Shown: positions 1-64,000 of the stretch, piece after piece
Layout of the letters: every line of letters begins with the position of its first letter
Numbering within the stretch: the first letter of the stretch is position 1
NCBI RefSeq assembly: GCF_000716445.1
Contig: NZ_JNWK01000013.1
Coordinates: 81,584-145,583, forward strand
Source: Streptomyces wedmorensis
GTDB lineage: Bacteria > Actinomycetota > Actinomycetes > Streptomycetales > Streptomycetaceae
Length of the DNA: 64,000 nucleotides
Direction of reading: 5' to 3'
The notes under the pieces: generated by a model
Told to the model about the DNA's origin: nothing
Seen by the model: only the letters and a program-made list of their open reading frames with translations
The model's database searches: none
Made by a program: the position numbers and the translations under genes

Positions 1-1065
<1,065 letters not shown>

Positions 1066-1068
1066 GCC

Positions 1069-2121
1069 TCAAGGACGGAGCAGGATCCTCCCGACGCGGG
1101 GATCGCCGCTGCCCGTGAGTTCCATGGCCCGCTCGAACTCGTCGATGCCCAGCTGGTGCGTGACGAGTTCGAGCGGCGTCAGCCGTTCCGCGGAGAAGGC
1201 GCCTACGGCGTAGGACCAGGCGCCGGAGGAGGCTCCGAAGGCGGTGCCGATCGACAGCTGCCGTGCGACCACCTCGGTGGGATCGAGTCCTTCCGCTCCC
1301 TGGACCGGGATGCCCGTGAGAACCAGACGTCCTCCCGGCCGCAACAAGGACGTCGCGGCGCGCGCGCTCGACGTCGCGCCCGCGGCGTCGATCACCACGT
1401 CGAAGTCCGCGAGACCGGAGGCGCGGTCCCACGTCCGGTAGGCGGTGGCTCCGAAGCGACGGGAGAGATCGGCTCGGTCGGGGCTCGTACCGACGACCGT
1501 CAGCTCGCTCGGGGAGAAGGCGCAGAGGAGCTGTGCGGCGAGCAGCCCGAGGGCGCCGGAGCCGATGACGGCCACCCGTGAACCGGGCAGCGGGCGCGCC
1601 TTCAGGACAGCGGCGGCCGCGCAGGCGGCCGGCTCGAGGAACGCGGCGGCGGTGAGATCGGCGTCCGGCGCGAGCGTGTGCAGCAGACGAGCGGGGAGGA
1701 CGAGGGTGGGGGCCATGGCGCCGGGAAGGGTGAACCCCGTCTCCTCGTAGCCGACGGTGCACAGGTTGGTGTCGCCGTCGCGGCAGGGCGCGCAGGTCTC
1801 GCAGTTCCGCAGCCCTTCGCCCACGACCTTGCGGCCGAGCAGGGAAGCCGGCGCGCCCTCTCCCACGGCGGTGACGGTGCCGGACCACTCGTGGCCAGGG
1901 GTGACCGGATAGCGCACGTACGGAACGGGGCGGCGACCCAGGTAGACGTCGCGGTCGCTGCGGCTGATCCCGACGGCATGCACGCGCACCTGGGCTTCGC
2001 CGGGCCCCGCCTGACGAGGCACGTGCTGCACGAGGCGAATCGTCTTGGGAGCGTCGAGGACGACAGCCTGCCCCCGGCGGCTCACAGGAAGCCGCCCTGG
2101 CCGGTGGGCGGAGTGGGACAC
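1069..2121 (-). CDS. Zinc-type medium-chain (MDR) sugar/polyol dehydrogenase, catalytic Cys replaced
   Basis: NAD(P)-dependent medium-chain dehydrogenase, 350 residues. The N-terminal GroES-like domain carries GHEWSG and a structural-zinc cluster CxxCxxCx7C (CETCAPC...C). The Rossmann domain has GSGALG. The usual catalytic-zinc cysteine of GICGSD-type motifs is Ser here (GISRSD), so the metal site is non-canonical. The GTG start at 2121 is chosen because CAGGAG sits 8-9 bases upstream; the longer open frame to 2238 has no good ribosome site. It is divergent from the furanose importer and shares its 400-base promoter region, suggesting a role in arabinose, galactose or polyol oxidation. The substrate is an inference. 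Confidence 0.85.
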   Translation of the reverse strand: MSHSAHRPGRLPVSRRGQAVVLDAPKTIRLVQHVPRQAGPGEAQVRVHAVGISRSDRDVYLGRRPVPYVRYPVTPGHEWSGTVTAVGEGAPASLLGRKVVGEGLRNCETCAPCRDGDTNLCTVGYEETGFTLPGAMAPTLVLPARLLHTLAPDADLTAAAFLEPAACAAAAVLKARPLPGSRVAVIGSGALGLLAAQLLCAFSPSELTVVGTSPDRADLSRRFGATAYRTWDRASGLADFDVVIDAAGATSSARAATSLLRPGGRLVLTGIPVQGAEGLDPTEVVARQLSIGTAFGASSGAWSYAVGAFSAERLTPLELVTHQLGIDEFERAMELTGSGDPRVGRILLRP

Positions 2122-2253
2122 ATGGGGCGACTCCTGTCGTTCGATATTTCGGGCATCGTTCGAAATTGTGTCGCGACGATACGAAGCATGGTGGGGTGTG
2201 TCAACGGGCCTCATTCTGCGGGGCCTTCTGTGCCGCAAGGCGCCTCAGTAGCC

Positions 2254-2267
2254 TGTTAACGCTCACA
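2254..2267. promoter_or_regulatory. AraR-type LacI operator (TGTTAACGCTCACA)
   Basis: Near-palindrome TGTTAACGCTCACA. It matches the motif found beside the LacI-family gene at 12724, araB and the second importer. It is probably bound by that repressor, and DNA looping with the copy 100 bases downstream is possible. Confidence 0.75.
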
Positions 2268-2353
2268 TCCTCGAGTCGCGACTGGCTGTGCAGCGACTGG
2301 TCTCTCTGCATAAAAAACCAGTAACCGCCGTACGAACCCTTGAGTTGCGAGTC

Positions 2354-2367
2354 TGTTAGCGCTCACA
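2354..2367. promoter_or_regulatory. AraR-type LacI operator (TGTTAGCGCTCACA)
   Basis: TGTTAGCGCTCACA, identical in its 14-base core to the site at 12635. It lies about 155 bases upstream of the importer solute-binding gene. The central GCGC is the typical CpG-centred half-site junction of LacI-family operators. Confidence 0.8.
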
Positions 2368-2521
2368 ATGTGTCGCGTTCGACAGCCCGCCGGTCGTCGG
2401 GGGCCTACGCACACTCCGCCTCCGCCCAGCGCAACCACCGCTGCGCAGCCGCACCTTCGCCGGGCCCGGCCCCTTCAGGGCACCGCCCTGTACGACGCAC
2501 GTCCCCGAAAGGAACCACGAC

Positions 2522-3523
2522 ATGGCCCACAGAGCCCTCCGTGTCTTCACCGCCGCCGTTCTGGCCGCTGGTGTGCTGACCGCCTGCACCACCGAGCCCG
2601 CGCCCACCGGTACCACCGGCGGCACCGGCAAGGGCTCCTCCGACGGCAAGCTGGTGCTCGGGTTCGCCCAGGTGGGAGCCGAGAGCGGCTGGCGCACCGC
2701 CAACACCAAGTCCGTACGCGAGGCGGCCGAGAAGGCCGGCATCACGCTGAAGTTCTCCGACGCGCAGCAGAAGCAGGAGAACCAGATCAAGGCGATCCGC
2801 ACGTTCATCCAGCAGAAGGTGGACGTCATCGCCTTCTCCCCGGTGGTGGAGTCCGGCTGGGACACCGTCCTCAAGGAGGCCGAGAGCGCCGGCATCCCGG
2901 TGATCCTCACCGACCGTGCGGTCGACTCGCAGGACACCTCCCTCTACCGGACCTTCCTCGGCTCCGACTTCGTCAAGGAGGGGCAGGAGGCCGGCAAGTG
3001 GCTCGTGAAGGAGTACGAGGGGACCTCCGAACCGGTCAACGTCGTCGAGCTCCAGGGCACCACCGGCTCCGCACCCGCCAACGACCGCAAGGCCGGCTTC
3101 GCCGAGGTCGTCAAGGGCGACTCCAAGTTCAAGGTCGTCGCGTCCCAGACCGGGGACTTCACCCGCGCCAAGGGCAAGGAGGTCATGCAGGCCTTCCTCA
3201 AGTCCCACAAGGACATCGACGTCCTGTACGCCCACAACGACGACATGGCCCTGGGCGCCATCCAGGCCATCGAGGAGGCGGGCAGGAAGCCGGGCACCGA
3301 CATCAAGGTGATCTCCGTCGACGGCATCAAGGACGCCTTCGTCGCCATGCAGGAGAAGAAGATCAACGTGGTGGTCGAGTGCAACCCGCTCCTCGGCGAC
3401 CAGCTGATGGAACTCGCCGAGAAGGTCGCGGCGGGGGAGAGCGTCCCGCGACGGGTCGAGGTCAAGGAGGGCGTCTTCACCCAGGACCAGGCCGCGGCCG
3501 CCCTGCCCGGCCGCCAGTACTGA
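2522..3523 (+). CDS. ytfQ: CUT2 sugar ABC transporter, solute-binding lipoprotein (YtfQ-like)
   Basis: Extracellular sugar-binding lipoprotein of 333 residues with a type I periplasmic-binding fold. The signal peptide ends in the lipobox LTAC (Cys22). Motifs such as FAQVGAESGWR, QQKQENQIKAIR and GDFTRAKGKEVM closely follow the E. coli galactofuranose-binding protein YtfQ, as I recall that family. It is the first gene of a four-gene importer (ATPase 3591, permeases 5147 and 6259) followed by galM. The AraR-type operators upstream and nearby araBAD suggest that L-arabinose, perhaps in the furanose form, is the ligand here. A GGAA element precedes the ATG start. Confidence 0.92.
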   Translation: MAHRALRVFTAAVLAAGVLTACTTEPAPTGTTGGTGKGSSDGKLVLGFAQVGAESGWRTANTKSVREAAEKAGITLKFSDAQQKQENQIKAIRTFIQQKVDVIAFSPVVESGWDTVLKEAESAGIPVILTDRAVDSQDTSLYRTFLGSDFVKEGQEAGKWLVKEYEGTSEPVNVVELQGTTGSAPANDRKAGFAEVVKGDSKFKVVASQTGDFTRAKGKEVMQAFLKSHKDIDVLYAHNDDMALGAIQAIEEAGRKPGTDIKVISVDGIKDAFVAMQEKKINVVVECNPLLGDQLMELAEKVAAGESVPRRVEVKEGVFTQDQAAAALPGRQY

Positions 3524-3542
3524 CCCGACGCCCGCACCAGAC

Positions 3543-3568
3543 CGGGGGCGGTCCTCGCGCCGCCCCCG
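3543..3568 (+). terminator. Intergenic hairpin between binding protein and ATPase genes
   Basis: Perfect 9-bp GC stem (CGGGGGCGG, 3543-3551, with 3560-3568) and an 8-base loop in the 67-base gap after the solute-binding gene. It has no U-tract. It could act as a partial terminator or 3' mRNA stabiliser giving more binding protein than membrane components. Confidence 0.55.
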
Positions 3569-3590
3569 ACCCCTCAGGAGAGGAGGGCGG

Positions 3591-5150
3591 ATGGCAGTCC
3601 CACCCACCCCCACACCCACCCGCACCGACCGGCCGGTCCTGGAGGCCCAGGGCATCCGCAAGGTGTTCCCCGGCGTCCTCGCCCTCGACGGCGTGGATCT
3701 GCGCCTCTTCCCCGGCGAGGTCCACGCCCTGATGGGCGAGAACGGCGCCGGGAAGTCGACCCTCATCAAGGTGCTCACCGGCGTCCACCCGCCCGACGCG
3801 GGAACGGTCTCCGTCGACGGCGGCTTCCAGCGATTCGCCGAACCGCTGGAAGCGCAGCACGCCGGAATCAGCACGGTGTACCAGGAGGTGAACCTGTGCC
3901 CCAACCTCTCGGTCGCGGAGAACATCCTCATCGGCCGTGAACCCCGGCGCCTGGGGCTGGTCCACTGGTCGGCCCTCCACGAACGCGCGGCACGGCTCAT
4001 CACCGAACTGGAACTCGACCTCGACGTCCGCATGCCGCTGGGCACGTACTCCCTCGCCGTCCAGCAACTGGTCGCGATCGTACGGGCCGTGGACGTCAAG
4101 GCGAAGGTCCTCATCCTCGACGAGCCCACCTCCAGCCTCGACCGGGACGAAGTCGCCCAGCTGTTCACCCTGGTCCGCAGACTGCGCGACCGGGGTGTCG
4201 CGATCCTCTTCGTCACCCACTTCCTCGACCAGGTCTTCGACCTGTGCGACCGGGTGACCGTCCTGCGCAACGGGCGCCTCGAAGGCGAGTACCGGATCGA
4301 CGAGCTGACACCCGTCACCCTCGTACACCGCATGGTCGGCAGCGAACTGGGCATTCTCGACGAACTGGCCGAGACATCCCACACCGGCACCACTGACGGC
4401 CCCGGTTCCGGGGACGCGCCCTTCCTCAGCGCCCGCGGCCTCGCGCGGGCCGGTGGCGTCCAGCCCTATGACCTGGACATCCACCGCGGCGAGGTCATCG
4501 GCCTGGCCGGGCTCCTCGGCTCCGGACGCACCGAGGCGGCCCGGCTGCTCTTCGGCGCCGACCACGCCGACGGAGGCGAGCTGCGGATCCACGGCAAGCG
4601 CGCCGTCCTGCGCTCGCCGCGCGCCGCGATTGCCCACAAGATCGCCTTCTGCTCGGAGAACCGCAAGGCGGAGGGTCTGATCGGCGAACTCACCGTCCGC
4701 GAGAACATCGTGCTCGCCCTCCAGGCCGCACGCGGCTGGACCAAACCCGTTTCCCGCACCCGGCAGGACGAGATCGCCGCCCGGTGGACCGAGGTTCTCG
4801 ACATCCGCCCGGCCGACCCCGAGGCAGAGGTCCGCAACCTCAGCGGGGGCAACCAGCAGAAGGTGCTGCTCGCCCGATGGCTGCTCACCGACCCCGAGCT
4901 GCTGATCCTGGACGAACCCACCAGGGGCATCGACATCGGTGCCAAGACGGAGATCCAGAAACTGGTCACCAGCCTGGCCGCGGAAGGCACAGCGGTCCTC
5001 TTCATCTCCGCCGAACTCGAGGAGGTGCTGCGGCTGAGCCACCGCGTGGGCGTCCTGCGCGACCACCGGCTCGTCGCCACCCTCCCCAACGACACGACCC
5101 TGACGCCCGACCGGATCCTGGGCGCCATCGCCACCGGAGCCACCTCATGA
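3591..5150 (+). CDS. ytfR: CUT2 sugar ABC transporter ATPase, duplicated ABC domains (YtfR-like)
   Basis: Cytoplasmic ATPase of 519 residues with two fused ABC modules, as in RbsA/XylG/YtfR. The first half has Walker [10 protein letters not shown] and Walker B LILDEPTSSL, with a degenerate signature around YSLAVQQLVAI. The second half has a degenerate Walker A (GLLGSGRTEA), the canonical LSGGNQQKV signature and [11 protein letters not shown]. This asymmetry is normal in CUT2 systems. It is preceded by GGAGAGGAGGG and overlaps the next permease by ATGA at 5147-5150, indicating translational coupling. Confidence 0.95.
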   Translation: MAVPPTPTPTRTDRPVLEAQGIRKVFPGVLALDGVDLRLFPGEVHALMGENGAGKSTLIKVLTGVHPPDAGTVSVDGGFQRFAEPLEAQHAGISTVYQEVNLCPNLSVAENILIGREPRRLGLVHWSALHERAARLITELELDLDVRMPLGTYSLAVQQLVAIVRAVDVKAKVLILDEPTSSLDRDEVAQLFTLVRRLRDRGVAILFVTHFLDQVFDLCDRVTVLRNGRLEGEYRIDELTPVTLVHRMVGSELGILDELAETSHTGTTDGPGSGDAPFLSARGLARAGGVQPYDLDIHRGEVIGLAGLLGSGRTEAARLLFGADHADGGELRIHGKRAVLRSPRAAIAHKIAFCSENRKAEGLIGELTVRENIVLALQAARGWTKPVSRTRQDEIAARWTEVLDIRPADPEAEVRNLSGGNQQKVLLARWLLTDPELLILDEPTRGIDIGAKTEIQKLVTSLAAEGTAVLFISAELEEVLRLSHRVGVLRDHRLVATLPNDTTLTPDRILGAIATGATS

Positions 5151-6262
5151 CACCACCTGACGACACCGGCGCTGGGGGGCGCCCGGTCCGGGCGCCCGGC
5201 ACCCGGCGGCTCATGGAGCACCGCCTGTTCTGGCCCGCCGCCGTGCTGGCCGCCCTGCTGGTGGGGAACGTCGTGTTCACCCATGACTTCCTCGCCGTCC
5301 GCGTCCAGAACGGACACCTGTACGGCAGCCTGATCGACATCCTGCAGTTCGGTGCCCCCCTGATCCTCGTCTCGCTCGGCATGACGCTCGTGATCGCCAC
5401 CCGGGGCATCGATCTCTCGGTCGGCTCGACGGTCGCCATCGCCGGCGCCCTCGCGTGCGAGCACATCGCCACCGCGAAGGACCCGGGGAGCCTGTCCACC
5501 GTCCTGTCCGCGATCGCGCTGGCGGTCGGCGTGGCCGCCGCGATCGGACTGCTGAACGGCTTCCTCGTCGCCCGGCTCGGCGTCCAGCCCATCATCGCCA
5601 CGCTGGTCCTCATGGTCGCCGGGCGCGGCGTGGCCCAGCTGATCACCGACGGCCAGATCATCAGCGTGTCCAGCAGCGCCTACAAGATGATCGGCGGCGG
5701 CTACTGGCTCACCCTCCCCTTCGCCGTCCTCCTCGCCGCGGCCCTCGTCGCCGTCACCTCCCTCGTCACCCGGCGGACCGCGCTCGGGCTGCTCATCGAA
5801 TCGGTGGGCGGCAACCCGGTCGCCAGCCGACTCGTCGGCATCCGGGCAGTCGGCCTCCTGGTCATGGTCTACGTCGTCAGCGCCGTGTGCGCCGCGGTGG
5901 CGGGCCTGATGATCAGCTCCAACGTGTCCAGTGCGGACGGCAACAACGCCGGCCTGTGGATCGAACTGGACGCGATCCTCGCCGTCGTCATCGGCGGCAC
6001 CGCCCTGACGGGCGGTCGTTTCTCCCTCGGTGGGACGGTCCTGGGCGCGCTGATCATCCAGACCCTCTCGACCACGATCTACACCCTCGGCGTACCGCCC
6101 GAGACCACCCTCGTCTTCAAGGCCCTGGTCGTCATCGTCGTGTGTCTCGTCCAGTCGCCCGCGTTCCGCGCGCGACTCTCACGCCGTCGCCGAACGGCCG
6201 CCCCGGACCCGGCATCCGCGGCCGGCGACCTGACGGCCCGCCGGCAGGAGGTCCACCCGTGA
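5147..6262 (+). CDS. ytfT: CUT2 sugar ABC transporter permease 1 (YtfT-like)
   Basis: Polytopic membrane permease of the BPD_transp_2 type, 371 residues with about eight to ten hydrophobic segments. The family hallmark GIDLSVGSTVAIAGAL is present, and GGTALTGGRFSLGGTVLGA lies near the C-terminus. The ATG at 5147 overlaps the ATPase stop (ATGA); the ends of the reading frame upstream of it belong to the overlapping ATPase gene. It is paired with the permease at 6259, giving the heterodimeric pore seen in the YtfT/YjfF system. Confidence 0.94.
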   Translation: MTPPDDTGAGGRPVRAPGTRRLMEHRLFWPAAVLAALLVGNVVFTHDFLAVRVQNGHLYGSLIDILQFGAPLILVSLGMTLVIATRGIDLSVGSTVAIAGALACEHIATAKDPGSLSTVLSAIALAVGVAAAIGLLNGFLVARLGVQPIIATLVLMVAGRGVAQLITDGQIISVSSSAYKMIGGGYWLTLPFAVLLAAALVAVTSLVTRRTALGLLIESVGGNPVASRLVGIRAVGLLVMVYVVSAVCAAVAGLMISSNVSSADGNNAGLWIELDAILAVVIGGTALTGGRFSLGGTVLGALIIQTLSTTIYTLGVPPETTLVFKALVVIVVCLVQSPAFRARLSRRRRTAAPDPASAAGDLTARRQEVHP

Positions 6263-7257
6263 GCACCACCCTCACCAAGCCGCTCCACCGCTTCTCGGCA
6301 CGGCACGCCGCCCACCTGCCGCTCATGGTGACGGCCACGCTGCTGGTCGCGATGTTCTCGATCGGGTCCGTGCAGTACGAAGGCTTCTTCTCCGCGCAGG
6401 TCCTGCTCAACGTCCTGATCGACAACGGCTTCCTGCTCGTCGTGGCGATCGGCATGACGTTCGTCGTCCTCACAGGCGGGATCGACCTCTCGGTCGGCTC
6501 GATGGTGGCCCTGTCGACCATGCTGACGGCCTGGCTCGTCGAACAGAACGGCCTGCCGCTCGCGCTGGCGGTGCCGGTGGTCCTGCTGGTGGGAGCAGGG
6601 GGCGGTGCCCTCATGGGCTGGGTGATCCACGCCTTCGAGATCCAGCCCTTCATCGTCACTCTCGCGGGCATGTTCCTCGGCCGCGGCCTCTGCTACATGA
6701 TCAGCACCGAGTCCATCTCCCTCACCGACCCGACGACCACGCGGATCGCCCAGACGCGGGTGCTCCTGCCCGGGGGCCTGTTCGTCTCACCCGCCGTGAT
6801 CATCGCCCTGGTCGTGCTGGCACTCGCCTTCGTCGTCCTCCACCACACCCGCTTCGGCCGCACCGTCTACGCCTTGGGCGGCAACGAGTCCTCAGCCCGT
6901 CTCATGGGCCTGCCCGTAGGGCGCACCAAGGTCGCGGTGTACGCCGTGAGTGGCCTGTGTTCCGCCCTCGGCGGTCTGCTGCTGACCTTCTACATGCTGT
7001 CCGGCTACGCCCTGCACGCCGTCGGCATGGAACTCGACGCCATCGCCGCCGCCGTGATCGGCGGGACGCTGCTGACCGGTGGTTCCGGCTTCGTCCTGGG
7101 AACCGCCCTGGGCGTGACGGTCCTCGGTCTGATCCAGACCATCATCAGCTTCCAGGGCACGCTCAGTTCGTGGTGGACCCGCATCGTCATCGGCGGTCTG
7201 CTGTTCGTCTTCATCCTCCTCCAACGCCTCTTCGGAGGATCGCGCCAGGCGGAATAG
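6259..7257 (+). CDS. yjfF: CUT2 sugar ABC transporter permease 2 (YjfF-like)
   Basis: Second permease of the same importer, 332 residues, BPD_transp_2 family, with GGIDLSVGSMVALSTML and GGTLLTGGSGFVLGTALG. The GTG start at 6259 overlaps the previous stop (GTGA), with GGCAGGAGG about 8 bases upstream. Together with the 5147 product it forms the membrane channel. Single-gene CUT2 systems such as the one at 8507 use one permease, so having two different ones supports the YtfT/YjfF assignment. Confidence 0.94.
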   Translation: MSTTLTKPLHRFSARHAAHLPLMVTATLLVAMFSIGSVQYEGFFSAQVLLNVLIDNGFLLVVAIGMTFVVLTGGIDLSVGSMVALSTMLTAWLVEQNGLPLALAVPVVLLVGAGGGALMGWVIHAFEIQPFIVTLAGMFLGRGLCYMISTESISLTDPTTTRIAQTRVLLPGGLFVSPAVIIALVVLALAFVVLHHTRFGRTVYALGGNESSARLMGLPVGRTKVAVYAVSGLCSALGGLLLTFYMLSGYALHAVGMELDAIAAAVIGGTLLTGGSGFVLGTALGVTVLGLIQTIISFQGTLSSWWTRIVIGGLLFVFILLQRLFGGSRQAE

Positions 7258-7313
7258 ACCCCTCGCCGAGTGCGAACCCCGAGCCGTCCGCCGCGTATGA
7301 ACGCGCCCGGGGC

Positions 7314-7337
7314 GGGGGCAGGGCCATCCCTGCCCCC
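7314..7337 (+). terminator. Hairpin before galM
   Basis: Stem GGGGGCAGGG (7314-7323) pairs perfectly with CCCTGCCCCC (7328-7337) across a 4-base loop and is followed by TTT. It lies in the 116-base gap between permease 2 and galM, so it may attenuate galM expression or end the importer transcript. Confidence 0.6.
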
Positions 7338-7373
7338 TTTCCGGCTGCGCCCTCTCGCCGACAAGGAACCTCC

Positions 7374-8441
7374 ATGAACCCAGCACCGTCCCCCTTCACC
7401 GGGGTCCCTCCGGTCTGCCGTCCCGAACCGTACGCTGGACAACGATGGACCTTCGGCTTCCCCGGCGGACTCACGGCGGAGGTGCACACTCGCGGCGCCC
7501 GCCTCCACGGGCTGTGGGCGCCGGACCGGAACGGCACCCCGGCCGACATCGTCCTCGCTCCCCACGACCCCGCCCGGGCGGCCGACACCGCCCGGTACTT
7601 CGGCTCCACCGTCGGCCGCTACGCCAACCGCATCGCACACGGCCGGTTCTCCCTGGACGGGAAGCCGTACCAGCTGACCACGCAGGAGAACGGCCACTGC
7701 CTGCACGGCGGCACCGACGGCTTCGACCCCCGCCTCTGGGAAGCCGAGAGCGTGCACACCCCGGAGTGGACCGGTGTGCTCCTGCGCCTCCGGAGCCCGG
7801 ACGGAGACCAGGGGTTCCCGGGAAACCTGGACGTCACCGTCAGCTGTCTCATCGGCCGCGTCGGCGAACTCGCCTTCACCTACTCGGCGGTCACCGATGC
7901 GGCCACCCTGGTCAACCTGACCAACCACGCGTATTTCAACCTCGACGGCGAAGGCGCCGGCGACATCCTCGGACACGAACTCGCCGTGCACGCCTCCCAC
8001 TACACTCCGGTCGACAACGACCTCCTTCCCCACGGGGACCACCGCCCCGTGTCCGGCACCGCGTTCGACCTCCGCCGGCCGCTGAGGATCGCCGACGCCC
8101 TGGCCCGCCCCGGCGCGGACGGCGGGTACGACCACAACTTCGTCTTAAGTCCGCACGGCGACGAGGCACTGCGCCCCGCCGCCGTCCTGTACGCGCCGGC
8201 CACCGGCCGCCGCATGGAGGTGCTGACCACGGAGCCCGGGCTCCAGGTCTACACCGCGGGTCAGTTCGACGGCACGGTCCTCGGCAAGAGCGGTATGCCC
8301 TACGGGGCGGGCGCCGGCATCGCGCTGGAGACCCAGCACTTCCCCGACTCGCCGAACCGCACCGGTGACCCGTCTCCGGTGCTTCGGCCTGGCGAGGAGT
8401 ACAGGTCGAGTACGGTCCTGAGGTTCGGCACCTGTGACTGA
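7374..8441 (+). CDS. galM: Aldose 1-epimerase (mutarotase), contains a TTA codon
   Basis: Cytosolic mutarotase of 355 residues that interconverts alpha and beta anomers of imported aldoses. GalM landmarks are GRYANRIAHGRF near residues 80-95, the catalytic-His motif NHAYFNLDG mid-protein and the catalytic-Glu motif ETQHFPDSPN near the C-terminus. The ATG start at 7374 follows AAGGAACC. A TTA leucine codon occurs at 8145-8147 (codon 258), so translation may depend on the bldA tRNA. Placement after a furanose-type importer fits a role in presenting the right sugar anomer to downstream enzymes. Confidence 0.95.
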   Translation: MNPAPSPFTGVPPVCRPEPYAGQRWTFGFPGGLTAEVHTRGARLHGLWAPDRNGTPADIVLAPHDPARAADTARYFGSTVGRYANRIAHGRFSLDGKPYQLTTQENGHCLHGGTDGFDPRLWEAESVHTPEWTGVLLRLRSPDGDQGFPGNLDVTVSCLIGRVGELAFTYSAVTDAATLVNLTNHAYFNLDGEGAGDILGHELAVHASHYTPVDNDLLPHGDHRPVSGTAFDLRRPLRIADALARPGADGGYDHNFVLSPHGDEALRPAAVLYAPATGRRMEVLTTEPGLQVYTAGQFDGTVLGKSGMPYGAGAGIALETQHFPDSPNRTGDPSPVLRPGEEYRSSTVLRFGTCD

Positions 8442-8447
8442 CCGTGT

Positions 8448-8497
8448 GGACATGGCTGTGCCCGCCGGCGGAGGAGCCGGCGGGCACAGCCATGTCC
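8448..8497. terminator. Bidirectional terminator, 22-bp perfect stem
   Basis: Arms 8448-8469 and 8476-8497 are perfectly complementary around the loop GGAGGA. It sits between the convergent galM and permease (8507) genes and can serve both transcripts. Confidence 0.88.
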
Positions 8498-8506
8498 GGA
8501 GCGGTG

Positions 8507-9751
8507 TCAGGCACCCGCCCTGCGCTTGTTCCACACGTCGAAGCCGACCGCCGCGAGCAGCACGAGGCCCTTGATGACCTGCTGCCAGTCGGTGCCCACC
8601 CCGACGAGGTTCATGCCGTTGTTGAGCACGCCGAGGACCAGGCCGCCGATGATGGCTCCCAGGACGGTCCCGACTCCACCGCTCATCGACGCCCCGCCGA
8701 TGAACGCGGCGGCGATGGCCTCCAGTTCGAAGTTCACGCCCGCCTTCGGCGAGGCCGCGTTGAAGCGCGCGGCGAAGACGAGCCCGGCGAGCGCCGCGAG
8801 CATTCCCATGTTGAGGAACACGGCGAAGGTCACCTTCTTGTCCTTGACTCCGGACAGCTTGGCGGCCGGCAGGTTCCCCCCGATCGCGTACACGTGGCGG
8901 CCGATCACCGCGTTGCGCATCACGTAACCGAAGCCGACCAGCAGCGCGGCCAGGATCAGGAGGACCACGGGGGCGCCCTTGTAGCTTGCGAGCAGCAGGG
9001 TGGTGACCAGGACAGCGGCGACCAGTGCCGTCAGCTTCAGCGCGAACAGGCCCGTGGGGAGCGGCTCCAGAGCGAATTCGCGCTGGCGACGGCGGTCCCG
9101 CACCTCCTGGAACACCACGTAGGCGACCAGTCCCAGGCCGAGGAGCAGGGTCCCGTTGTGGTAGTTGGTCTGCGGTCCCACCTCCGGCAGGAAGCCGTTG
9201 GCGACCTTCTGCAGTCCGTCCGGGAACGGGCCGAGCGTCTGACCCTTGAGGAAGATCTCCGTGAACCCGCGGAACAGCAGCATGCCGGCGAGGGTCACGA
9301 TGAACGACGGTATGCCGACGTACGCGATGAAGAAGCCCTGCAGGGCGCCGGCGACGGCTCCCAGCAGCAGGGTGAGGAGCACCGCGACGGGCCAGGCCAC
9401 ATGGTGCTCGACCATGAGCACCGCCCCGATGCCACCGACCAGCGCCATCAGGGAGCCCACGGACAGGTCGATGTGCCCGGAGATGATGACGATCATCATG
9501 CCGATGGCCAGGATGAGGATGTAGCTGTTCTGCAGCACCAGGTTGGAGACGTTCCGCGGCAGCAGGAGGTCGCCGCCCGTCCAGATCTGGAACAGGAGCA
9601 CGATCAGGCCGAGTGCGAAGAGCATCCCGTACTGGCGCATGTTCCGCCGGACGCCGTCCAGAAGCACCCGGGCCAGCGGTGCCCCGGTGGACGGAGCCCC
9701 GCGGCCCGGGGGCGCCGGTGTGGTCGTCTTCGTGCTGACGTCGGTGCTCAT
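8507..9751 (-). CDS. gguB: CUT2 multiple-monosaccharide ABC permease (GguB/XylH-like)
   Basis: Integral membrane permease of 414 residues, BPD_transp_2 family, with [28 protein letters not shown] and [15 protein letters not shown]. It is larger than the 330-370 residue permeases at 5147 and 6259, as expected for the XylH/GguB subgroup with extra helices. The ATG at 9751 overlaps the upstream ATPase stop. It is the last gene of a chvE-gguA-gguB operon read on the minus strand. Confidence 0.94.
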
Positions 9752-11391
9752 GCCTGGTGTCCTTCGCTGGAGGCGGCGCCTGCGGTGACCGCCGGTAGTA
9801 CGGGGGTGTCCTGCGTCATGTGCCGCATCAGGACTTCCTGGGTGGCGTCCTCGCGGGCGACTTCGCCGGTCAGCCGGCCTGCGGCCATGGTGTAGACGCG
9901 GTCGCACATGCCGAGCAGTTCGGGCAGCTCGGAGGAGATGAGGAGAATCGCCTTGCCCTCGGCGGCGAGCCGGTCGATCACGGTGTAGATCTCGAACTTG
10001 GCTCCCACGTCGACTCCGCGGGTGGGCTCGTCGAGGATGAGGACGTCCGGCCCGGCGAGGATCCACTTGCTGAGAACGACCTTCTGCTGGTTGCCGCCGG
10101 AAAGGCGGCCTACCGGCTCGAGGACGTTCGGAGCCTTGATGTTCATGGTCCGCCGGTACCGTTCGGCCACCTTGCGCTCCTCATGCCCGTCGACGACGCC
10201 GCGGCGGGCGAGGGCGCCGAGGGACGCGAGCGAGATGTTCCGGCTCACGGAGTCCCCGAGGTTGAGCCCGTAGTGCTTGCGGTCCTCCGTGACGTACGCG
10301 ATGCCGTGGGCGACCGCCTCGGGGACCGTGCGTGTCCGTACCTCGCGGCCGTCCTTGAGCACGGTGCCCTGCTCGTAGTGGCCGTAGGAACGGCCGAAGA
10401 CGCTCATCGCGAGTTCGGTCCGGCCGGCACCCATGAGGCCCGCGACGCCGACGATCTCCCCGCGGCGGACCTGGAGCGAGACCCCGTCGACGGCCTTGCG
10501 GCCGCGGTCGAGGGGGTGACGTACGGTCCAGTCCCGGATCTCCAGGACAGGGTCGGCGTCGGCCGGGCCCTCGTACGGCGTGCGGTCGGGGAACCGGCTG
10601 TCGAGGTCCCGCCCCACCATGCCGCGGATGATGCGTTCCTCGGTGGTGGCGGGGTCCCTGACGTCGAGGGTCTCGATGGAGCGCCCGTCGCGCAGGATGG
10701 TGACGGAGTCGGCGATCTGGGCGATCTCGTTCAGCTTGTGCGAGATGATGATCGACGTGATGCCCTGGCTTTTCAACTCCCGCATCAGCCGCAGCAGTTT
10801 CGCGCTGTCCTCGTCGTTGAGCGCCGCGGTGGGCTCGTCGAGGATCAGCAGGCGGACGTTCTTCGCCAGCGCCTTCGCGATCTCCACGAGCTGCTGCTTG
10901 CCGACACCGATGTCGGCGACCCGTGTCTCGGGATGTTCGTCGAGCCCGACCCGCCTGAGCAGTTCGGAAGCACGGCGCAGCGCCTCGTGCCAGTCGATGA
11001 TCCCGCGCCGGGACGGCTCGTTGCCGAGGAAGACGTTCTCGGCGATCGACAGATAGGGAACGAGTGCGAGCTCCTGGTGGATGATGACGATGCCGCGCCG
11101 CTCGCTGGCCCTGATGTCCTTGAAACGGCACGGCTCGCCTTCGAAGAGGATCTCGCCCTCGTAGGTGCCGTGCGGGTGGACGCCGGACAGGACCTTCATG
11201 AGCGTCGACTTGCCGGCACCGTTCTCTCCGCACAGGGCGTGCACCTCGCCGCGCTCCACGGACAGGGTCACGTCGGACAGTGCTCTGACCCCGGGGAAGG
11301 TCTTCACGATGGACCGCATCTCGAGGACGGGGCCGGACGGGGACGAGACGGAGACGGGAACCTTGGGGGAGTCGGCCGGGGCGGGCGTCAT
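9748..11391 (-). CDS. gguA: CUT2 multiple-monosaccharide ABC ATPase (GguA/XylG-like)
   Basis: Duplicated ABC ATPase of 547 residues. The first module has Walker [10 protein letters not shown] and [12 protein letters not shown]. The second has the signature LSGGNQQKV and [11 protein letters not shown]. The ATG start at 11391 overlaps the binding-protein stop by 4 bases, and its own stop overlaps the permease start by 4, so the three genes are translationally coupled. The open frame continues far upstream only because the overlapping solute-binding gene has no stops in that frame. Confidence 0.95.
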
Positions 11392-12497
11392 CGCAGTTCC
11401 TCGGCGTTGATGTAGCCCGAGTCGACCAGGACCTGCCGGTAGTTCGTCTTGTCGACGCTGACCGGATCGAGCAGGAAGGCCGGGACCACCTTCTTGCCGT
11501 TGTCGTAGGTGGCGTCGTCGTTGATCTCGGGCTTCTTGCCGGCGAGGACGGCGGTCACCATGTCTGCGGCGACCTGCGCGAGTGCGCGTGTGTCCTTGTA
11601 GACGGTCTGCGTCTGCTGGCCCGCGATGATCGACTTCACGGAGGCGACCTCCGCGTCCTGGCCGGTGACGACCGGCAGCGGCTTGGCGGCGCTCCCGTAG
11701 TCGTCGGACTTCAGGGCGGACAGGATGCCGATGGAGATGCCGTCGTAGGGGGAGAGCACGGCGTCGACCCGGGCGGTGGAGTACGAGGAGGTCAGCAGGT
11801 CGTCCATGCGCTTCTGCGCCGTCCCTCCGTCCCACCGCAACGTGGTGACCTGGTTGAGCTGGGTCTGCTGGGAGCGTACGACCAGCTGCTTCTTGTCGAG
11901 GTAGGGCTTCAGCACCTTCATGGCACCGTTGAAGAAGTACTTGGTGTTGTTGTCGTCGTTGGACCCGGCGAACAACTCGATGTTGAAGGGACCCTTCTTC
12001 GAGCCGGCCTTCAGCCCCAGCTTCTCGACGATGTACGTGGCCTGGAGCTCGCCGACCTTCTCGTTGTCGAAGGAGGCGTAGTAGTCGACGTGCGGGGAGC
12101 CCAGGATGAGCCGGTCGTAGGAGATGACCGGGATGTGGGCGTCGGCCGCCTGCTGCAGGACGTTGGACAGCGCCTCGCCGTTGATGGCGGCCACGACCAG
12201 GGCGTCGACGCCCTGAGTGATCATGTTCTCGATCTGGGCGACCTGCTGGTCGGGGTCGTCCTCGCCGTACTGCAGGGTCGTGGCGAAGCCGGCCTTCTTC
12301 AGACTTTCGGTCATGTTGCGGCCGTCGGCGATCCACCGCTCGGAGGATTTGGTGGGCATCGCGATGCCGATGGTGAGGTCCTTCGTGTCCTTCGACTCCT
12401 GGCTGCCGCCCTCGCTGTTCTGCCCGCAGGCTGTCAGGAGCAGGGCACAGCCGGTGGTCACGGCCAGGAGGGCGGATGCGGATCGGAACTTCTTCAT
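11388..12497 (-). CDS. chvE: CUT2 sugar-binding lipoprotein (ChvE-like)
   Basis: Sugar-binding lipoprotein of 369 residues with the lipobox LLTAC (Cys24). The mature protein has [17 protein letters not shown] and SYDRLI, which resemble the ChvE multiple-sugar receptor group whose ligands include arabinose, xylose, glucose and galactose. It is the first gene of the minus-strand importer operon. A TGTTAGCGCTCACA operator lies 137 bases upstream, shared with the divergent LacI-family regulator. I infer L-arabinose as an inducer or ligand from this context; ChvE-type proteins are not strictly specific. Confidence 0.93.
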
Positions 12498-12634
12498 GGG
12501 TTACCTGGCAATCCCGTCGTCGAGTGCGGCTCCGGCCGAGGGACGGGTCCGGCGGCGGCGCGTGAGCTCGCACCACCGGGACGGCGCCGTTCCGGCTGGG
12601 TGGCCGGGGCGTCGGCGCCCCGGTCGAGGTTGAT

Positions 12635-12648
12635 TGTTAGCGCTCACA
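12635..12648. promoter_or_regulatory. AraR-type LacI operator between chvE and araR
   Basis: TGTTAGCGCTCACA, extended to TTGTTAGCGCTCACAA at 12634-12649. It lies in the 226-base divergent region and is positioned to control both the importer and the regulator itself. Confidence 0.85.
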
Positions 12649-12723
12649 ACAGCGTGATACAAGAGGCGCTAAGGTTTTTCTCGCATCGATGTACAGCCGT
12701 AAACACGGAGAAGGGAGGCGAAC

Positions 12724-13770
12724 GTGGCGAATCCCGCGGAAGACGTCCGCCCGCCGACGATGGCCGACGTCGCACGAGAGGCGGGGGTCTCCCACCAGAC
12801 CGTCTCCCGGGTGCTGAGCGATCACCCCAACGTGCGCGCGGCCACCCGGGAACAGGTCACCCTGGCCATCGAGCGGCTGGGCTACCGTCGCAACTCCGCC
12901 GCACGCGCCCTGGTGACGCGCCGTACGAGGACGCTGGGTGTCATCGCCGTCAACACCGCCCTGTACGGCCCTGCCAGCACCCTGACCGGCCTGGAGGAGG
13001 CGGCCCGGGAGCAGGGCTACCTCGTCTCGACCGTCAGTCTGCGCACCGGAGAGGGGCAGGGGCTCAAGGACGCCATCGACCACCTCGCGTCCTGGGGCGT
13101 GGAGGGCGTTGTCGCCATCACCCCGCAACGCTCGCACGTGCAGGCGCTCGCCGAGCTGGACGCACCCTTCCCCGTGGTCACCGTGGAGGGTGGACACCAG
13201 CTCGACCTGCCCGGCGTCTCCCTCGACCAGGAGCTCGGCGCCCGCATGGTCACGGAGCACCTGCTCGCCGCCGGGCACGGCAACGTCTGGCACGTGGCGG
13301 GTCCCGACGACTGGCTGGAGAGCGAGGCCCGCACCGCGGGATGGCGCACCGTCCTGGAGGAGGGCGGCATCCGCCCTCCGCGCGTACTGACGGGGGACTG
13401 GAGCCCGCTGTCCGGGTACCGGGCGGGACAGGAACTCGCGGGACTCGCCCTGGCCCGTCGCGGGGCGACACCGGTCACGGCCGTCTTCGTCGCCAACGAC
13501 CAGATGGCGCTCGGCGTCCTGCGGGCGCTGCGCGAGGGCGGGATCCGCACCCCCGGACAGGTCGCCGTCGCCGGCTTCGACGACATCCCGGAGGCCGAGT
13601 TCTTCCCTCCGCCGCTGACGACGGTCCGCCAGGACTTCGCCGCCATCGGGCGCCGGAGCATCGGGCTGCTGGTGGACCACATCGAGGGTCGCGCCCGGAA
13701 GGTCGAGCACCTCCTGGTGGAACCGCAGCTCATCATGCGTGCGAGCACGCGCCCCTCGAACGAATCCTGA
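12724..13770 (+). CDS. araR: LacI-family transcriptional repressor of the arabinose block (AraR-like)
   Basis: DNA-binding repressor of 348 residues. An N-terminal LacI helix-turn-helix (TMADVAREAGVSHQTVSRVL, about residues 13-32) is followed by a hinge and a type I periplasmic-binding-like effector domain. That domain includes FVANDQMALGVLRAL and VAGFDDIPEAEFFPPPLTTVRQD. The GTG start at 12724 follows GAGAAGGGAGG. It lies between the ChvE-type importer and araBAD, and the same palindrome flanks all of them, so it most likely represses these operons until arabinose or a derivative binds. The araR name is by role only: this is a LacI protein, unlike Bacillus AraR (GntR-type HTH) or E. coli AraC. 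Confidence 0.88.
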   Translation: MANPAEDVRPPTMADVAREAGVSHQTVSRVLSDHPNVRAATREQVTLAIERLGYRRNSAARALVTRRTRTLGVIAVNTALYGPASTLTGLEEAAREQGYLVSTVSLRTGEGQGLKDAIDHLASWGVEGVVAITPQRSHVQALAELDAPFPVVTVEGGHQLDLPGVSLDQELGARMVTEHLLAAGHGNVWHVAGPDDWLESEARTAGWRTVLEEGGIRPPRVLTGDWSPLSGYRAGQELAGLALARRGATPVTAVFVANDQMALGVLRALREGGIRTPGQVAVAGFDDIPEAEFFPPPLTTVRQDFAAIGRRSIGLLVDHIEGRARKVEHLLVEPQLIMRASTRPSNES

Positions 13771-13835
13771 CGCGGGGGGCCGGGCTCTCCCACCACCTCC
13801 TGGCGGCCGGACTGGAGGCCGGTGACAGGTCTCCA

Positions 13836-13862
13836 GTCTGCTGTGTCTGCTGTGTCTGCTGT
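13836..13862. repeat. Tandem repeat, three copies of GTCTGCTGT
   Basis: Perfect 9-base unit repeated three times just downstream of araR. It is a simple slippage-type repeat with no evident function. Confidence 0.8.
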
Positions 13863-14009
13863 CTGGGGCCTGCCGTCTGATGTCCGGCGTCCGGCGGCGC
13901 ACGCGCGTCGGTCCGCCCGCGCAAGCGCTCCGTCGACCGTTCCGTCCGCTCGGCCCTACCGCCTCCCGGCAGGCCGGGCGCGACGCCGGGGTTGCCCCCG
14001 GGACGGTAG

Positions 14010-14021
14010 GTGAGCGCTCAC
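14010..14021. promoter_or_regulatory. Palindromic operator upstream of araB (GTGAGCGCTCAC)
   Basis: Perfect 12-base palindrome GTGAGCGCTCAC, built from the same GAGCGCTC core as the other arabinose operators. It lies about 75 bases upstream of a second site before araB. Confidence 0.75.
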
Positions 14022-14084
14022 TTCAGAGGCCCTTCTTCTTGCCGAATGTTCGACAGAACTGCACGCAGCTCTTGCCCAGTCAAT

Positions 14085-14098
14085 TGTGAGCGTTAACA
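14085..14098. promoter_or_regulatory. AraR-type LacI operator upstream of araB (TGTGAGCGTTAACA)
   Basis: Reverse-oriented version of the site at 2254, ending about 46 bases before the araB start and well placed to block RNA polymerase. The extended form TTGTGAGCGTTAACAA occupies 14084-14099. Confidence 0.82.
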
Positions 14099-14144
14099 AT
14101 CAGGGTGCTCCTCTGGCCCTGTTCATGACGAGAGAGACCGCATC

Positions 14145-15851
14145 GTGACCACACACGCCCTTTCCGGCCCCGCAGCCCCTCACCAGTCCGAGGCATGCAC
14201 CATCGGAGTCGACTTCGGCACCCTCTCCGGGCGCGCCGTCGTGGTCAGGGTCCGGGACGGCGCAGAACTCGGTTCGTCGGTCCACGAGTACCGCCACGCA
14301 GTCATCGAAGACCACCTTCCCTCCACCGGCGCCCCCCTGCCCCCCGACTGGGCCCTGCAACACCCCGAGGACTGGCGCGACGTCCTGCGTACCGCTGTTC
14401 CGGCGGCGCTCGCCGACGCCGGAGTCGACCCGGCCCGCGTCATCGGCATCGCCACCGACTTCACCGCGTGCACGGTCCTGCCGACCGCCCAGGACGGCAC
14501 TCCGCTCGCCCTGACGCCCGAGTGGGCCGACCGCCCGCACGCCTGGCCCAAACTATGGAAGCACCACGCGGCCCAGGCCCATGCCGACCGCATCAACGCC
14601 CTCGCTCACGCACGCGGCGAGAAGTGGATCGCACGGTACGGCGGCAAGATCTCCTCCGAGTGGCAGTACGCCAAGGCCCTGCAGGTCCTGGAAGAGGACC
14701 CGGCCGTCTACGCCGCCTGCGCCCGCTGGATCGAGGCGGCCGACTGGATCGTCTGGCAGCTGACCGGAACCGAGTCCCGCAACACCTGCACCGCCGGCTA
14801 CAAGGGCATCCACCAGGACGGGACCTACCCCTCGCCCGACTTCCTCGCCGGACTCCACCCGGACTTCGCCGACTTCCCCGCCACCCGCCTGGAGCACCCC
14901 CTCTCCCCGCTGGGCTCCCGCGTCGGCACCCTGAGCAGCCGGGCCGCACACTGGACCGGTCTCCCCGAGGGTATCGCCGTCGCGGCGGGCAACGTCGACG
15001 CCCACGTCGCCGCACCCGCGGCGGGCGCCGTGGAGAACGGCCGGATGCTCGCCATCATGGGCACCTCCACCTGCCACGTACTCAACGGCGCCACCCTCGC
15101 CGAGGTCCCCGGCATCTGCGGGGTCGTCGACGGCGGCATCGTCGAGGGTGCCTACGGTTACGAGGCCGGCCAGAGCGCGGTCGGCGACATCTTCGCCTGG
15201 TGGCTCCGCCAGGGCGTCCCGGACCACTACCGCGCCGAGGCCGAGGCAGCGGGCGAGGACCTCCACCGACTCCTGACCCGCAAAGCCGCCGACCAGCCGG
15301 TCGGCGCGCACGGCCTGGTGGCCCTGGACTGGATGAACGGCAACCGTTCCACCCTGGTCGACCACCACCTCTCCGGAGTCATCGCCGGCCTCACCCTCGA
15401 CACCCGGCCCGAGGACGTCTACCGGGCCCTGCTCGAATCCACCGCCTACGGCACCCGGATGATCGTCGAGACCTTCGAGGGCGGCGGGATCCCCGTCGAG
15501 GAGTTCATCGTCACCGGAGGGCTGAGGAAGAACGCGCTGCTCATGCAGATCTACGCCGACGTGCTCCGCCGCCCAGTGTCCGTCGGCACCTCCGAGCAGG
15601 GTCCGGCGCTCGGCTCGGCCATCCACGCCGCCGTCGCCGCGGGCGCCTACCCCGACGTCCGTTCCGCCGCTTCCGTGATGGGCAGCGTCCAGCGCCACGC
15701 GTACGTGCCAGACCCCGCACGGGCGGACGCCTACGACGCGCTGTTCGACGAGTACCGCGCCCTGCACGACCACTTCGGTACCGGAGCGGACCTCCTCCTG
15801 CACCGCCTGCGACGGATCCGCAACACCGCACGCCTCGTCACCACCGGCTGA
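14145..15851 (+). CDS. araB: L-ribulokinase
   Basis: FGGY-family carbohydrate kinase of 568 residues that phosphorylates L-ribulose to L-ribulose 5-phosphate. The N-terminal nucleotide-binding segment [14 protein letters not shown], the substrate-domain motifs [11 protein letters not shown] and MGTSTCHV, and the C-terminal [23 protein letters not shown] region are typical of AraB. The GTG start at 14145 agrees with family length (about 560). It is the first gene of araB-araA-araD, with a 74-base gap to araA. Two operators upstream suggest repression in the absence of arabinose. Confidence 0.97.
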
Positions 15852-15925
15852 CCGGGGCGCCTCTTCGCCCCGGCCTCCAGCGGCCCGACCTCTCCGCCCC
15901 AGCACCTCCGAGGAGCACACCCGAC

Positions 15926-17434
15926 ATGACGCTCGCCCAGCCCGACCGCGAGATCTGGTTTCTCACCGGAAGCCAGGCCCTCTACGGCGACGACACCCTG
16001 GCTCAGGTCGCCGACCAGTCCCGCGCCATCTGCGACACCCTCGCCGGGCAGCCCCGGATGACCGTCCGCCTGGTGTGGAAGCCGGTCCTCACCGACGCGG
16101 CCGCCATCCGCGCGATCTGCCTGGAGGCCAACGCCGACGACCGCTGCATCGGCCTTATCGCCTGGATGCACACCTTCTCCCCGGCCAAGATGTGGATCGC
16201 CGGCCTCGACGCCCTGAGCAAGCCCCTGCTCCACCTGCACACCCAGGCCAACCGCCAACTGCCCTGGTCCACCATCGACATGGACTTCATGAACCTGAAC
16301 CAGGCCGCCCACGGTGACCGCGAGTTCGGCTTCGTCCAGACCCGCCTCGGTGTCCCGCGCAAGACCGTGGCGGGCCACGTCTCCACCCCCGAGGTCGTCG
16401 ACCGCATCGCCGGTTGGGCCCGCGCCGCCGTCGGCCGCTCCGAACTCACCACCCTCAAGCTCGCCAGGTTCGGCGACAACATGCGCGACGTCGCCGTCAC
16501 CGAGGGCGACAAGGTCGAGGCCCAGCTGCGGTTCGGCGTCTCGGTCAACACCTACGGCGTCAACGACCTCGTCGCCGCCGTCGACGCCGCCCCCGACGAC
16601 ACCGTCACCGCCCTCGTCAAGGAGTACGAGGACCTCTACGCCCTCGCGCCCGAGCTGCGGCCCGGCGGCGAGCGCCACGAATCCCTGCGCTACGCCGCCC
16701 GCATCGAAGCCGGCCTGCGCGCCTTCCTCACGGAAGGCGGCTTCCGCGCCTTCACCACCAACTTCGAGGACCTCGGCGGCCTGCGCCAGCTGCCCGGCCT
16801 CGCCGTGCAGCGCCTGATGGCGGACGGCTACGGATTCGGCGGCGAAGGGGACTGGAAGACCTCCACCCTGCTGCGCGCGCTGAAGGCGATGGCCCACGGC
16901 CTGCCCGGCGGCACCTCCTTCATGGAGGACTACACCTACGACCTCACACCAGGCCAGGAACTCATCCTCGGCGCCCACATGCTGGAGGTCTGCCCCTCGA
17001 TCACGACGGCCAGGCCCGCCTGCGAGATCCACCCGCTCGGCATCGGCGGACGCGAGGACCCGGTCCGACTCGTCTTCGACGCCGACCCCGGTCCGGCCGT
17101 CGTCGTCGGCCTCGCGGACATGGGCGACCGGTTCCGTCTCGTCGCCAACCACATCGACGTCGTCGCCCCGCCCGAGCCGCTGCCCCAGCTGCCCGTCGCC
17201 CGCGCCGTCTGGCGGCCCCGCCCCGACCTCCGTACCTCCACCGAGGCCTGGCTGACGGCCGGAGCCCCGCACCACACCGTCCTGACCACCGCCCTCGGAG
17301 GCGAGGAGCTCGACGACCTCGCCGAGATGCTGCGGACCGAACTCGCCGTCATCGACGAGGACACGACCGTACGGCGCTTCACGCGCGAGCTGCGCTGGAA
17401 CCAGGCCTACCACCGTCTGGCACAGAGCCTGTGA
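15926..17434 (+). CDS. araA: L-arabinose isomerase
   Basis: Cytosolic metal-dependent isomerase of 502 residues converting L-arabinose to L-ribulose. The N-terminal [17 protein letters not shown], the [12 protein letters not shown] motif and the [12 protein letters not shown] region match AraA. The length equals the family norm (about 500). The ATG at 15926 has GAGGAG about 10 bases upstream. It feeds AraB and AraD; together they convert arabinose to D-xylulose 5-phosphate for the pentose phosphate pathway. Confidence 0.98.
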
Positions 17435-17472
17435 ACGCCTCCGCCTCCACCCCGACCAGGACGGAGTCCTCC

Positions 17473-18186
17473 GTGAGCACCACCGTTTCCGAGGAGCTGC
17501 GCCGCGAGGTGCTGGAGGCCAACCTCCGCATCCCCCGGGCCGGTCTGGCCACCCTCACCTGGGGCAACGTGAGCGGAGTGGACCGACAAGCCGGCGTCTT
17601 CGTCATCAAGCCCTCGGGTGTGGCCTACGACGTGCTGAGCGAGGAGGACCTGGTCGTCGTCTCCCTGTCCGACGGAAGCGTCGTGGAGGGCCACCTGCGA
17701 CCGTCCACCGACACAGAGACGCACCGGAGCCTCTACCTGGCCTTCCCCTCCATCGGAGGCGTGACCCACACGCACTCCACCCATGCCGTCGCCTTCGCCC
17801 AGGCCCGGCGCGCGATACCGGTGCTCGGCACGACCCACGCGGACACCTTCAACGGGCCCGTCCCCGTCACCGCGGCCCTCACCCCCGAGCAGTGCGCCAA
17901 GGACTACGAGTACAACACCGGCCAGGTCATCGTGGACCTGCTGGGCCGTGACGACACCCGGGCCAGGGAGGTCCCCGGCGCCCTCGTCGCCCACCACGGC
18001 CCCTTCACCTGGGGCGAGGACGCCACCGCGTCCCTGGAGCACGCCATCGTCTGCGAGGCGGTGGCCGAGATGGCGCTCCACACCATCGCCCTGGGCACGG
18101 TCGAACCCCCGCAGCACGTCCTGGACCGCCACTTCACCCGCAAGCACGGCCCGGATGCGTACTACGGCAACCGTCCCTCCCTCTGA
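17473..18186 (+). CDS. araD: L-ribulose-5-phosphate 4-epimerase
   Basis: Class II aldolase-fold epimerase of 237 residues making D-xylulose 5-phosphate. Motifs are TWGNVSGVDR, FVIKPSGVAYD, the metal-binding histidines in THTHSTHAVAFAQA, GTTHADTFNGPVP and HHGPFTWG. I chose the GTG at 17473 because GGACGGAG lies about 6 bases upstream and 237 residues matches AraD. An alternative GTG at 17431 overlaps the araA stop and would add 14 residues but lacks a ribosome site. It is the last gene of araBAD. Confidence 0.96.
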   Translation: MSTTVSEELRREVLEANLRIPRAGLATLTWGNVSGVDRQAGVFVIKPSGVAYDVLSEEDLVVVSLSDGSVVEGHLRPSTDTETHRSLYLAFPSIGGVTHTHSTHAVAFAQARRAIPVLGTTHADTFNGPVPVTAALTPEQCAKDYEYNTGQVIVDLLGRDDTRAREVPGALVAHHGPFTWGEDATASLEHAIVCEAVAEMALHTIALGTVEPPQHVLDRHFTRKHGPDAYYGNRPSL

Positions 18187-18195
18187 CACGCCGAA

Positions 18196-18224
18196 AGGGG
18201 AGCCAGGATCATCCTGGCTCCCCT
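18196..18224. terminator. Bidirectional terminator after araD and the GH10 xylanase gene
   Basis: Perfect 14-bp arms (18196-18209 and 18211-18224, AGGGGAGCCAGGAT and its complement) lie between the convergent araD and GH10 genes. Confidence 0.85.
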
Positions 18225-18241
18225 CCGTCGGCGGTGTGGGA

Positions 18242-21379
<3,138 letters not shown>

Positions 21380-21383
<4 letters not shown>

Positions 21384-23599
21384 GGTACGGGGACGATCTC
21401 GACCGGCACGGACAGCACGCGGTCGGCCCCGGGGTGACGCACGGGACCGCGCAGGGTGAAGGAGCCCCGGAGCGGAAGATCGCCGCTGGACCGTCCGACG
21501 GCCACACCGATCTCCCCGGGTTCCACCCGCCTCCGCAGGTCGATCCCGGTGAAGGAGGTCCGGTCGGCATGGACGGAGAAGGTGATCCGGGCGGCCGCGC
21601 CCGGCTCCAGCTCGACCCTGCCGAACCCGGCGAGCCACTTCTCCGGCCGGACGACGGTCGCCTCGGGATCGGAGAGGTACAGCTGCACCACCTCCGTCCC
21701 GGCGACCTCGCCGACGTTCCGCACGGTCACCGAGACGGAGACGGCTCCGTCCGTCGCGGCGGCGGGATCCACGGAGAGGTCCGAGCAGGTGAAGCCGGTC
21801 CAGCTCAGCCCGTGGCCGAAGGGGAACAGCGGGGTCGGGTCCACCGAGCTCCAGTCGGTGGGCCCGCCGAGCCGCGAGCGCAGATACGTGCCGGGCTGGC
21901 CGCCGGCCTGGCGGGGGATGGAGACCGGCAGCCGCCCGGACGGCTCCGCGGCGCCGCTGATGATCCGGGCCAGCGCCGTCCCGCCCTCCTCGCCGGGGAA
22001 GAAGGCCTGCACCACGGCCGACGCGCGCTCCGCGAGCGAGCCGAGCGCGTACGGCCGTCCGGAGACGAGGACCAGGACGGTCGGCACCCCGGAGTCCAGG
22101 ACGGCGGAGGCGAGCGCGGCCTGGTCGCCGGGCAGGTCGAGGGTCTCGGCGTCGCAGCCCTCCCCGGAGGTGCCCCGGCCGAACATGCCGGCCCGGTCCC
22201 CGAGGACGAGGACGTTCACGTCCGGCTCGTCCGCGGTGACCGTGAACCCGGCGGCGGCGAGTGCCTCGCCGAGCGTCGGTATCTCCACCCCGGGGGCCCC
22301 GGGCAGTGCGACATGGTTGGGGAAGGAGTAGCAGCCGAGGAAGGAGTGGGGGTCGTCGGCGTACGGCCCGCTGACGGAGACCCGGCACGGCCGCAGCGGC
22401 AGGATGCCGTCGTTGGCGAGCAGCACCGTGGACCGCTCGGCGATCAGCCGGGCCAGCTCCCGGTTCTCCGGCGGGTCGAGGTCGACCGGCTCGGGCTTGA
22501 CGGGCTCCCAGTCGGGGTCGAGCAGGCCGAGTTCGGCCTTCTGCAGCAGGACCCGCTCCGCGGCCCGGTCGATGAGCTCCTCCCGTACCGCTCCTGCCCG
22601 TACGAGTGCGGTCAGCGGTTCGGCGTAGCAGCGGGCGGTCGGCAGCTCGACGTCGATCCCGGCGGTCAGCGCCAGCGCGCCGGCCTCGCCGCGCGAGCCG
22701 GTGACGCCGTGCCGGGTCTCCAGGAAGGAGACGGCGTAGTAGTCGGCGACGACCACCCCGCCGAAACCGAGCTCGCCCCGGAGCAGTTCGGTCAGCAGCC
22801 GCTCGTCGGCGGCGACCGGGACACCGTCCACGTCGGTGTAGCTGTTCATCACCGACCGGGCGCCCCCCTCGCGCAGCGCCCGGACGAAGGGCTCGACCAG
22901 CACGTCGGCGAACTCGCGCGGCCCCGAGGGCACGGGGGCCATGTTCCGGCCGCCGCGCGAGGCCGAGTACCCGGCGAAGTGCTTGAGCGTCGCCACGATC
23001 CCGGTGCCTTCCAGGCCCTGCACATAGGCGGTGCCGATCGCCCCGACGAGATAGGGGTCCTCGGCGATGCACTCCTCGGTCCTGCCCCACCGGTAGTCCC
23101 GGACCACGTCCAGCACCGGGGCAAGTCCCTGGTGGACGCCGACCCGTCGCATGTCGGTGCCGATGGCGGCGGCCATCCGGCGCACGAGACCGGGGTCGAA
23201 GGACGCGCCCCAGGCGAGCGGCCCGGGGAAGACCGTCGCCCCGAACGTCATGAAACCGGTCAGGCACTCCTCGTGCGCGACCGCCGGGATCCCGAACCGG
23301 CCGGACTCCGTCACCTGCCGCTGGAGCGCGGCGAGCCGCTCCATCCCGGCCTCGGCGGTGATCGGCGCGGTGCCGTACACCCGGGTCAACTGGCCGAGCC
23401 CGTGGGGGATGACGTCGTCGAAACCGGGCGCGGGCTCGCCGGAATCGTCCTCCATCGGCGCGACGGGTGCTCCCGGATTCGAGGGCAGCGCCCAGAAGCC
23501 GGCGAGCTGCCCCGCCTTCTCCTCCACCGTCATCCGTCTCAGGAGATCGGCGACGCGCTCGGACGCGGGCAGGAGGGGGTCACGCCAGGACTCGGTCAA
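21380..23599 (-). CDS. bxlA: GH3 beta-xylosidase/beta-glucosidase, cytosolic (BxlA-like)
   Basis: Glycoside hydrolase family 3 enzyme of 739 residues without a signal peptide, removing xylose from the non-reducing end of xylo-oligosaccharides. The N-terminal barrel includes GIPAVAHEECLTGF, LKHFAGYSASRGG and VVVADYYAV, whose Asp is the expected nucleophile. A second alpha/beta domain and a fibronectin-III-like C-terminal domain (VTVRNVGEVAGTEVVQLY) follow. It lies 9 bases downstream of bxlR and overlaps GH43. The gene order matches the bxl locus of Streptomyces thermoviolaceus in spirit, where bxlA is a GH3 xylosidase. Confidence 0.93.
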
Positions 23600-23608
23600 G
23601 GGGTTCTC

Positions 23609-24622
23609 CTAGGAACGGGGCGGGGCGGTGGAGAGCCGGACCTTGAGCTCGGTCGACAGCTCCATCCGGGGGCTGACCAGGGGCTGGTCCTCCAGAAGCT
23701 GGAACAGGGTGCGGGCGGCGAGCCGGCCCATCTCCTCCAGCGGCTGGCGGACCGTCGTCAGCGGCGGCGACAGCCAGTCGCACATCGGCAGGTCGTCGAA
23801 GCCGACCACGCTCAGGTCCTCCGGGACGCTCAACCCGGCCTGCCGCGCGGCTTCGTAGACGCCCATCGCCTGCTGGTCGCTGCCGGCGAAGATCGCCGTC
23901 GGCGGGTCGGGGAGGGCGAGCAGTTCCTGGGCGCGCCGGAACCCGCCCTCGTGCTGGAAGTCGCCGAAGCGGATCAGGTCGCGGTCGACCTCGACCCCGG
24001 CCCGCTCGAGCGCCGCCCGGTACCCGTCGATGCGGGCCTGGCTGCAGAGCATCTCCTTGCGCCCGCCGATCGCGGCGATCCGGCGGTGCCCGAGCTCCAA
24101 CAGGTGCTCGGTGGCGGCGAGTCCGCCGGCCCAGTTGGTCGCGCCGATACTCGGCACGCCCTTGTCCGGCAGGTCGATCGGGTCGATGACGACCAGCGCC
24201 ACCCCGGCCCTTTCGACCTGGTCGCGCTGGGCCTGGGTGACCGAGGAGGTGACGAGGATGACGCCGTCGCTGTGGTGCAGGACCGGCAGCGCGGCCCAGC
24301 TCGACGGCGTGGCCTCGCCCGGCGGGACCAGCGACACGACGGTGCCGACGCTCCGCTGGGCGCACTCGGCCTCGACGCCGCGCAGGATCTCCACCGCCCA
24401 CGCGCTGTCCAGACCACCCAGGATCAGGTCGACCAGGCCCGACCTGCGGGCCCTGGCCTGGCGGCCCGGGGGAAGGTAGTTGTGGGACCGCAGCAGAGCC
24501 TCGATCCGCTCGCGTGTCGACGGTGCGACATCGGAGCGGCCGTTGATCACCTTGGAGACGGTGGCCTGGGAGACGCCTGCCTCCGCGGCGATGACGGCCA
24601 GGGTCGGGCGCTGCTCGCTCAA
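23609..24622 (-). CDS. bxlR: LacI-family repressor of the xylan block (BxlR-like)
   Basis: DNA-binding repressor of 337 residues. An N-terminal HTH (TLAVIAAEAGVSQATVSKVI) is followed by a sugar-binding-like effector domain with IFAGSDQQAMGVYEAA and VVGFDDLPMCDWLSPPLTTVRQP. I selected the TTG at 24622 because GAGGAGAG precedes it and no ATG in frame is better placed; a longer frame to 24709 lacks a ribosome site. It is divergent from the BxlE-like gene with CGAA/TTCG operators between them. By analogy with BxlR it probably responds to xylobiose or xylo-oligosaccharides. Confidence 0.9.
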   Translation of the reverse strand: MSEQRPTLAVIAAEAGVSQATVSKVINGRSDVAPSTRERIEALLRSHNYLPPGRQARARRSGLVDLILGGLDSAWAVEILRGVEAECAQRSVGTVVSLVPPGEATPSSWAALPVLHHSDGVILVTSSVTQAQRDQVERAGVALVVIDPIDLPDKGVPSIGATNWAGGLAATEHLLELGHRRIAAIGGRKEMLCSQARIDGYRAALERAGVEVDRDLIRFGDFQHEGGFRRAQELLALPDPPTAIFAGSDQQAMGVYEAARQAGLSVPEDLSVVGFDDLPMCDWLSPPLTTVRQPLEEMGRLAARTLFQLLEDQPLVSPRMELSTELKVRLSTAPPRS

Positions 24623-24664
24623 CTTCTCTCCTCTGCGCGGACGCCATCGACCGACGCCATGTAC

Positions 24665-24687
24665 CGCAAACGTTTCGAAGAGTTTCG
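24665..24687. promoter_or_regulatory. BxlR-type operator pair near the bxlR start
   Basis: Two overlapping elements: CGCAAACGTTTCG (24665-24677, AAACGTTT core) and CGAAGAGTTTCG (24676-24687). They lie just upstream of the repressor gene and suggest autoregulation. Confidence 0.65.
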
Positions 24688-24808
24688 GATCACGTGACTG
24701 GCTTGTCAACCCTGGAAAACGCCGACGTTTCAGGGGAGTTCGGTGAGAAGTCTTGACCAGGACGTTGGTCGTTCCTAGTTTGTGGCCTCACAGAATTCGA
24801 GAGTATTA

Positions 24809-24821
24809 CGAAAAGTTTTCG
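24809..24821. promoter_or_regulatory. BxlR-type operator before bxlE (CGAAAAGTTTTCG)
   Basis: Perfect 13-base palindrome CGAAAAGTTTTCG ending 35 bases before the bxlE start codon. It is the cleanest member of this operator family in the window. Confidence 0.85.
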
Positions 24822-24856
24822 GGCTCGAATCGGCAATCCCCATCCCCGGAGGTCCC

Positions 24857-26149
24857 ATGGCCAGCACCCACCCGAGCCGACGAAGCTTCCTCGCGCTCTC
24901 GGGCCTGACCGCACTGTCCGTCTCGCTGACCGCCGCCTGCGGCGGGGGCGGATCCGAGGGCGGAGCGTCGGCCGACGGCAAGGTGTCGTTCGAGTGGTGG
25001 AACATCGCCACGACGGAACCGGGCAAGTCCCTCTTCCCGCAGATAGCCACGGCGTTCATGGCCGCCCACCCGAACATCAAGATCCAGACGACCTCGTTGG
25101 AGAACGAGGCCTTCAAGTCCAAGCTCACCGCCACCACTTCGTCCGGCAAGCTCCCCGACGTCTTCCAGACCTGGGGCGGCGGCGTGCTGCAGCAGCAGGT
25201 CGACGCGGGGCTCGTCGAGGACATCACCGACGTGCTCGACTGGTCGACCCAGCTCACCCCGGTCTCGCTGGAGGCCTACCAGATCGAGGGCCGGACCTAC
25301 GGCGTCCCGTACGACATCGGCATGGTCGGCTTCTGGTACAACAAGAAGCTCTTCGCCAAGGCCGGGGTCAGCACGCCGCCGGCCACCTGGGCCGAGTTCC
25401 TGGACACCGTCGGAAAGCTCAAGGCGGCCGGTGTCACCCCGATCGCCCTCGCGGGCAAGGAGAAGTGGCCGGGCCACTACTACTGGGCCTACCTCGCGAT
25501 GCGCGTCGCGGGCCTCCCCGCCCTGCAAGAGGCCGCGGCGAGCAAGGACTTCACCGGACCCGGCTTCGTCCAGGCCGGTGCCCACCTCAAGGAGCTGGTC
25601 GACCTCCAGCCGTTCCAGCCGTCCTTCCTCGGCGCCGGCTACGCCACCCCGGGCGGCCAGGCCGCCTCCATGGGCAACGGCAAGGCCGCCATGGAGCTCA
25701 TGGGGCAGTGGGCGCCCTCGGTGCAGAAGGACGCGGGCGCCGACCTCGGGGCGGACCTCGGCTTCTTCCCCTTCCCGACCGTCGAAGGCGGAGTCGGCAA
25801 GATCGACGAGGTGTTCGGCGGCGGCGGAGGCTTCGCCCTGCGCAAGGGCGCACCGAAGGAGGCCCTGGAGTTCCTGAAGTTCTTCGTCCTGGAGAACGAG
25901 TCCAAGCTGCTGGCCTCCAACGGCTACCTGCCCGTGGTCAAGGGCGCGGAGAGCCAGCTCACCGACGCCAACAAGAAGGTGGTGGCGGGCAGTCTGGCCA
26001 AGGCGACCGGCTTCCAGCTCTTCCTCGACCAGGCCTATCCGCCGGCGGTCGGCCAGGAGGTCAACGACAGCGTCGCCGACCTCATCGCGGGCAAGAAGAC
26101 CCCCGAGCAGGTCACCCAGTCGATCACCGAGGCGGCGAAGAGTGCCTAG
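24857..26149 (+). CDS. bxlE: Xylo-oligosaccharide ABC transporter, binding lipoprotein (BxlE-like)
   Basis: CUT1 extracellular solute-binding lipoprotein of 430 residues (SBP_bac_1 fold). The signal peptide has a twin-arginine motif (SRRSFLAL, Arg8-Arg9) and a lipobox ending LTAAC (Cys28), suggesting Tat export and lipidation. The mature chain has TFQTWGGGVLQQQ and GVPYDIGMVGFWYNKKLFAKAG, typical of the family. It is the first gene of the plus-strand xylan operon. The ligand is inferred as xylobiose or longer xylo-oligosaccharides from the neighbouring xylosidases and xylanases. Confidence 0.92.
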   Translation: MASTHPSRRSFLALSGLTALSVSLTAACGGGGSEGGASADGKVSFEWWNIATTEPGKSLFPQIATAFMAAHPNIKIQTTSLENEAFKSKLTATTSSGKLPDVFQTWGGGVLQQQVDAGLVEDITDVLDWSTQLTPVSLEAYQIEGRTYGVPYDIGMVGFWYNKKLFAKAGVSTPPATWAEFLDTVGKLKAAGVTPIALAGKEKWPGHYYWAYLAMRVAGLPALQEAAASKDFTGPGFVQAGAHLKELVDLQPFQPSFLGAGYATPGGQAASMGNGKAAMELMGQWAPSVQKDAGADLGADLGFFPFPTVEGGVGKIDEVFGGGGGFALRKGAPKEALEFLKFFVLENESKLLASNGYLPVVKGAESQLTDANKKVVAGSLAKATGFQLFLDQAYPPAVGQEVNDSVADLIAGKKTPEQVTQSITEAAKSA

Positions 26150-27158
26150 CTCCGTGGCCGCCCCGACCAAGGGCCCGGCCGACGAGCGGACGGGGGACGA
26201 GCGGACGGAGGGCGCCGCACCGGCGAGCCCGGCCGTCCCGGCCCGGTCGCTCCTGAGCGGCCTCGCCGGCTGGGCGTCGGTGGCCTGGTTCCTCGTCCCC
26301 GCCCTGGTCCTCTTCCTCGTCTTCGTCCTCGCCCCGATCGTCGTCGCCGTCCACAACAGCTTCTACAAATGGGGCGGGGTCGGCCCCATGGTCGACTTCG
26401 TCGGCCTCGAGAACTACGTCAGGCTCTTCGACGACCAGGTCTTCATCGGCGACATGGGCCGTGGCCTCTACCTGATCGTCCTGTCGATCACCGTGCAGCT
26501 GCCCTTCGCGCTCTTCACCGCGGTGCTGCTCAACCAGAAGCTGCGCGGCCGCGCCGTCTACCGGATGCTGTTCTTCGCCCCGTACATCCTCTCCGAGGTC
26601 GTCACGGCGGTCCTGTTCACCATGATCTTCCTCCCCGGCGACGGGATGGCCGACCACCTCGCCGGAGCCCTCGGCCTGGAAGGGCTCCAGGGCAAGTGGC
26701 TCGCCGACCCCTCGACGGTCATGCCGACCCTGTTCGTGGTCATGACCTGGAAGTACTTCGGCTTCCACATGATGCTCTTCCTCGCCGGACTGCAAGGCAT
26801 CCCGCGCGAAGTCCTCGACGCCGCCTCCATCGACGGCGCCAACGCCTGGCAGCGCTTCCGGTACGTGACGCTGCCGCTGCTCGGTCCGACGATCCGGATC
26901 AGCGTCTTCCTCTCGGTCATCGGCGCGATCCAGCTCTTCGACCTCGTCTGGGTCATGACCGCCGGCGGCCCCAACCACTCCTCCGAGACGATGGCGATCT
27001 CGATGTTCCAGTTCGGGTTCAAGCGCTACCAGGTCGGCTACGCCAGCGCGATCAGCGTGGTGCTGTTCATGATCAGCCTCGTCTTCTCCCTCTTCTACCA
27101 GCGGTACGTGCTCCGCCGTGACCTGAGCGGGGCCGTCACCACGGGAGGTGGCCGATGA
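26142..27158 (+). CDS. bxlF: CUT1 sugar ABC permease (BxlF-like, MalF type)
   Basis: Integral membrane permease of 338 residues with about six helices and the EAA loop motif near EVLDAASIDGANAWQRFRYVTLPLL. The N-terminus is unusually long, about 45 hydrophilic residues before the first helix. The GTG at 26142 overlaps the bxlE stop; a second GTG at 26154 is also possible. It pairs with BxlG. No ATPase gene is present in the operon. Streptomyces CUT1 systems normally share the MsiK ATPase encoded elsewhere, so that is the expected energiser. Confidence 0.93.
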   Translation: MPSSVAAPTKGPADERTGDERTEGAAPASPAVPARSLLSGLAGWASVAWFLVPALVLFLVFVLAPIVVAVHNSFYKWGGVGPMVDFVGLENYVRLFDDQVFIGDMGRGLYLIVLSITVQLPFALFTAVLLNQKLRGRAVYRMLFFAPYILSEVVTAVLFTMIFLPGDGMADHLAGALGLEGLQGKWLADPSTVMPTLFVVMTWKYFGFHMMLFLAGLQGIPREVLDAASIDGANAWQRFRYVTLPLLGPTIRISVFLSVIGAIQLFDLVWVMTAGGPNHSSETMAISMFQFGFKRYQVGYASAISVVLFMISLVFSLFYQRYVLRRDLSGAVTTGGGR

Positions 27159-27985
27159 ACGCCCGCAAGGCGGCACGCGGTCTGTCGCTGCACGGCGTGA
27201 TCTGGCTGATCGGCGCCTTCGTCGTCGTACCGCTGATCTACGCGGTGATCTCCGGCTTCAAGAGCACCGGCGAGCTGACGACCAATCCGTTCGGCCTCCC
27301 GGAGCACTGGAAGACCGGCAACTACCTCGGCATCCTCGGCGACGGCATGTTCTGGCGGCAGATCGCCAACAGCGCCGGCATCGCGATCGGCACGACGGTG
27401 GTCACGGTGGCGGCCTCCGCCATGGCGGCGTTCGTACTGGCCCGCTACGCCTTCCGGGGCCGCGAGCTCTTCTACATGCTCTTCACGATCGGGCTGATGT
27501 TCCCGTTCGCGGTGGCCGTCCTGCCGCTCTTCCTGCTGCTGCGCACCTTCGACCTGCTCGACAACCCGCTCGGCGTGATCCTCCCGCAGGCCGCCTTCGG
27601 GCTCCCCATGACGATCATCATTCTCCGCGGCTTCTTCCGGACCGTCCCGGCCGAGGTCGAGGAGGCGGCCATCATGGACGGCTGCGGCAAGTTCCGCTTC
27701 TTCTGGAAGATTCTGCTGCCGATGGCGCGCCCGGCGCTCGGCACGGTCTCGGTCCTGGCCATCGTCGCGAGCTGGAACAACTTCTTCCTGCCGCTGCTGG
27801 TCTTCAACGACCCGAAATGGCAGACGATCCCGGTCGGCGTCCAGCAGTTCCAGGGCCAGTACTCGACCGACTACGCGCTCGTCCTCGCCTACATCGTGCT
27901 CGCCATGGTCCCCGCCCTGGCCTTCTACGCGGTCGCCGAACGCCAGCTGATCGGCGGCCTCACCGCGGGCGCCACCAAAGGATGA
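27155..27985 (+). CDS. bxlG: CUT1 sugar ABC permease (BxlG-like, MalG type)
   Basis: Second permease, 276 residues with six hydrophobic segments, and the EAA motif in EVEEAAIMDGCGKFRFFWKILLPMARPA. The ATG at 27155 overlaps the bxlF stop (ATGA). Together with BxlF it forms the channel for xylo-oligosaccharides delivered by BxlE. Only 35 bases separate it from the GH30 gene, which suggests continued transcription into the secreted-enzyme genes. Confidence 0.94.
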   Translation: MNARKAARGLSLHGVIWLIGAFVVVPLIYAVISGFKSTGELTTNPFGLPEHWKTGNYLGILGDGMFWRQIANSAGIAIGTTVVTVAASAMAAFVLARYAFRGRELFYMLFTIGLMFPFAVAVLPLFLLLRTFDLLDNPLGVILPQAAFGLPMTIIILRGFFRTVPAEVEEAAIMDGCGKFRFFWKILLPMARPALGTVSVLAIVASWNNFFLPLLVFNDPKWQTIPVGVQQFQGQYSTDYALVLAYIVLAMVPALAFYAVAERQLIGGLTAGATKG

Positions 27986-28020
27986 CCCGCCCCGTGTTCC
28001 CCCCGTTCCGAGGAGCCCCC

Positions 28021-29439
28021 GTGAAACGTCTGACAGCCCTGACGGCCGTCATATTGTTAGCGCTAACATCCCAGGCGGTGGCCGAGCCCGCGCCACCCGC
28101 GGCCGAGCTCGTACGAGCCGAGGCCGGGCACGTGCGCCCCACCGTCGACTTCCGCACCGACCTCCAGCCCATCGACGGCTTCGGCTTCTCGATGGCCTTC
28201 CAGCGGGCCGACCTGCTCAACGGCGCGCGCGGCCTCAGCCCGGCCAAGCGGCGCGAGGTGCTCGACCTGCTGCTCAGCAAGGAGAAGGGCGCGGGCCTCT
28301 CGATCCTGCGCCTCGGCATCGGCTCGTCGACCGACAGGGTCTACGACCACATGCCGACGATCCTGCCGGCCGACCCCGGCGGCCCTGACGCCACGCCGAC
28401 GTACGTCTGGGACGGCTGGGACGGCGGCCAGGTCTGGCTCGCCAAGGAGGCCAAGGCCTACGGCGTGAAACGGTTCTTCGCCGACGCCTGGAGCGCCCCG
28501 GCCTTCATGAAGACCAACGGGAGCGAGAACGACGGCGGCGAGCTCCGGCCCGAATGGCGTCAGGCCTACGCGAACTACCTCGTGCAGTACGCGAAGTTCT
28601 ACCGCCAGGAAGGCATCGACATCACCGACCTCGGGTTCACCAACGAACCCGACTGGACGGCGACCTACGCCTCGATGCGGTTCACCCCGCAGCAGGCCGT
28701 GGACTTCCTCAAGGTGCTCGGGCCGACCGTCCGCGCATCCGGGCTGAAGACCCAGCTGGTCTGCTGTGACGCCGCCGGCTGGGACCGCCAGATCGCCTAC
28801 ACCCAGGCGATCGAGGCGGACCCCGAGGCCGACAAGGCCGTACGGACCGTCACCGGCCACCGCTACAGCGGTCCGACCGACGTCCCGCAGCCGACCGACA
28901 AGCACGTGTGGATGTCGGAGTGGTCGCCGGACGGCACCACCTGGAACGAGAACTGGGACGACGGCAGCGGCTACGACGGCCTCACCGTCGCCGCCGACAT
29001 CCAGAACACCCTGACCGTCGGCAACGCCAACGCCTACGTGTACTGGACCGGCGCCTCCCTCGGCGCGACCCGGGGGCTCATCCAGCTCGCCAACCCCGGC
29101 GACGCCTACCGGGTGTCCAAGCGGTACTGGGCGCTCGCCGCCTTCAGCCGCTTCATCCGCCCCGGCGCCGTCCGCGTACCGGTCACGAACGCCGACCCTG
29201 ACCTGCGGATCACGGCCTTCCGCAACACCGACGGCAGCCGCGTGATCGAGATCCTCAACACCGGGACCACCGCGACCACCACCGAGCTAGCCCTGCGCGG
29301 CGGGCGCGACCGGAGCCCCGAGGCCTACGTCACCGACGAGACCCGCTCGATCACCCCGGCCGCCGTCGCCACCACCCGCGGCACGACCCTCTCGGCCGAG
29401 CTCGCCCCGCGCGCGCTCACCACGATCGTCCTCGACTGA
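28021..29439 (+). CDS. Secreted GH30-family glycosidase (xylanase-like), contains TTA codon and operator
   Basis: Extracellular clan-A glycosidase of 472 residues. A short signal peptide precedes a GH30 barrel with GFGFSMAFQRAD, the acid/base motif GFTNEPDW and a probable nucleophile Glu in VWMSEWSPDG, then a C-terminal side beta-domain. GH30 members near xylan loci are often glucuronoxylanases or xylobiohydrolases; the exact activity is not certain. The GTG at 28021 follows GAGGAG. Codon 13 is TTA, and the codons for the signal peptide contain a perfect AraR-type palindrome (28055-28068). The gene is therefore a candidate for dual control by bldA and by an internal operator. Confidence 0.88.
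   Translation: MKRLTALTAVILLALTSQAVAEPAPPAAELVRAEAGHVRPTVDFRTDLQPIDGFGFSMAFQRADLLNGARGLSPAKRREVLDLLLSKEKGAGLSILRLGIGSSTDRVYDHMPTILPADPGGPDATPTYVWDGWDGGQVWLAKEAKAYGVKRFFADAWSAPAFMKTNGSENDGGELRPEWRQAYANYLVQYAKFYRQEGIDITDLGFTNEPDWTATYASMRFTPQQAVDFLKVLGPTVRASGLKTQLVCCDAAGWDRQIAYTQAIEADPEADKAVRTVTGHRYSGPTDVPQPTDKHVWMSEWSPDGTTWNENWDDGSGYDGLTVAADIQNTLTVGNANAYVYWTGASLGATRGLIQLANPGDAYRVSKRYWALAAFSRFIRPGAVRVPVTNADPDLRITAFRNTDGSRVIEILNTGTTATTTELALRGGRDRSPEAYVTDETRSITPAAVATTRGTTLSAELAPRALTTIVLD
28055..28068. promoter_or_regulatory. Perfect LacI-type palindrome inside the GH30 coding region
   Basis: TGTTAGCGCTAACA is a perfect 14-base palindrome matching the arabinose operator family, located 34 bases after the GTG start. 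The codons used (TTG TTA GCG CTA ACA) include TTA and CTA, both rare in this genome, which suggests the site rather than codon preference is being maintained. Confidence 0.75.
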
Positions 29440-29455
29440 ACCGATTCCGACCGAA

Positions 29456-29485
29456 CCGTCCTTGAACGAACCGTCCTTGAACGAA
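29456..29485. repeat. Two tandem copies of a 15-base unit
   Basis: The unit CCGTCCTTGAACGAA occurs twice in tandem in the 73-base gap between the GH30 and GH10 genes. A partial copy flanks each side. Confidence 0.85.
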
Positions 29486-29512
29486 CCGCCCCACCCCACC
29501 AGGAGTCCGACC

Positions 29513-30571
29513 ATGTCCACGTCCCGGCTTCGCACCGCGTCCCGGATAGTCGCCGCCCTCTCCGCCGCGGCCTGTCTCGCCGCCGGCCTCGCCTCCTCGC
29601 CCGCGGCCGCCGACCCCCGCCCCAAGACGCTCGGCGAACTGGCCAAGAAGCACCACAAGTACTTCGGCTCCGCCACCGACAACCCCGAGTTCACCGACGC
29701 CGCCTACATGGAGCTCCTCGGCAGCGAGTTCGGGCAGACCACCCCCGGCAACGCCATGAAGTGGTACGCCACCGAACCCGAGCGCGGCGTCTTCGACTTC
29801 ACCGCCGGCGACGAGGTCGTCTCCTTCGCCAAGGCCCACCACCAGAAGGTCCGCGGCCACACGCTCGTCTGGCACAGCCAGCTCCCCGACTGGCTCACCC
29901 AGGGCACCTGGACCGCCGACGAGCTGCGCGCCGTCCTCAAGAACCACATCCAGACGGTGGCCCGGCACTACAAGGGCAAGGTGATCCACTGGGACGTCGT
30001 CAACGAGGCCTTCAACGAGGACGGCACCTACCGCGAGTCGATCTTCTACAAGACGCTCGGCCCCGGCTACATCGCCGACGCCCTCCGCTGGGCCCATGAG
30101 GCCGACCCCCACGCCAAGCTCTACCTCAACGACTACAACGTCGACGGCATCAACGCCAAGAGCGACGCCTACTACAACCTGATCAAGCAGCTGAAGGCCG
30201 ACGGCGTCCCCGTCGAGGGCTTCGGCCTCCAGGGCCATCTGGCGCTCCAGTACGGCTTCCCGGCCGGCGTCCAGGAGAACATCCAGCGCTTCGCCGACCT
30301 CGGGGTCGAGGTCGCGATCACCGAGCTCGACATCCGCATGGAGCTCCCCGCGACCCCGGAGAAGCTCGCCACCCAGGCCGACTGGTACGCCGACTACGTC
30401 AAGGCCTGCCTCGCGGTCGAGAAGTGCGTGGGCGTCACCATCTGGGACTACACCGACAAGTACTCGTGGATCCCCTCCGTCTTCCCCGGCGAGGGCGCGG
30501 CGCTGCCCTACGACGAGAACCTGAAGCCCAAGCCCGCCTACCAGGCGATCAGGGAGGTGCTGGGCGGATGA
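29513..30571 (+). CDS. Secreted GH10 endo-xylanase, single domain
   Basis: Extracellular xylanase of 352 residues. The signal peptide ends near ASSPAAA (about residue 33). The GH10 barrel starts LGELAKKHHKYFGSATDNPEF and has HTLVWHSQLPDWL, the acid/base motif WDVVNEAF and the nucleophile motif ITELDIRME. No carbohydrate-binding module follows, so it probably acts on soluble or side-chain-poor xylan. It diverges clearly from the two CBM13-bearing GH10 enzymes in this window. The ATG at 29513 follows AGGAG. Its stop overlaps the oxidoreductase start (ATGA), an odd coupling of a secreted and a cytosolic protein. Confidence 0.95.
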   Translation: MSTSRLRTASRIVAALSAAACLAAGLASSPAAADPRPKTLGELAKKHHKYFGSATDNPEFTDAAYMELLGSEFGQTTPGNAMKWYATEPERGVFDFTAGDEVVSFAKAHHQKVRGHTLVWHSQLPDWLTQGTWTADELRAVLKNHIQTVARHYKGKVIHWDVVNEAFNEDGTYRESIFYKTLGPGYIADALRWAHEADPHAKLYLNDYNVDGINAKSDAYYNLIKQLKADGVPVEGFGLQGHLALQYGFPAGVQENIQRFADLGVEVAITELDIRMELPATPEKLATQADWYADYVKACLAVEKCVGVTIWDYTDKYSWIPSVFPGEGAALPYDENLKPKPAYQAIREVLGG

Positions 30572-31614
30572 TCCGCACGGCGATCGTCGGTACGGGCGGG
30601 ATCGCGGGCATCTGCCACGTCCCCGCCCTCCGGGCCCAGGCACACCGGGCCGAGATCGTGGCCGCCGTCGACGTGGACGCCGCGCGCGCCGAGGCGTTCG
30701 CGGCCGAGCACGGCATCCCCGCGGTCCACACCGACCTGGAGACGATGCTCCGGGAGGAGCGGCCGGACCTCGTCCACCTGTGCACGCCTCCGTTCCTCCA
30801 CGCCGACCAGGCGGTGGCCTGTCTGGAGGCGGGGGCGTGGGTCTGGTGCGAGAAGCCGGTGGCGCTGTCCCTCGCCGAGCTCGACCGGATCCGCGCCGCC
30901 GAGGGGCACGCCGTCGCGGGCGCGGTGTTCCAGCACCGGTACGGCACGGGGGCCCGGTACCTCCGCGACCGCATCGCCGCCGGGACACTCGGCCGCCCGC
31001 TCGTCGCCCAGTGCGTCACGGCGTGGTACCGCGACGACGCCTACTACGACGTGCCCTGGCGCGGCACCTGGGAGAGCGAGGGCGGCGGCCCGACGCTCGG
31101 CCACGGCATCCACCAGATGGACCTGATGCTCGCGGTGCTCGGCGAATGGGCCGAGGTCCGCGCGATGGCCGGCCGGCTGGAGCGCGACGTCGAGACCGAG
31201 GACGTGTCCACGGCCCTGGTCCGCTTCGAGAACGGAGCCGTCGCCACGGTCGTCAACAGCGTCCTCTCTCCACGGGAGGAGAGCTACCTGCGCTTCGACC
31301 TCACCGAGGCCACGGTCGAGCTCCGCCATCTCTACGGCTACTCCAACGCGGACTGGACGTTCACCGCCAGGACGCCCGACGTGAAGTGGGACCCGCCGGG
31401 CGACGTGCCCAGCTCGCACACCGCCCAGCTCGCGGACTTCCTCGACGCTTACGAGGCGGGGATCCGCCCCGACCTCGGCAGGCACACCATGGAGCTGGTG
31501 ACCGCCCTGTACAAGGCGGCGATCACCGGACTGCCGGTGCGGCGCGGGGAGATCGACACCGACGACCCGTTCTACCGCTCGCTCAACGGAGGGCTTCCGG
31601 GGGTGTTCCGATGA
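30568..31614 (+). CDS. Gfo/Idh/MocA-family oxidoreductase
   Basis: Cytosolic NAD(P)-dependent sugar oxidoreductase of 348 residues. The N-terminal Rossmann domain has VGTGGIAG, LCTPPFLHADQAV and the catalytic-Lys motif CEKPVALS. The C-terminal alpha/beta domain carries GGGPTLGHGIHQMDLM, with the usual histidine. Family members oxidise or reduce cyclic sugars and inositols, often at C1 or C3. It overlaps both neighbours by 4 bases and heads a three-gene cassette with the DUF6807/PmoA-like and cupin genes, inside the xylan operon. A modified xylose, arabinose or methylglucuronic acid substrate is plausible but unproven. Confidence 0.92.
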   Translation: MIRTAIVGTGGIAGICHVPALRAQAHRAEIVAAVDVDAARAEAFAAEHGIPAVHTDLETMLREERPDLVHLCTPPFLHADQAVACLEAGAWVWCEKPVALSLAELDRIRAAEGHAVAGAVFQHRYGTGARYLRDRIAAGTLGRPLVAQCVTAWYRDDAYYDVPWRGTWESEGGGPTLGHGIHQMDLMLAVLGEWAEVRAMAGRLERDVETEDVSTALVRFENGAVATVVNSVLSPREESYLRFDLTEATVELRHLYGYSNADWTFTARTPDVKWDPPGDVPSSHTAQLADFLDAYEAGIRPDLGRHTMELVTALYKAAITGLPVRRGEIDTDDPFYRSLNGGLPGVFR

Positions 31615-32471
31615 CCTTCGAACTCGTCCAGCACGACGACACGTTGACCGTACGGGCCCGCGGTACCGACCTCTTCCGGTACGTGCACCGGCCCGTCATG
31701 GACCCCTTCGAGGCACCGAAGCCCTATCTGCACCCGGTGCGCACCCTCGCCGGCGACGTGGTCACCGGCTACCGGCCGCACGACCACCGCTGGCACAAGG
31801 GCATCCAGCTCACCGCCTCATGGGTGTCGGGGCAGAACTTCTGGGGCGGCGGCACCTACCTCCGCGGCCAGGGCTACGTGGACCTGCCGAACCTCGGCAC
31901 GATGCGCAGCCTCGCCCTCTCCGCCGAGACGGGCCACGGCCGCGCCGTGATCACCGAGGACCTCGCCTGGCACACGATGGCGGGCGGGCACTGGATCGAC
32001 GAGCGTCGCACGCTGACCGCGCGCGACCTCGAAGCCGACTCCTGGACCCTGGAGGTCACCACCGAGCTGACCAACGTCCACGGCGCCGACCTGGTGTTCG
32101 GCAGCCCGGGCACGCAGGGCAGAGAGCTCGCCGGATACACCGGCCTCTTCTGGCGCGGCCCGCGCGACTTCACCGGCGGCGCCGTGATCGGACCCGCCAT
32201 GGGGGAGAAGGGCGACTGGCTGGCCTTCGTCGGCACCCACGACGAGGTCGACCGGTCCTCCACACTCCTCTTCCTGGACGATCCGGAAGCCCCCTGCCGG
32301 TGGTTCGTCCGCAGCGAGCCCATCCCCGCGGTCAACCCGTCCCTGGCGTTCGAGGAGGAACTGCCGCTGGCGCCCGGCGCCACCCTCGCGCGCCGCTACC
32401 GGATCGTCGTCGCCGACGGCGTCTGGACCCCCGAGCGCCTGGCCCGCCACGTCGAGGAGCACCCGTGGTGA
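31611..32471 (+). CDS. DUF6807 / 'PmoA-like' protein
   Basis: Cytosolic protein of 286 residues resembling the DUF6807 family, often annotated PmoA, a name taken from methane oxygenase that does not describe function. Visible conserved patches are [30 protein letters not shown] and [16 protein letters not shown]. No signal peptide or membrane segment is present. It overlaps the oxidoreductase stop (ATGA) and the cupin start (GTGA). Genes of this family often travel with Gfo/Idh/MocA oxidoreductases in sugar loci, so an enzymatic step on an oxidised glycoside is a reasonable inference. The histidine-rich HDHRWHK motif could bind metal. Confidence 0.8.
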
Positions 32472-33199
32472 CCCCGTTCCCCGGCGGCGTGGGGATCTCC
32501 GGGGTGACCGTCTACGACTGGGAGACCGCCGACGGACTCTGCGGCGGCACGCCCCACATGCACCTCGTCTGCTCGGAGGCGTATGTCGTCATCGGCGGCG
32601 AGGGCAGCGTCCAGACGCTCACCACCACCGGCTTCGCCGAGACCCCGCTGCACCTCGGCGACGTCGTCTGGTTCACCCCCGGCACGATCCACCGCCTCGT
32701 CAACGCCGGCGGCCTGCGTCTCGTGGTGCTCATGCAGAACAGCGGGCTCCCCGAGGCGGGCGACGCCGTCTTCACCTTCCCCGCCCCCGTCCTCGCCGAC
32801 CCCGAGGCGTACCACGCGGCGGCCGCTCTCGTCGGCGACCAGGCCACGGCGGCGCGCCGCCGCCGCGACCTGGCGCTCGAAGGATTCCAGGCGCTGAGGG
32901 AAGGCGGGCTGCCCGAGTTCCACAGCGCGGCCCACCGCCTGAAGCACGAGCTCCTGGACGACTGGGAGGCCCGCTGGCGCCGCGGCCCCCTGGCCGCCGC
33001 CCGCACCACCGGCCGCCAGCTGCAACGGCTGAGGGCCGGCGACCTCACCCACCTCGGCCACGGCGCGGTGTCGCGCCTCGAACGCCCGGAGCGCCCCCGC
33101 TTCGGCATGTGCGGCCTCCTCCACCCCTACTCCCTCCCGGCCGGACCGCGCAGCGGTCCGTCGGGATCACCCCACCCCCGTCCCCCGAAGGAACACTGA
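32468..33199 (+). CDS. Cupin-domain protein
   Basis: Protein of 243 residues with an N-terminal cupin barrel. The segment containing [17 protein letters not shown] and [20 protein letters not shown] carries the metal-type cupin motifs. The following helical region ([18 protein letters not shown]) and Pro-rich tail are unlike simple cupins. Cupins of this type act as sugar isomerases, epimerases or binding proteins. It is translationally coupled at both ends, overlapping the PmoA-like gene by 4 bases and the GH62 gene by one. I infer a shared pathway with the two preceding genes; the substrate is unknown. Confidence 0.8.
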
Positions 33200-34674
33200 T
33201 GCGATTCCGCCATCCACCCCTGGTCCTGAGTCTCGTCCTCGCGGTCCTGTCGTCCCTGCTGCTAGGGGCGTCTCTCCTCGGAGCCCAGCCCGCCGCCGCG
33301 GCGACCGTCGACACCAACGCCTGGTACGTCCTGGTCAACCGCAACAGCGGCAAGGCCCTCGACGTCTACAACCTGGCGACCGGCGACGGCGCCCGCATCA
33401 CCCAGTGGACCAGGAACGACCAGAACCAGCAGCAGTGGCAGTTCGTCGACTCCGGCAGCGGCTACTACCGCGTCAAGTCCCGCCACTCCGGCAAGGTCCT
33501 CGACGTCCAGGGCGCGTCCACCGCCAACGGCGCCGCGATCACCCAGTACACCGACGCCAACGGCACCAACCAGCAGTGGCGCCTGGCCGACAGCGCGGAC
33601 GGCCACGTCAGGCTCGTCGCGCGCCACAGCGGCAAGGCCCTCGAAGTCCAGGGCGCCTCCACCGCCGACAACGCGAACGTCGTCCAGTACGACGACTGGG
33701 GCGGCGCCAACCAGCAGTGGCAGCTCGTCAAGGTGGGCGGCGGCACCCCCGGCACCTGTGCCCTTCCCTCGACGTACCGCTGGTCGTCGACGGGCGCGCT
33801 GGCGCAGCCCAAGGCCGGATGGGCCTCGCTCAAGGACTTCACCGTCGCCCCCCACAACGGCAAGCACCTCGTCTACGCGACGACCCACGGCACCACGGGG
33901 ACGGGAGTGGGCTGGGGCTCGATGAACTTCACCCCGTTCACCGACTGGTCGCAGATGGCCACGACGGGCCAGAACAAGATGTCGAATTCCGTCGTCGCAC
34001 CCACGCTCTTCTACTTCGCGCCGAAGAACATCTGGGTGCTCGCCTACCAGTGGGGCAGGACCGCCTTCTCCTACCGGACGTCGAGCGACCCCACCAACCC
34101 GAACGGCTGGTCGGCGGAGCAGGAGCTCTTCTCCGGAAGCATCGCCGGGTCGGGCACGGGCCCCATCGACCAGACGCTCATCGGCGACGGGACGAACATG
34201 TACCTGTTCTTCGCCGGTGACAACGGCAAGATCTACCGGGCCAGCATGCCGATCGGGAACTTCCCGGGCAGCTTCGGCTCGTCGTACACGACGATCATGA
34301 GCGACACGGAGAAGAACCTCTTCGAGGCGCCCCAGGTCTACAAGGTCAAGGACCAGAACCAGTACCTCATGATCGTCGAGGCCCGGGGCGCGAGCGAGCA
34401 GCGCTACTTCCGCTCGTTCACGGCCTCCAGCCTGAGCGGCTCGTGGACGCCGCAGGCCGCGACCGAGAGCAACCCCTTCGCCGGCAAGGCCAACAGCGGC
34501 GCCACCTGGACCAACGACATCAGCCACGGCGAGCTGATCCGCGCCGGCGCCGACCAGACCTTCACGATCGACCCCTGCAACCTGCAGTTCCTCTACCAGG
34601 GTCGTGATCCCAACTCCGGCGGCGACTACGGCCAGTGGGCCTACCGCCCGGGTCTGCTGACGCTCCAGCGCTGA
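33199..34674 (+). CDS. Secreted alpha-L-arabinofuranosidase, N-terminal CBM13 plus GH62
   Basis: Extracellular enzyme of 491 residues removing arabinose side chains from arabinoxylan. A signal peptide ends near QPAAAA (about residue 35). A ricin-type CBM13 with repeated NQQQW/NQQW elements spans about 36-180. A short linker (GGGTPGTC) leads to a GH62 domain of about 300 residues starting [18 protein letters not shown] and ending RPGLLTLQR. The ATG at 33199 shares its first base with the cupin stop. Parts of its GH62 domain are nearly identical in DNA to the GH62 domain of the fusion enzyme at 36698. Confidence 0.95.
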
Positions 34675-34679
34675 CCACG

Positions 34680-34710
34680 TGGCGGGCCCGGTCGTCACCC
34701 GGGCCCGCCA
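34680..34710 (+). terminator. Terminator after the GH62 gene
   Basis: Perfect 12-bp stem TGGCGGGCCCGG (34680-34691) with 34699-34710 and a 7-base loop. It ends the xylan operon before the sigma-factor gene. Confidence 0.85.
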
Positions 34711-34867
34711 TGGTCGCGGGCCAGGGCCGCGTCCGGGACCGGCGTCACCTGTGCCGGCCGCCCACCGGGCGACGCCGGCGGACCGACCCCGTCTCACGTC
34801 GTATTCTTTGCCGACGCAGAGGCCGGTCGCCGTCCGCCGGTGGACCGCTTCCCTGGAGAGGGTGGGA

Positions 34868-36418
34868 ATGGGGCTCATCGACGTGGACCACGCGGGGCTG
34901 GTCGTCGCGGCGCAGGCCGGTGACGACCGGGCGCGCGAGGAACTGATCGCCGCGTACCTGCCGCTGGTCTACAACATCGTCGGGCGAGCACTGAGCGGCC
35001 ATGCAGACGTCGACGACGTCGTCCAGGAAACCCTGCTGCGTGTGGTGCGCGACCTGCCTGCCCTGCGCGCCCCCGAGAGCTTCCGGTCCTGGCTCGTGTC
35101 GATCACGCTCCGCCAGATCAACACCCACCTGCACCGGAAACACGCCTTCGCCGAACGGACCACGGCCATCGACGAGGCGCACCGGATACCGGATGCCGGC
35201 GCCGAGCCCGTGGACACGGCGATCCTCCGGCTGCATGTCTCGGACGAGCGCCGTCGCGTCGTCGAGGCCAGCCGGTGGCTTGATCCGGATCATCGGGTGC
35301 TGCTGTCGCTCTGGTGGCAGGAATGCGCCGGTTCGCTGAGCCGTGACGACATCGCCGCCTCGACGGGGCTCACGGTCGCCCATGTCGGCGTACGCCTGCA
35401 ACGCATGCGCGAGCAGCTGGAACTGTGCAGGACGATCGTCGCCGCGCTGGAGGCCGACCCGCGCTGTCCCCGATTGGACGAGGTCGTCGTCGGCTGGGAC
35501 GGCCTGCGCGCATCGGTGTGGCGCAAGCGCATGGCGCGGCACACCCGTGACTGCCCGGTCTGCACGGCGCCGACGGCGGAACGGGTTCCGGCCGAGCTGC
35601 TCCCCCTCGGCCTCGCGACACTGGCCGTGCCGGCCGGACTGGTCTCCGCGCTCGCCGCCAAGGGCCTGCTGTCGGGTACCGCCGCGATCGCCGCCGGGCC
35701 GGCCACGGCACACCTCGCTGTCGGCACCGCGACGGGGGGAGGTGGCCTGCCCGTCGCGCTGACCGGCAAACTCGCGGCGATCACCGCTCACCCGCTGGTG
35801 AGCCTCGCCACCGGCGCGGTGCTCATCGCCGGAACCGCCGCCTATGTGACCTGGCCCGAACCGGCGCCTCGGGTGCCCGCCGTCATCGCCGCCCCCACGG
35901 CCGGCACCGCCTCGCCGGTCCCGTCGCGCGCCACGACGTCGGACGAACCGTCCCCCGTGAGTCCGTCCGCCGCCGCAGCCACTGTTCCGCTCGGCGCGGG
36001 GTCGCTGGAGTCCGTGGACGAACCCGGCCTGTTCGTCACCCATACCGGCGACCACGCGACGCTCGGTCGGGTCTCCGCGTCCAGCGGCGCGCAGACCCGC
36101 AACCGGGGCACCTTCACGGTCATCGCGGGGCTGGCCGACACACGGTGCGTCACCTTCCGCGCCGCGGACGGCCGGTATCTTCGCCACTCCTACCTCCGGC
36201 TGCGGCTGAGCGCCGACGACGGCAGCAGTCTGTTCCGTGAAGACGCGACCTTCTGTCCGCGCCCTGGGTCGGTCGCGGAGTCGGTGACCCTGCATGCGCA
36301 CAACTATCCCGGCTCCGTCCTCCGCCACCGTGACGGAGGCATCTGGCTCGACGGCTCCGACGGAACACGGGCCTTCGCCGGGCAGGCATCCTTCATCGTG
36401 CGCCGGACCTGGTCCTGA
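34868..36418 (+). CDS. Membrane-linked sigma-70-family factor with zinc-finger-like motif and C-terminal AbfB (arabinose-binding) domain
   Basis: Predicted ECF-type sigma factor of 516 residues fused to a sensor. Sigma region 2 (about 24-92, with DVDDVVQETLLRVV) and region 4 (about 125-187, with LSRDDIAASTGLTVAHVGVRLQRMR) are cytoplasmic. An HxxxCxxC motif (His225-Cys229-Cys232) resembles the ZAS anti-sigma signature. Hydrophobic stretches at about 240-290 and 304-328 likely cross the membrane. A Pro/Thr/Ser linker then leads to an AbfB/CBM42-like domain (about 378-516, with SLESVDEPGLFVTH, CVTFRAADGRYLRH and DDGSSLFREDATFC). I see no separate anti-sigma gene. The ATG at 34868 follows GAGAGGGTGGGA. 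Flanking arabinofuranosidase and xylanase genes suggest it senses arabinose side chains and controls them. That role is inference. Confidence 0.85.
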   Translation: MGLIDVDHAGLVVAAQAGDDRAREELIAAYLPLVYNIVGRALSGHADVDDVVQETLLRVVRDLPALRAPESFRSWLVSITLRQINTHLHRKHAFAERTTAIDEAHRIPDAGAEPVDTAILRLHVSDERRRVVEASRWLDPDHRVLLSLWWQECAGSLSRDDIAASTGLTVAHVGVRLQRMREQLELCRTIVAALEADPRCPRLDEVVVGWDGLRASVWRKRMARHTRDCPVCTAPTAERVPAELLPLGLATLAVPAGLVSALAAKGLLSGTAAIAAGPATAHLAVGTATGGGGLPVALTGKLAAITAHPLVSLATGAVLIAGTAAYVTWPEPAPRVPAVIAAPTAGTASPVPSRATTSDEPSPVSPSAAAATVPLGAGSLESVDEPGLFVTHTGDHATLGRVSASSGAQTRNRGTFTVIAGLADTRCVTFRAADGRYLRHSYLRLRLSADDGSSLFREDATFCPRPGSVAESVTLHAHNYPGSVLRHRDGGIWLDGSDGTRAFAGQASFIVRRTWS

Positions 36419-39061
<2,643 letters not shown>

Positions 39062-39101
39062 CCCGCCCGATCCACGGTCACACAAGGAGAACACCCCCCT
39101 C

Positions 39102-41726
39102 ATGAACAACCCCACGAACGGCGCGCGCCGCGGGCGTCACCGTCGTCGCTGGAGCGCCACCGCCCTGCTGCTCGGTGTGCCCGCCGCCGTCGTCCCGTAC
39201 CTCCTGTTCACCCAGGAGGACTCGCAGGCCGCGACGGTCGACGCCAACGCCTACTACCGGCTGCTCTCCGTGCGCAGCGGCAAGGCCCTGGACGTCAACG
39301 CCTTCTCCACCGCCGACGGCACCCGCATCCAGCAGTGGACCGACCAGAACACCGCCAACCAGCAGTGGCGGCTGCGGCCCACCGGCGACGGCTACTACGA
39401 GCTGGTGAACCGCAACAGCGGCAAAGTGCTCGGCACAGCGGGCGATTCGACCGCACCGGCGGCGGCCGTCGAGCAGCAGACCGACAGCTCCTCCGCCTCC
39501 CAGGAGTGGCGGATCGACGAGGTGAGCGGTTCCGGCGCCGTCACCTTCACCTCCCGCAGGAGCGGCCAGGTCCTGGACGTCTCCGGAGGCTCCACGGCTC
39601 AGGGCGCGGCGATCATCCAGTATCCCGGCAGGGGCAGCGCCAACCAGCAGTGGAGGCTGCTGAAGGTCGCCGACGCGCAGGCGGCCGCGGCCGGACCGTA
39701 CACGTGGCGGAACGCCCAGGTGGTCGGCGGCGGTTACGTCACCGGGCTGGTGTTCAACCCACGGGAGAAGGGGCTGCTGTACGCGCGTACCGACATGGGC
39801 GGCGCCTACCGCTGGGACAGCGCGGCCGAGCAGTGGATCCCGCTGACCGACTGGCTCGGTGAGAAGGACTGGAACCTGCTGGGCATCGACGCGCTGGCCA
39901 CCGACCCCGTCGACCCCGACCGGCTCTACCTCGCGGCCGGCACTTACACCAACGAGTGGGCCGGCAACGGCGCGCTCCTGCGCTCCACCGACCGGGGCCG
40001 CACCTTCCGGCGCACCGACCTGCCGTTCAAGCTGGGCGGCAACGAGGACGGCCGCGGGGCGGGCGAACGGCTCGTGATCGACCCCTCGGACAACCGCACC
40101 CTGCTGCTGGGCACCCGCAAGAACGGCCTGTGGCGCAGCACCGACAGCGGTGTGACATGGCGGCAGGTCTCCTCGTTCCCCGTCAAGGACGGGGCGAGCA
40201 GCGGCGCGGGCATCTCCTTCGTGACGTACGGTCCGGCAGGCAGCAACACGGTCTACGTCGGCGTCGCCGACAAGTCCACCTCCCTGTATCGGTCCACCGA
40301 CGGCGGCACCACCTGGCAGGCCGTCCCCGGACAGCCCACCGGCCAGTTCCCGCAGCATGGTGTCCTCTCCGGCGACGGCTCGCTCTACCTGACGTACACC
40401 AACGCCCCCGGACCCAACGGCGTGACGGCGGGCTCGGTGTGGAAGCACACGCCGAGCGGCGGGGTCTGGAAGAACGTTTCCCCCTCTCAGGGCAGCTACG
40501 GCTTCTCCGGACTGGCCGTCGACCCGCGCAAGCCGTCCACGGTGATGGTCACCACCCTTGACCGCTGGTGGCCCGAGGACGAGATCTACCGCACCGCCGA
40601 CGGCGGCACGACGTGGAAGGCGCTGGCGGACAAGTCGGTGCGGAACGCCTCCGCCGCTCCCTACGTCGGCACCCACACCGGGCACTGGATGACCGCCCTG
40701 GCCATCGACCCCTTCGACTCCGGGCACGTGCTGTACGGCACCGGCAACGGCATCTGGCGCAGCAAGGACGCCACCGCCACCGACAGCGGCGGCACCAGCC
40801 ACTGGACCGTCGGAGCGCGCGGCCTTGAGGAGACCGCGCTGATGGACGCGATCGCCCCACCGGGCGGCGCCACCGTCCTCACCGCCATGGGCGACCAGGG
40901 CGGATTCCGCCATGACGACCTGACCAAGGTGCCCGCCGGGCGACTGGGCAACCCGATGATGACCAACAGCACCGACATCGACTTCGCTCAGGCCAACCCC
41001 TCGATGATGGTCCGGGTCGGCCGTGGCGGCGCGCAGGACGGCGCATACTCCACCGACGGCGGCACCAGCTGGACCGGCTTCAAGGCGGAGCCGGCGCCCG
41101 GCGCCCAGGACGGCCATGTCGCGCTCGCGGCGGACGGCTCCACCATCGTCTGGACCCAGGCCGGCCAGGCCCCGTACCGCTCGACCGACAAGGGGGCGAG
41201 CTGGTCCAAGGCCCACGGCCTCGGCACCGACGCGGTCGTCGTCGCCGACCGCTCCTCGGCCAGGACCTTCTACTCACTGTCCGGCGGCACGCTCCACGCC
41301 AGCACGGACGGCGGCGCGACCTTCACCGCCCGCGCCACGAACCTGCCCGCCGGCCGGCTCACGGCCGTCCCCGGCGTCGCCGGAGACCTGTGGATCGCCG
41401 GCGGCGGCCAGGGGCTGCTGCACTCCACCGACGGCGGCCGCACCTTCACCACGCTCGCCACGGTGCGGTCCGCGTCCGCCCTCGGCTTCGGCAAGGCCGC
41501 ACCCGGCGCCTCCTACCAGGCCCTCTATCTGATCGGTACGGTCAAGGACGTCACCGGCGTCTTCCGCTCCACCGACAAGGGTGCCACCTGGCTCCGCGTC
41601 AACGACGACGCCCACCAGTGGGGCGCCATCGGAGGCGTCGGCGTCGTCACCGGCGACCCCGACACCTACGGTCGCGTCTTCGTCGGGACCAACGGACGCG
41701 GCCTCCAGTACGGTGACCCGTCCTGA
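39102..41726 (+). CDS. Secreted GH74 xyloglucanase with N-terminal CBM13
   Basis: Extracellular enzyme of 874 residues hydrolysing xyloglucan. An Arg-rich signal peptide (about 1-45, ending DSQAA) precedes a CBM13 (about 46-190) with NQQWRL-type repeats. The GH74 twin seven-bladed propeller has GGGYVTGLVFNPREKG, TDMGGAYRW and many repeated blades of the type RSTDGGTTW and RSTDKGATW. The DPFDSGHVLYGTGNGIWRS segment carries a conserved Asp of the active cleft. It is 40 bases after the fusion gene, with AAGGAG before the ATG, and probably cotranscribed. Its CBM13 resembles that of the GH62 enzyme at 33199. Confidence 0.95.
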   Translation: MNNPTNGARRGRHRRRWSATALLLGVPAAVVPYLLFTQEDSQAATVDANAYYRLLSVRSGKALDVNAFSTADGTRIQQWTDQNTANQQWRLRPTGDGYYELVNRNSGKVLGTAGDSTAPAAAVEQQTDSSSASQEWRIDEVSGSGAVTFTSRRSGQVLDVSGGSTAQGAAIIQYPGRGSANQQWRLLKVADAQAAAAGPYTWRNAQVVGGGYVTGLVFNPREKGLLYARTDMGGAYRWDSAAEQWIPLTDWLGEKDWNLLGIDALATDPVDPDRLYLAAGTYTNEWAGNGALLRSTDRGRTFRRTDLPFKLGGNEDGRGAGERLVIDPSDNRTLLLGTRKNGLWRSTDSGVTWRQVSSFPVKDGASSGAGISFVTYGPAGSNTVYVGVADKSTSLYRSTDGGTTWQAVPGQPTGQFPQHGVLSGDGSLYLTYTNAPGPNGVTAGSVWKHTPSGGVWKNVSPSQGSYGFSGLAVDPRKPSTVMVTTLDRWWPEDEIYRTADGGTTWKALADKSVRNASAAPYVGTHTGHWMTALAIDPFDSGHVLYGTGNGIWRSKDATATDSGGTSHWTVGARGLEETALMDAIAPPGGATVLTAMGDQGGFRHDDLTKVPAGRLGNPMMTNSTDIDFAQANPSMMVRVGRGGAQDGAYSTDGGTSWTGFKAEPAPGAQDGHVALAADGSTIVWTQAGQAPYRSTDKGASWSKAHGLGTDAVVVADRSSARTFYSLSGGTLHASTDGGATFTARATNLPAGRLTAVPGVAGDLWIAGGGQGLLHSTDGGRTFTTLATVRSASALGFGKAAPGASYQALYLIGTVKDVTGVFRSTDKGATWLRVNDDAHQWGAIGGVGVVTGDPDTYGRVFVGTNGRGLQYGDPS

Positions 41727-41740
41727 CCCTCCCCCCGAGC

Positions 41741-41769
41741 GGGGCCGCAGGCACGATGCCTGCGGCCCC
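41741..41769. terminator. Terminator after the GH74 gene
   Basis: Perfect 13-bp stem GGGGCCGCAGGCA (41741-41753) with 41757-41769 and a 3-base loop. It lies between the convergent GH74 and histidine-kinase genes and marks the end of the polysaccharide island. Confidence 0.88.
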
Positions 41770-41843
41770 GGCAGGTGCTACGGCCTCCACCCGGAGGGCC
41801 GACCCGTTGGCGACACGCCTCGCGGGCTGCTTGCGCGGCCGGC

Positions 41844-42965
41844 TCAGTCGGACCGGGCGGGGGCTCGTAGTTCGACCTTGTACCCGCCCTGTGGGGTGGA
41901 TTCGGCGGTGAGGATGCCGTCGAGCAGTTCGGCGCGTTCCTTCAGACCGATGAGGCCGTGGTGGGCGCTGGGCAGGGCGACAGACGGGCGGGTGGGGGCG
42001 GTGTTGGTCACGGTGACGCCGAAGTGGTGTGCGTCGTGCCACAGGCGTACCTCGGCGCGGGCGCCGGGGGCGTGTTTGCGCACGTTGGTGAGTGCTTCCT
42101 GGACCGTACGGTAGACGGTGCGCTGAGCGGTGGTGCTGATGCCGGCGGGGAGCTCCCCGGCCAGGGTGGTCTCGATGCCGCTGTTGGCGATGAGCTGCTG
42201 GAGTTCGGCGAGGGTGGGCTGGGGGGTGAGTGCGGTTTCCCTGCCGCCTGAGGCGCGGAGCAGGGTGACCATGTGGCGAAGTTCGTCCAGGGTGTTCGCG
42301 CTCAGGGTGCGGATGGTGCGAGCCGCCTCTCGGGCGTCGGGGTCCTTGGCGGCCACCTGCATCGCTCCGGCCTGTACGGCGATGAGGCTGACCTGGTGGG
42401 AGACGACGTCGTGCATCTCGCGGGCGAGTTGGGCGCGCTCGCTGGCGAGGACGGTCTGGGCGTGCAGGGCACGTTCGTGTTCCCGGGCCTCTTCGACCTC
42501 GACGAGCTGTCGGGCCACGTCGTGCCTGGCCTGCACGAGCTGGCCGAACAGCACGGGGGCGACGGCCGTGGCCAGCGTGTAGACGAACTGGACGAGCGTC
42601 CATGTCCGGTCGCCGTCGAACGCGTCGGACAACGGCCAGTCGAGGGTGTCCACCCCTGCGTTCAGCAGGGCACAGCCGGCCAGCATCGGTCGGTTGCGGG
42701 TGGACGCGGCCAGTGTGTACAGGGCGGTGATCGGCGCGACCGCGACGTCCATGAACAGGGTCATGGGCAGGGTGAACAGGAAGACGGCGAGCGGGAAGCG
42801 CCTGCGCAGGAACAACGCCGTGCTGCCGAGGGCGACGCAGGCCCAGACGAGAGGGGTCCCCTCGCCGTAGAGGTTGATCCAGGCGTCGAGCACGGCGAGG
42901 ACGACGAGACCCCCGTCGACGACCCAGGGGGGTACGCGCCGCCACAGCGCCCGGCCCGTGCTCAT
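41844..42965 (-). CDS. NarL-type two-component histidine kinase
   Basis: Membrane histidine kinase of 373 residues. The N-terminal half has about five hydrophobic segments and no large external sensor domain. A HisKA_3 dimerisation domain holds the phospho-acceptor His in REMHDVVSHQVSLIAVQAGA, and the ATPase domain has VQEALTNVRKHAPG (N box) and GLIGLKERAELL. The ATG at 42965 overlaps the response-regulator stop (ATGA at 42962-42965). The stimulus is unknown. The terminator on the other side argues against a direct link to the neighbouring xyloglucanase, though convergent placement leaves this open. Confidence 0.93.
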   Translation of the reverse strand: MSTGRALWRRVPPWVVDGGLVVLAVLDAWINLYGEGTPLVWACVALGSTALFLRRRFPLAVFLFTLPMTLFMDVAVAPITALYTLAASTRNRPMLAGCALLNAGVDTLDWPLSDAFDGDRTWTLVQFVYTLATAVAPVLFGQLVQARHDVARQLVEVEEAREHERALHAQTVLASERAQLAREMHDVVSHQVSLIAVQAGAMQVAAKDPDAREAARTIRTLSANTLDELRHMVTLLRASGGRETALTPQPTLAELQQLIANSGIETTLAGELPAGISTTAQRTVYRTVQEALTNVRKHAPGARAEVRLWHDAHHFGVTVTNTAPTRPSVALPSAHHGLIGLKERAELLDGILTAESTPQGGYKVELRAPARSD

Positions 42966-43642
42966 CGCCCGTTGTCCCGTGACGGGTCGTCGCCGTTCCT
43001 GCCGAGCAGTCCGGCGCGCTCGGCGAGCAGTGCGGCCTGGACACGGCTGGCGACCCGCAGTTTGTTCAGGATCGAGCTGACGTGGTCCTTGACGGTGCCC
43101 GCGCTCAGATGGATACGGGTGCCGATCTCGGCGTTGGACAGTCCTTCCGCGACCAGGACGAGGACGGCGCGCTCCCGGTCGCTGAGCAGGTTCACCCGTG
43201 CCACCTCCGCGTCCTGGGGTGCTCCCGCCCCAGGGTGACCGCGCAGCAGCGCGCGTGAGGCTTTCGGGGACATCACCACTCCGCCGGCGGCCAGGGTGCG
43301 CACGAGCTGGGCGAGCTGCTCGGGCTCGGTGTCCTTGAGCAGGAAGCCGGCGGCACCCGACCGCAGCGCGGTGAGGATGTACTCGTCGGTGTCGAAGGTG
43401 GTCAGCATCGCGACGTGCGGCGGTGCGGCCAGTTCCTGGATCTTCCGCAGGACGGTCAGGCCGTCCACGTCCGGCATGCGGATGTCGAGGAGTACGACGT
43501 CCGGCCTCTCGCGCCGGATGACGTCGGCCGCCTGCGCCCCCTCCGCGGTCGCGACGACCTCGATGCCATCGGACGCGTTCAGGATCATCTGGAAACCGGA
43601 CCGCACCAGGGCCTCGTCATCCACCACCACTACCCGGATCAC
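42962..43642 (-). CDS. NarL/LuxR-family response regulator
   Basis: Cytosolic regulator of 226 residues. A receiver domain (about 1-120) has phospho-acceptor Asp in VVLLDIRMPDVDG and the conserved Lys in LLKDTEPE. A C-terminal LuxR helix-turn-helix (about 155-215) has LSDRERAVLVLVAEGLSNAEIGTRIHLSAGTVKDHVSSIL. It is cotranscribed with the downstream kinase. Targets cannot be deduced. Confidence 0.95.
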   Translation of the reverse strand: MIRVVVVDDEALVRSGFQMILNASDGIEVVATAEGAQAADVIRRERPDVVLLDIRMPDVDGLTVLRKIQELAAPPHVAMLTTFDTDEYILTALRSGAAGFLLKDTEPEQLAQLVRTLAAGGVVMSPKASRALLRGHPGAGAPQDAEVARVNLLSDRERAVLVLVAEGLSNAEIGTRIHLSAGTVKDHVSSILNKLRVASRVQAALLAERAGLLGRNGDDPSRDNGR

Positions 43643-43970
43643 CGGCGTTCCGCCTCACACTCGTCTGCTCCGTCCGGCCTCTCGGCGATCCGTGTCGGCA
43701 CCCGCACCGGGGCGTCCACGCTCTCGTACGGTGATCGCCTGCCGTCGACAGTACGTCCGGCAGGGTACGCGGTGGCGCGACGACCGTGGAGTGTGGACAT
43801 CCGGCGGGTCGGCTCCAGCCGTTCGGGGGGAACGATCCCGTCCGTCGGCGGGCAGGTGCACGAAGGACGGCGGATGGTGTCGGCCGTCCTCGTCCGCTGG
43901 AGTCGGTCCATGGGCCCGCACGAGTCCGCGGGCCGCAGCCGTTTCCCCACCATTCGAGGACGACCCCGTC
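43643..43970. other. Intergenic region between response regulator and membrane protein
   Basis: 328 gene-free bases that should hold the divergent promoters of the two-component operon and the membrane-protein gene. No distinctive operator or hairpin was seen. Confidence 0.4.
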
Positions 43971-44498
43971 ATGCCCCGCCCGTTCCTGCGTCAGCCCGTC
44001 CGCGCTCTGCGTCGCTGTGCGGCGCGACCCCGTGTGCTCTTCGGGGGTGTGTACGGGGCGGTGCTGGCCAGTTCCATGGTGGCCGCCCTGACGGAACAGG
44101 GTGAGACGGCGCCCGCCGACCGGTTCAACAGCGCCCAATGGCTCCTGGTGACGGCTTTCGCCTCGGCCTTGGCCCACGGCTACGCGCATCTGATGGCCCT
44201 GCGTGGCGACCGGACCCATCACGGTGTGCGCGCCGGGGTGCGGCTGTTGCTGTCCGAGTGGCCGTTGGTGGTGGCGACGGTGCCGACGCTGGGCGTGCTG
44301 CTCGGCGCCGCCTGGGGATGGTGGCCCACGGCGGACGTCGAGTGCGTGGTCTTCGCCGTGAACGTGGTGCTGCTTTTCGCCTGGGGTCTGTCCGCGGCCC
44401 GCGCCGCCGGTCGCACCTGGGGCTCCGCCGTGAGGATCGGCACGGTGGACGCGTTGCTCGGCCTCGTGGTCGTGGTGGCCAACGCCGTCATCAAGTAG
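43971..44498 (+). CDS. Small integral membrane protein, function unknown
   Basis: Predicted membrane protein of 175 residues with about five hydrophobic helices (VLFGGVYGAVLASSMVAAL, WLLVTAFASALAHGYAHLMAL, WPLVVATVPTLGVLLGAA and two more near the C-terminus). The ATG at 43971 follows GAGGA at a suitable distance; the longer open frame upstream overlaps the promoter region and the response regulator. I do not recognise a family with confidence. The HGYAH motif in helix 2 is notable. Confidence 0.7.
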   Translation: MPRPFLRQPVRALRRCAARPRVLFGGVYGAVLASSMVAALTEQGETAPADRFNSAQWLLVTAFASALAHGYAHLMALRGDRTHHGVRAGVRLLLSEWPLVVATVPTLGVLLGAAWGWWPTADVECVVFAVNVVLLFAWGLSAARAAGRTWGSAVRIGTVDALLGLVVVVANAVIK

Positions 44499-44637
44499 GA
44501 CGGTGGGCCGTCCGGGCCCGCGAACCGTCCTGGGCGCTGTTCCGCCACTCGGCGGGGCTGGTCTCCGCCGGTCGGCGGGGATCTCATCGAAGCCCGTCGG
44601 ATGGTCCGCCTCCTGGCGGCGCCCGGAGATTGTCCGT

Positions 44638-45876
44638 ATGACACAGATACAGCCGCCGCAGGAGAACTCGCCTCCGCTGCCCCGCACTTCGACCGAGTCC
44701 GCCAGGAAGCTCTCCGGAGGTCCCTCGACGGGGCGCCTGGTCGGGGTGGATCTGGCCCGCGCGCTGGCGGTGTTCGGCATGTACATCGTGCACATCGGCC
44801 CGCCACTGTCGGCCACGGACGGCGTCGCCAGATGGGTCCGGTACCTTGCCGACGGCCACTCGTCGGTTCTGTTCGCCACCCTCGCCGGGTTCTCGCTGAT
44901 GCTGATCGCCGGGCGCCGTGAGCCGAAGACCGGCCTGGCGGGCCGGCAGGCGAAGGCCCGGCTCGCGATCCGCGCCGTGGTCCTGCTGGCGCTGGGCACC
45001 GTGCTGGCGATGGAGTACGGGGAAGTGATCATCCTCGGCTTCTACGGTGTCTACTTCCTCCTCGCCCTGCCCCTGCTGCGGCTGTCCGCCAAGGCACTGG
45101 CGATCACCGCGGCCGGGCTCGCGCTCGTCACACCCCAGCTGGCGTTCGTCCTGAACGCGCGGCTCAGCGAGTCCGTCCAGCAGACCGTCGACTCCTACGA
45201 CCCGCTCAAGAAGATCAGCGAGGTCGGCGTGCTCGACCTGCTGCTCACCGGCTTCTATCCGACGATCACGTGGATGTCGTTCGTGGTCGCCGGCATGGCG
45301 CTGGCCCGCCTCGACCTGTCGGCCGTCTCCGTCCAGCGTCGCCTGGCCGCGCTCGGTGCCGCTCTGACCGTCGGCGCGTACGGCCTGTCCCTGGTGCTGG
45401 CGGGCAAGGACGCGCTGCACAGCACGGCGGAGGACGGGAAGTCGTCCGCCGGGTTCGAGAAGGCCTCGTCCTTCGGCAGCGGATCCTTCGAGGCCCCCCG
45501 GCGGGCGGCCTCGGAACTGCTGTCCGCCGGGCCGCACAGCGGCACCACGTTCGACATCGTCGGCAGTGTGGGCGTCGCCATCCTCGTGACCGTGGGCGGG
45601 ACGGTGCTGATGGACCGCCTGCCGCGCCTGCGCTGTCTGGCCAAGCCGGTCATCGCCGTGGGCACCATGTCCCTGACGGCCTACGTCGGTCACTTCCTCG
45701 CCCAGCCCATGCTCGGCATATCGGCTGGCGAAAGCAGCCAGACGTCCTGGATCCCCGTGCTCCTGTTCATCCTCGGAGCGATCGCGTTCGCCGCGGGCTG
45801 GTCCCGCTTCTTCCGCCGCGGACCGCTGGAGGCGTTGCTCAACGCCGCCACCAAGCCGGCGAAGCACATCCGATGA
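44638..45876 (+). CDS. Heparan-alpha-glucosaminide N-acetyltransferase-like / DUF418-type membrane protein
   Basis: Polytopic membrane protein of 412 residues with about nine to ten helices. The opening RLVGVDLARALAVFGMYIVHIGP, with Asp and Arg at the start of helix 1 and a His nearby, is typical of the HGSNAT/DUF1624-DUF418 acyltransferase-like group. A C-terminal portion has SLTAYVGHFLAQPML. Members are thought to transfer acyl groups across the membrane; the acceptor is unknown. The ATG at 44638 has GGAG 10 bases upstream. It is followed by two strong hairpins. Confidence 0.78.
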   Translation: MTQIQPPQENSPPLPRTSTESARKLSGGPSTGRLVGVDLARALAVFGMYIVHIGPPLSATDGVARWVRYLADGHSSVLFATLAGFSLMLIAGRREPKTGLAGRQAKARLAIRAVVLLALGTVLAMEYGEVIILGFYGVYFLLALPLLRLSAKALAITAAGLALVTPQLAFVLNARLSESVQQTVDSYDPLKKISEVGVLDLLLTGFYPTITWMSFVVAGMALARLDLSAVSVQRRLAALGAALTVGAYGLSLVLAGKDALHSTAEDGKSSAGFEKASSFGSGSFEAPRRAASELLSAGPHSGTTFDIVGSVGVAILVTVGGTVLMDRLPRLRCLAKPVIAVGTMSLTAYVGHFLAQPMLGISAGESSQTSWIPVLLFILGAIAFAAGWSRFFRRGPLEALLNAATKPAKHIR

Positions 45877-45882
45877 GGCCGG

Positions 45883-45916
45883 GCCGGGACGGTCGGCACG
45901 CATGGCCCGTCCCGGC
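45883..45916. terminator. Hairpin after the acyltransferase-like gene (1)
   Basis: Stem GCCGGGACGG (45883-45892) pairs with 45907-45916, loop 14 bases. It lies 7 bases after the stop codon. Confidence 0.7.
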
Positions 45917-45933
45917 TGCGCCGATCCACGTGA

Positions 45934-45966
45934 CCCGCAAGGGCTGTTCCCATCAGCCCTTGCGGG
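45934..45966. terminator. Terminator hairpin between convergent genes (2)
   Basis: Perfect 13-bp stem CCCGCAAGGGCTG (45934-45946) with 45954-45966 and a 7-base loop, in the 262-base gap before the convergent ABC exporter gene. Confidence 0.82.
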
Positions 45967-46138
45967 GGCGGTGCCCGGCGCGGGCGTGCCGGTCACGGCT
46001 CACGGCGCAGCAGCGTAGCCCGGTGTCGGCGGCACGCCGCCGACTGGACCCCCGCTCGATCAGGCGTGGCACTCCTCGTGGTCTCTGCGTGGACCTCCGC
46101 CCCGCCGTGCGGCGGGGGCGGCCGGTGGGACACCCGCG

Positions 46139-47926
46139 CTACCCGCCGGGGCGCCCCGCCGGGGTCAGGAGCTGGGTCGCGGCCAGCTGTGCGTAGAGCT
46201 CGTCCCTGTCCACCAGTTCCTCATGGGTGCCGATCGCACGGACCGTGCCGGCGTCCATGACGACGATGCGCTCGGCGTTCGTGACCGTCGACAGGCGGTG
46301 GGCCACCACCAGGACGGTGGTCTCGCGTGCCGTCTCGGCGATGACGTCCCGCAGCGCCAGCTCGTTGACGGCGTCGAGCTGCGAGGTCGCCTCGTCCAGG
46401 AGTAGCAGCCGGGGCCTGCGCAGCAGTGCGCGGGCGATCGCGACGCGCTGGCGTTCGCCGCCGGACAGCTTCGAGCCGCGGTGCCCGACCAGGGTGTCCA
46501 GGCCGTGCGGGAGACGGTCGACGAGCGTGTCGAGCCTGGTCCGGGCGAGGACGGCGCGGATGTCGTCGTCCGTCGCGCCGGGCGCGCTGAAGACCAGGTT
46601 CTCCCGCAGGGTGCCGGCCAGCACCGGCGCGTCCTGCTCGACGTACCCGATGGCGGACCGCAGCTCGGCCAGCGGCCACTGGCGTATGTCCTTGCCGTCT
46701 ACCAGGATCCGGCCGCCGGTCGTCTCGTAGAACCGCTCGATGAGCGAGAAGACCGTCGACTTGCCCGCGCCCGAAGGCCCGACGAAGGCGGTCATCCCGG
46801 CGCCCGGCACCTCGAAGTCCACCTGCTGGTGGATGGGCGGCAGCCCCGGTCCGTAGCGGAAGGACACATCCTCGAAGCGGACCGACGCCGGACGCGCCTC
46901 GGTCCGCACCGGCTTGTACGTGGCCGGCCGCTCCGCCGCGAGGCGGTCCACCTCCTTGATCCGGGAGATCGCGGCCGCGCCCTCCTGGTACGCGGAGGCG
47001 GCCTCGACCAGCTTGTACACCGGCTCCATCAGGTAGAACAGGTACAGCAGGAAGGCGATGAGCGTGGAGACGGGGATGTCCCCGGACGCCACCCGTGCCC
47101 CGCCGACCGAGAGCACGGCGAGGAACGCCAGCTCGACGGCGAGGTTGTCCGCCGTTCCCAGCAGGGCCTCCCACTTCGCGCCGCGCACACCGTGGCGCCA
47201 CGCCCGCCGGGCCGACGCCTCGATGCGAGCGGCCTCCCGCTGCTCGGCGCCGGATGCCTTCACCGTGCGGAACGCGCCGAAGGCCCTCTCCAGGCCGGTG
47301 GACATCTCCCCGACCGCTGCCTGGGAACGCTCGGCGGCCTGCCCGATCTTCGGCATCACCAGGGCGGCGCCCGCGCCGACGGCCGCGACCACGACGAGGG
47401 TGACGCCGAGCAGGACGGCGTCCAGGAACGCCATCACCATGACCGCCGCGATCAGCGTGAGCGCCCCGGTCGCGGCGTTGACCACGTCCTGGGTGCTGAC
47501 GGCCCGCAGGAGTGTGGTGTCGGAGGTGACCCGTGACATCAGATCGCCCGGCTGCATCCGGTCCACCGCCGTCAGCCGCAGGTGCAGCAGTCGGCCGATC
47601 AGGCTGCGGCGGGCGGCCAGGACCACCGACTCCGCCGTCCGCTCCAGGACATAGGCGCCGAACGCCTCGGCCACCGTGCTCAGCAGCACCAGCACGGTCA
47701 GCGCCAGCAGAATGGTGGCGAGCGTGTCACCGGACGAGAGCCGGTCGACCAGCGCCTTCGTGGCCAGCGGCTGCAGCAGTCCTCCGGCGGCCCCGACCAG
47801 CGCCAACAGCAGACCGAGTACGACGGTCCACCGGTGCGGTCGGACATACCCGTACAGCGCCTTGAGCGTCTCGCGGACGAGCAGGGACTCGACACCCGTC
47901 GTCTCCGGGGCGGATGCGGTGTTCAC
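46139..47926 (-). CDS. ABC-type multidrug/lipid exporter, half transporter
   Basis: Exporter of 595 residues with an N-terminal six-helix type I membrane domain (about 30-320) and a C-terminal ABC ATPase. The ATPase has Walker A GPSGAGKST, Q loop GYVEQDAPVLAGTLREN, signature LSGGERQRV, Walker B LLLLDEATSQLD and H loop VVAHRLSTV. It acts as a homodimer or as a heterodimer with a partner not present here. It is a single-gene unit with no regulator beside it. The ATG at 47926 is preceded by GGAGAGGAT. The substrate is unknown. Confidence 0.94.
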   Translation of the reverse strand: MNTASAPETTGVESLLVRETLKALYGYVRPHRWTVVLGLLLALVGAAGGLLQPLATKALVDRLSSGDTLATILLALTVLVLLSTVAEAFGAYVLERTAESVVLAARRSLIGRLLHLRLTAVDRMQPGDLMSRVTSDTTLLRAVSTQDVVNAATGALTLIAAVMVMAFLDAVLLGVTLVVVAAVGAGAALVMPKIGQAAERSQAAVGEMSTGLERAFGAFRTVKASGAEQREAARIEASARRAWRHGVRGAKWEALLGTADNLAVELAFLAVLSVGGARVASGDIPVSTLIAFLLYLFYLMEPVYKLVEAASAYQEGAAAISRIKEVDRLAAERPATYKPVRTEARPASVRFEDVSFRYGPGLPPIHQQVDFEVPGAGMTAFVGPSGAGKSTVFSLIERFYETTGGRILVDGKDIRQWPLAELRSAIGYVEQDAPVLAGTLRENLVFSAPGATDDDIRAVLARTRLDTLVDRLPHGLDTLVGHRGSKLSGGERQRVAIARALLRRPRLLLLDEATSQLDAVNELALRDVIAETARETTVLVVAHRLSTVTNAERIVVMDAGTVRAIGTHEELVDRDELYAQLAATQLLTPAGRPGG

Positions 47927-48480
47927 AAGAATCCTCTCCTGGTGGTCTGCCGCTATGGCAGGGCGAGCGCCCCGTAGCTGGCGTCACGACGGTCCGCCGC
48001 ACCGGCCGCTGAACCGGTGTGAGATGGCCAGCTCATGCTCGTGTGTACGGCGTGTCATGCCCCAGCCTGCAAGGCGGGACGTCTCTTCGACCATCCGACG
48101 ATCGTCGGGCGGGCCCCGCCGAGTGGCTGGGAGAGGAGATCCCCCAAGAGGCGAGAGAGCAGGGGAAGAATCCCCGTCCCTCGGCGGAGAGCAGTCGCAT
48201 GGCCGCTGGAAGGAGCGCATCGCCGGTAGTACCTGGAGGTGAATGGAGCCCTGCCGCGGTGCTGACCACTGGGAACTACCGTTGTGTCAGGTGACGTGTC
48301 GGTCGACGCGGGCATCCCGCTCAACATGGATCGGCCGGGCGCCGTCTCGCCGAGCTCCTCGATCTGATCGTCAAACGGTGAGCATGGCCTGTAGTTGGGC
48401 CGGACAGCGGCCGCGAGTGCCGTGGCCACCGGTGTGAGGCCCGGACGGGCGGGTCACGCCTGGCCAGGAGCCCCCCGCCC
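47927..48480. other. Gene-poor region with small hairpins
   Basis: 554 bases without a convincing gene. It contains a perfect 12-base palindrome CGACGATCGTCG near 48098 and a GGGGA-AGA-TCCCC-type hairpin around 48160-48172. Short open frames exist on both strands but none has a ribosome site plus recognisable protein features. A relic of a mobile element or a structured RNA is possible. Confidence 0.4.
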
Positions 48481-49623
48481 TCAGCTCGAGACGGCCTCGG
48501 CCCAGCCGCGGTTGACGGTCTCTCTCGCCATCTCCGTCTGCGCCTCCGTCGGAAACGTCGGCGTGCCCTCGACCGTCGGCAGTTTCTCCGCGGCGGCCTT
48601 GTCGAGGGTGCCGTCCTCCTCCATGGCGTCCATGAGGACGGGGCGTGCATAGGCGCCGAGCCGGAGGTTCTGGCCCTCCGGGCTGAAGACGTACTCCTGC
48701 CACAGACGTGCCGCCGCGGGGTGCGGAGCGTCTTTGTTCACCCCGTTCGCGTAGTACTGAGCGAAGCTGCCGTCGAAGGGGATGGCGGTCCGCCAGTCGA
48801 CGTCCGTGCCATTCTCGCGGAATTCGTCGGCGTATCCGAGGTTGAGGAAGTCCCAGTCGATGCTGATCGGGGTCTGGCCCTTCGCGATCGTGGCCGGGGT
48901 GGATTCGACCGGGATGAAGTTGCCGTTCTCGCTGAGCTCGGCGAAGAAGTCGATGCCGGGCTGGACGTCGTCGAAGGAACCCCCGTTCGCCAGGGCCGCC
49001 GCGTAGACCCCGGCGAAGGCGGAGCCGGACTTGGTGGGGTTGCCGTTGAGCGCGACCTTGCCTTTGTACTCGGGCTTGCGCAGGTCGGCGAAGGTCGCGG
49101 GGCAGGTCTTGACGCGCTTGGCGTCACAGCCGATCGAGATGTAACCGCCGTAGTTGTTGTACCAGCGGGCCCGGTCGTCCTTCTGTTCCTTGGGGATCTC
49201 GTCGTACGCGGCGACCTCGTACGGAGCGAGCAGGCCCTGCCGTGCCGCGGACTGCGCGAACGAGCCCCCCACGTCGATCACGTCGGGGGCGCGGCCTTCC
49301 CCCCTGTGCTCCCTCAGGGCGTTGATCTCGTCCTGGCTGGTACCTTCCGGGTTCTCCACGATGACCTTGATCCCGTACTTCTTCTCGAAGCCGTCGATCA
49401 GTGCGCCGTAGTTGGCCCAGTCGCTCGGGAGCGCGATCGTGTGGAGCGAGCCCTCCTTCTTCGCCGCTGTGGTCAGTGCTGCCATGCCGCCGGCGTCCGC
49501 GGCGGAGGTGGCCACCGCGGGTGCACTGGGCGCGGTGGTGGGCTTGTCTCCGCAGGCGCCGAGGGGCGCCGCGAGGACCAGGCAGGCGGCGACGAAGGCT
49601 GTCCGGAGACGAGGTGCGGGCAC
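48481..49623 (-). CDS. Orphan ABC solute-binding lipoprotein (type II, polyamine/iron/thiamine-like)
   Basis: Extracellular binding lipoprotein of 380 residues. The signal peptide ends in the lipobox LGAC (Cys24). The mature protein has LPSDWANYGALIDGFEKKYGIKV, FADLRKPEYKGKVALNGNPTKSG and PISIDWDFLNLGY, a pattern of the SBP_bac_6/PotD-like cluster. The GTG at 49623 has GGAG 5 bases upstream. No permease or ATPase gene lies next to it, which is unusual for an importer component, so it may work with a distant transporter or as a sensor. The ligand is unknown. Confidence 0.85.
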   Translation of the reverse strand: MPAPRLRTAFVAACLVLAAPLGACGDKPTTAPSAPAVATSAADAGGMAALTTAAKKEGSLHTIALPSDWANYGALIDGFEKKYGIKVIVENPEGTSQDEINALREHRGEGRAPDVIDVGGSFAQSAARQGLLAPYEVAAYDEIPKEQKDDRARWYNNYGGYISIGCDAKRVKTCPATFADLRKPEYKGKVALNGNPTKSGSAFAGVYAAALANGGSFDDVQPGIDFFAELSENGNFIPVESTPATIAKGQTPISIDWDFLNLGYADEFRENGTDVDWRTAIPFDGSFAQYYANGVNKDAPHPAAARLWQEYVFSPEGQNLRLGAYARPVLMDAMEEDGTLDKAAAEKLPTVEGTPTFPTEAQTEMARETVNRGWAEAVSS

Positions 49624-49745
49624 AAAGGCTCCATAACGGGCGGTCGCGTACTGATCGAGGCCAGCGTACGTTCGGCGGCCTCGGCAGCGCAGTCCCAGAC
49701 GGTGGTGTCCGCTGTCTTCCCTGCGGCCGCCGTACCGGCGCGTTC

Positions 49746-52580
49746 TCAGAACCCTTCGTCGTCCCACCCGGCCAGGAGCGCCTCTCCGAGATCCATCGCG
49801 GGCGGTGCGGCCCCGTCGTGGAGGGCCTGCTCGCTCCAGATGATCTTGCCGCGGGCGGTGTAGCGGGTGCCCCAGCGCTCGGCGAACTGCGCGACGAGGA
49901 ACAGGCCGCGACCACCCTCGTCGGTGGCCTCGGCCCGGCGCAGGTGCGGGGAGGTGCTGGACCCGTCGGAGACCTCGCAGATCAGGCTGCGGTCGTACAG
50001 CAGCCTCACCCGGATGGGCTCGGTGCCGTAGCGGATGGCGTTGGTTATCAGCTCGCTGAGGATGAGTTCCGTGGTAAAGGCGATGTCCTCCAGGCCCCAG
50101 TCCGCCAGTCGGCGGGCGCAGGCGTTGCGCACCGGGGACACCGCCGCGGGGTCGGGGGGTACGTCCCACTCGGCGATCCGCGCGGGGTCCAGTCGGCGGG
50201 TGCGCGCCACCAGCAGCGCGACGTCGTCGCTGGGCCTGGTGGGCGGCATCGCGTCGATCACCACGGTGCAGGTTTCCTCCGCGGTGCGGGCGGGCCCGGC
50301 CAGAGCGGCGCGCAGCGCTGCCAGGCCCGCGTCCGGATCGCGGTCGCGGCTCTCGATCAGCCCGTCGGTGAAGAGTGCCAGCCGGGAGCCTTCGGGCAGG
50401 GTGACCGTCATGGTCTCCATGGGCAGGCCCTCGCCCAGGCCCAGCGGCGGGGAGACCGGCACCTCGGGGAAGGACACGGTTCCGTCGGGAAGGATCAGAG
50501 CGGGGCCCGGATGCCCGGCGGTGGCGGCCGTCACCTGTCCCGAGACGGGATCGTAGAGGGCGCACAGGCAGGTGGCTCCGGTGATCCCCTGCCACTCCTG
50601 CTCGTCGGTGTCGATGTGGGCGACGAGCTCGTCCAGGTGGCTCAGGAGTTCGTCCGGGGGCAGGTCGAGGGTGGAGAAGTTGTACACGGCGGTGCGCAGG
50701 CGGCCCATGGTGGCGGCGGCGTGGAGACCGTGGCCGACGACGTCGCCGACCACCAGGGCCACGCGGGCGCCGGGCAGCGGGATGACATCGAACCAGTCAC
50801 CGCCCACACCGGCCTGGGCGGCCAGATAGCGGTGCGCGACCTCGACGGCGGACTGCTCCGGTACGCCCCGGGGCAACAGGCTGCGCTGCAGGGTGACGGC
50901 CATGGTGTGCTCGCGGGTGTAGCGGCGGGCATTGTCGACGGACAGCGCCGCCCGGGCGGTCAGCTCCTCGGCGAAGGACACGTCCTCCTCGTCGAAGGGC
51001 GGGGAGTCCTGGGTCCGCCAGTAGCCGGCCATCCCCAGCACCACGCCCCGGGCCCGCAGGGGCACGGCGATCAGGGAGTGGATGCCGCGGTCCAGGATCT
51101 GCAGGGCGTTGGCCGGGTCCTGGGTCCGCCAGCCGTGGGTGGCGCGCAGGTCCGCCTCCAGGACCGCGCGGCTGTCGGCCAGCCCGGCGGCCATGGGGCT
51201 GGTGGGAACGAACCGGATCAGCCGGCCGACGGGGTAGAGGGGGTGGTCGCCCTGAAGGCCGACGCGGGCGGTGCGGCGCATCTCGGTGGTCGCTTCGGGC
51301 GGCTCCTCGCCGCGCAGCACCGGGTCCAGCAGGTCGACGGTGACGACGTCGGCGAACCGTGGGACCGCCACCTCCGCCAGTTCCTCCGCGGTGCGCTCCA
51401 CGTTCAGCGTCGTTCCGACCTGCATCCCCGCGTCGTAGAGCAACTTCAGCCGCTCGCGGGCCACCTCGGCCCTGCCGGAGAGTGCCCGCAGCTCGGTGGT
51501 GTCCCGCAGCGTGACGACGGTCCCGGCCTGCCCGTAGGGCGCGGTGGGCCGGATGTTCACCGCCAGCAGCCGATCGGCTGCCATGTGTAGCTCGTCGGTC
51601 GCGGAACGGCCTGATGCGATCGGATCGGCGATCCCCTCTTCCAGACCGAGGTCCGTGACGGGGAGCCCTTCCGCGTCCACCGGCAGGTCCAGCAGCCGCC
51701 GCGCCTCGTCATTGGCCAGCAGCAGCCGTCCACCGCCGCCGACGATCAGTACGCCCTCTCGCACCGCGTGCAGCACCGCGTCGTGGTGCTCGTACATCCT
51801 CGTCATCTCGGCCGGTCCCAGGCCATGCGTCCGGCGCAGCAGCCGACGGCTCACCAGGGCGGTTCCGCCCGCGGACAGGGCGAGCACCGCGGCCGCACTG
51901 CCGAGGACGACCGGCAGCTGCCGGTTCACCATGCTCTGCACGTTCTGCACCGTGACCGGGGAGGAGACGATGGCGATGACGCGGCCGTCGGAGTCCTTGA
52001 CGGGGACCACCGAGACCACGGACTTCCCCAAGGACCCTTCGAAGGTCTCGGTGAAGGATTGGCCGGCCACCGCCTTGGAGAAGGGGCCGACGACGTGCTT
52101 CCCGATCTGCCGTGGGTCGCTGTGGGCGAGGGTGACCCCGGAAAGTGTGTACACGTTGATGCCGTCGACCCCGGCGATCTTCCGGGCCGCCTCGGCGCTC
52201 GGCTGTAGCACTGCGCTCGGATGGGGGCTGCGCAGGGCCGCGACGATTCCCGGAGATTCCGCGAACGTTCCGGCGGCGGCGAGCGTACGGTGCCGGGCGT
52301 CCACCATGCCGGCGCTCCGGGCTTGGACCACGAGCGCCACCACCGCGGCGGCGACGAGCAGCACCACGACCGCCAGCTGCAGGAGGAACACCTCGCCGGC
52401 CACGCTGCGCACGCTCAGAAGGGAGGACAGACGCTGCGGCCGCCGCGCCTCTCCCTTGGGGTGCTGGGCGTGCTCCTGACGCTCCTGGTGGCTTCCTGGG
52501 CGGGGACGCCGAGAGGGAGAGGAAGAGCTCGTGGTCGAGCCGAGCAGCCGACGTCGGACGTGTCCAAGTAGGTCGCTCAT
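49746..52580 (-). CDS. Membrane PAS/GAF/SpoIIE-type serine phosphatase with C-terminal HATPase domain
   Basis: Signal-transduction protein of 944 residues. A first membrane helix (about 60-85) and a second (about 205-230) enclose an external sensor segment. A PAS domain (HAVREGVLIVGGGGRLLLAN), a GAF domain and a PP2C/SpoIIE phosphatase domain (AQAGVGGDWFDVIPLPGARVALVVGDVVGHG, TDGLIESR) follow. An anti-sigma-like HATPase domain (TELILSELITNAIRYGTEPIRVRLL) ends the protein. Such proteins both phosphorylate and dephosphorylate anti-anti-sigma partners, controlling stress sigma factors. The ATG at 52580 has GGAG upstream. The open frame continues further upstream only by chance. Confidence 0.92.
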   Translation of the reverse strand: MSDLLGHVRRRLLGSTTSSSSPSRRPRPGSHQERQEHAQHPKGEARRPQRLSSLLSVRSVAGEVFLLQLAVVVLLVAAAVVALVVQARSAGMVDARHRTLAAAGTFAESPGIVAALRSPHPSAVLQPSAEAARKIAGVDGINVYTLSGVTLAHSDPRQIGKHVVGPFSKAVAGQSFTETFEGSLGKSVVSVVPVKDSDGRVIAIVSSPVTVQNVQSMVNRQLPVVLGSAAAVLALSAGGTALVSRRLLRRTHGLGPAEMTRMYEHHDAVLHAVREGVLIVGGGGRLLLANDEARRLLDLPVDAEGLPVTDLGLEEGIADPIASGRSATDELHMAADRLLAVNIRPTAPYGQAGTVVTLRDTTELRALSGRAEVARERLKLLYDAGMQVGTTLNVERTAEELAEVAVPRFADVVTVDLLDPVLRGEEPPEATTEMRRTARVGLQGDHPLYPVGRLIRFVPTSPMAAGLADSRAVLEADLRATHGWRTQDPANALQILDRGIHSLIAVPLRARGVVLGMAGYWRTQDSPPFDEEDVSFAEELTARAALSVDNARRYTREHTMAVTLQRSLLPRGVPEQSAVEVAHRYLAAQAGVGGDWFDVIPLPGARVALVVGDVVGHGLHAAATMGRLRTAVYNFSTLDLPPDELLSHLDELVAHIDTDEQEWQGITGATCLCALYDPVSGQVTAATAGHPGPALILPDGTVSFPEVPVSPPLGLGEGLPMETMTVTLPEGSRLALFTDGLIESRDRDPDAGLAALRAALAGPARTAEETCTVVIDAMPPTRPSDDVALLVARTRRLDPARIAEWDVPPDPAAVSPVRNACARRLADWGLEDIAFTTELILSELITNAIRYGTEPIRVRLLYDRSLICEVSDGSSTSPHLRRAEATDEGGRGLFLVAQFAERWGTRYTARGKIIWSEQALHDGAAPPAMDLGEALLAGWDDEGF

Positions 52581-52844
52581 ACTCCATCTTCTAACCTCTA
52601 TGGGCCGTCGGCAGCGGGGAGCGACGGTCGCCGAGCCGGCGATCCGGGCCCTTCCGCGGAGCGAGGGTGTGGCGCGGCGCGTGGGGGACGTGCAGGCCGC
52701 CGTTACCGCCCTGCTGCGCTGAGCCGGCCACCGGCGGCCGGGGCGTTTCTCTTGGCTCAATCCTCGCCACGGCGCACTTCGCGCCGCGGAATGCCCATGG
52801 TGTCCGGAATAATGGATGGAACGGCGAGTGGAAGGGGACATCTC
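52581..52844. promoter_or_regulatory. Divergent region between two SpoIIE-type phosphatase genes
   Basis: 264 bases expected to hold both promoters. No clear operator palindrome was recognised. An alternative ATG for the plus-strand gene (52791) lies inside but lacks a ribosome site. Confidence 0.45.
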
Positions 52845-54908
52845 GTGCCATCGGCTCGGCCGGGGGGCGAGGAGACCCACGGCCCGTTCTGGTCCGAGCC
52901 GGGAACGCTGCTCGAGCACGTGCCCGTGGCCGTCTTCGGCCTCGATGACGGGGACCTCGTCCGTTACTGGGGGCCCGGCGCGCGGGACCTCTTCGGATAT
53001 GACGCCACCGACGTCCTGTCGAGGCCCGGCGCCGTTCTCTTCGCCGACGGGCCCCGGGGCGCCCCCGATCCGTGCGCCCGGCTGACCGAGCGAGGCCGGA
53101 CCCAGGGTTACTGGAGGGGGCGGCTGACGGCCCGGCATCGTGACAGCACCGTCTTCGACTGCGGCTTCCGGGCCTTCTCCGTGACCGGATCCGGCGGACC
53201 TTCGGTGGTGATGGTCCTGGCGAGCCGTAGCGACGAGCTCGATCGGGTCAAGACCAACCTCGCCTTCCTCGACGCCCTCTTCGAGACTTGCCCCATCGGT
53301 CTGGTCATGCTCGACCAGGACCTCCGGTACGTCCATCTCAACCGGGCGCTCGCCGACATGGACGGTCTGCCGATCGAGGCCCACCTCGGGCGGCGCATGG
53401 ACGAAATCATGATCATGTCCGACGATGGTGAATACCAGCGCATGCTCCGCGGCGTCGCCCTGGGCGGAGCACCGGTCGTGGGGACCCTGGTGGGCATGCG
53501 TCCGCGGGGGCATCCGGACCGTGACCAGGTGCGGTCGGTGAGTTTCTTCCCCCTGAGCCAGGCGGTCGGCTCGCGCCCCGGAGTGGGCGGGCTGATGTTG
53601 GACGTGACCGACCGGGAACAGGCCATCCTGGAAGCCACCGCCAGCCGTCGACGGCTGGCTCTGCTGGACGGGGCCTCCACTCGCATCGGGACCACCCTGG
53701 ACGTGAACGTCACCGCCCAGGAGCTGGTCGACGCTGCAATGCCGGACTTCTGCGACGCCGCCGTGGTCGAAGTCGTGGAGTGGATGGACGAGGCAGAGGT
53801 CTTTGACCCGGCGCGACCGCTGTTCACCCGCAGAATCGCCTCCGGGACGATCCTGCCCCCTCCGGCCACCGAACTCGTGAGTGGGGTGGAGACGGTGCGG
53901 TATCCGCCCGGCTCCGTCATCCACGACATGCTGAGGACCGGTCGCGCCCTCTCCGCCGTGGTGGACGAGGAGTTCCTGGCCCGGACCGTCCTCATCGAGT
54001 CACGCGCACGGCTCTTCGCCGAGAGTGGGTTGGCCTGCGTCCTCGTTGCCCCGCTCATCGCCAGGGGCACGGTCCAGGGAATCGCCATGTTCGGCCGGTC
54101 CACGGGCCGGCCGGCCTTCACCCGGGACGATGTCAGCCTGGCCAGTGAGCTCGCCTCACGGGCTGCGATCTGCCTGGACAACGCCCGTCTGTACAGCCGC
54201 GTCCAGGACATCGCCCTCACTCTGCAGCGGGCGTTGTTGCCCAGCGCGTTGGCGACCAGCCCGTACGTGGACGTGGCCCACCGGTACGTACCCGGCAGTC
54301 GGATCACCGAGGTCGGCGGCGACTGGTACGACGTGATCAGCCTGCCCGACGGCCGAGTCGTTCTCGTGGTGGGCGACGTGATGGGGCACGGTGTGTCGGC
54401 CGCCGCCGCCATGGGCCGCCTTCGTATCACCACCAAGGCTCTGGCCAGGCACGACAGCGAGCCCGACGACCTCCTCACCGAGCTCGACGCATGCGCCCAG
54501 GAGGCCGGCATCGAACTGGCGACGTGCCTGTACATCGTCTACGACCCGAAGAGCGGAGTAGCCCGCATCGCCAGCGCCGGCCACCCCCCGCCCCTGGTAC
54601 TCCGGCCGGACGGCACAGTGGAGACCATCGACGACGTCCTGGGAGTCCCTCTCGGCGTCGGCGGCTGTCCTTTCCGGACGATCGAGATCGAACTCCCCGG
54701 GAACGCGAGTCTCGCCCTGTATACCGACGGCCTCATCGAGACACGAGGCGCGGACCTCGAGGTCGGTCTGAAGGCATTGCGCGCCGAACTGGGCAGGACC
54801 TCAGGCCCGTTGGAAGCAATGGCGGACCGCATTCTTGCGAGCCTGCTGCCCGCCCCGCCGGCCGACGACGCGGTTCTGGTCCTCGCCCGCGTCCGCCGCG
54901 CCCATTGA
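52845..54908 (+). CDS. Soluble PAS/GAF/SpoIIE-type serine phosphatase
   Basis: Cytosolic phosphatase of 687 residues without membrane helices. Two PAS-like segments (about 20-125 and 130-255, with TLLEHVPVAVFGLDDGDLVRYW and DALFETCPIGLVMLDQDLRYVHLNRALADMDG) are followed by GAF (about 265-430) and SpoIIE domains (EVGGDWYDVISLPDGRVVLVVGDVMGHG, YTDGLIETR). It lacks the C-terminal HATPase domain of its divergent neighbour. The GTG at 52845 follows GAAGGGGA; longer frames exist upstream without a ribosome site. Its targets are probably phosphorylated STAS-domain anti-anti-sigma proteins. Confidence 0.9.
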   Translation: MPSARPGGEETHGPFWSEPGTLLEHVPVAVFGLDDGDLVRYWGPGARDLFGYDATDVLSRPGAVLFADGPRGAPDPCARLTERGRTQGYWRGRLTARHRDSTVFDCGFRAFSVTGSGGPSVVMVLASRSDELDRVKTNLAFLDALFETCPIGLVMLDQDLRYVHLNRALADMDGLPIEAHLGRRMDEIMIMSDDGEYQRMLRGVALGGAPVVGTLVGMRPRGHPDRDQVRSVSFFPLSQAVGSRPGVGGLMLDVTDREQAILEATASRRRLALLDGASTRIGTTLDVNVTAQELVDAAMPDFCDAAVVEVVEWMDEAEVFDPARPLFTRRIASGTILPPPATELVSGVETVRYPPGSVIHDMLRTGRALSAVVDEEFLARTVLIESRARLFAESGLACVLVAPLIARGTVQGIAMFGRSTGRPAFTRDDVSLASELASRAAICLDNARLYSRVQDIALTLQRALLPSALATSPYVDVAHRYVPGSRITEVGGDWYDVISLPDGRVVLVVGDVMGHGVSAAAAMGRLRITTKALARHDSEPDDLLTELDACAQEAGIELATCLYIVYDPKSGVARIASAGHPPPLVLRPDGTVETIDDVLGVPLGVGGCPFRTIEIELPGNASLALYTDGLIETRGADLEVGLKALRAELGRTSGPLEAMADRILASLLPAPPADDAVLVLARVRRAH

Positions 54909-54966
54909 GGAGGCGTCGAGTCCGGTGTGTCTTGGCGGCCGCTTCATCGCTCGTGTGCAGCTCCGT

Positions 54967-55171
54967 TCAGGACAGCGAGCCTGGCTCGTCCACCAGCTCG
55001 ACACCCTTGTGCGCGTCGACCAGCACCGAGCCGCCGTACCGGCCCTTCCGGGGCTGGTCGGCGGCCTTCACCGGCCCACCCCTGGGCCTCGATCGTGCGG
55101 CCTGCCGCCTCCAGCTCCCTGGCGATCAAGAGGTGGGTGTGGCCGTTCGGGGCGCCCGGGCCACGCCCGGC
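54967..55171 (-). pseudogene. Possible gene remnant (frame-broken)
   Basis: Two protein-like stretches lie on the minus strand in different frames: GHTHLLIARELEAAGRTIEA (near 55125-55065) and KGRYGGSVLVDAHKGVELVD (ending in a stop at 54967). Neither has a start or a full domain. They may be the decayed remainder of one gene. I cannot name the family. Confidence 0.25.
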
Positions 55172-55459
55172 TCACCCAGCACCTACCGGTAGTCGAACAG
55201 GTCCGTGTCCGACGCCTTCGACCTCCGCGCTCGCCTGGCCTTCTGTCGGCCACGGCAGGTCCATCGCCCGGCTCAGGTCGGCATCCGGTTCGGTGCCTGC
55301 GGCGCCGAGGCTGGAGGACTCTTCTCTGCCGAGGTCGGTGAGGTCTTTGCCCCCGAAGGTGTAACAGCCGGCCGTGCCGCTCATGAGGAGGGCGGCGGAC
55401 AGGTACAGGGCGGCGGGCCGACGGAGACGGGGGCGGTAACGGCGGGGGCTGTCGGACAT
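55172..55459 (-). CDS. Short lipoprotein, possibly the truncated N-terminus of a D,D-carboxypeptidase
   Basis: Open frame of 95 residues with a signal peptide and lipobox ending SGTAGC (Cys32). GGGAGG precedes the ATG at 55459. The tail LPWPTEGQASAEVEGVGHG resembles the segment just before the catalytic domain of streptomycete serine-type D-Ala-D-Ala carboxypeptidases, as I remember them, but the catalytic SxxK region is missing. It could be a truncated or frameshifted carboxypeptidase gene, or a genuine small lipoprotein. It lies 113 bases after the kinase gene on the same strand. Confidence 0.45.
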   Translation of the reverse strand: MSDSPRRYRPRLRRPAALYLSAALLMSGTAGCYTFGGKDLTDLGREESSSLGAAGTEPDADLSRAMDLPWPTEGQASAEVEGVGHGPVRLPVGAG

Positions 55460-55572
55460 GGGGTACCTCCCAGGCGGGTCTGGTGCGGATCCCGCACCTG
55501 AGTTCACCTTCGAGGGCTCGTGCTTCCGGTCTCGTGCGCCCCTGTTTCCGCCGCCGCGGGGTCGTATCGCGG

Positions 55573-56829
55573 TTACGTTTCAGACTGGATCGAGGCCAGG
55601 TCGAGGGTGGCGGTCGCGCCTCCGCCGGGGGCGTTGGCGAAGGTCAGCCGCGCTCCGAGGACATCGGCCTGCCCCAGCGCGATGGTGAGTCCGAGGCCGT
55701 GGCCGCGCCCCCGCTCGGAGGTTCCCGTACGGAAGCGCTGCGGTCCTTCGGCGAGGAGCGTGGTGGGCAAGCCGGGTCCGTGGTCCCGTACGACGATCCG
55801 CGTGCCGGTGACGGTGACCTCGACAGGGGTGGCTCCGTGCCGGTGTGCGTTGGTCACCAGGTTGACCACGATCCGCTCCACCCTTCGCGGGTCGGTCTCC
55901 ACGACCTGGGCGTCCCTGGTCGTGACGACGGTCTGCGTCCCGGTCCGGCGCACGACGTCGGCGACCAGGTCCCCCAGGGGTACGACGTCGGTCCGGGCCC
56001 GTTCGGCGCCGGCGTCGAGCCGGGAGATTTCCAGGAGGTCCTCGACCAGACCGTTCAGTGCCAGGGCCCGGTCGCGTACGAGTTCCGCCGCTTCGTCGTC
56101 CTGCGGGAGCAGTCCTGCGGCGGTGGACAGGCCCATCAAAGGGGTGCGCAGTTCATGGGCGACGTCCGCGGTGAACCGCCGCTCGTTCTCCAGCTTGCGC
56201 TGCAGGGCTCCGGCCATCACGTCCACGGCGGCCGACATCTCGGTGATCTCGTCACGGGCTCGGCCGCGGGAGCCGATCCGGGCGTCGAGGTCGCCGTCGG
56301 CGATGGCCCGGGCGGTGCGGGAACCGTGGCGCAGTCGGCGGTTCATCGGTTCGGTGGCCAGCGCGGCGAGCGGCACGACGACGGCGAGGGCGGCGAGCAC
56401 GGCTTTGATGATGCTGCGATCCAGGAGCTGGAGGCTGCGTACCTCGGTACTCATGTCCGTCCGCGCGACGAGTACCCGGTTGCCGGCGACGGGCTGGGCT
56501 GCCCACAGCCAGTACCAGTCGGGGGGTTCCCGGTCGTACCAGGTCACGTACAGACCTCTCGGGTCCTTGGCTGCCAGTGCCCGCGCGAGGGGCGCTTCCA
56601 GCTGTTGTGGGGACCTGATCTCGACGTCGATGGGTGTCGTGCCCGTGCGGGTGTACTCGCGCTCTGCGGCGGTCAGCCGGGCGGCGACGCGCTGCTCGCC
56701 GGTGCGGTCGCCGCGTTCGGATATGGCTTGGTGGACGAGTACGCCGATCACTGCGGCCACCGCGCAGCAGGCGGCCGCGGTCAGGGCCGCGATCTTCCAG
56801 CGCAGGGCGCGTGGGTTGAGGAGTGCCAT
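55573..56829 (-). CDS. OmpR-type sensor histidine kinase (VanS-like context)
   Basis: Membrane histidine kinase of 418 residues. One N-terminal helix (about 10-33), an external segment of about 115 residues, a second helix (about 145-165), then HAMP, HisKA (phospho-acceptor in ADVAHELRTPLMGL) and HATPase (VNLVTNAHRHG, DHGPGLP) domains. It follows the response regulator by 16 bases on the minus strand. The VanJ-like gene upstream and the lipoprotein downstream suggest a role in cell-envelope or glycopeptide stress, by context only. Confidence 0.92.
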   Translation of the reverse strand: MALLNPRALRWKIAALTAAACCAVAAVIGVLVHQAISERGDRTGEQRVAARLTAAEREYTRTGTTPIDVEIRSPQQLEAPLARALAAKDPRGLYVTWYDREPPDWYWLWAAQPVAGNRVLVARTDMSTEVRSLQLLDRSIIKAVLAALAVVVPLAALATEPMNRRLRHGSRTARAIADGDLDARIGSRGRARDEITEMSAAVDVMAGALQRKLENERRFTADVAHELRTPLMGLSTAAGLLPQDDEAAELVRDRALALNGLVEDLLEISRLDAGAERARTDVVPLGDLVADVVRRTGTQTVVTTRDAQVVETDPRRVERIVVNLVTNAHRHGATPVEVTVTGTRIVVRDHGPGLPTTLLAEGPQRFRTGTSERGRGHGLGLTIALGQADVLGARLTFANAPGGGATATLDLASIQSET

Positions 56830-56845
56830 GGGCCGGTTCGGTCTC

Positions 56846-57631
56846 TCAGTCGCGGACGAGTTTGTAGCCGAAGCCGCGGACGGTCTCGATCCGGCCGGTT
56901 CCGATCTTCTTGCGCAGGCGCAGTACGCACAGGTCCACGACCCGGGAGTCTCCTTCCCAGCCGTAGTCCCAGACGTCGCGGAGCAGACGTCGGCGGTCCA
57001 GCACGGTGCCGGGTGCCGCGGCGAACTCCAGGAGGAGGCGTAGTTCGGTGGGGGTCAGCGGGACGGGCCGGCCGTCGCGGTGCACTTCCAGACCGACGGT
57101 GTTCACGGTCAGGTCGCCGAAGACCAGCACTCCGGGGATCACCGCACTGGCTTGGGTCGCGGGTACGTGCGTGTCCGGGGAGCGGGTCGGCGGCTTCTCG
57201 GCCTCTTCGGGTCGTCCGAAGCTCGCGCGGCGCAGCAGCATGCGGATGCGGGCGACGAGGACGGCGGTGTCGACGGGTTTGACGACGTAGTCGTCGGCGC
57301 CTGCTTCCAGGCCTGCGACGACGTCGAGGGCGTCGCCGCGGGCGGACATCATCAGGATCGGTACCAAGCTCTCCTCCCGGATGCGCTGGCACAGCCCGAT
57401 GCCGTCGAGCTCGGGCAGCATGACGTCCAGGATCAGCAGATCATGGGCATCGGCTCGGAATGCCTCCAGGCCGGCGAGGCCGTCCGCGGCCACTGCGACC
57501 TGATAGCCGTAGCGCTCCAGGAAGAGCTGGACGGCGCGGCGGATGACGGCGTCGTCCTCGACGACGAGGACGCTGACGGGGCCTGGTACTCGGATGGCCG
57601 ACATACCACCAATCTGCTCATGGGCGGTCAT
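56846..57631 (-). CDS. OmpR-type response regulator (VanR-like context)
   Basis: DNA-binding regulator of 261 residues. The receiver domain has Asp in LLILDVMLPELDG and Lys in YVVKPVDT. The C-terminal winged helix has LTPTELRLLLEFAAAPGTVLDRRRLLRDVW and RVVDLCVLRLRKKIG. An extended linker of about 35 residues separates them. The ATG at 57631 follows GAGGAAC; an internal ATG at 57604 is possible. It is coupled to the kinase downstream and lies 40 bases after the VanJ-like gene. Confidence 0.94.
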   Translation of the reverse strand: MTAHEQIGGMSAIRVPGPVSVLVVEDDAVIRRAVQLFLERYGYQVAVAADGLAGLEAFRADAHDLLILDVMLPELDGIGLCQRIREESLVPILMMSARGDALDVVAGLEAGADDYVVKPVDTAVLVARIRMLLRRASFGRPEEAEKPPTRSPDTHVPATQASAVIPGVLVFGDLTVNTVGLEVHRDGRPVPLTPTELRLLLEFAAAPGTVLDRRRLLRDVWDYGWEGDSRVVDLCVLRLRKKIGTGRIETVRGFGYKLVRD

Positions 57632-57671
57632 ATGTTCCTCGTCATCGTAGTCAGCGGGTCGGGTGGCGTGG

Positions 57672-58679
57672 TCACAGCCGCAGCGAGGCCGCGACGGGGA
57701 GGTGGTCGCTGCCCGTGGCCGGGAGCGACCAGGAGGAGGCGGGGCCGACTCCCCGGACGAGGATCTGGTCGATGCGCACCAACGGGAACGATGCCGGCCA
57801 GGTGAGGCCGAAGCCCGCGCCCGCTTCGCCGTGTGCGGAGCGCAACTGTGAGGTCAGCGGGCTGAGCGCGGTGTCCTCGTTCGTCCCGTTGAAGTCGCCC
57901 ATCACGATGACTCGGGGCAGTTGCTCGGCCCGCACGGCCTCGGCGAGATTCCTTCCCGCCTCGTTGCGGCGGGCGGTGGCGAAGCCGAGGGAGGTCACCC
58001 GTACCGACGCGAGGTGAGCGGCGAATACGGCGACGGGGCCTTGCGGGGTGTCGACCGTGGCCCGTACCGCACGGGTCCAGGGCATGATCGGCACGGGTTC
58101 CACCCGGCGCAGCGGGTACGTGCTCCACAGCCCGATGCCGAGGTGCACCGAGTGGTACGGGTAGGCCTCGGCCAGCTCGCGCTCGTACGCGGGTGTGCTC
58201 TTGGAGGACAGCTCTTCCAGGGCGAGGACGTGCGCCCCGGACCGGGCGAGGGCACGCGCGGTGCCTTCGGGATCAGGGTTCGCCTCGTCCACGTTGTGAG
58301 TGACCACGATCAGGTCTCCGCCCTCGGAGCTCTTGCCGGCCACCACACCGTGAAAGAGCGAGCCCCAGACGACCGCGGGCGCGATCACGGCAACGGCCGC
58401 GATCCGGGAGCGTCGAACCGCCGCGAAGGTGAGCAGAACCGGAACGCTCAGTCCAGCCCACGGCAGGAAGGTCTCGAACAGGCTGCCGAGCTGGCCGACC
58501 CCGTTGGGGATCTGGGCGTGCAGCGCCATCAGCAGGGCTGCGCAGAGCGCGAAGCCGGCGATCAGCCGTCCGCGACGGCCCGCGCGGGCGCGGGCTTCAC
58601 GCGACCCGGCACCATCCTGGGGCGGGTCGGCGGGCCCCGTTCGGGTGGCGGGACTGGGGCGGTGGGGAGTGCTCAACAT
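57672..58679 (-). CDS. vanJ: VanJ-like membrane endonuclease/exonuclease/phosphatase-family enzyme
   Basis: Membrane protein of 335 residues. Three N-terminal helices (LIAGFALCAALLMALHA, LFETFLPWAGLSVPVLLTF and VAVIAPAVVWGSLF) anchor an external EEP-fold domain. Catalytic motifs are VVTHNV, the Glu in ALEELSS, MGDFNGT and the C-terminal TGSDHLPV. The length and layout match VanJ of Streptomyces coelicolor (about 332 residues), which gives teicoplanin resistance and is thought to act on undecaprenyl pyrophosphate. GGAGG precedes the ATG at 58679. It is the first gene of an operon with the OmpR-type pair. Other EEP phosphatases cannot be excluded. Confidence 0.82.
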   Translation of the reverse strand: MLSTPHRPSPATRTGPADPPQDGAGSREARARAGRRGRLIAGFALCAALLMALHAQIPNGVGQLGSLFETFLPWAGLSVPVLLTFAAVRRSRIAAVAVIAPAVVWGSLFHGVVAGKSSEGGDLIVVTHNVDEANPDPEGTARALARSGAHVLALEELSSKSTPAYERELAEAYPYHSVHLGIGLWSTYPLRRVEPVPIMPWTRAVRATVDTPQGPVAVFAAHLASVRVTSLGFATARRNEAGRNLAEAVRAEQLPRVIVMGDFNGTNEDTALSPLTSQLRSAHGEAGAGFGLTWPASFPLVRIDQILVRGVGPASSWSLPATGSDHLPVAASLRL

Positions 58680-58735
58680 GACAACGGCCTCCGGCGGTCA
58701 CGTACACCGGGAATCGGGTACGGGCACAGAGTCGC

Positions 58736-59212
58736 GTGGGCACGCTTCCAGCCGACCTGATCACTGCTTCGAGCGCCCCACGGCTCTGTTTCAGGTACGT
58801 ATCGACCCGAGCTGATCGGGCAGGCAGTGCGCCGGCGACGGTGTGCCGGGTGATCCAGCGGCTGCGGCCGCTGCTCGCGATCGAGCCGGCCGCCCGTCCG
58901 GCCGACGCCCTCGAGCGGCTGTGGATCGTGGACGGCACCCTGATCCCGGTCCGAGACCGGAAGACGGGGGCGTCCTCGCGCAACCACCGGTTCTCGGCGA
59001 ACGTGCAGGTCATCATCGACGCCGGCGCGAAACTGTGCGTTCGCGGCGCGTTTGGCTGCGCGGACGTTCTGACCCGGCGACTTCGGTGGACGGCGAATCT
59101 CCCGGCAATGGCCGGCACCGCTGCTCCGAAGGCGGGCTCCAGGGACGTGAGCCTGCATGCGGGCTTTGTAGAACGTGGTGCTGTAGGGACGGGCCGTCGT
59201 CCGCGGCGGTGA
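58736..59212 (+). pseudogene. IS5-family-like transposase remnant
   Basis: A broken fragment of a DDE transposase. The recognisable part (about 58840-59020) reads VCRVIQRLRPLLAIEPAARP and LWIVDGTLIPVRDRKTGASS, followed by SANVQVIIDAGAKL. WIVDGT holds the first catalytic Asp. The N-terminal third, the second Asp in its proper context and the catalytic Glu region are absent, and the frame drifts into unrelated sequence after about 59060. No flanking terminal repeats were found. It is a decayed insertion between the VanJ-like and CoiA-like genes. Confidence 0.7.
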
Positions 59213-59216
59213 CCAG

Positions 59217-60488
59217 TCACATGCTCAGGGTTGTGGCCCTGCAGCTGACGCAGGCGAGGCCACTCGAGCGGCCGTAACGGTGGATCGGCTCCGCGCAGAG
59301 CGTGCATGGTCCGATCTCCCATACCGGACAGCCCAGTTCGTCTGCGATGGCTGCGCGCTCGCGGGTGGACAGGCGGCGCATCTGCACCGGCCGGCTGGGG
59401 GCTCGGTAGGGGTGATCGGGGGCGGTGTCGAAGGTGTGGAGGCCCGTAGCGGACATCATGTCCCGCCGGGGACGCGGGTCGCTGAAGTACTGGCGGTCCT
59501 GGTTGCCGTAGCGGCAGGAGCTGTCGAGTTCCTCTTCGGAGTAGGTGACCGGCTCGTCATCCGCCGGCAGGTCCTCCGGCTCGCCTTCGCCGTGGCCGGT
59601 GAGGTCGCGCCACCGCTGCACGTCTTTGGCAAGCGCCCAGAGGTAGGAGGCGCGCCTTGGGTCCTGGGTGTTGCGGACACGCACGGCTACGTGTTCGCCG
59701 TCGGCACTGGTGACGACGAGTTCATCCAGAGCGGTGGCGCGTTCCTGTGGGACGCACAGGGCGGGCAGGAACCAGCCGCTGTGGAACTTGCCGCAGTGGG
59801 AGCCCGTTTCAGGGCAGGATCGCTCGCTGCTCGCGGTGCACTTCCAGATCTGGAGGTGCCGCACACCACCTCGGACGATCATCGCCAGGGGCGAGACGAT
59901 GCGCTGCCAGGGCACGTCATCCACCCTCGTCCATGGTGCACGATCGATGATCTCCGACGACGCGTCGCCGGTCACCCAGAGGGGCGCTATGCCGTTCTCC
60001 CGGGCTCGCCCGGAGCGCCGCCGTACTCGGCTCGCACTGATGGGGGAGTACTGCGCCTCCCACCCCACCCGTCCGCCGGCACCCGACACCAGGACGTCGG
60101 TGACGATCCGGCCGTCCGACGACCGAGCCTCGACCTGGACGTCGAGTCCGTGACGGAAGGCGGAGCGGGCTATGCGCTCCTTCATGGCCTTGTGCTTGTC
60201 GCTTTCCTCGGGCGTCGCGGCATGCGTCAGCGGAAGGTGCGCGGCCACCCACACGACACGGCCGGCGCGGCGCTGCCGACGTACGAACATCCACGGCGTC
60301 TTGTCGGCGAGTGCGCACTGGCAATCGCCGCCCCGGTAGTCGGTCAGGCACTGCAGAAGATCACGGTCCCGCTCCCCGACGGGCTGGGTGATTTCGTCCA
60401 GCAGTCCAGGGCGGTCCGGGTGGCCCAAGTCCTCGAAGGTCAGATTGATCGTGATGCCGTACTTGGTGTGGTACACCCCGTTGGCCAT
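59217..60488 (-). CDS. CoiA-like (competence-protein/nuclease-type) protein with C-terminal zinc ribbon
   Basis: Cytosolic protein of about 423 residues, distantly like CoiA-family proteins, which carry a PD-(D/E)XK-type nuclease fold. Visible features are KHKAMKERIARSAFRHGLDV, a DVLVSG segment, VGWEAQYSPIS with conserved Glu and Gln, GIAPLWVTGD, and a C-terminal CxxC...CxxC zinc ribbon (CTLC...CVSC). The ATG at 60488 is chosen by protein start; it has no ribosome site, and the frame could begin further upstream (to 60701). Lower G+C and the neighbouring transposase relic suggest acquired DNA. Confidence 0.6.
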   Translation of the reverse strand: MANGVYHTKYGITINLTFEDLGHPDRPGLLDEITQPVGERDRDLLQCLTDYRGGDCQCALADKTPWMFVRRQRRAGRVVWVAAHLPLTHAATPEESDKHKAMKERIARSAFRHGLDVQVEARSSDGRIVTDVLVSGAGGRVGWEAQYSPISASRVRRRSGRARENGIAPLWVTGDASSEIIDRAPWTRVDDVPWQRIVSPLAMIVRGGVRHLQIWKCTASSERSCPETGSHCGKFHSGWFLPALCVPQERATALDELVVTSADGEHVAVRVRNTQDPRRASYLWALAKDVQRWRDLTGHGEGEPEDLPADDEPVTYSEEELDSSCRYGNQDRQYFSDPRPRRDMMSATGLHTFDTAPDHPYRAPSRPVQMRRLSTRERAAIADELGCPVWEIGPCTLCAEPIHRYGRSSGLACVSCRATTLSM

Positions 60489-60731
60489 GGAAAAGACGAT
60501 AAGCGCTCGCGCGAAGTGCTGGAAGGACGCCCGCAGTTGGCGGAGGCAGCAGTCCTGATGGTCGGCGTCCACGCAGCGGATCCCGTTGTCCTGGCACGGC
60601 CAAGGGCGTGTCTTCCTGAAGCATGGGGCTGTGGCCACGCTGATCGGCCGGAACTTCCACTCCCGCAGACCACGCCACGCCCTAGACTGCGACCGCTCCA
60701 AGACCTGGAGATCATCGGGAGGGCGCGCAAG

Positions 60732-61457
60732 ATGAAACGAACACTGATCAGCGCATTCGCGGCCGTGGCGTTAGTCGTGTCCGGGGGGAGTGTCGCCACC
60801 GCTTCCGACAGCGCTCCGCCACGCACCACGCACGGCCCTTGCCAGTACACGCAGACCCCGGACGAGCCGCCGGCGCGCCCCGTTCCGCTGCCGCCCGACC
60901 CGCGGCGCACCCCCAGTCGCGGCACGGTGGATTTGGCGGTTCCGACCAGCCAGGGCTCGGTCCCGCTGCACGTGGACCGGGCCAAGGCGCCGTGCACGGT
61001 GCAGAGTTTCCTGCACCTGGCACGGCACGGGTTCTACGACCGTACGGTGTGCCACCGTCTGACGGCGTATCCGACGCTGAAGGTCCTGCAGTGCGGCGAC
61101 CCGACCGGTACCGGTGAGGGCGGCCCCGGGTACAAGTACAAGGACGAGCTGCCGGTGGACCTGCCGCCCGCACCCACCGATCCCACCGGCACGCGTCGCC
61201 TCTACGGGCGCGGCCTGCTGGCGATGGCCAACGCCGGTCCGAACACGAACGGCTCACAGTTCTTCGTCGTCTACGGCGACTCCGCACTGCGACCGAACTA
61301 CACGGTGTTCGGCACGGTCGGACCCGACGGTCTGACGACACTCGACAAAATCGCCGCCGCAGGCATCGAGCCGACCGCGGAGAACCCGGCACCGGTCGAC
61401 GGCACACCCGTCCTGCGGACCGAGCTGCTCCGCGTCCGGCCGTCCTGCCGGCACTGA
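60732..61457 (+). CDS. Secreted cyclophilin-type peptidyl-prolyl cis-trans isomerase, TTA codon in signal peptide
   Basis: Exported protein-folding enzyme of 241 residues. The signal peptide ends near ATA (about residue 24). A proline-rich stretch (about 40-62) precedes the cyclophilin domain with APCTVQSFLHLARHGFYD, CHRLT (FHR equivalent) and GLLAMANAGPNTNGSQFFVV. Codon 14 is TTA (within gcg-tta-gtc), so translation may need the bldA tRNA. The ATG at 60732 has only a weak ribosome site. It is divergent from the CoiA-like gene. Confidence 0.9.
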   Translation: MKRTLISAFAAVALVVSGGSVATASDSAPPRTTHGPCQYTQTPDEPPARPVPLPPDPRRTPSRGTVDLAVPTSQGSVPLHVDRAKAPCTVQSFLHLARHGFYDRTVCHRLTAYPTLKVLQCGDPTGTGEGGPGYKYKDELPVDLPPAPTDPTGTRRLYGRGLLAMANAGPNTNGSQFFVVYGDSALRPNYTVFGTVGPDGLTTLDKIAAAGIEPTAENPAPVDGTPVLRTELLRVRPSCRH

Positions 61458-61873
61458 CGCACCGCGACGTGGCCACGTCCTCGATGAGCATGCCCGGCGC
61501 CTGCGGCCGCTCCAGGCGAGTGAAGCGTCCGGGTGCGGAAGGGGAGGGCTTTGGACCTTGTGCCCGGACTACGTGAAGCGCCCAAGGCCCAACCTCCGCA
61601 CTCCGTACGATGCTGCCCGTGGACATAGCACCGGTTGTCCGGTCCCGGCTCCCTGCCGGGGCCGGACTCCGTCTTGGGCGTACGGGTGGCCCGACCCGCG
61701 TAACTCCGAGCGTATTCAGCCACCGGCCGCCGCCGATGCACTTCCGGCTGCCCGGCTGCCCGGCTGGCGTCCGGGAGGCCCGAATCGTCCGCCGCGACGC
61801 GCCTCCCGTCAAAGAGATACGCGCTGGCCAGGAGACCCCAGCCGGCTGCTCTCGCGGGGCAGTCGGGCCCTGG
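61458..61873. other. Intergenic region between convergent cyclophilin and VOC genes
   Basis: 416 bases with no convincing gene. It contains a hairpin annotated separately (61637-61667). Otherwise nothing distinctive was seen. Confidence 0.45.
61637..61667. terminator. Possible terminator hairpin
   Basis: 13-base arms GTCCGGTCCCGGC (61637-61649) and 61655-61667 pair with one G-U and a 5-base loop. It lies between convergent genes. Confidence 0.55.
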
Positions 61874-62509
61874 TCAGATCGTGACCGGGCCGTGGGCGGT
61901 GGCGAACTCGACCGAGACCAGGCCTGGTTCCTCATCTTCGACCCAGGTGACGTCAATCTGGTCGAGGGGGTGGTCGGCCGGTTCGCCGAGGAATTCGGCG
62001 ATGGAGGCGGCGTCGCCGGCGATGGAGACTCCGTGGATGGTGGTGGAGGTGCGCGGGTCGGCGCTCGGGCGCTCCTCGCTGGGGACCAACCAGTGGAGGA
62101 AATAGGGTAGTTGCGGGTCCTCCAGTAGTTCCAGCAGGCCGATCTGCTTCCACCTCAGGTCGAACCCGTCGGGGCGGACACGGTGGCCCTCGGTCGAGGT
62201 GCGGCCGAGGCGGGCCTCGACCGAGGCGATGTCGTCGACGGAGACCACCCAACCGAGCCAGCCGCCGCCCTCGGCGGCGCGGCGCGCGACCGCCTGGCCG
62301 AAGGGTGCGCGGTCGGCGGCGGGGTGGTCGAGTGTGGTGACGACCTCGACGTAGGTGCCGCCGCTCAGCGGGAGAATGAAATTGCGGGTGCCGAATCGCG
62401 GGTGCACGCCGCCGTCGACGAACCCGGCGCCGAGGGCCGATCCGATCCGCTGGACGGTCGAGACGAAGCTGTCGCGGGCCACCGCATAGGACACGTGATC
62501 AAGTCGCAC
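61874..62509 (-). CDS. VOC-family (glyoxalase-like) protein
   Basis: Cytosolic protein of 211 residues with a vicinal-oxygen-chelate/glyoxalase-like fold. It starts VRLDHVSYAVARDSF and contains GVHPRFGTRNFILPLSGGTYVEVV and a second half with TIHGVSIAGDA. Only part of the metal-binding set (early His, central Glu) is obvious. The GTG at 62509 gives a start usual for the family; a GTG at 62539 would add ten residues. Function unknown; members include lyases, dioxygenases and resistance proteins. It stands alone. Confidence 0.8.
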   Translation of the reverse strand: MRLDHVSYAVARDSFVSTVQRIGSALGAGFVDGGVHPRFGTRNFILPLSGGTYVEVVTTLDHPAADRAPFGQAVARRAAEGGGWLGWVVSVDDIASVEARLGRTSTEGHRVRPDGFDLRWKQIGLLELLEDPQLPYFLHWLVPSEERPSADPRTSTTIHGVSIAGDAASIAEFLGEPADHPLDQIDVTWVEDEEPGLVSVEFATAHGPVTI

Positions 62510-63881
62510 TTCGGCATCATCACCCGACAACCCGTCCACATCCCGACGCCACGCCCGCCGCCCCGGCCGCGTCCGCCGTGGAATCAGCCGTGGAGCGGAT
62601 CGATCATCGTCATCCCGGCTGGGGAGGCCCGGTTGAAGCCGGGCAGCAGCACCGCAGCCTCGCCGAGGCCCCGACCCGCTCGATCAGCCGCTGCCACGAT
62701 TGCCGTGCCACTGGCCGGCTGTATCCGAGATGCAGCCGTCAGTTGCCTCTCCGTAGCCAAGGGTCGTTGCGTCAGGTGCGCCGTCGGATGTCTTCCAGTA
62801 GATGGCGAAGCGGCCGTAGGGTCAGGTGGTCGGGTCGTTCTGGAGACGGTGTGCGAGGGGCGGAGCAGGCCGCCGTCTCACCGGCTCTGCGGAACACCTC
62901 CTGCTAGTTCTCGGGCAACTGCGGGAACGGCCCCCGATCAGCGCTTCTGGAACCACGGCTGCCGGCACGCCTGCGGTAACCCCGTCCGCTCCCGTGGTCG
63001 ATCCGCGGACCACCAGGATCCCCAAGTCGGGCGTCGCCGGCAGATCAGTGCGCGTCCGAGGGCGAGGAAGGCTTCGTGGGATGTCGTCGCGGAGCGGGTG
63101 CCGTCGAGGTGCGACTGCGGTTCCACGGGCAAATTGGCCTTACAGCCGGCCTGAGCGCGATCGCGGCAGCGGCTCGCGCTCTGCTCTGGCCGAGATCCCA
63201 AAGTCCTTGACGCCCGCCCTGTGCCACCGCCACGAGTCACCGGACGAGCTCTGGCCATGGTCGTGAGAATCGCCGGTTTGGTTAACCGGTGATCCGCTGC
63301 TACGTTGCCGCGTCGCTTCAGCACCTCAGATCCCTTGTTCAACCACGGGGGCTTCTCCTTTGAGGTGGCGGCATAGAGAGGCCGTGGGCCGGCTGCCCAT
63401 GGCGGTGCCTCGCCTCCCGGCCGACCGCCCTCGCTCCTGACCGTCGCCCAGACCGCCGGAGTGACGGTGATCACGGACGCCATTCGGAGGGTGCTGCGTA
63501 GGCTTGTGCACTCGTCGCGGTGGGTCTCGGCAGGGCGATCGAAGCCCTCTCGGAGCACCTGGCGATTCGTCAGGAAAGTCGGCAAGTGGTCAGCACGAGT
63601 CCTGAAGACCCTGGGGAATGCTGCCCGAACATGCGACTCGTCGTAGGGTGAGAAAACAGCCCTTGACCTGCAAAAACGCAGGCAGGGAGCCTACGTCCAG
63701 GAGTACCTCGATGATACGTACCATGTTCAAGTCCAAGATCTAGCAAATGGATGTTTGCGCAGGTCAGGGCAGTGATGGCCGGGCCCAGGTCAGCGAACGG
63801 TCAGCATCGGTCCCATGAGGTCCCCGGTGGCTGACCAGGGGCACGGCACGGGGCTCGGTCGCGGACTCGAGACCGGCTGGA
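62510..63881. other. Degenerate, gene-poor region
   Basis: About 1.37 kb with open frames on several strands but no recognisable domain, no good ribosome site and more TA-rich patches than the surroundings. A minus-strand frame at 62938-63585 contains protein-like patches (for example LREGFDRPAETHRDE) but no identifiable family. A small CCTGC/GCAGG hairpin sits near 63670. I read the region as decayed mobile or horizontally acquired DNA. Confidence 0.45.
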
Positions 63882-64000
63882 TCAGCCCTTCAGGCCGGCC
63901 GTCCACGCCTCGACCTCGTCGGAGCGGCGCGGCAGCGCCTCCGACAGGTTCCGGTTGCCGTCCTCGGTGACGAGGATGTCGTCCTCGATCCGGACGCCGA
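63882..64000 (-). CDS. Xaa-Pro aminopeptidase (C-terminus only)
   Basis: The last 39 codons of a minus-strand gene that continues past the window edge. The end reads [20 protein letters not shown] and then a short tail ending at 63882. This matches the C-terminal block of peptidase family M24B aminopeptidase P, where [11 protein letters not shown] includes a metal-binding Glu. It removes N-terminal residues from X-Pro peptides in the cytosol. Confidence 0.85.

Follow-up and report, generated by a model that had tools for sequence, protein, structure and literature searches.

The window, by which we mean the whole stretch of 64,000 nucleotides of Streptomyces wedmorensis DNA that was analysed, contains a gene whose product joins an ECF sigma factor, a zinc anti-sigma-like segment, a membrane part and an AbfB (CBM42) domain in one chain (Table 1). 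It starts with an ATG preceded by a GGAG-type ribosome site, and a protein 92% identical to its product is recorded for a Streptomyces venezuelae strain. As the first-pass annotation stated, the gene lies between two arabinofuranosidase genes, one encoding a ricin-GH62 protein and the other a GH10-ricin-GH62 protein. Forty bases past the latter begins a gene with ricin and BNR/sortilin-type Pfam matches, which is probably part of the same operon; we call it GH74-like, a name not matched by a GH74 model in Pfam. Gene calling with a minimum of 90 amino acids revealed no further gene between 33199 and 41726, and therefore no separate anti-sigma gene is present, which agrees with the earlier annotation. 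Genes of the araB/araA/araD type, GH43, GH3 and GH30 genes and two more GH10 genes are also encoded in the window, and a LacI-like palindrome is found at 28055.

Table 1. Features of the sigma gene and its surroundings (positions in the window; residues of the sigma protein)
Feature	Position	Strand	Basis
Upstream ricin-GH62 gene; next to the sigma gene in close relatives only	33199..34674	+	Pfam
Fused ECF sigma / zinc anti-sigma-like / membrane / AbfB (CBM42) gene, 516 aa	34868..36418	+	Pfam, NCBIfam, AlphaFold, orthologues
Sigma-70 region 2, residues 26-91	34943..35140	+	PF04542, E 1.7e-13
Sigma region 4 / HTH helices, residues 114-195	35207..35452	+	TIGR02937, model helices
Zinc anti-sigma-like helices, residues 200-238; putative ligands C200, H225, C229, C232	35465..35581	+	Conservation, model
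First hydrophobic segment, residues 244-262, probably not spanning	35597..35653	+	Hydropathy; interpretation
Likely transmembrane helix, residues about 310-328 (hydropathy peak 302-329)	35795..35851	+	Hydropathy; interpretation
Pro/Ser/Thr/Ala-rich linker, residues about 332-372	35861..35983	+	Sequence; low model confidence
AbfB/CBM42 beta-trefoil, residues 379-511; beta-pocket H440, D459; cysteine pair C427, C463	36002..36400	+	PF05270, PDB matches, conservation
Conserved non-coding block between sigma and enzyme genes	36508..36590	+	Alignment of 21 sequences, window included
Small leader ORF, stop overlapping enzyme start	36654..36701	+	Frame and overlap kept
GH10 xylanase - ricin lectin - GH62 arabinofuranosidase gene; conserved partner, likely target	36698..39061	+	Pfam; survey
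Ricin-GH74-like gene	39102..41726	+	Gene call; ricin and BNR/sortilin-type Pfam matches; homologue in 21/31 loci

Both sigma regions named in the first-pass annotation, 2 and 4, are recognisable. The NCBIfam model TIGR02937 (sigma70-ECF) matches residues 22-185 with an E-value of 3.7e-20; the Pfam Sigma70_r4_2 model on its own reaches E 0.2, below the cut-off, and the helices of region 4 are present in the AlphaFold model. A short sigma domain made up of these two regions is what identifies an ECF sigma factor. In the AlphaFold model, which was built from a 52-row alignment, the sigma helices are mostly confident and are followed by a short helical zinc region that extends up to residue 238, and residues 266-370 have no confident structure. 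Because the pTM over the whole chain is 0.35, the relative arrangement of the protein's parts is not predicted. That sigma regions, zinc motif, membrane part and AbfB domain belong to one chain, as first annotated, is agreed upon by Pfam, NCBIfam, AlphaFold and the orthologues.

Zinc anti-sigma (ZAS) domains are defined by an HxxxCxxC motif together with an upstream His or Cys about 25 residues away, and C200, H225, C229 and C232 form this ligand pattern. The H225-x3-C229-x2-C232 motif and C200 are invariant in all 109 aligned relatives that share the N-terminal part, W218, R219 and K220 are likewise invariant (109/109 rows), and the block is modelled with a pLDDT of 83-95. The zinc-type motif reported from the letters alone is thus conserved without exception, yet no Pfam zinc-finger family matched it at up to E 1. 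The zinc segment may restrain the sigma domain of the same chain.

The membrane part is less clear-cut. A membrane segment had been annotated; two hydrophobic segments are found (residues about 244-262 and 302-329), and neither is strong. Across 44 AbfB-type rows, the median hydropathy is 2.1 for the first and 1.7 for the second. Two spanning segments, which hydropathy alone would allow, would place the AbfB domain inside the cell. We compared this arrangement with that of the paralogues that carry a CAP domain in place of AbfB (n=33). In the 25 residues flanking their second segment, the mean number of Arg/Lys residues is 8.6 before and 1.6 after, being higher before the segment in 32 of the 33 proteins and equal in one. 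The Arg/Lys-rich stretch of these paralogues comes after the first segment and the Pro/Ser/Thr-rich outer linker lies beyond the second, a charge pattern that fits one crossing, with the N-terminal part inside and the first segment not spanning. The AbfB type itself has a weak bias, with more Arg/Lys before the second segment in 9 of 44 rows, as many in 29 and fewer in 6. Pro, Ser and Thr make up a fraction of 0.42 of the 60 residues after the second segment. From the paralogues, a conserved cysteine pair and the Pro/Ser/Thr-rich linker we infer that the AbfB domain lies outside the cell, to which the protein's own hydropathy and charges point weakly.

The assignment of the C-terminal domain to AbfB, made in the first-pass annotation, is borne out by Pfam: PF05270 matches residues 379-511 with an E-value of 8.6e-40 and 136.5 bits against a cut-off of 22.8, and it matches all 40 AbfB-type proteins scanned (the window protein included, L067 not). 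AlphaFold predicts a beta-trefoil at residues 376-513 with pLDDT mostly above 90. The best 19 rows of a Foldseek search are all CBM42-containing chains, among them 2d43 and the CBM42 of RsgI5 (9fnk), with a TM-score by target of 0.90 for 9fnk and of about 0.9 for isolated CBM42 chains; 9fnk also matches the domain by phmmer (E 2.8e-12). A chance match to AbfB is ruled out by this E-value, the confident trefoil and the CBM42 in every top structural match.

We examined the sugar-binding pockets in 44 AbfB-type rows, which include near-copies (L010/L066; L001, L061 and L065). L067, which has a broken frame, was omitted from the residue counts and retained in the neighbour count. H440, D459, C427, C463 and Y480 are invariant in 44/44 rows, so that the His and Asp of an arabinofuranose pocket are present throughout at the beta position. 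The first four of these align with H416, D435, C401 and C439 of the A. kawachii AbfB. According to a study of AtAbf43C, the beta pocket of that enzyme consists of H70, Y73 and D89, of which H70 and D89 contact arabinose, and its gamma pocket of H118, N120, Y121 and D136 (PMC12493170). The His-to-Asp spacing of 19 in the beta pocket of AtAbf43C is retained in the window protein; the place of the ligand-contacting Y73, three residues after H440, is occupied by Leu in 36/44 rows and by Trp, Phe or Met in the other 8. At position 506, matched to the gamma Asp through its motif, 35/44 rows have Gln and 5/44 have Asp, the gamma His is retained in 31/44, and by inspection the alpha pocket is not intact. 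We therefore expect one working pocket of three, the beta pocket, with alpha and gamma apparently degraded, and binding may accordingly be of low affinity. The candidate ligand of this pocket is arabinofuranose.

In order to describe the conservation of the locus, we considered 40 AbfB-type loci among the best 80 of 446 loci. Thirty-one are Streptomyces loci with a best segment of at least 67% identity; the nine further loci comprise eight from Micromonosporaceae plus L068, also from Streptomyces. Neighbours were searched with the GH10, GH62, GH74 and ricin sequences of the window as queries and with Pfam on chosen genes. A GH62 gene lies within three called genes downstream, on the same strand, in all 31 Streptomyces loci (among the best 80 of 446), and 28 of the 31 have GH10 and GH62 in one ORF, with a ricin lectin recognised in 24 of these 28. 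Gene clustering across the 31 loci returned three recurrent families, namely the sigma gene (31), the GH62 enzyme (31) and the GH74-like gene (21), every other family being present in at most three. The upstream GH62 gene was considered as the conserved partner and ruled out, being adjacent only in the closest relatives (L061, L065 and G015); in the distant L070 a GH62 gene lies two genes upstream of the sigma gene. Thus the first-pass view that the sigma gene lies beside its likely targets applies to the downstream GH10-GH62 gene and not to the upstream GH62 gene.

The nine further loci are more varied. GH10 and/or GH62 genes are found near four of them (L070, L071, L073 and L074). The neighbourhood of L063 includes an alpha-galactosidase and a GH11 gene, and that of L068 a GH74-like gene, GH12 and the gene of an AbfB-domain protein; L064 has GH16 five genes away as its sole recognised glycosidase. 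No glycosidase was recognised within five genes of L069 and L072, for which 3 and 5 neighbours were scanned with Pfam. Of two other distant orthologues, G045 has GH54 and GH12 genes in its vicinity, and G007 has the genes of two AbfB-domain proteins, one of which, as called, matches GH43 in part. The survey supports the link of the AbfB sigma gene to arabinoxylan enzymes beyond the single locus.

The same N-terminal part occurs with other outer domains. CAP-, Glyco_hydro_cc- and Lcl_C-fused paralogues are present in Streptomyces and Micromonosporaceae and share the sigma, zinc and membrane part with best segments about 41-59% identical, but differ in their outer domain and have no GH10, GH62 or GH74 neighbours in the flanks examined. 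Among the control loci L075-L114, none of 28 has such a gene in its flank (19 CAP, 6 Glyco_hydro_cc, 3 other), or 0/25 for the 19 CAP and 6 Glyco_hydro_cc proteins with Pfam-confirmed domain types; some of these flanks are short (e.g. L094, L105), and other glycosidases near the controls may be missed because the neighbour queries were GH10, GH62, GH74 and ricin. Twelve short paralogues have a GH10 gene near one of them and ricin-lectin genes near all but one or two.

Additionally, we examined whole genomes, comprising 61 relatives' genomes and 12 chosen by enzyme match. An AbfB-type sigma factor of at least 49% identity is encoded in 8 of the 61, and GH62 is present somewhere in the genome of 8/8 carriers as compared with 31/61 overall (hypergeometric 0.0027). 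In an enzyme search of 248 genomes, with four candidates scored per genome and counts taken among the matches listed, the GH10-GH62 fusion occurs at 78% identity or more in 11 genomes. All 11 are of the same genus (six from the 61-genome sample and five from the 12 chosen), and each has the sigma gene directly before the enzyme, again among the matches listed; in G035 the fusion is one 712-aa frame without a lectin match, and in G143 the match is partial and the sigma gene is in two frames. A form of the enzyme at 66-73% identity was found among the matches listed in seven genomes (G016, G168, G170, G073, G163, G011 and G126), and an AbfB sigma gene is beside the enzyme in 0/7 (E 1e-40); G163 has a 49% relative of the sigma protein on another contig. 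Fisher's test of 11/0 against 0/6, with G126 left out as partial, gives 8e-5, a value that is descriptive only because the genomes are related. The matches listed also include a 48% fusion (G144) and GH62-only matches at 79-81% (G069, G120).

In three of the genomes with the distant enzyme form (G016, G011 and G170), the enzyme gene comes after a split pair and has no AbfB sigma gene beside it; the split pair is absent beside the enzyme in G168, G073 and G163. The pair consists of a 176-aa ECF sigma factor and a protein of 261-273 aa, in which a single hydrophobic segment is combined with a linker rich in Pro/Ser/Thr and a tip predicted to be a beta-sandwich. A fold search with this outer domain found nothing more specific than generic beta-sandwiches, some of them cellulose-binding domains. 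By analogy, the same enzyme may be wired to a one-protein or a two-protein form of the same idea.

Between sigma and enzyme genes, 33 intergenic stretches were collected; 30 of these are shorter than 700 bases, and 21, window included, were aligned. They share a block that starts with TAACnCTTT and ends near GTTACG, and which probably controls the enzyme operon. The 24-base core of the block has no second copy in its own genome at up to 3 mismatches. Because the core occurs only once there, no wider regulon showed, and a genome-wide regulon based on the block was discarded. At up to 2 mismatches the core is found in 10 of 248 genomes, and a reversed control gave 2 matches; eight of the 10 are same-genus genomes, all with the sigma gene and all among the 11 paired genomes, and the two distant occurrences are probably due to chance. 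Three paired genomes (G015, G017 and G117) lack the core at up to 2 mismatches. No common block was seen between the sigma gene's own upstream region and that of the enzyme, and hence the autoregulation usual for ECF factors is not seen; autoregulation via a common upstream motif was dropped, nothing resembling the block being found before the sigma gene. By eye, relatives share a -10-like element, TA[AG]GGT, upstream of the sigma gene; it is missing from the window copy. The small leader ORF ends on the enzyme start codon in all 23 sequences that have a separate leader; in 5 loci leader and enzyme are fused, and L070 and L071 have no leader. A search for Rfam elements between 34000 and 40000 gave no match at gathering score.

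Several known systems resemble this protein in part. ECF52 and ECF53 factors are membrane-fused and carry zinc, helix and carbohydrate-binding or hydrolase domains (PMC5826349, PMC8999054, PMC10766802), so that the kind is already known, as the first-pass annotation acknowledged. The carbohydrate and hydrolase domains are predicted, the sugar-binding ones for years now, and according to a 2024 review they are still experimentally unvalidated (PMC10766802). The window protein belongs with the membrane-fused factors (the ECF48/52/53 kind), a class in which sigma and zinc parts are followed by one or two membrane helices and a long C-terminal extension (PMC8999054), its membrane helices being taken from hydropathy only. 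SCO4117 of Streptomyces coelicolor, an ECF52 member, is likewise proposed to be activated through its extension (PMC5826349, PMC8999054), but its module is of the smart00776 kind, its gene has atrA as a neighbour, and its role is in the control of development and antibiotics (PMC5826349), whereas the window protein carries AbfB/CBM42 and lies beside a GH10-GH62 gene. ECF52 proteins have a module of the smart00776 kind after a Pro-rich region (PMC5826349); here the module is AbfB (PF05270), and of their pfam13490 zinc finger the window protein has the ligand pattern but gives no match at E-values of up to 1. It is by these domain features that the window protein differs from ECF52. Two ECF52 candidates, L146 and L147, were set aside as they look CAP-type by eye. 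We take the smart00776 module of SCO4117 to be NPCBM; an ECF52 assignment through an NPCBM protein of the own genome, which yielded five loci, was likewise abandoned, L139, the only one checked, having no sigma match.

The closest working analogue is RsgI5/SigI5 of Clostridium (Acetivibrio) thermocellum, in which CBM42 likewise belongs to the protein that does the sensing for a sigma factor; the domain composition of RsgI5 is RsgI_N-UNK-CBM42 (PMC4711584). RsgI5 is a separate SigI-type anti-sigma factor of a Firmicute, whereas the window protein joins sigma factor and sensor in one ECF-type chain in Actinomycetota, and neither Pfam, searched up to E 1, nor the best 25 of 73 NCBIfam rows match it to RsgI. 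The use of CBM42 in RsgI5 and in the fused sigma factor looks like independent invention. IutY of Pseudomonas putida (ECF243) also joins a sigma factor and a membrane anti-sigma factor in one chain with proteolytic release, but it answers aerobactin in iron-starvation signalling, and the available text mentions no sugar-binding module (PMC8999054). The CBM42 domains of the GH54 enzyme AkAbfB (2d43), the GH43 enzymes AtAbf43C and SaAraf43A have the same fold, beta-pocket His and Asp and cysteine pair; there they are part of an enzyme, whereas in the window protein the domain is a candidate sensor whose gamma and alpha pockets are mostly lost. We found no report of a CBM42-bearing ECF sigma factor in the papers searched, although ECF classification papers may list one, and we regard the CBM42 form as a new version of the membrane-fused kind.

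Domain architecture, predicted sensor fold, conserved residues and strict gene linkage are what the analysis establishes. A gene that encodes sigma factor, apparent inhibitor, anchor and arabinose-binding domain directly before the gene of an arabinoxylan-digesting enzyme probably specifies a single-protein sensor for that enzyme. Our main reading, to which we give a probability of about 60%, is a one-protein transmembrane switch in which an outside CBM42 would bind arabinofuranose, the sigma domain would be freed, and the adjacent GH10-lectin-GH62 operon would be turned on; restraint by the zinc segment, outside topology, ligand, target promoter and release step are what we infer. The ECF sigma domain (about residues 8-195) would be held inactive by the fused zinc segment (200-238), one helix (about 310-328) would tether the chain to the membrane, and the Pro/Ser/Thr-rich linker would hold the AbfB/CBM42 domain outside the cell. 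There, H440 and D459 of the beta pocket would bind the terminal arabinofuranose of arabinoxylan or of released oligosaccharides. Binding would lift the restraint, most likely via regulated proteolysis, and the freed sigma domain would direct transcription of the operon, including the GH74-like gene. Because the sigma domain is N-terminal in the chain, breakdown that begins at a freed C-terminus would have to end short of it, unless release comes about by a cut or a conformational change.

The release step is where a variant arises that keeps sensor and target and dispenses with proteolysis, the sigma domain staying tethered while the ligand merely loosens the anti-sigma segment. Such a protein would resemble membrane-bound one-component activators, and processive degradation of the ClpXP type, by which the fragments of cleaved RsgI are degraded (PMC12203970), would need to halt before the sigma domain. 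Nevertheless, we consider this variant rather unlikely, as a review expects proteolytic activation of ECF48/52/53 factors and truncated IutY is active (PMC8999054), and the SCO4117 sigma domain alone led to a milder defect than full deletion (PMC5826349). A cytoplasmic AbfB domain behind two spanning helices, reading internal arabinose or serving another purpose, would suit a first segment at least as hydrophobic as the second. It appears very improbable given that the invariant cysteine pair matches C401/C439 of a secreted enzyme, the linker is of wall type, the CAP and glycosidase domains of the paralogues are of secreted type, and the CAP type is Arg/Lys-rich between the segments.

Other explanations concern what is sensed and what is controlled. 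The ligand could be a glycan with arabinose in the wall or capsule of the cell itself or of its neighbours, making the protein a sensor of wall integrity or adhesion. The degraded gamma and alpha pockets, the absence of GH10, GH62 and GH74 beside CAP- and other domain-bearing paralogues, and the role of SCO4117 in development and antibiotics (PMC5826349) would be in keeping with this, but a sigma gene beside GH62 in 31/31 Streptomyces loci, with only the GH74-like gene recurring besides, makes it quite unlikely. It is somewhat less doubtful, though still improbable, that the sigma and enzyme genes share a substrate and not regulation, the operon being run by a LacI-type regulator or by a split ECF pair like that of related loci, and the two genes persisting side by side as a mere cassette. 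The lack of a block in both upstream regions, the palindrome at 28055 and the three distant enzyme genes placed after a split pair count in its favour; the exact pair is, however, kept amid differing neighbours, which is hard to explain without function, and the eight same-genus genomes with the block core all carry the sigma gene.

The family offers a candidate ligand (arabinofuranose, for which a CBM42 pocket can be recognised) and a single candidate operon, strictly linked, in culturable Streptomyces. Whether one polypeptide can convey to RNA polymerase a signal that originates in solid plant fibre thereby becomes testable, as does the way in which the N-terminal sigma domain would escape the very proteolysis by which it is released. 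More broadly, and only tentatively, actinomycetes might possess a modular single-protein sigma platform whose outer sensor is swapped between lineages, with the CBM42 form directly sensing polymer-bound arabinose for one adjacent operon; the sensors exchanged on this possible platform would be CBM42, CAP, glycosidase-like, Lcl_C or none. In a tree of the N-terminal part, L012 and L068 fall on the CAP side with support of 100/99, which suggests that the CBM42 form arose twice independently, with a single origin not rejected (AU p 0.33). The fused and split forms are also found together: G078 encodes the split pair and a fused sigma factor side by side, and the split pair lies within 10 kb in L038, L039 and L048.

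The fused sigma gene, whose product joins an ECF sigma factor to an AbfB domain through zinc anti-sigma-like and membrane parts, lies within a large pentose locus. This locus encodes an FGGY kinase, L-arabinose isomerase and a class II aldolase, together with two additional GH10 glycosidases and GH43, GH3 and GH30 enzymes. A LacI-type regulator and a sugar ABC transporter also appear to be encoded here, judging by the look of their sequences, and the palindrome close to the GH30 gene is LacI-operator-like.

Features of the window and of relatives' loci
Feature	Position	Remark
Large pentose locus	window 14145-41726	
Perfect palindrome TGTTAGCGCTAACA	window 28055-28068	close to GH30 gene start
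Small leader ORF	window 36654-36701	TGA overlaps ATG of GH10-GH62 gene
Split pair	L128:6873-8221	
Split pair	L130:4245-5560	
Split pair	L142:2579-3891	
Split pair	L143:7532-8835	

The leader ORF varies from 12 to 54 aa across relatives, its frame is retained in 23/23 sequences that have it as a separate ORF, and at five loci (L044, L058, L059, L060 and L066) it is fused in frame to the enzyme. The overlap of stop and start codons, the constant frame and these fusions suggest translational coupling of the leader and the GH10-GH62 gene.

The sigma frame itself is broken near the alanine-rich membrane part in L067 and in genome G143 (L119, L126), which may reflect real decay or assembly error. 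Short paralogues of ~300 aa (L075, L076, L087 and others) retain the sigma and zinc part and lack the outer domain; in L076 the paralogue is followed by GH5-ricin and GH95-ricin genes. Elsewhere (L014, L089, L081, L084, L085) the domain fused C-terminally to the same sigma-zinc-membrane part is CAP, Glyco_hydro_cc or Lcl_C, or has no assignment. A CAP-fused paralogue is also encoded on another contig of the same S. wedmorensis genome (L140:3143-4603).

Split pairs consist of an ECF sigma factor of 176-177 aa and a 'hypothetical' protein of 258-273 aa with a hydrophobic segment, a Pro/Ser/Thr linker and, at its tip, a predicted beta-sandwich that has no match in Pfam. In three genomes such a pair lies upstream of the GH10-GH62 gene in its more distant form, and both the pair and the fused sigma are present in L143, L038, L039 and L048.
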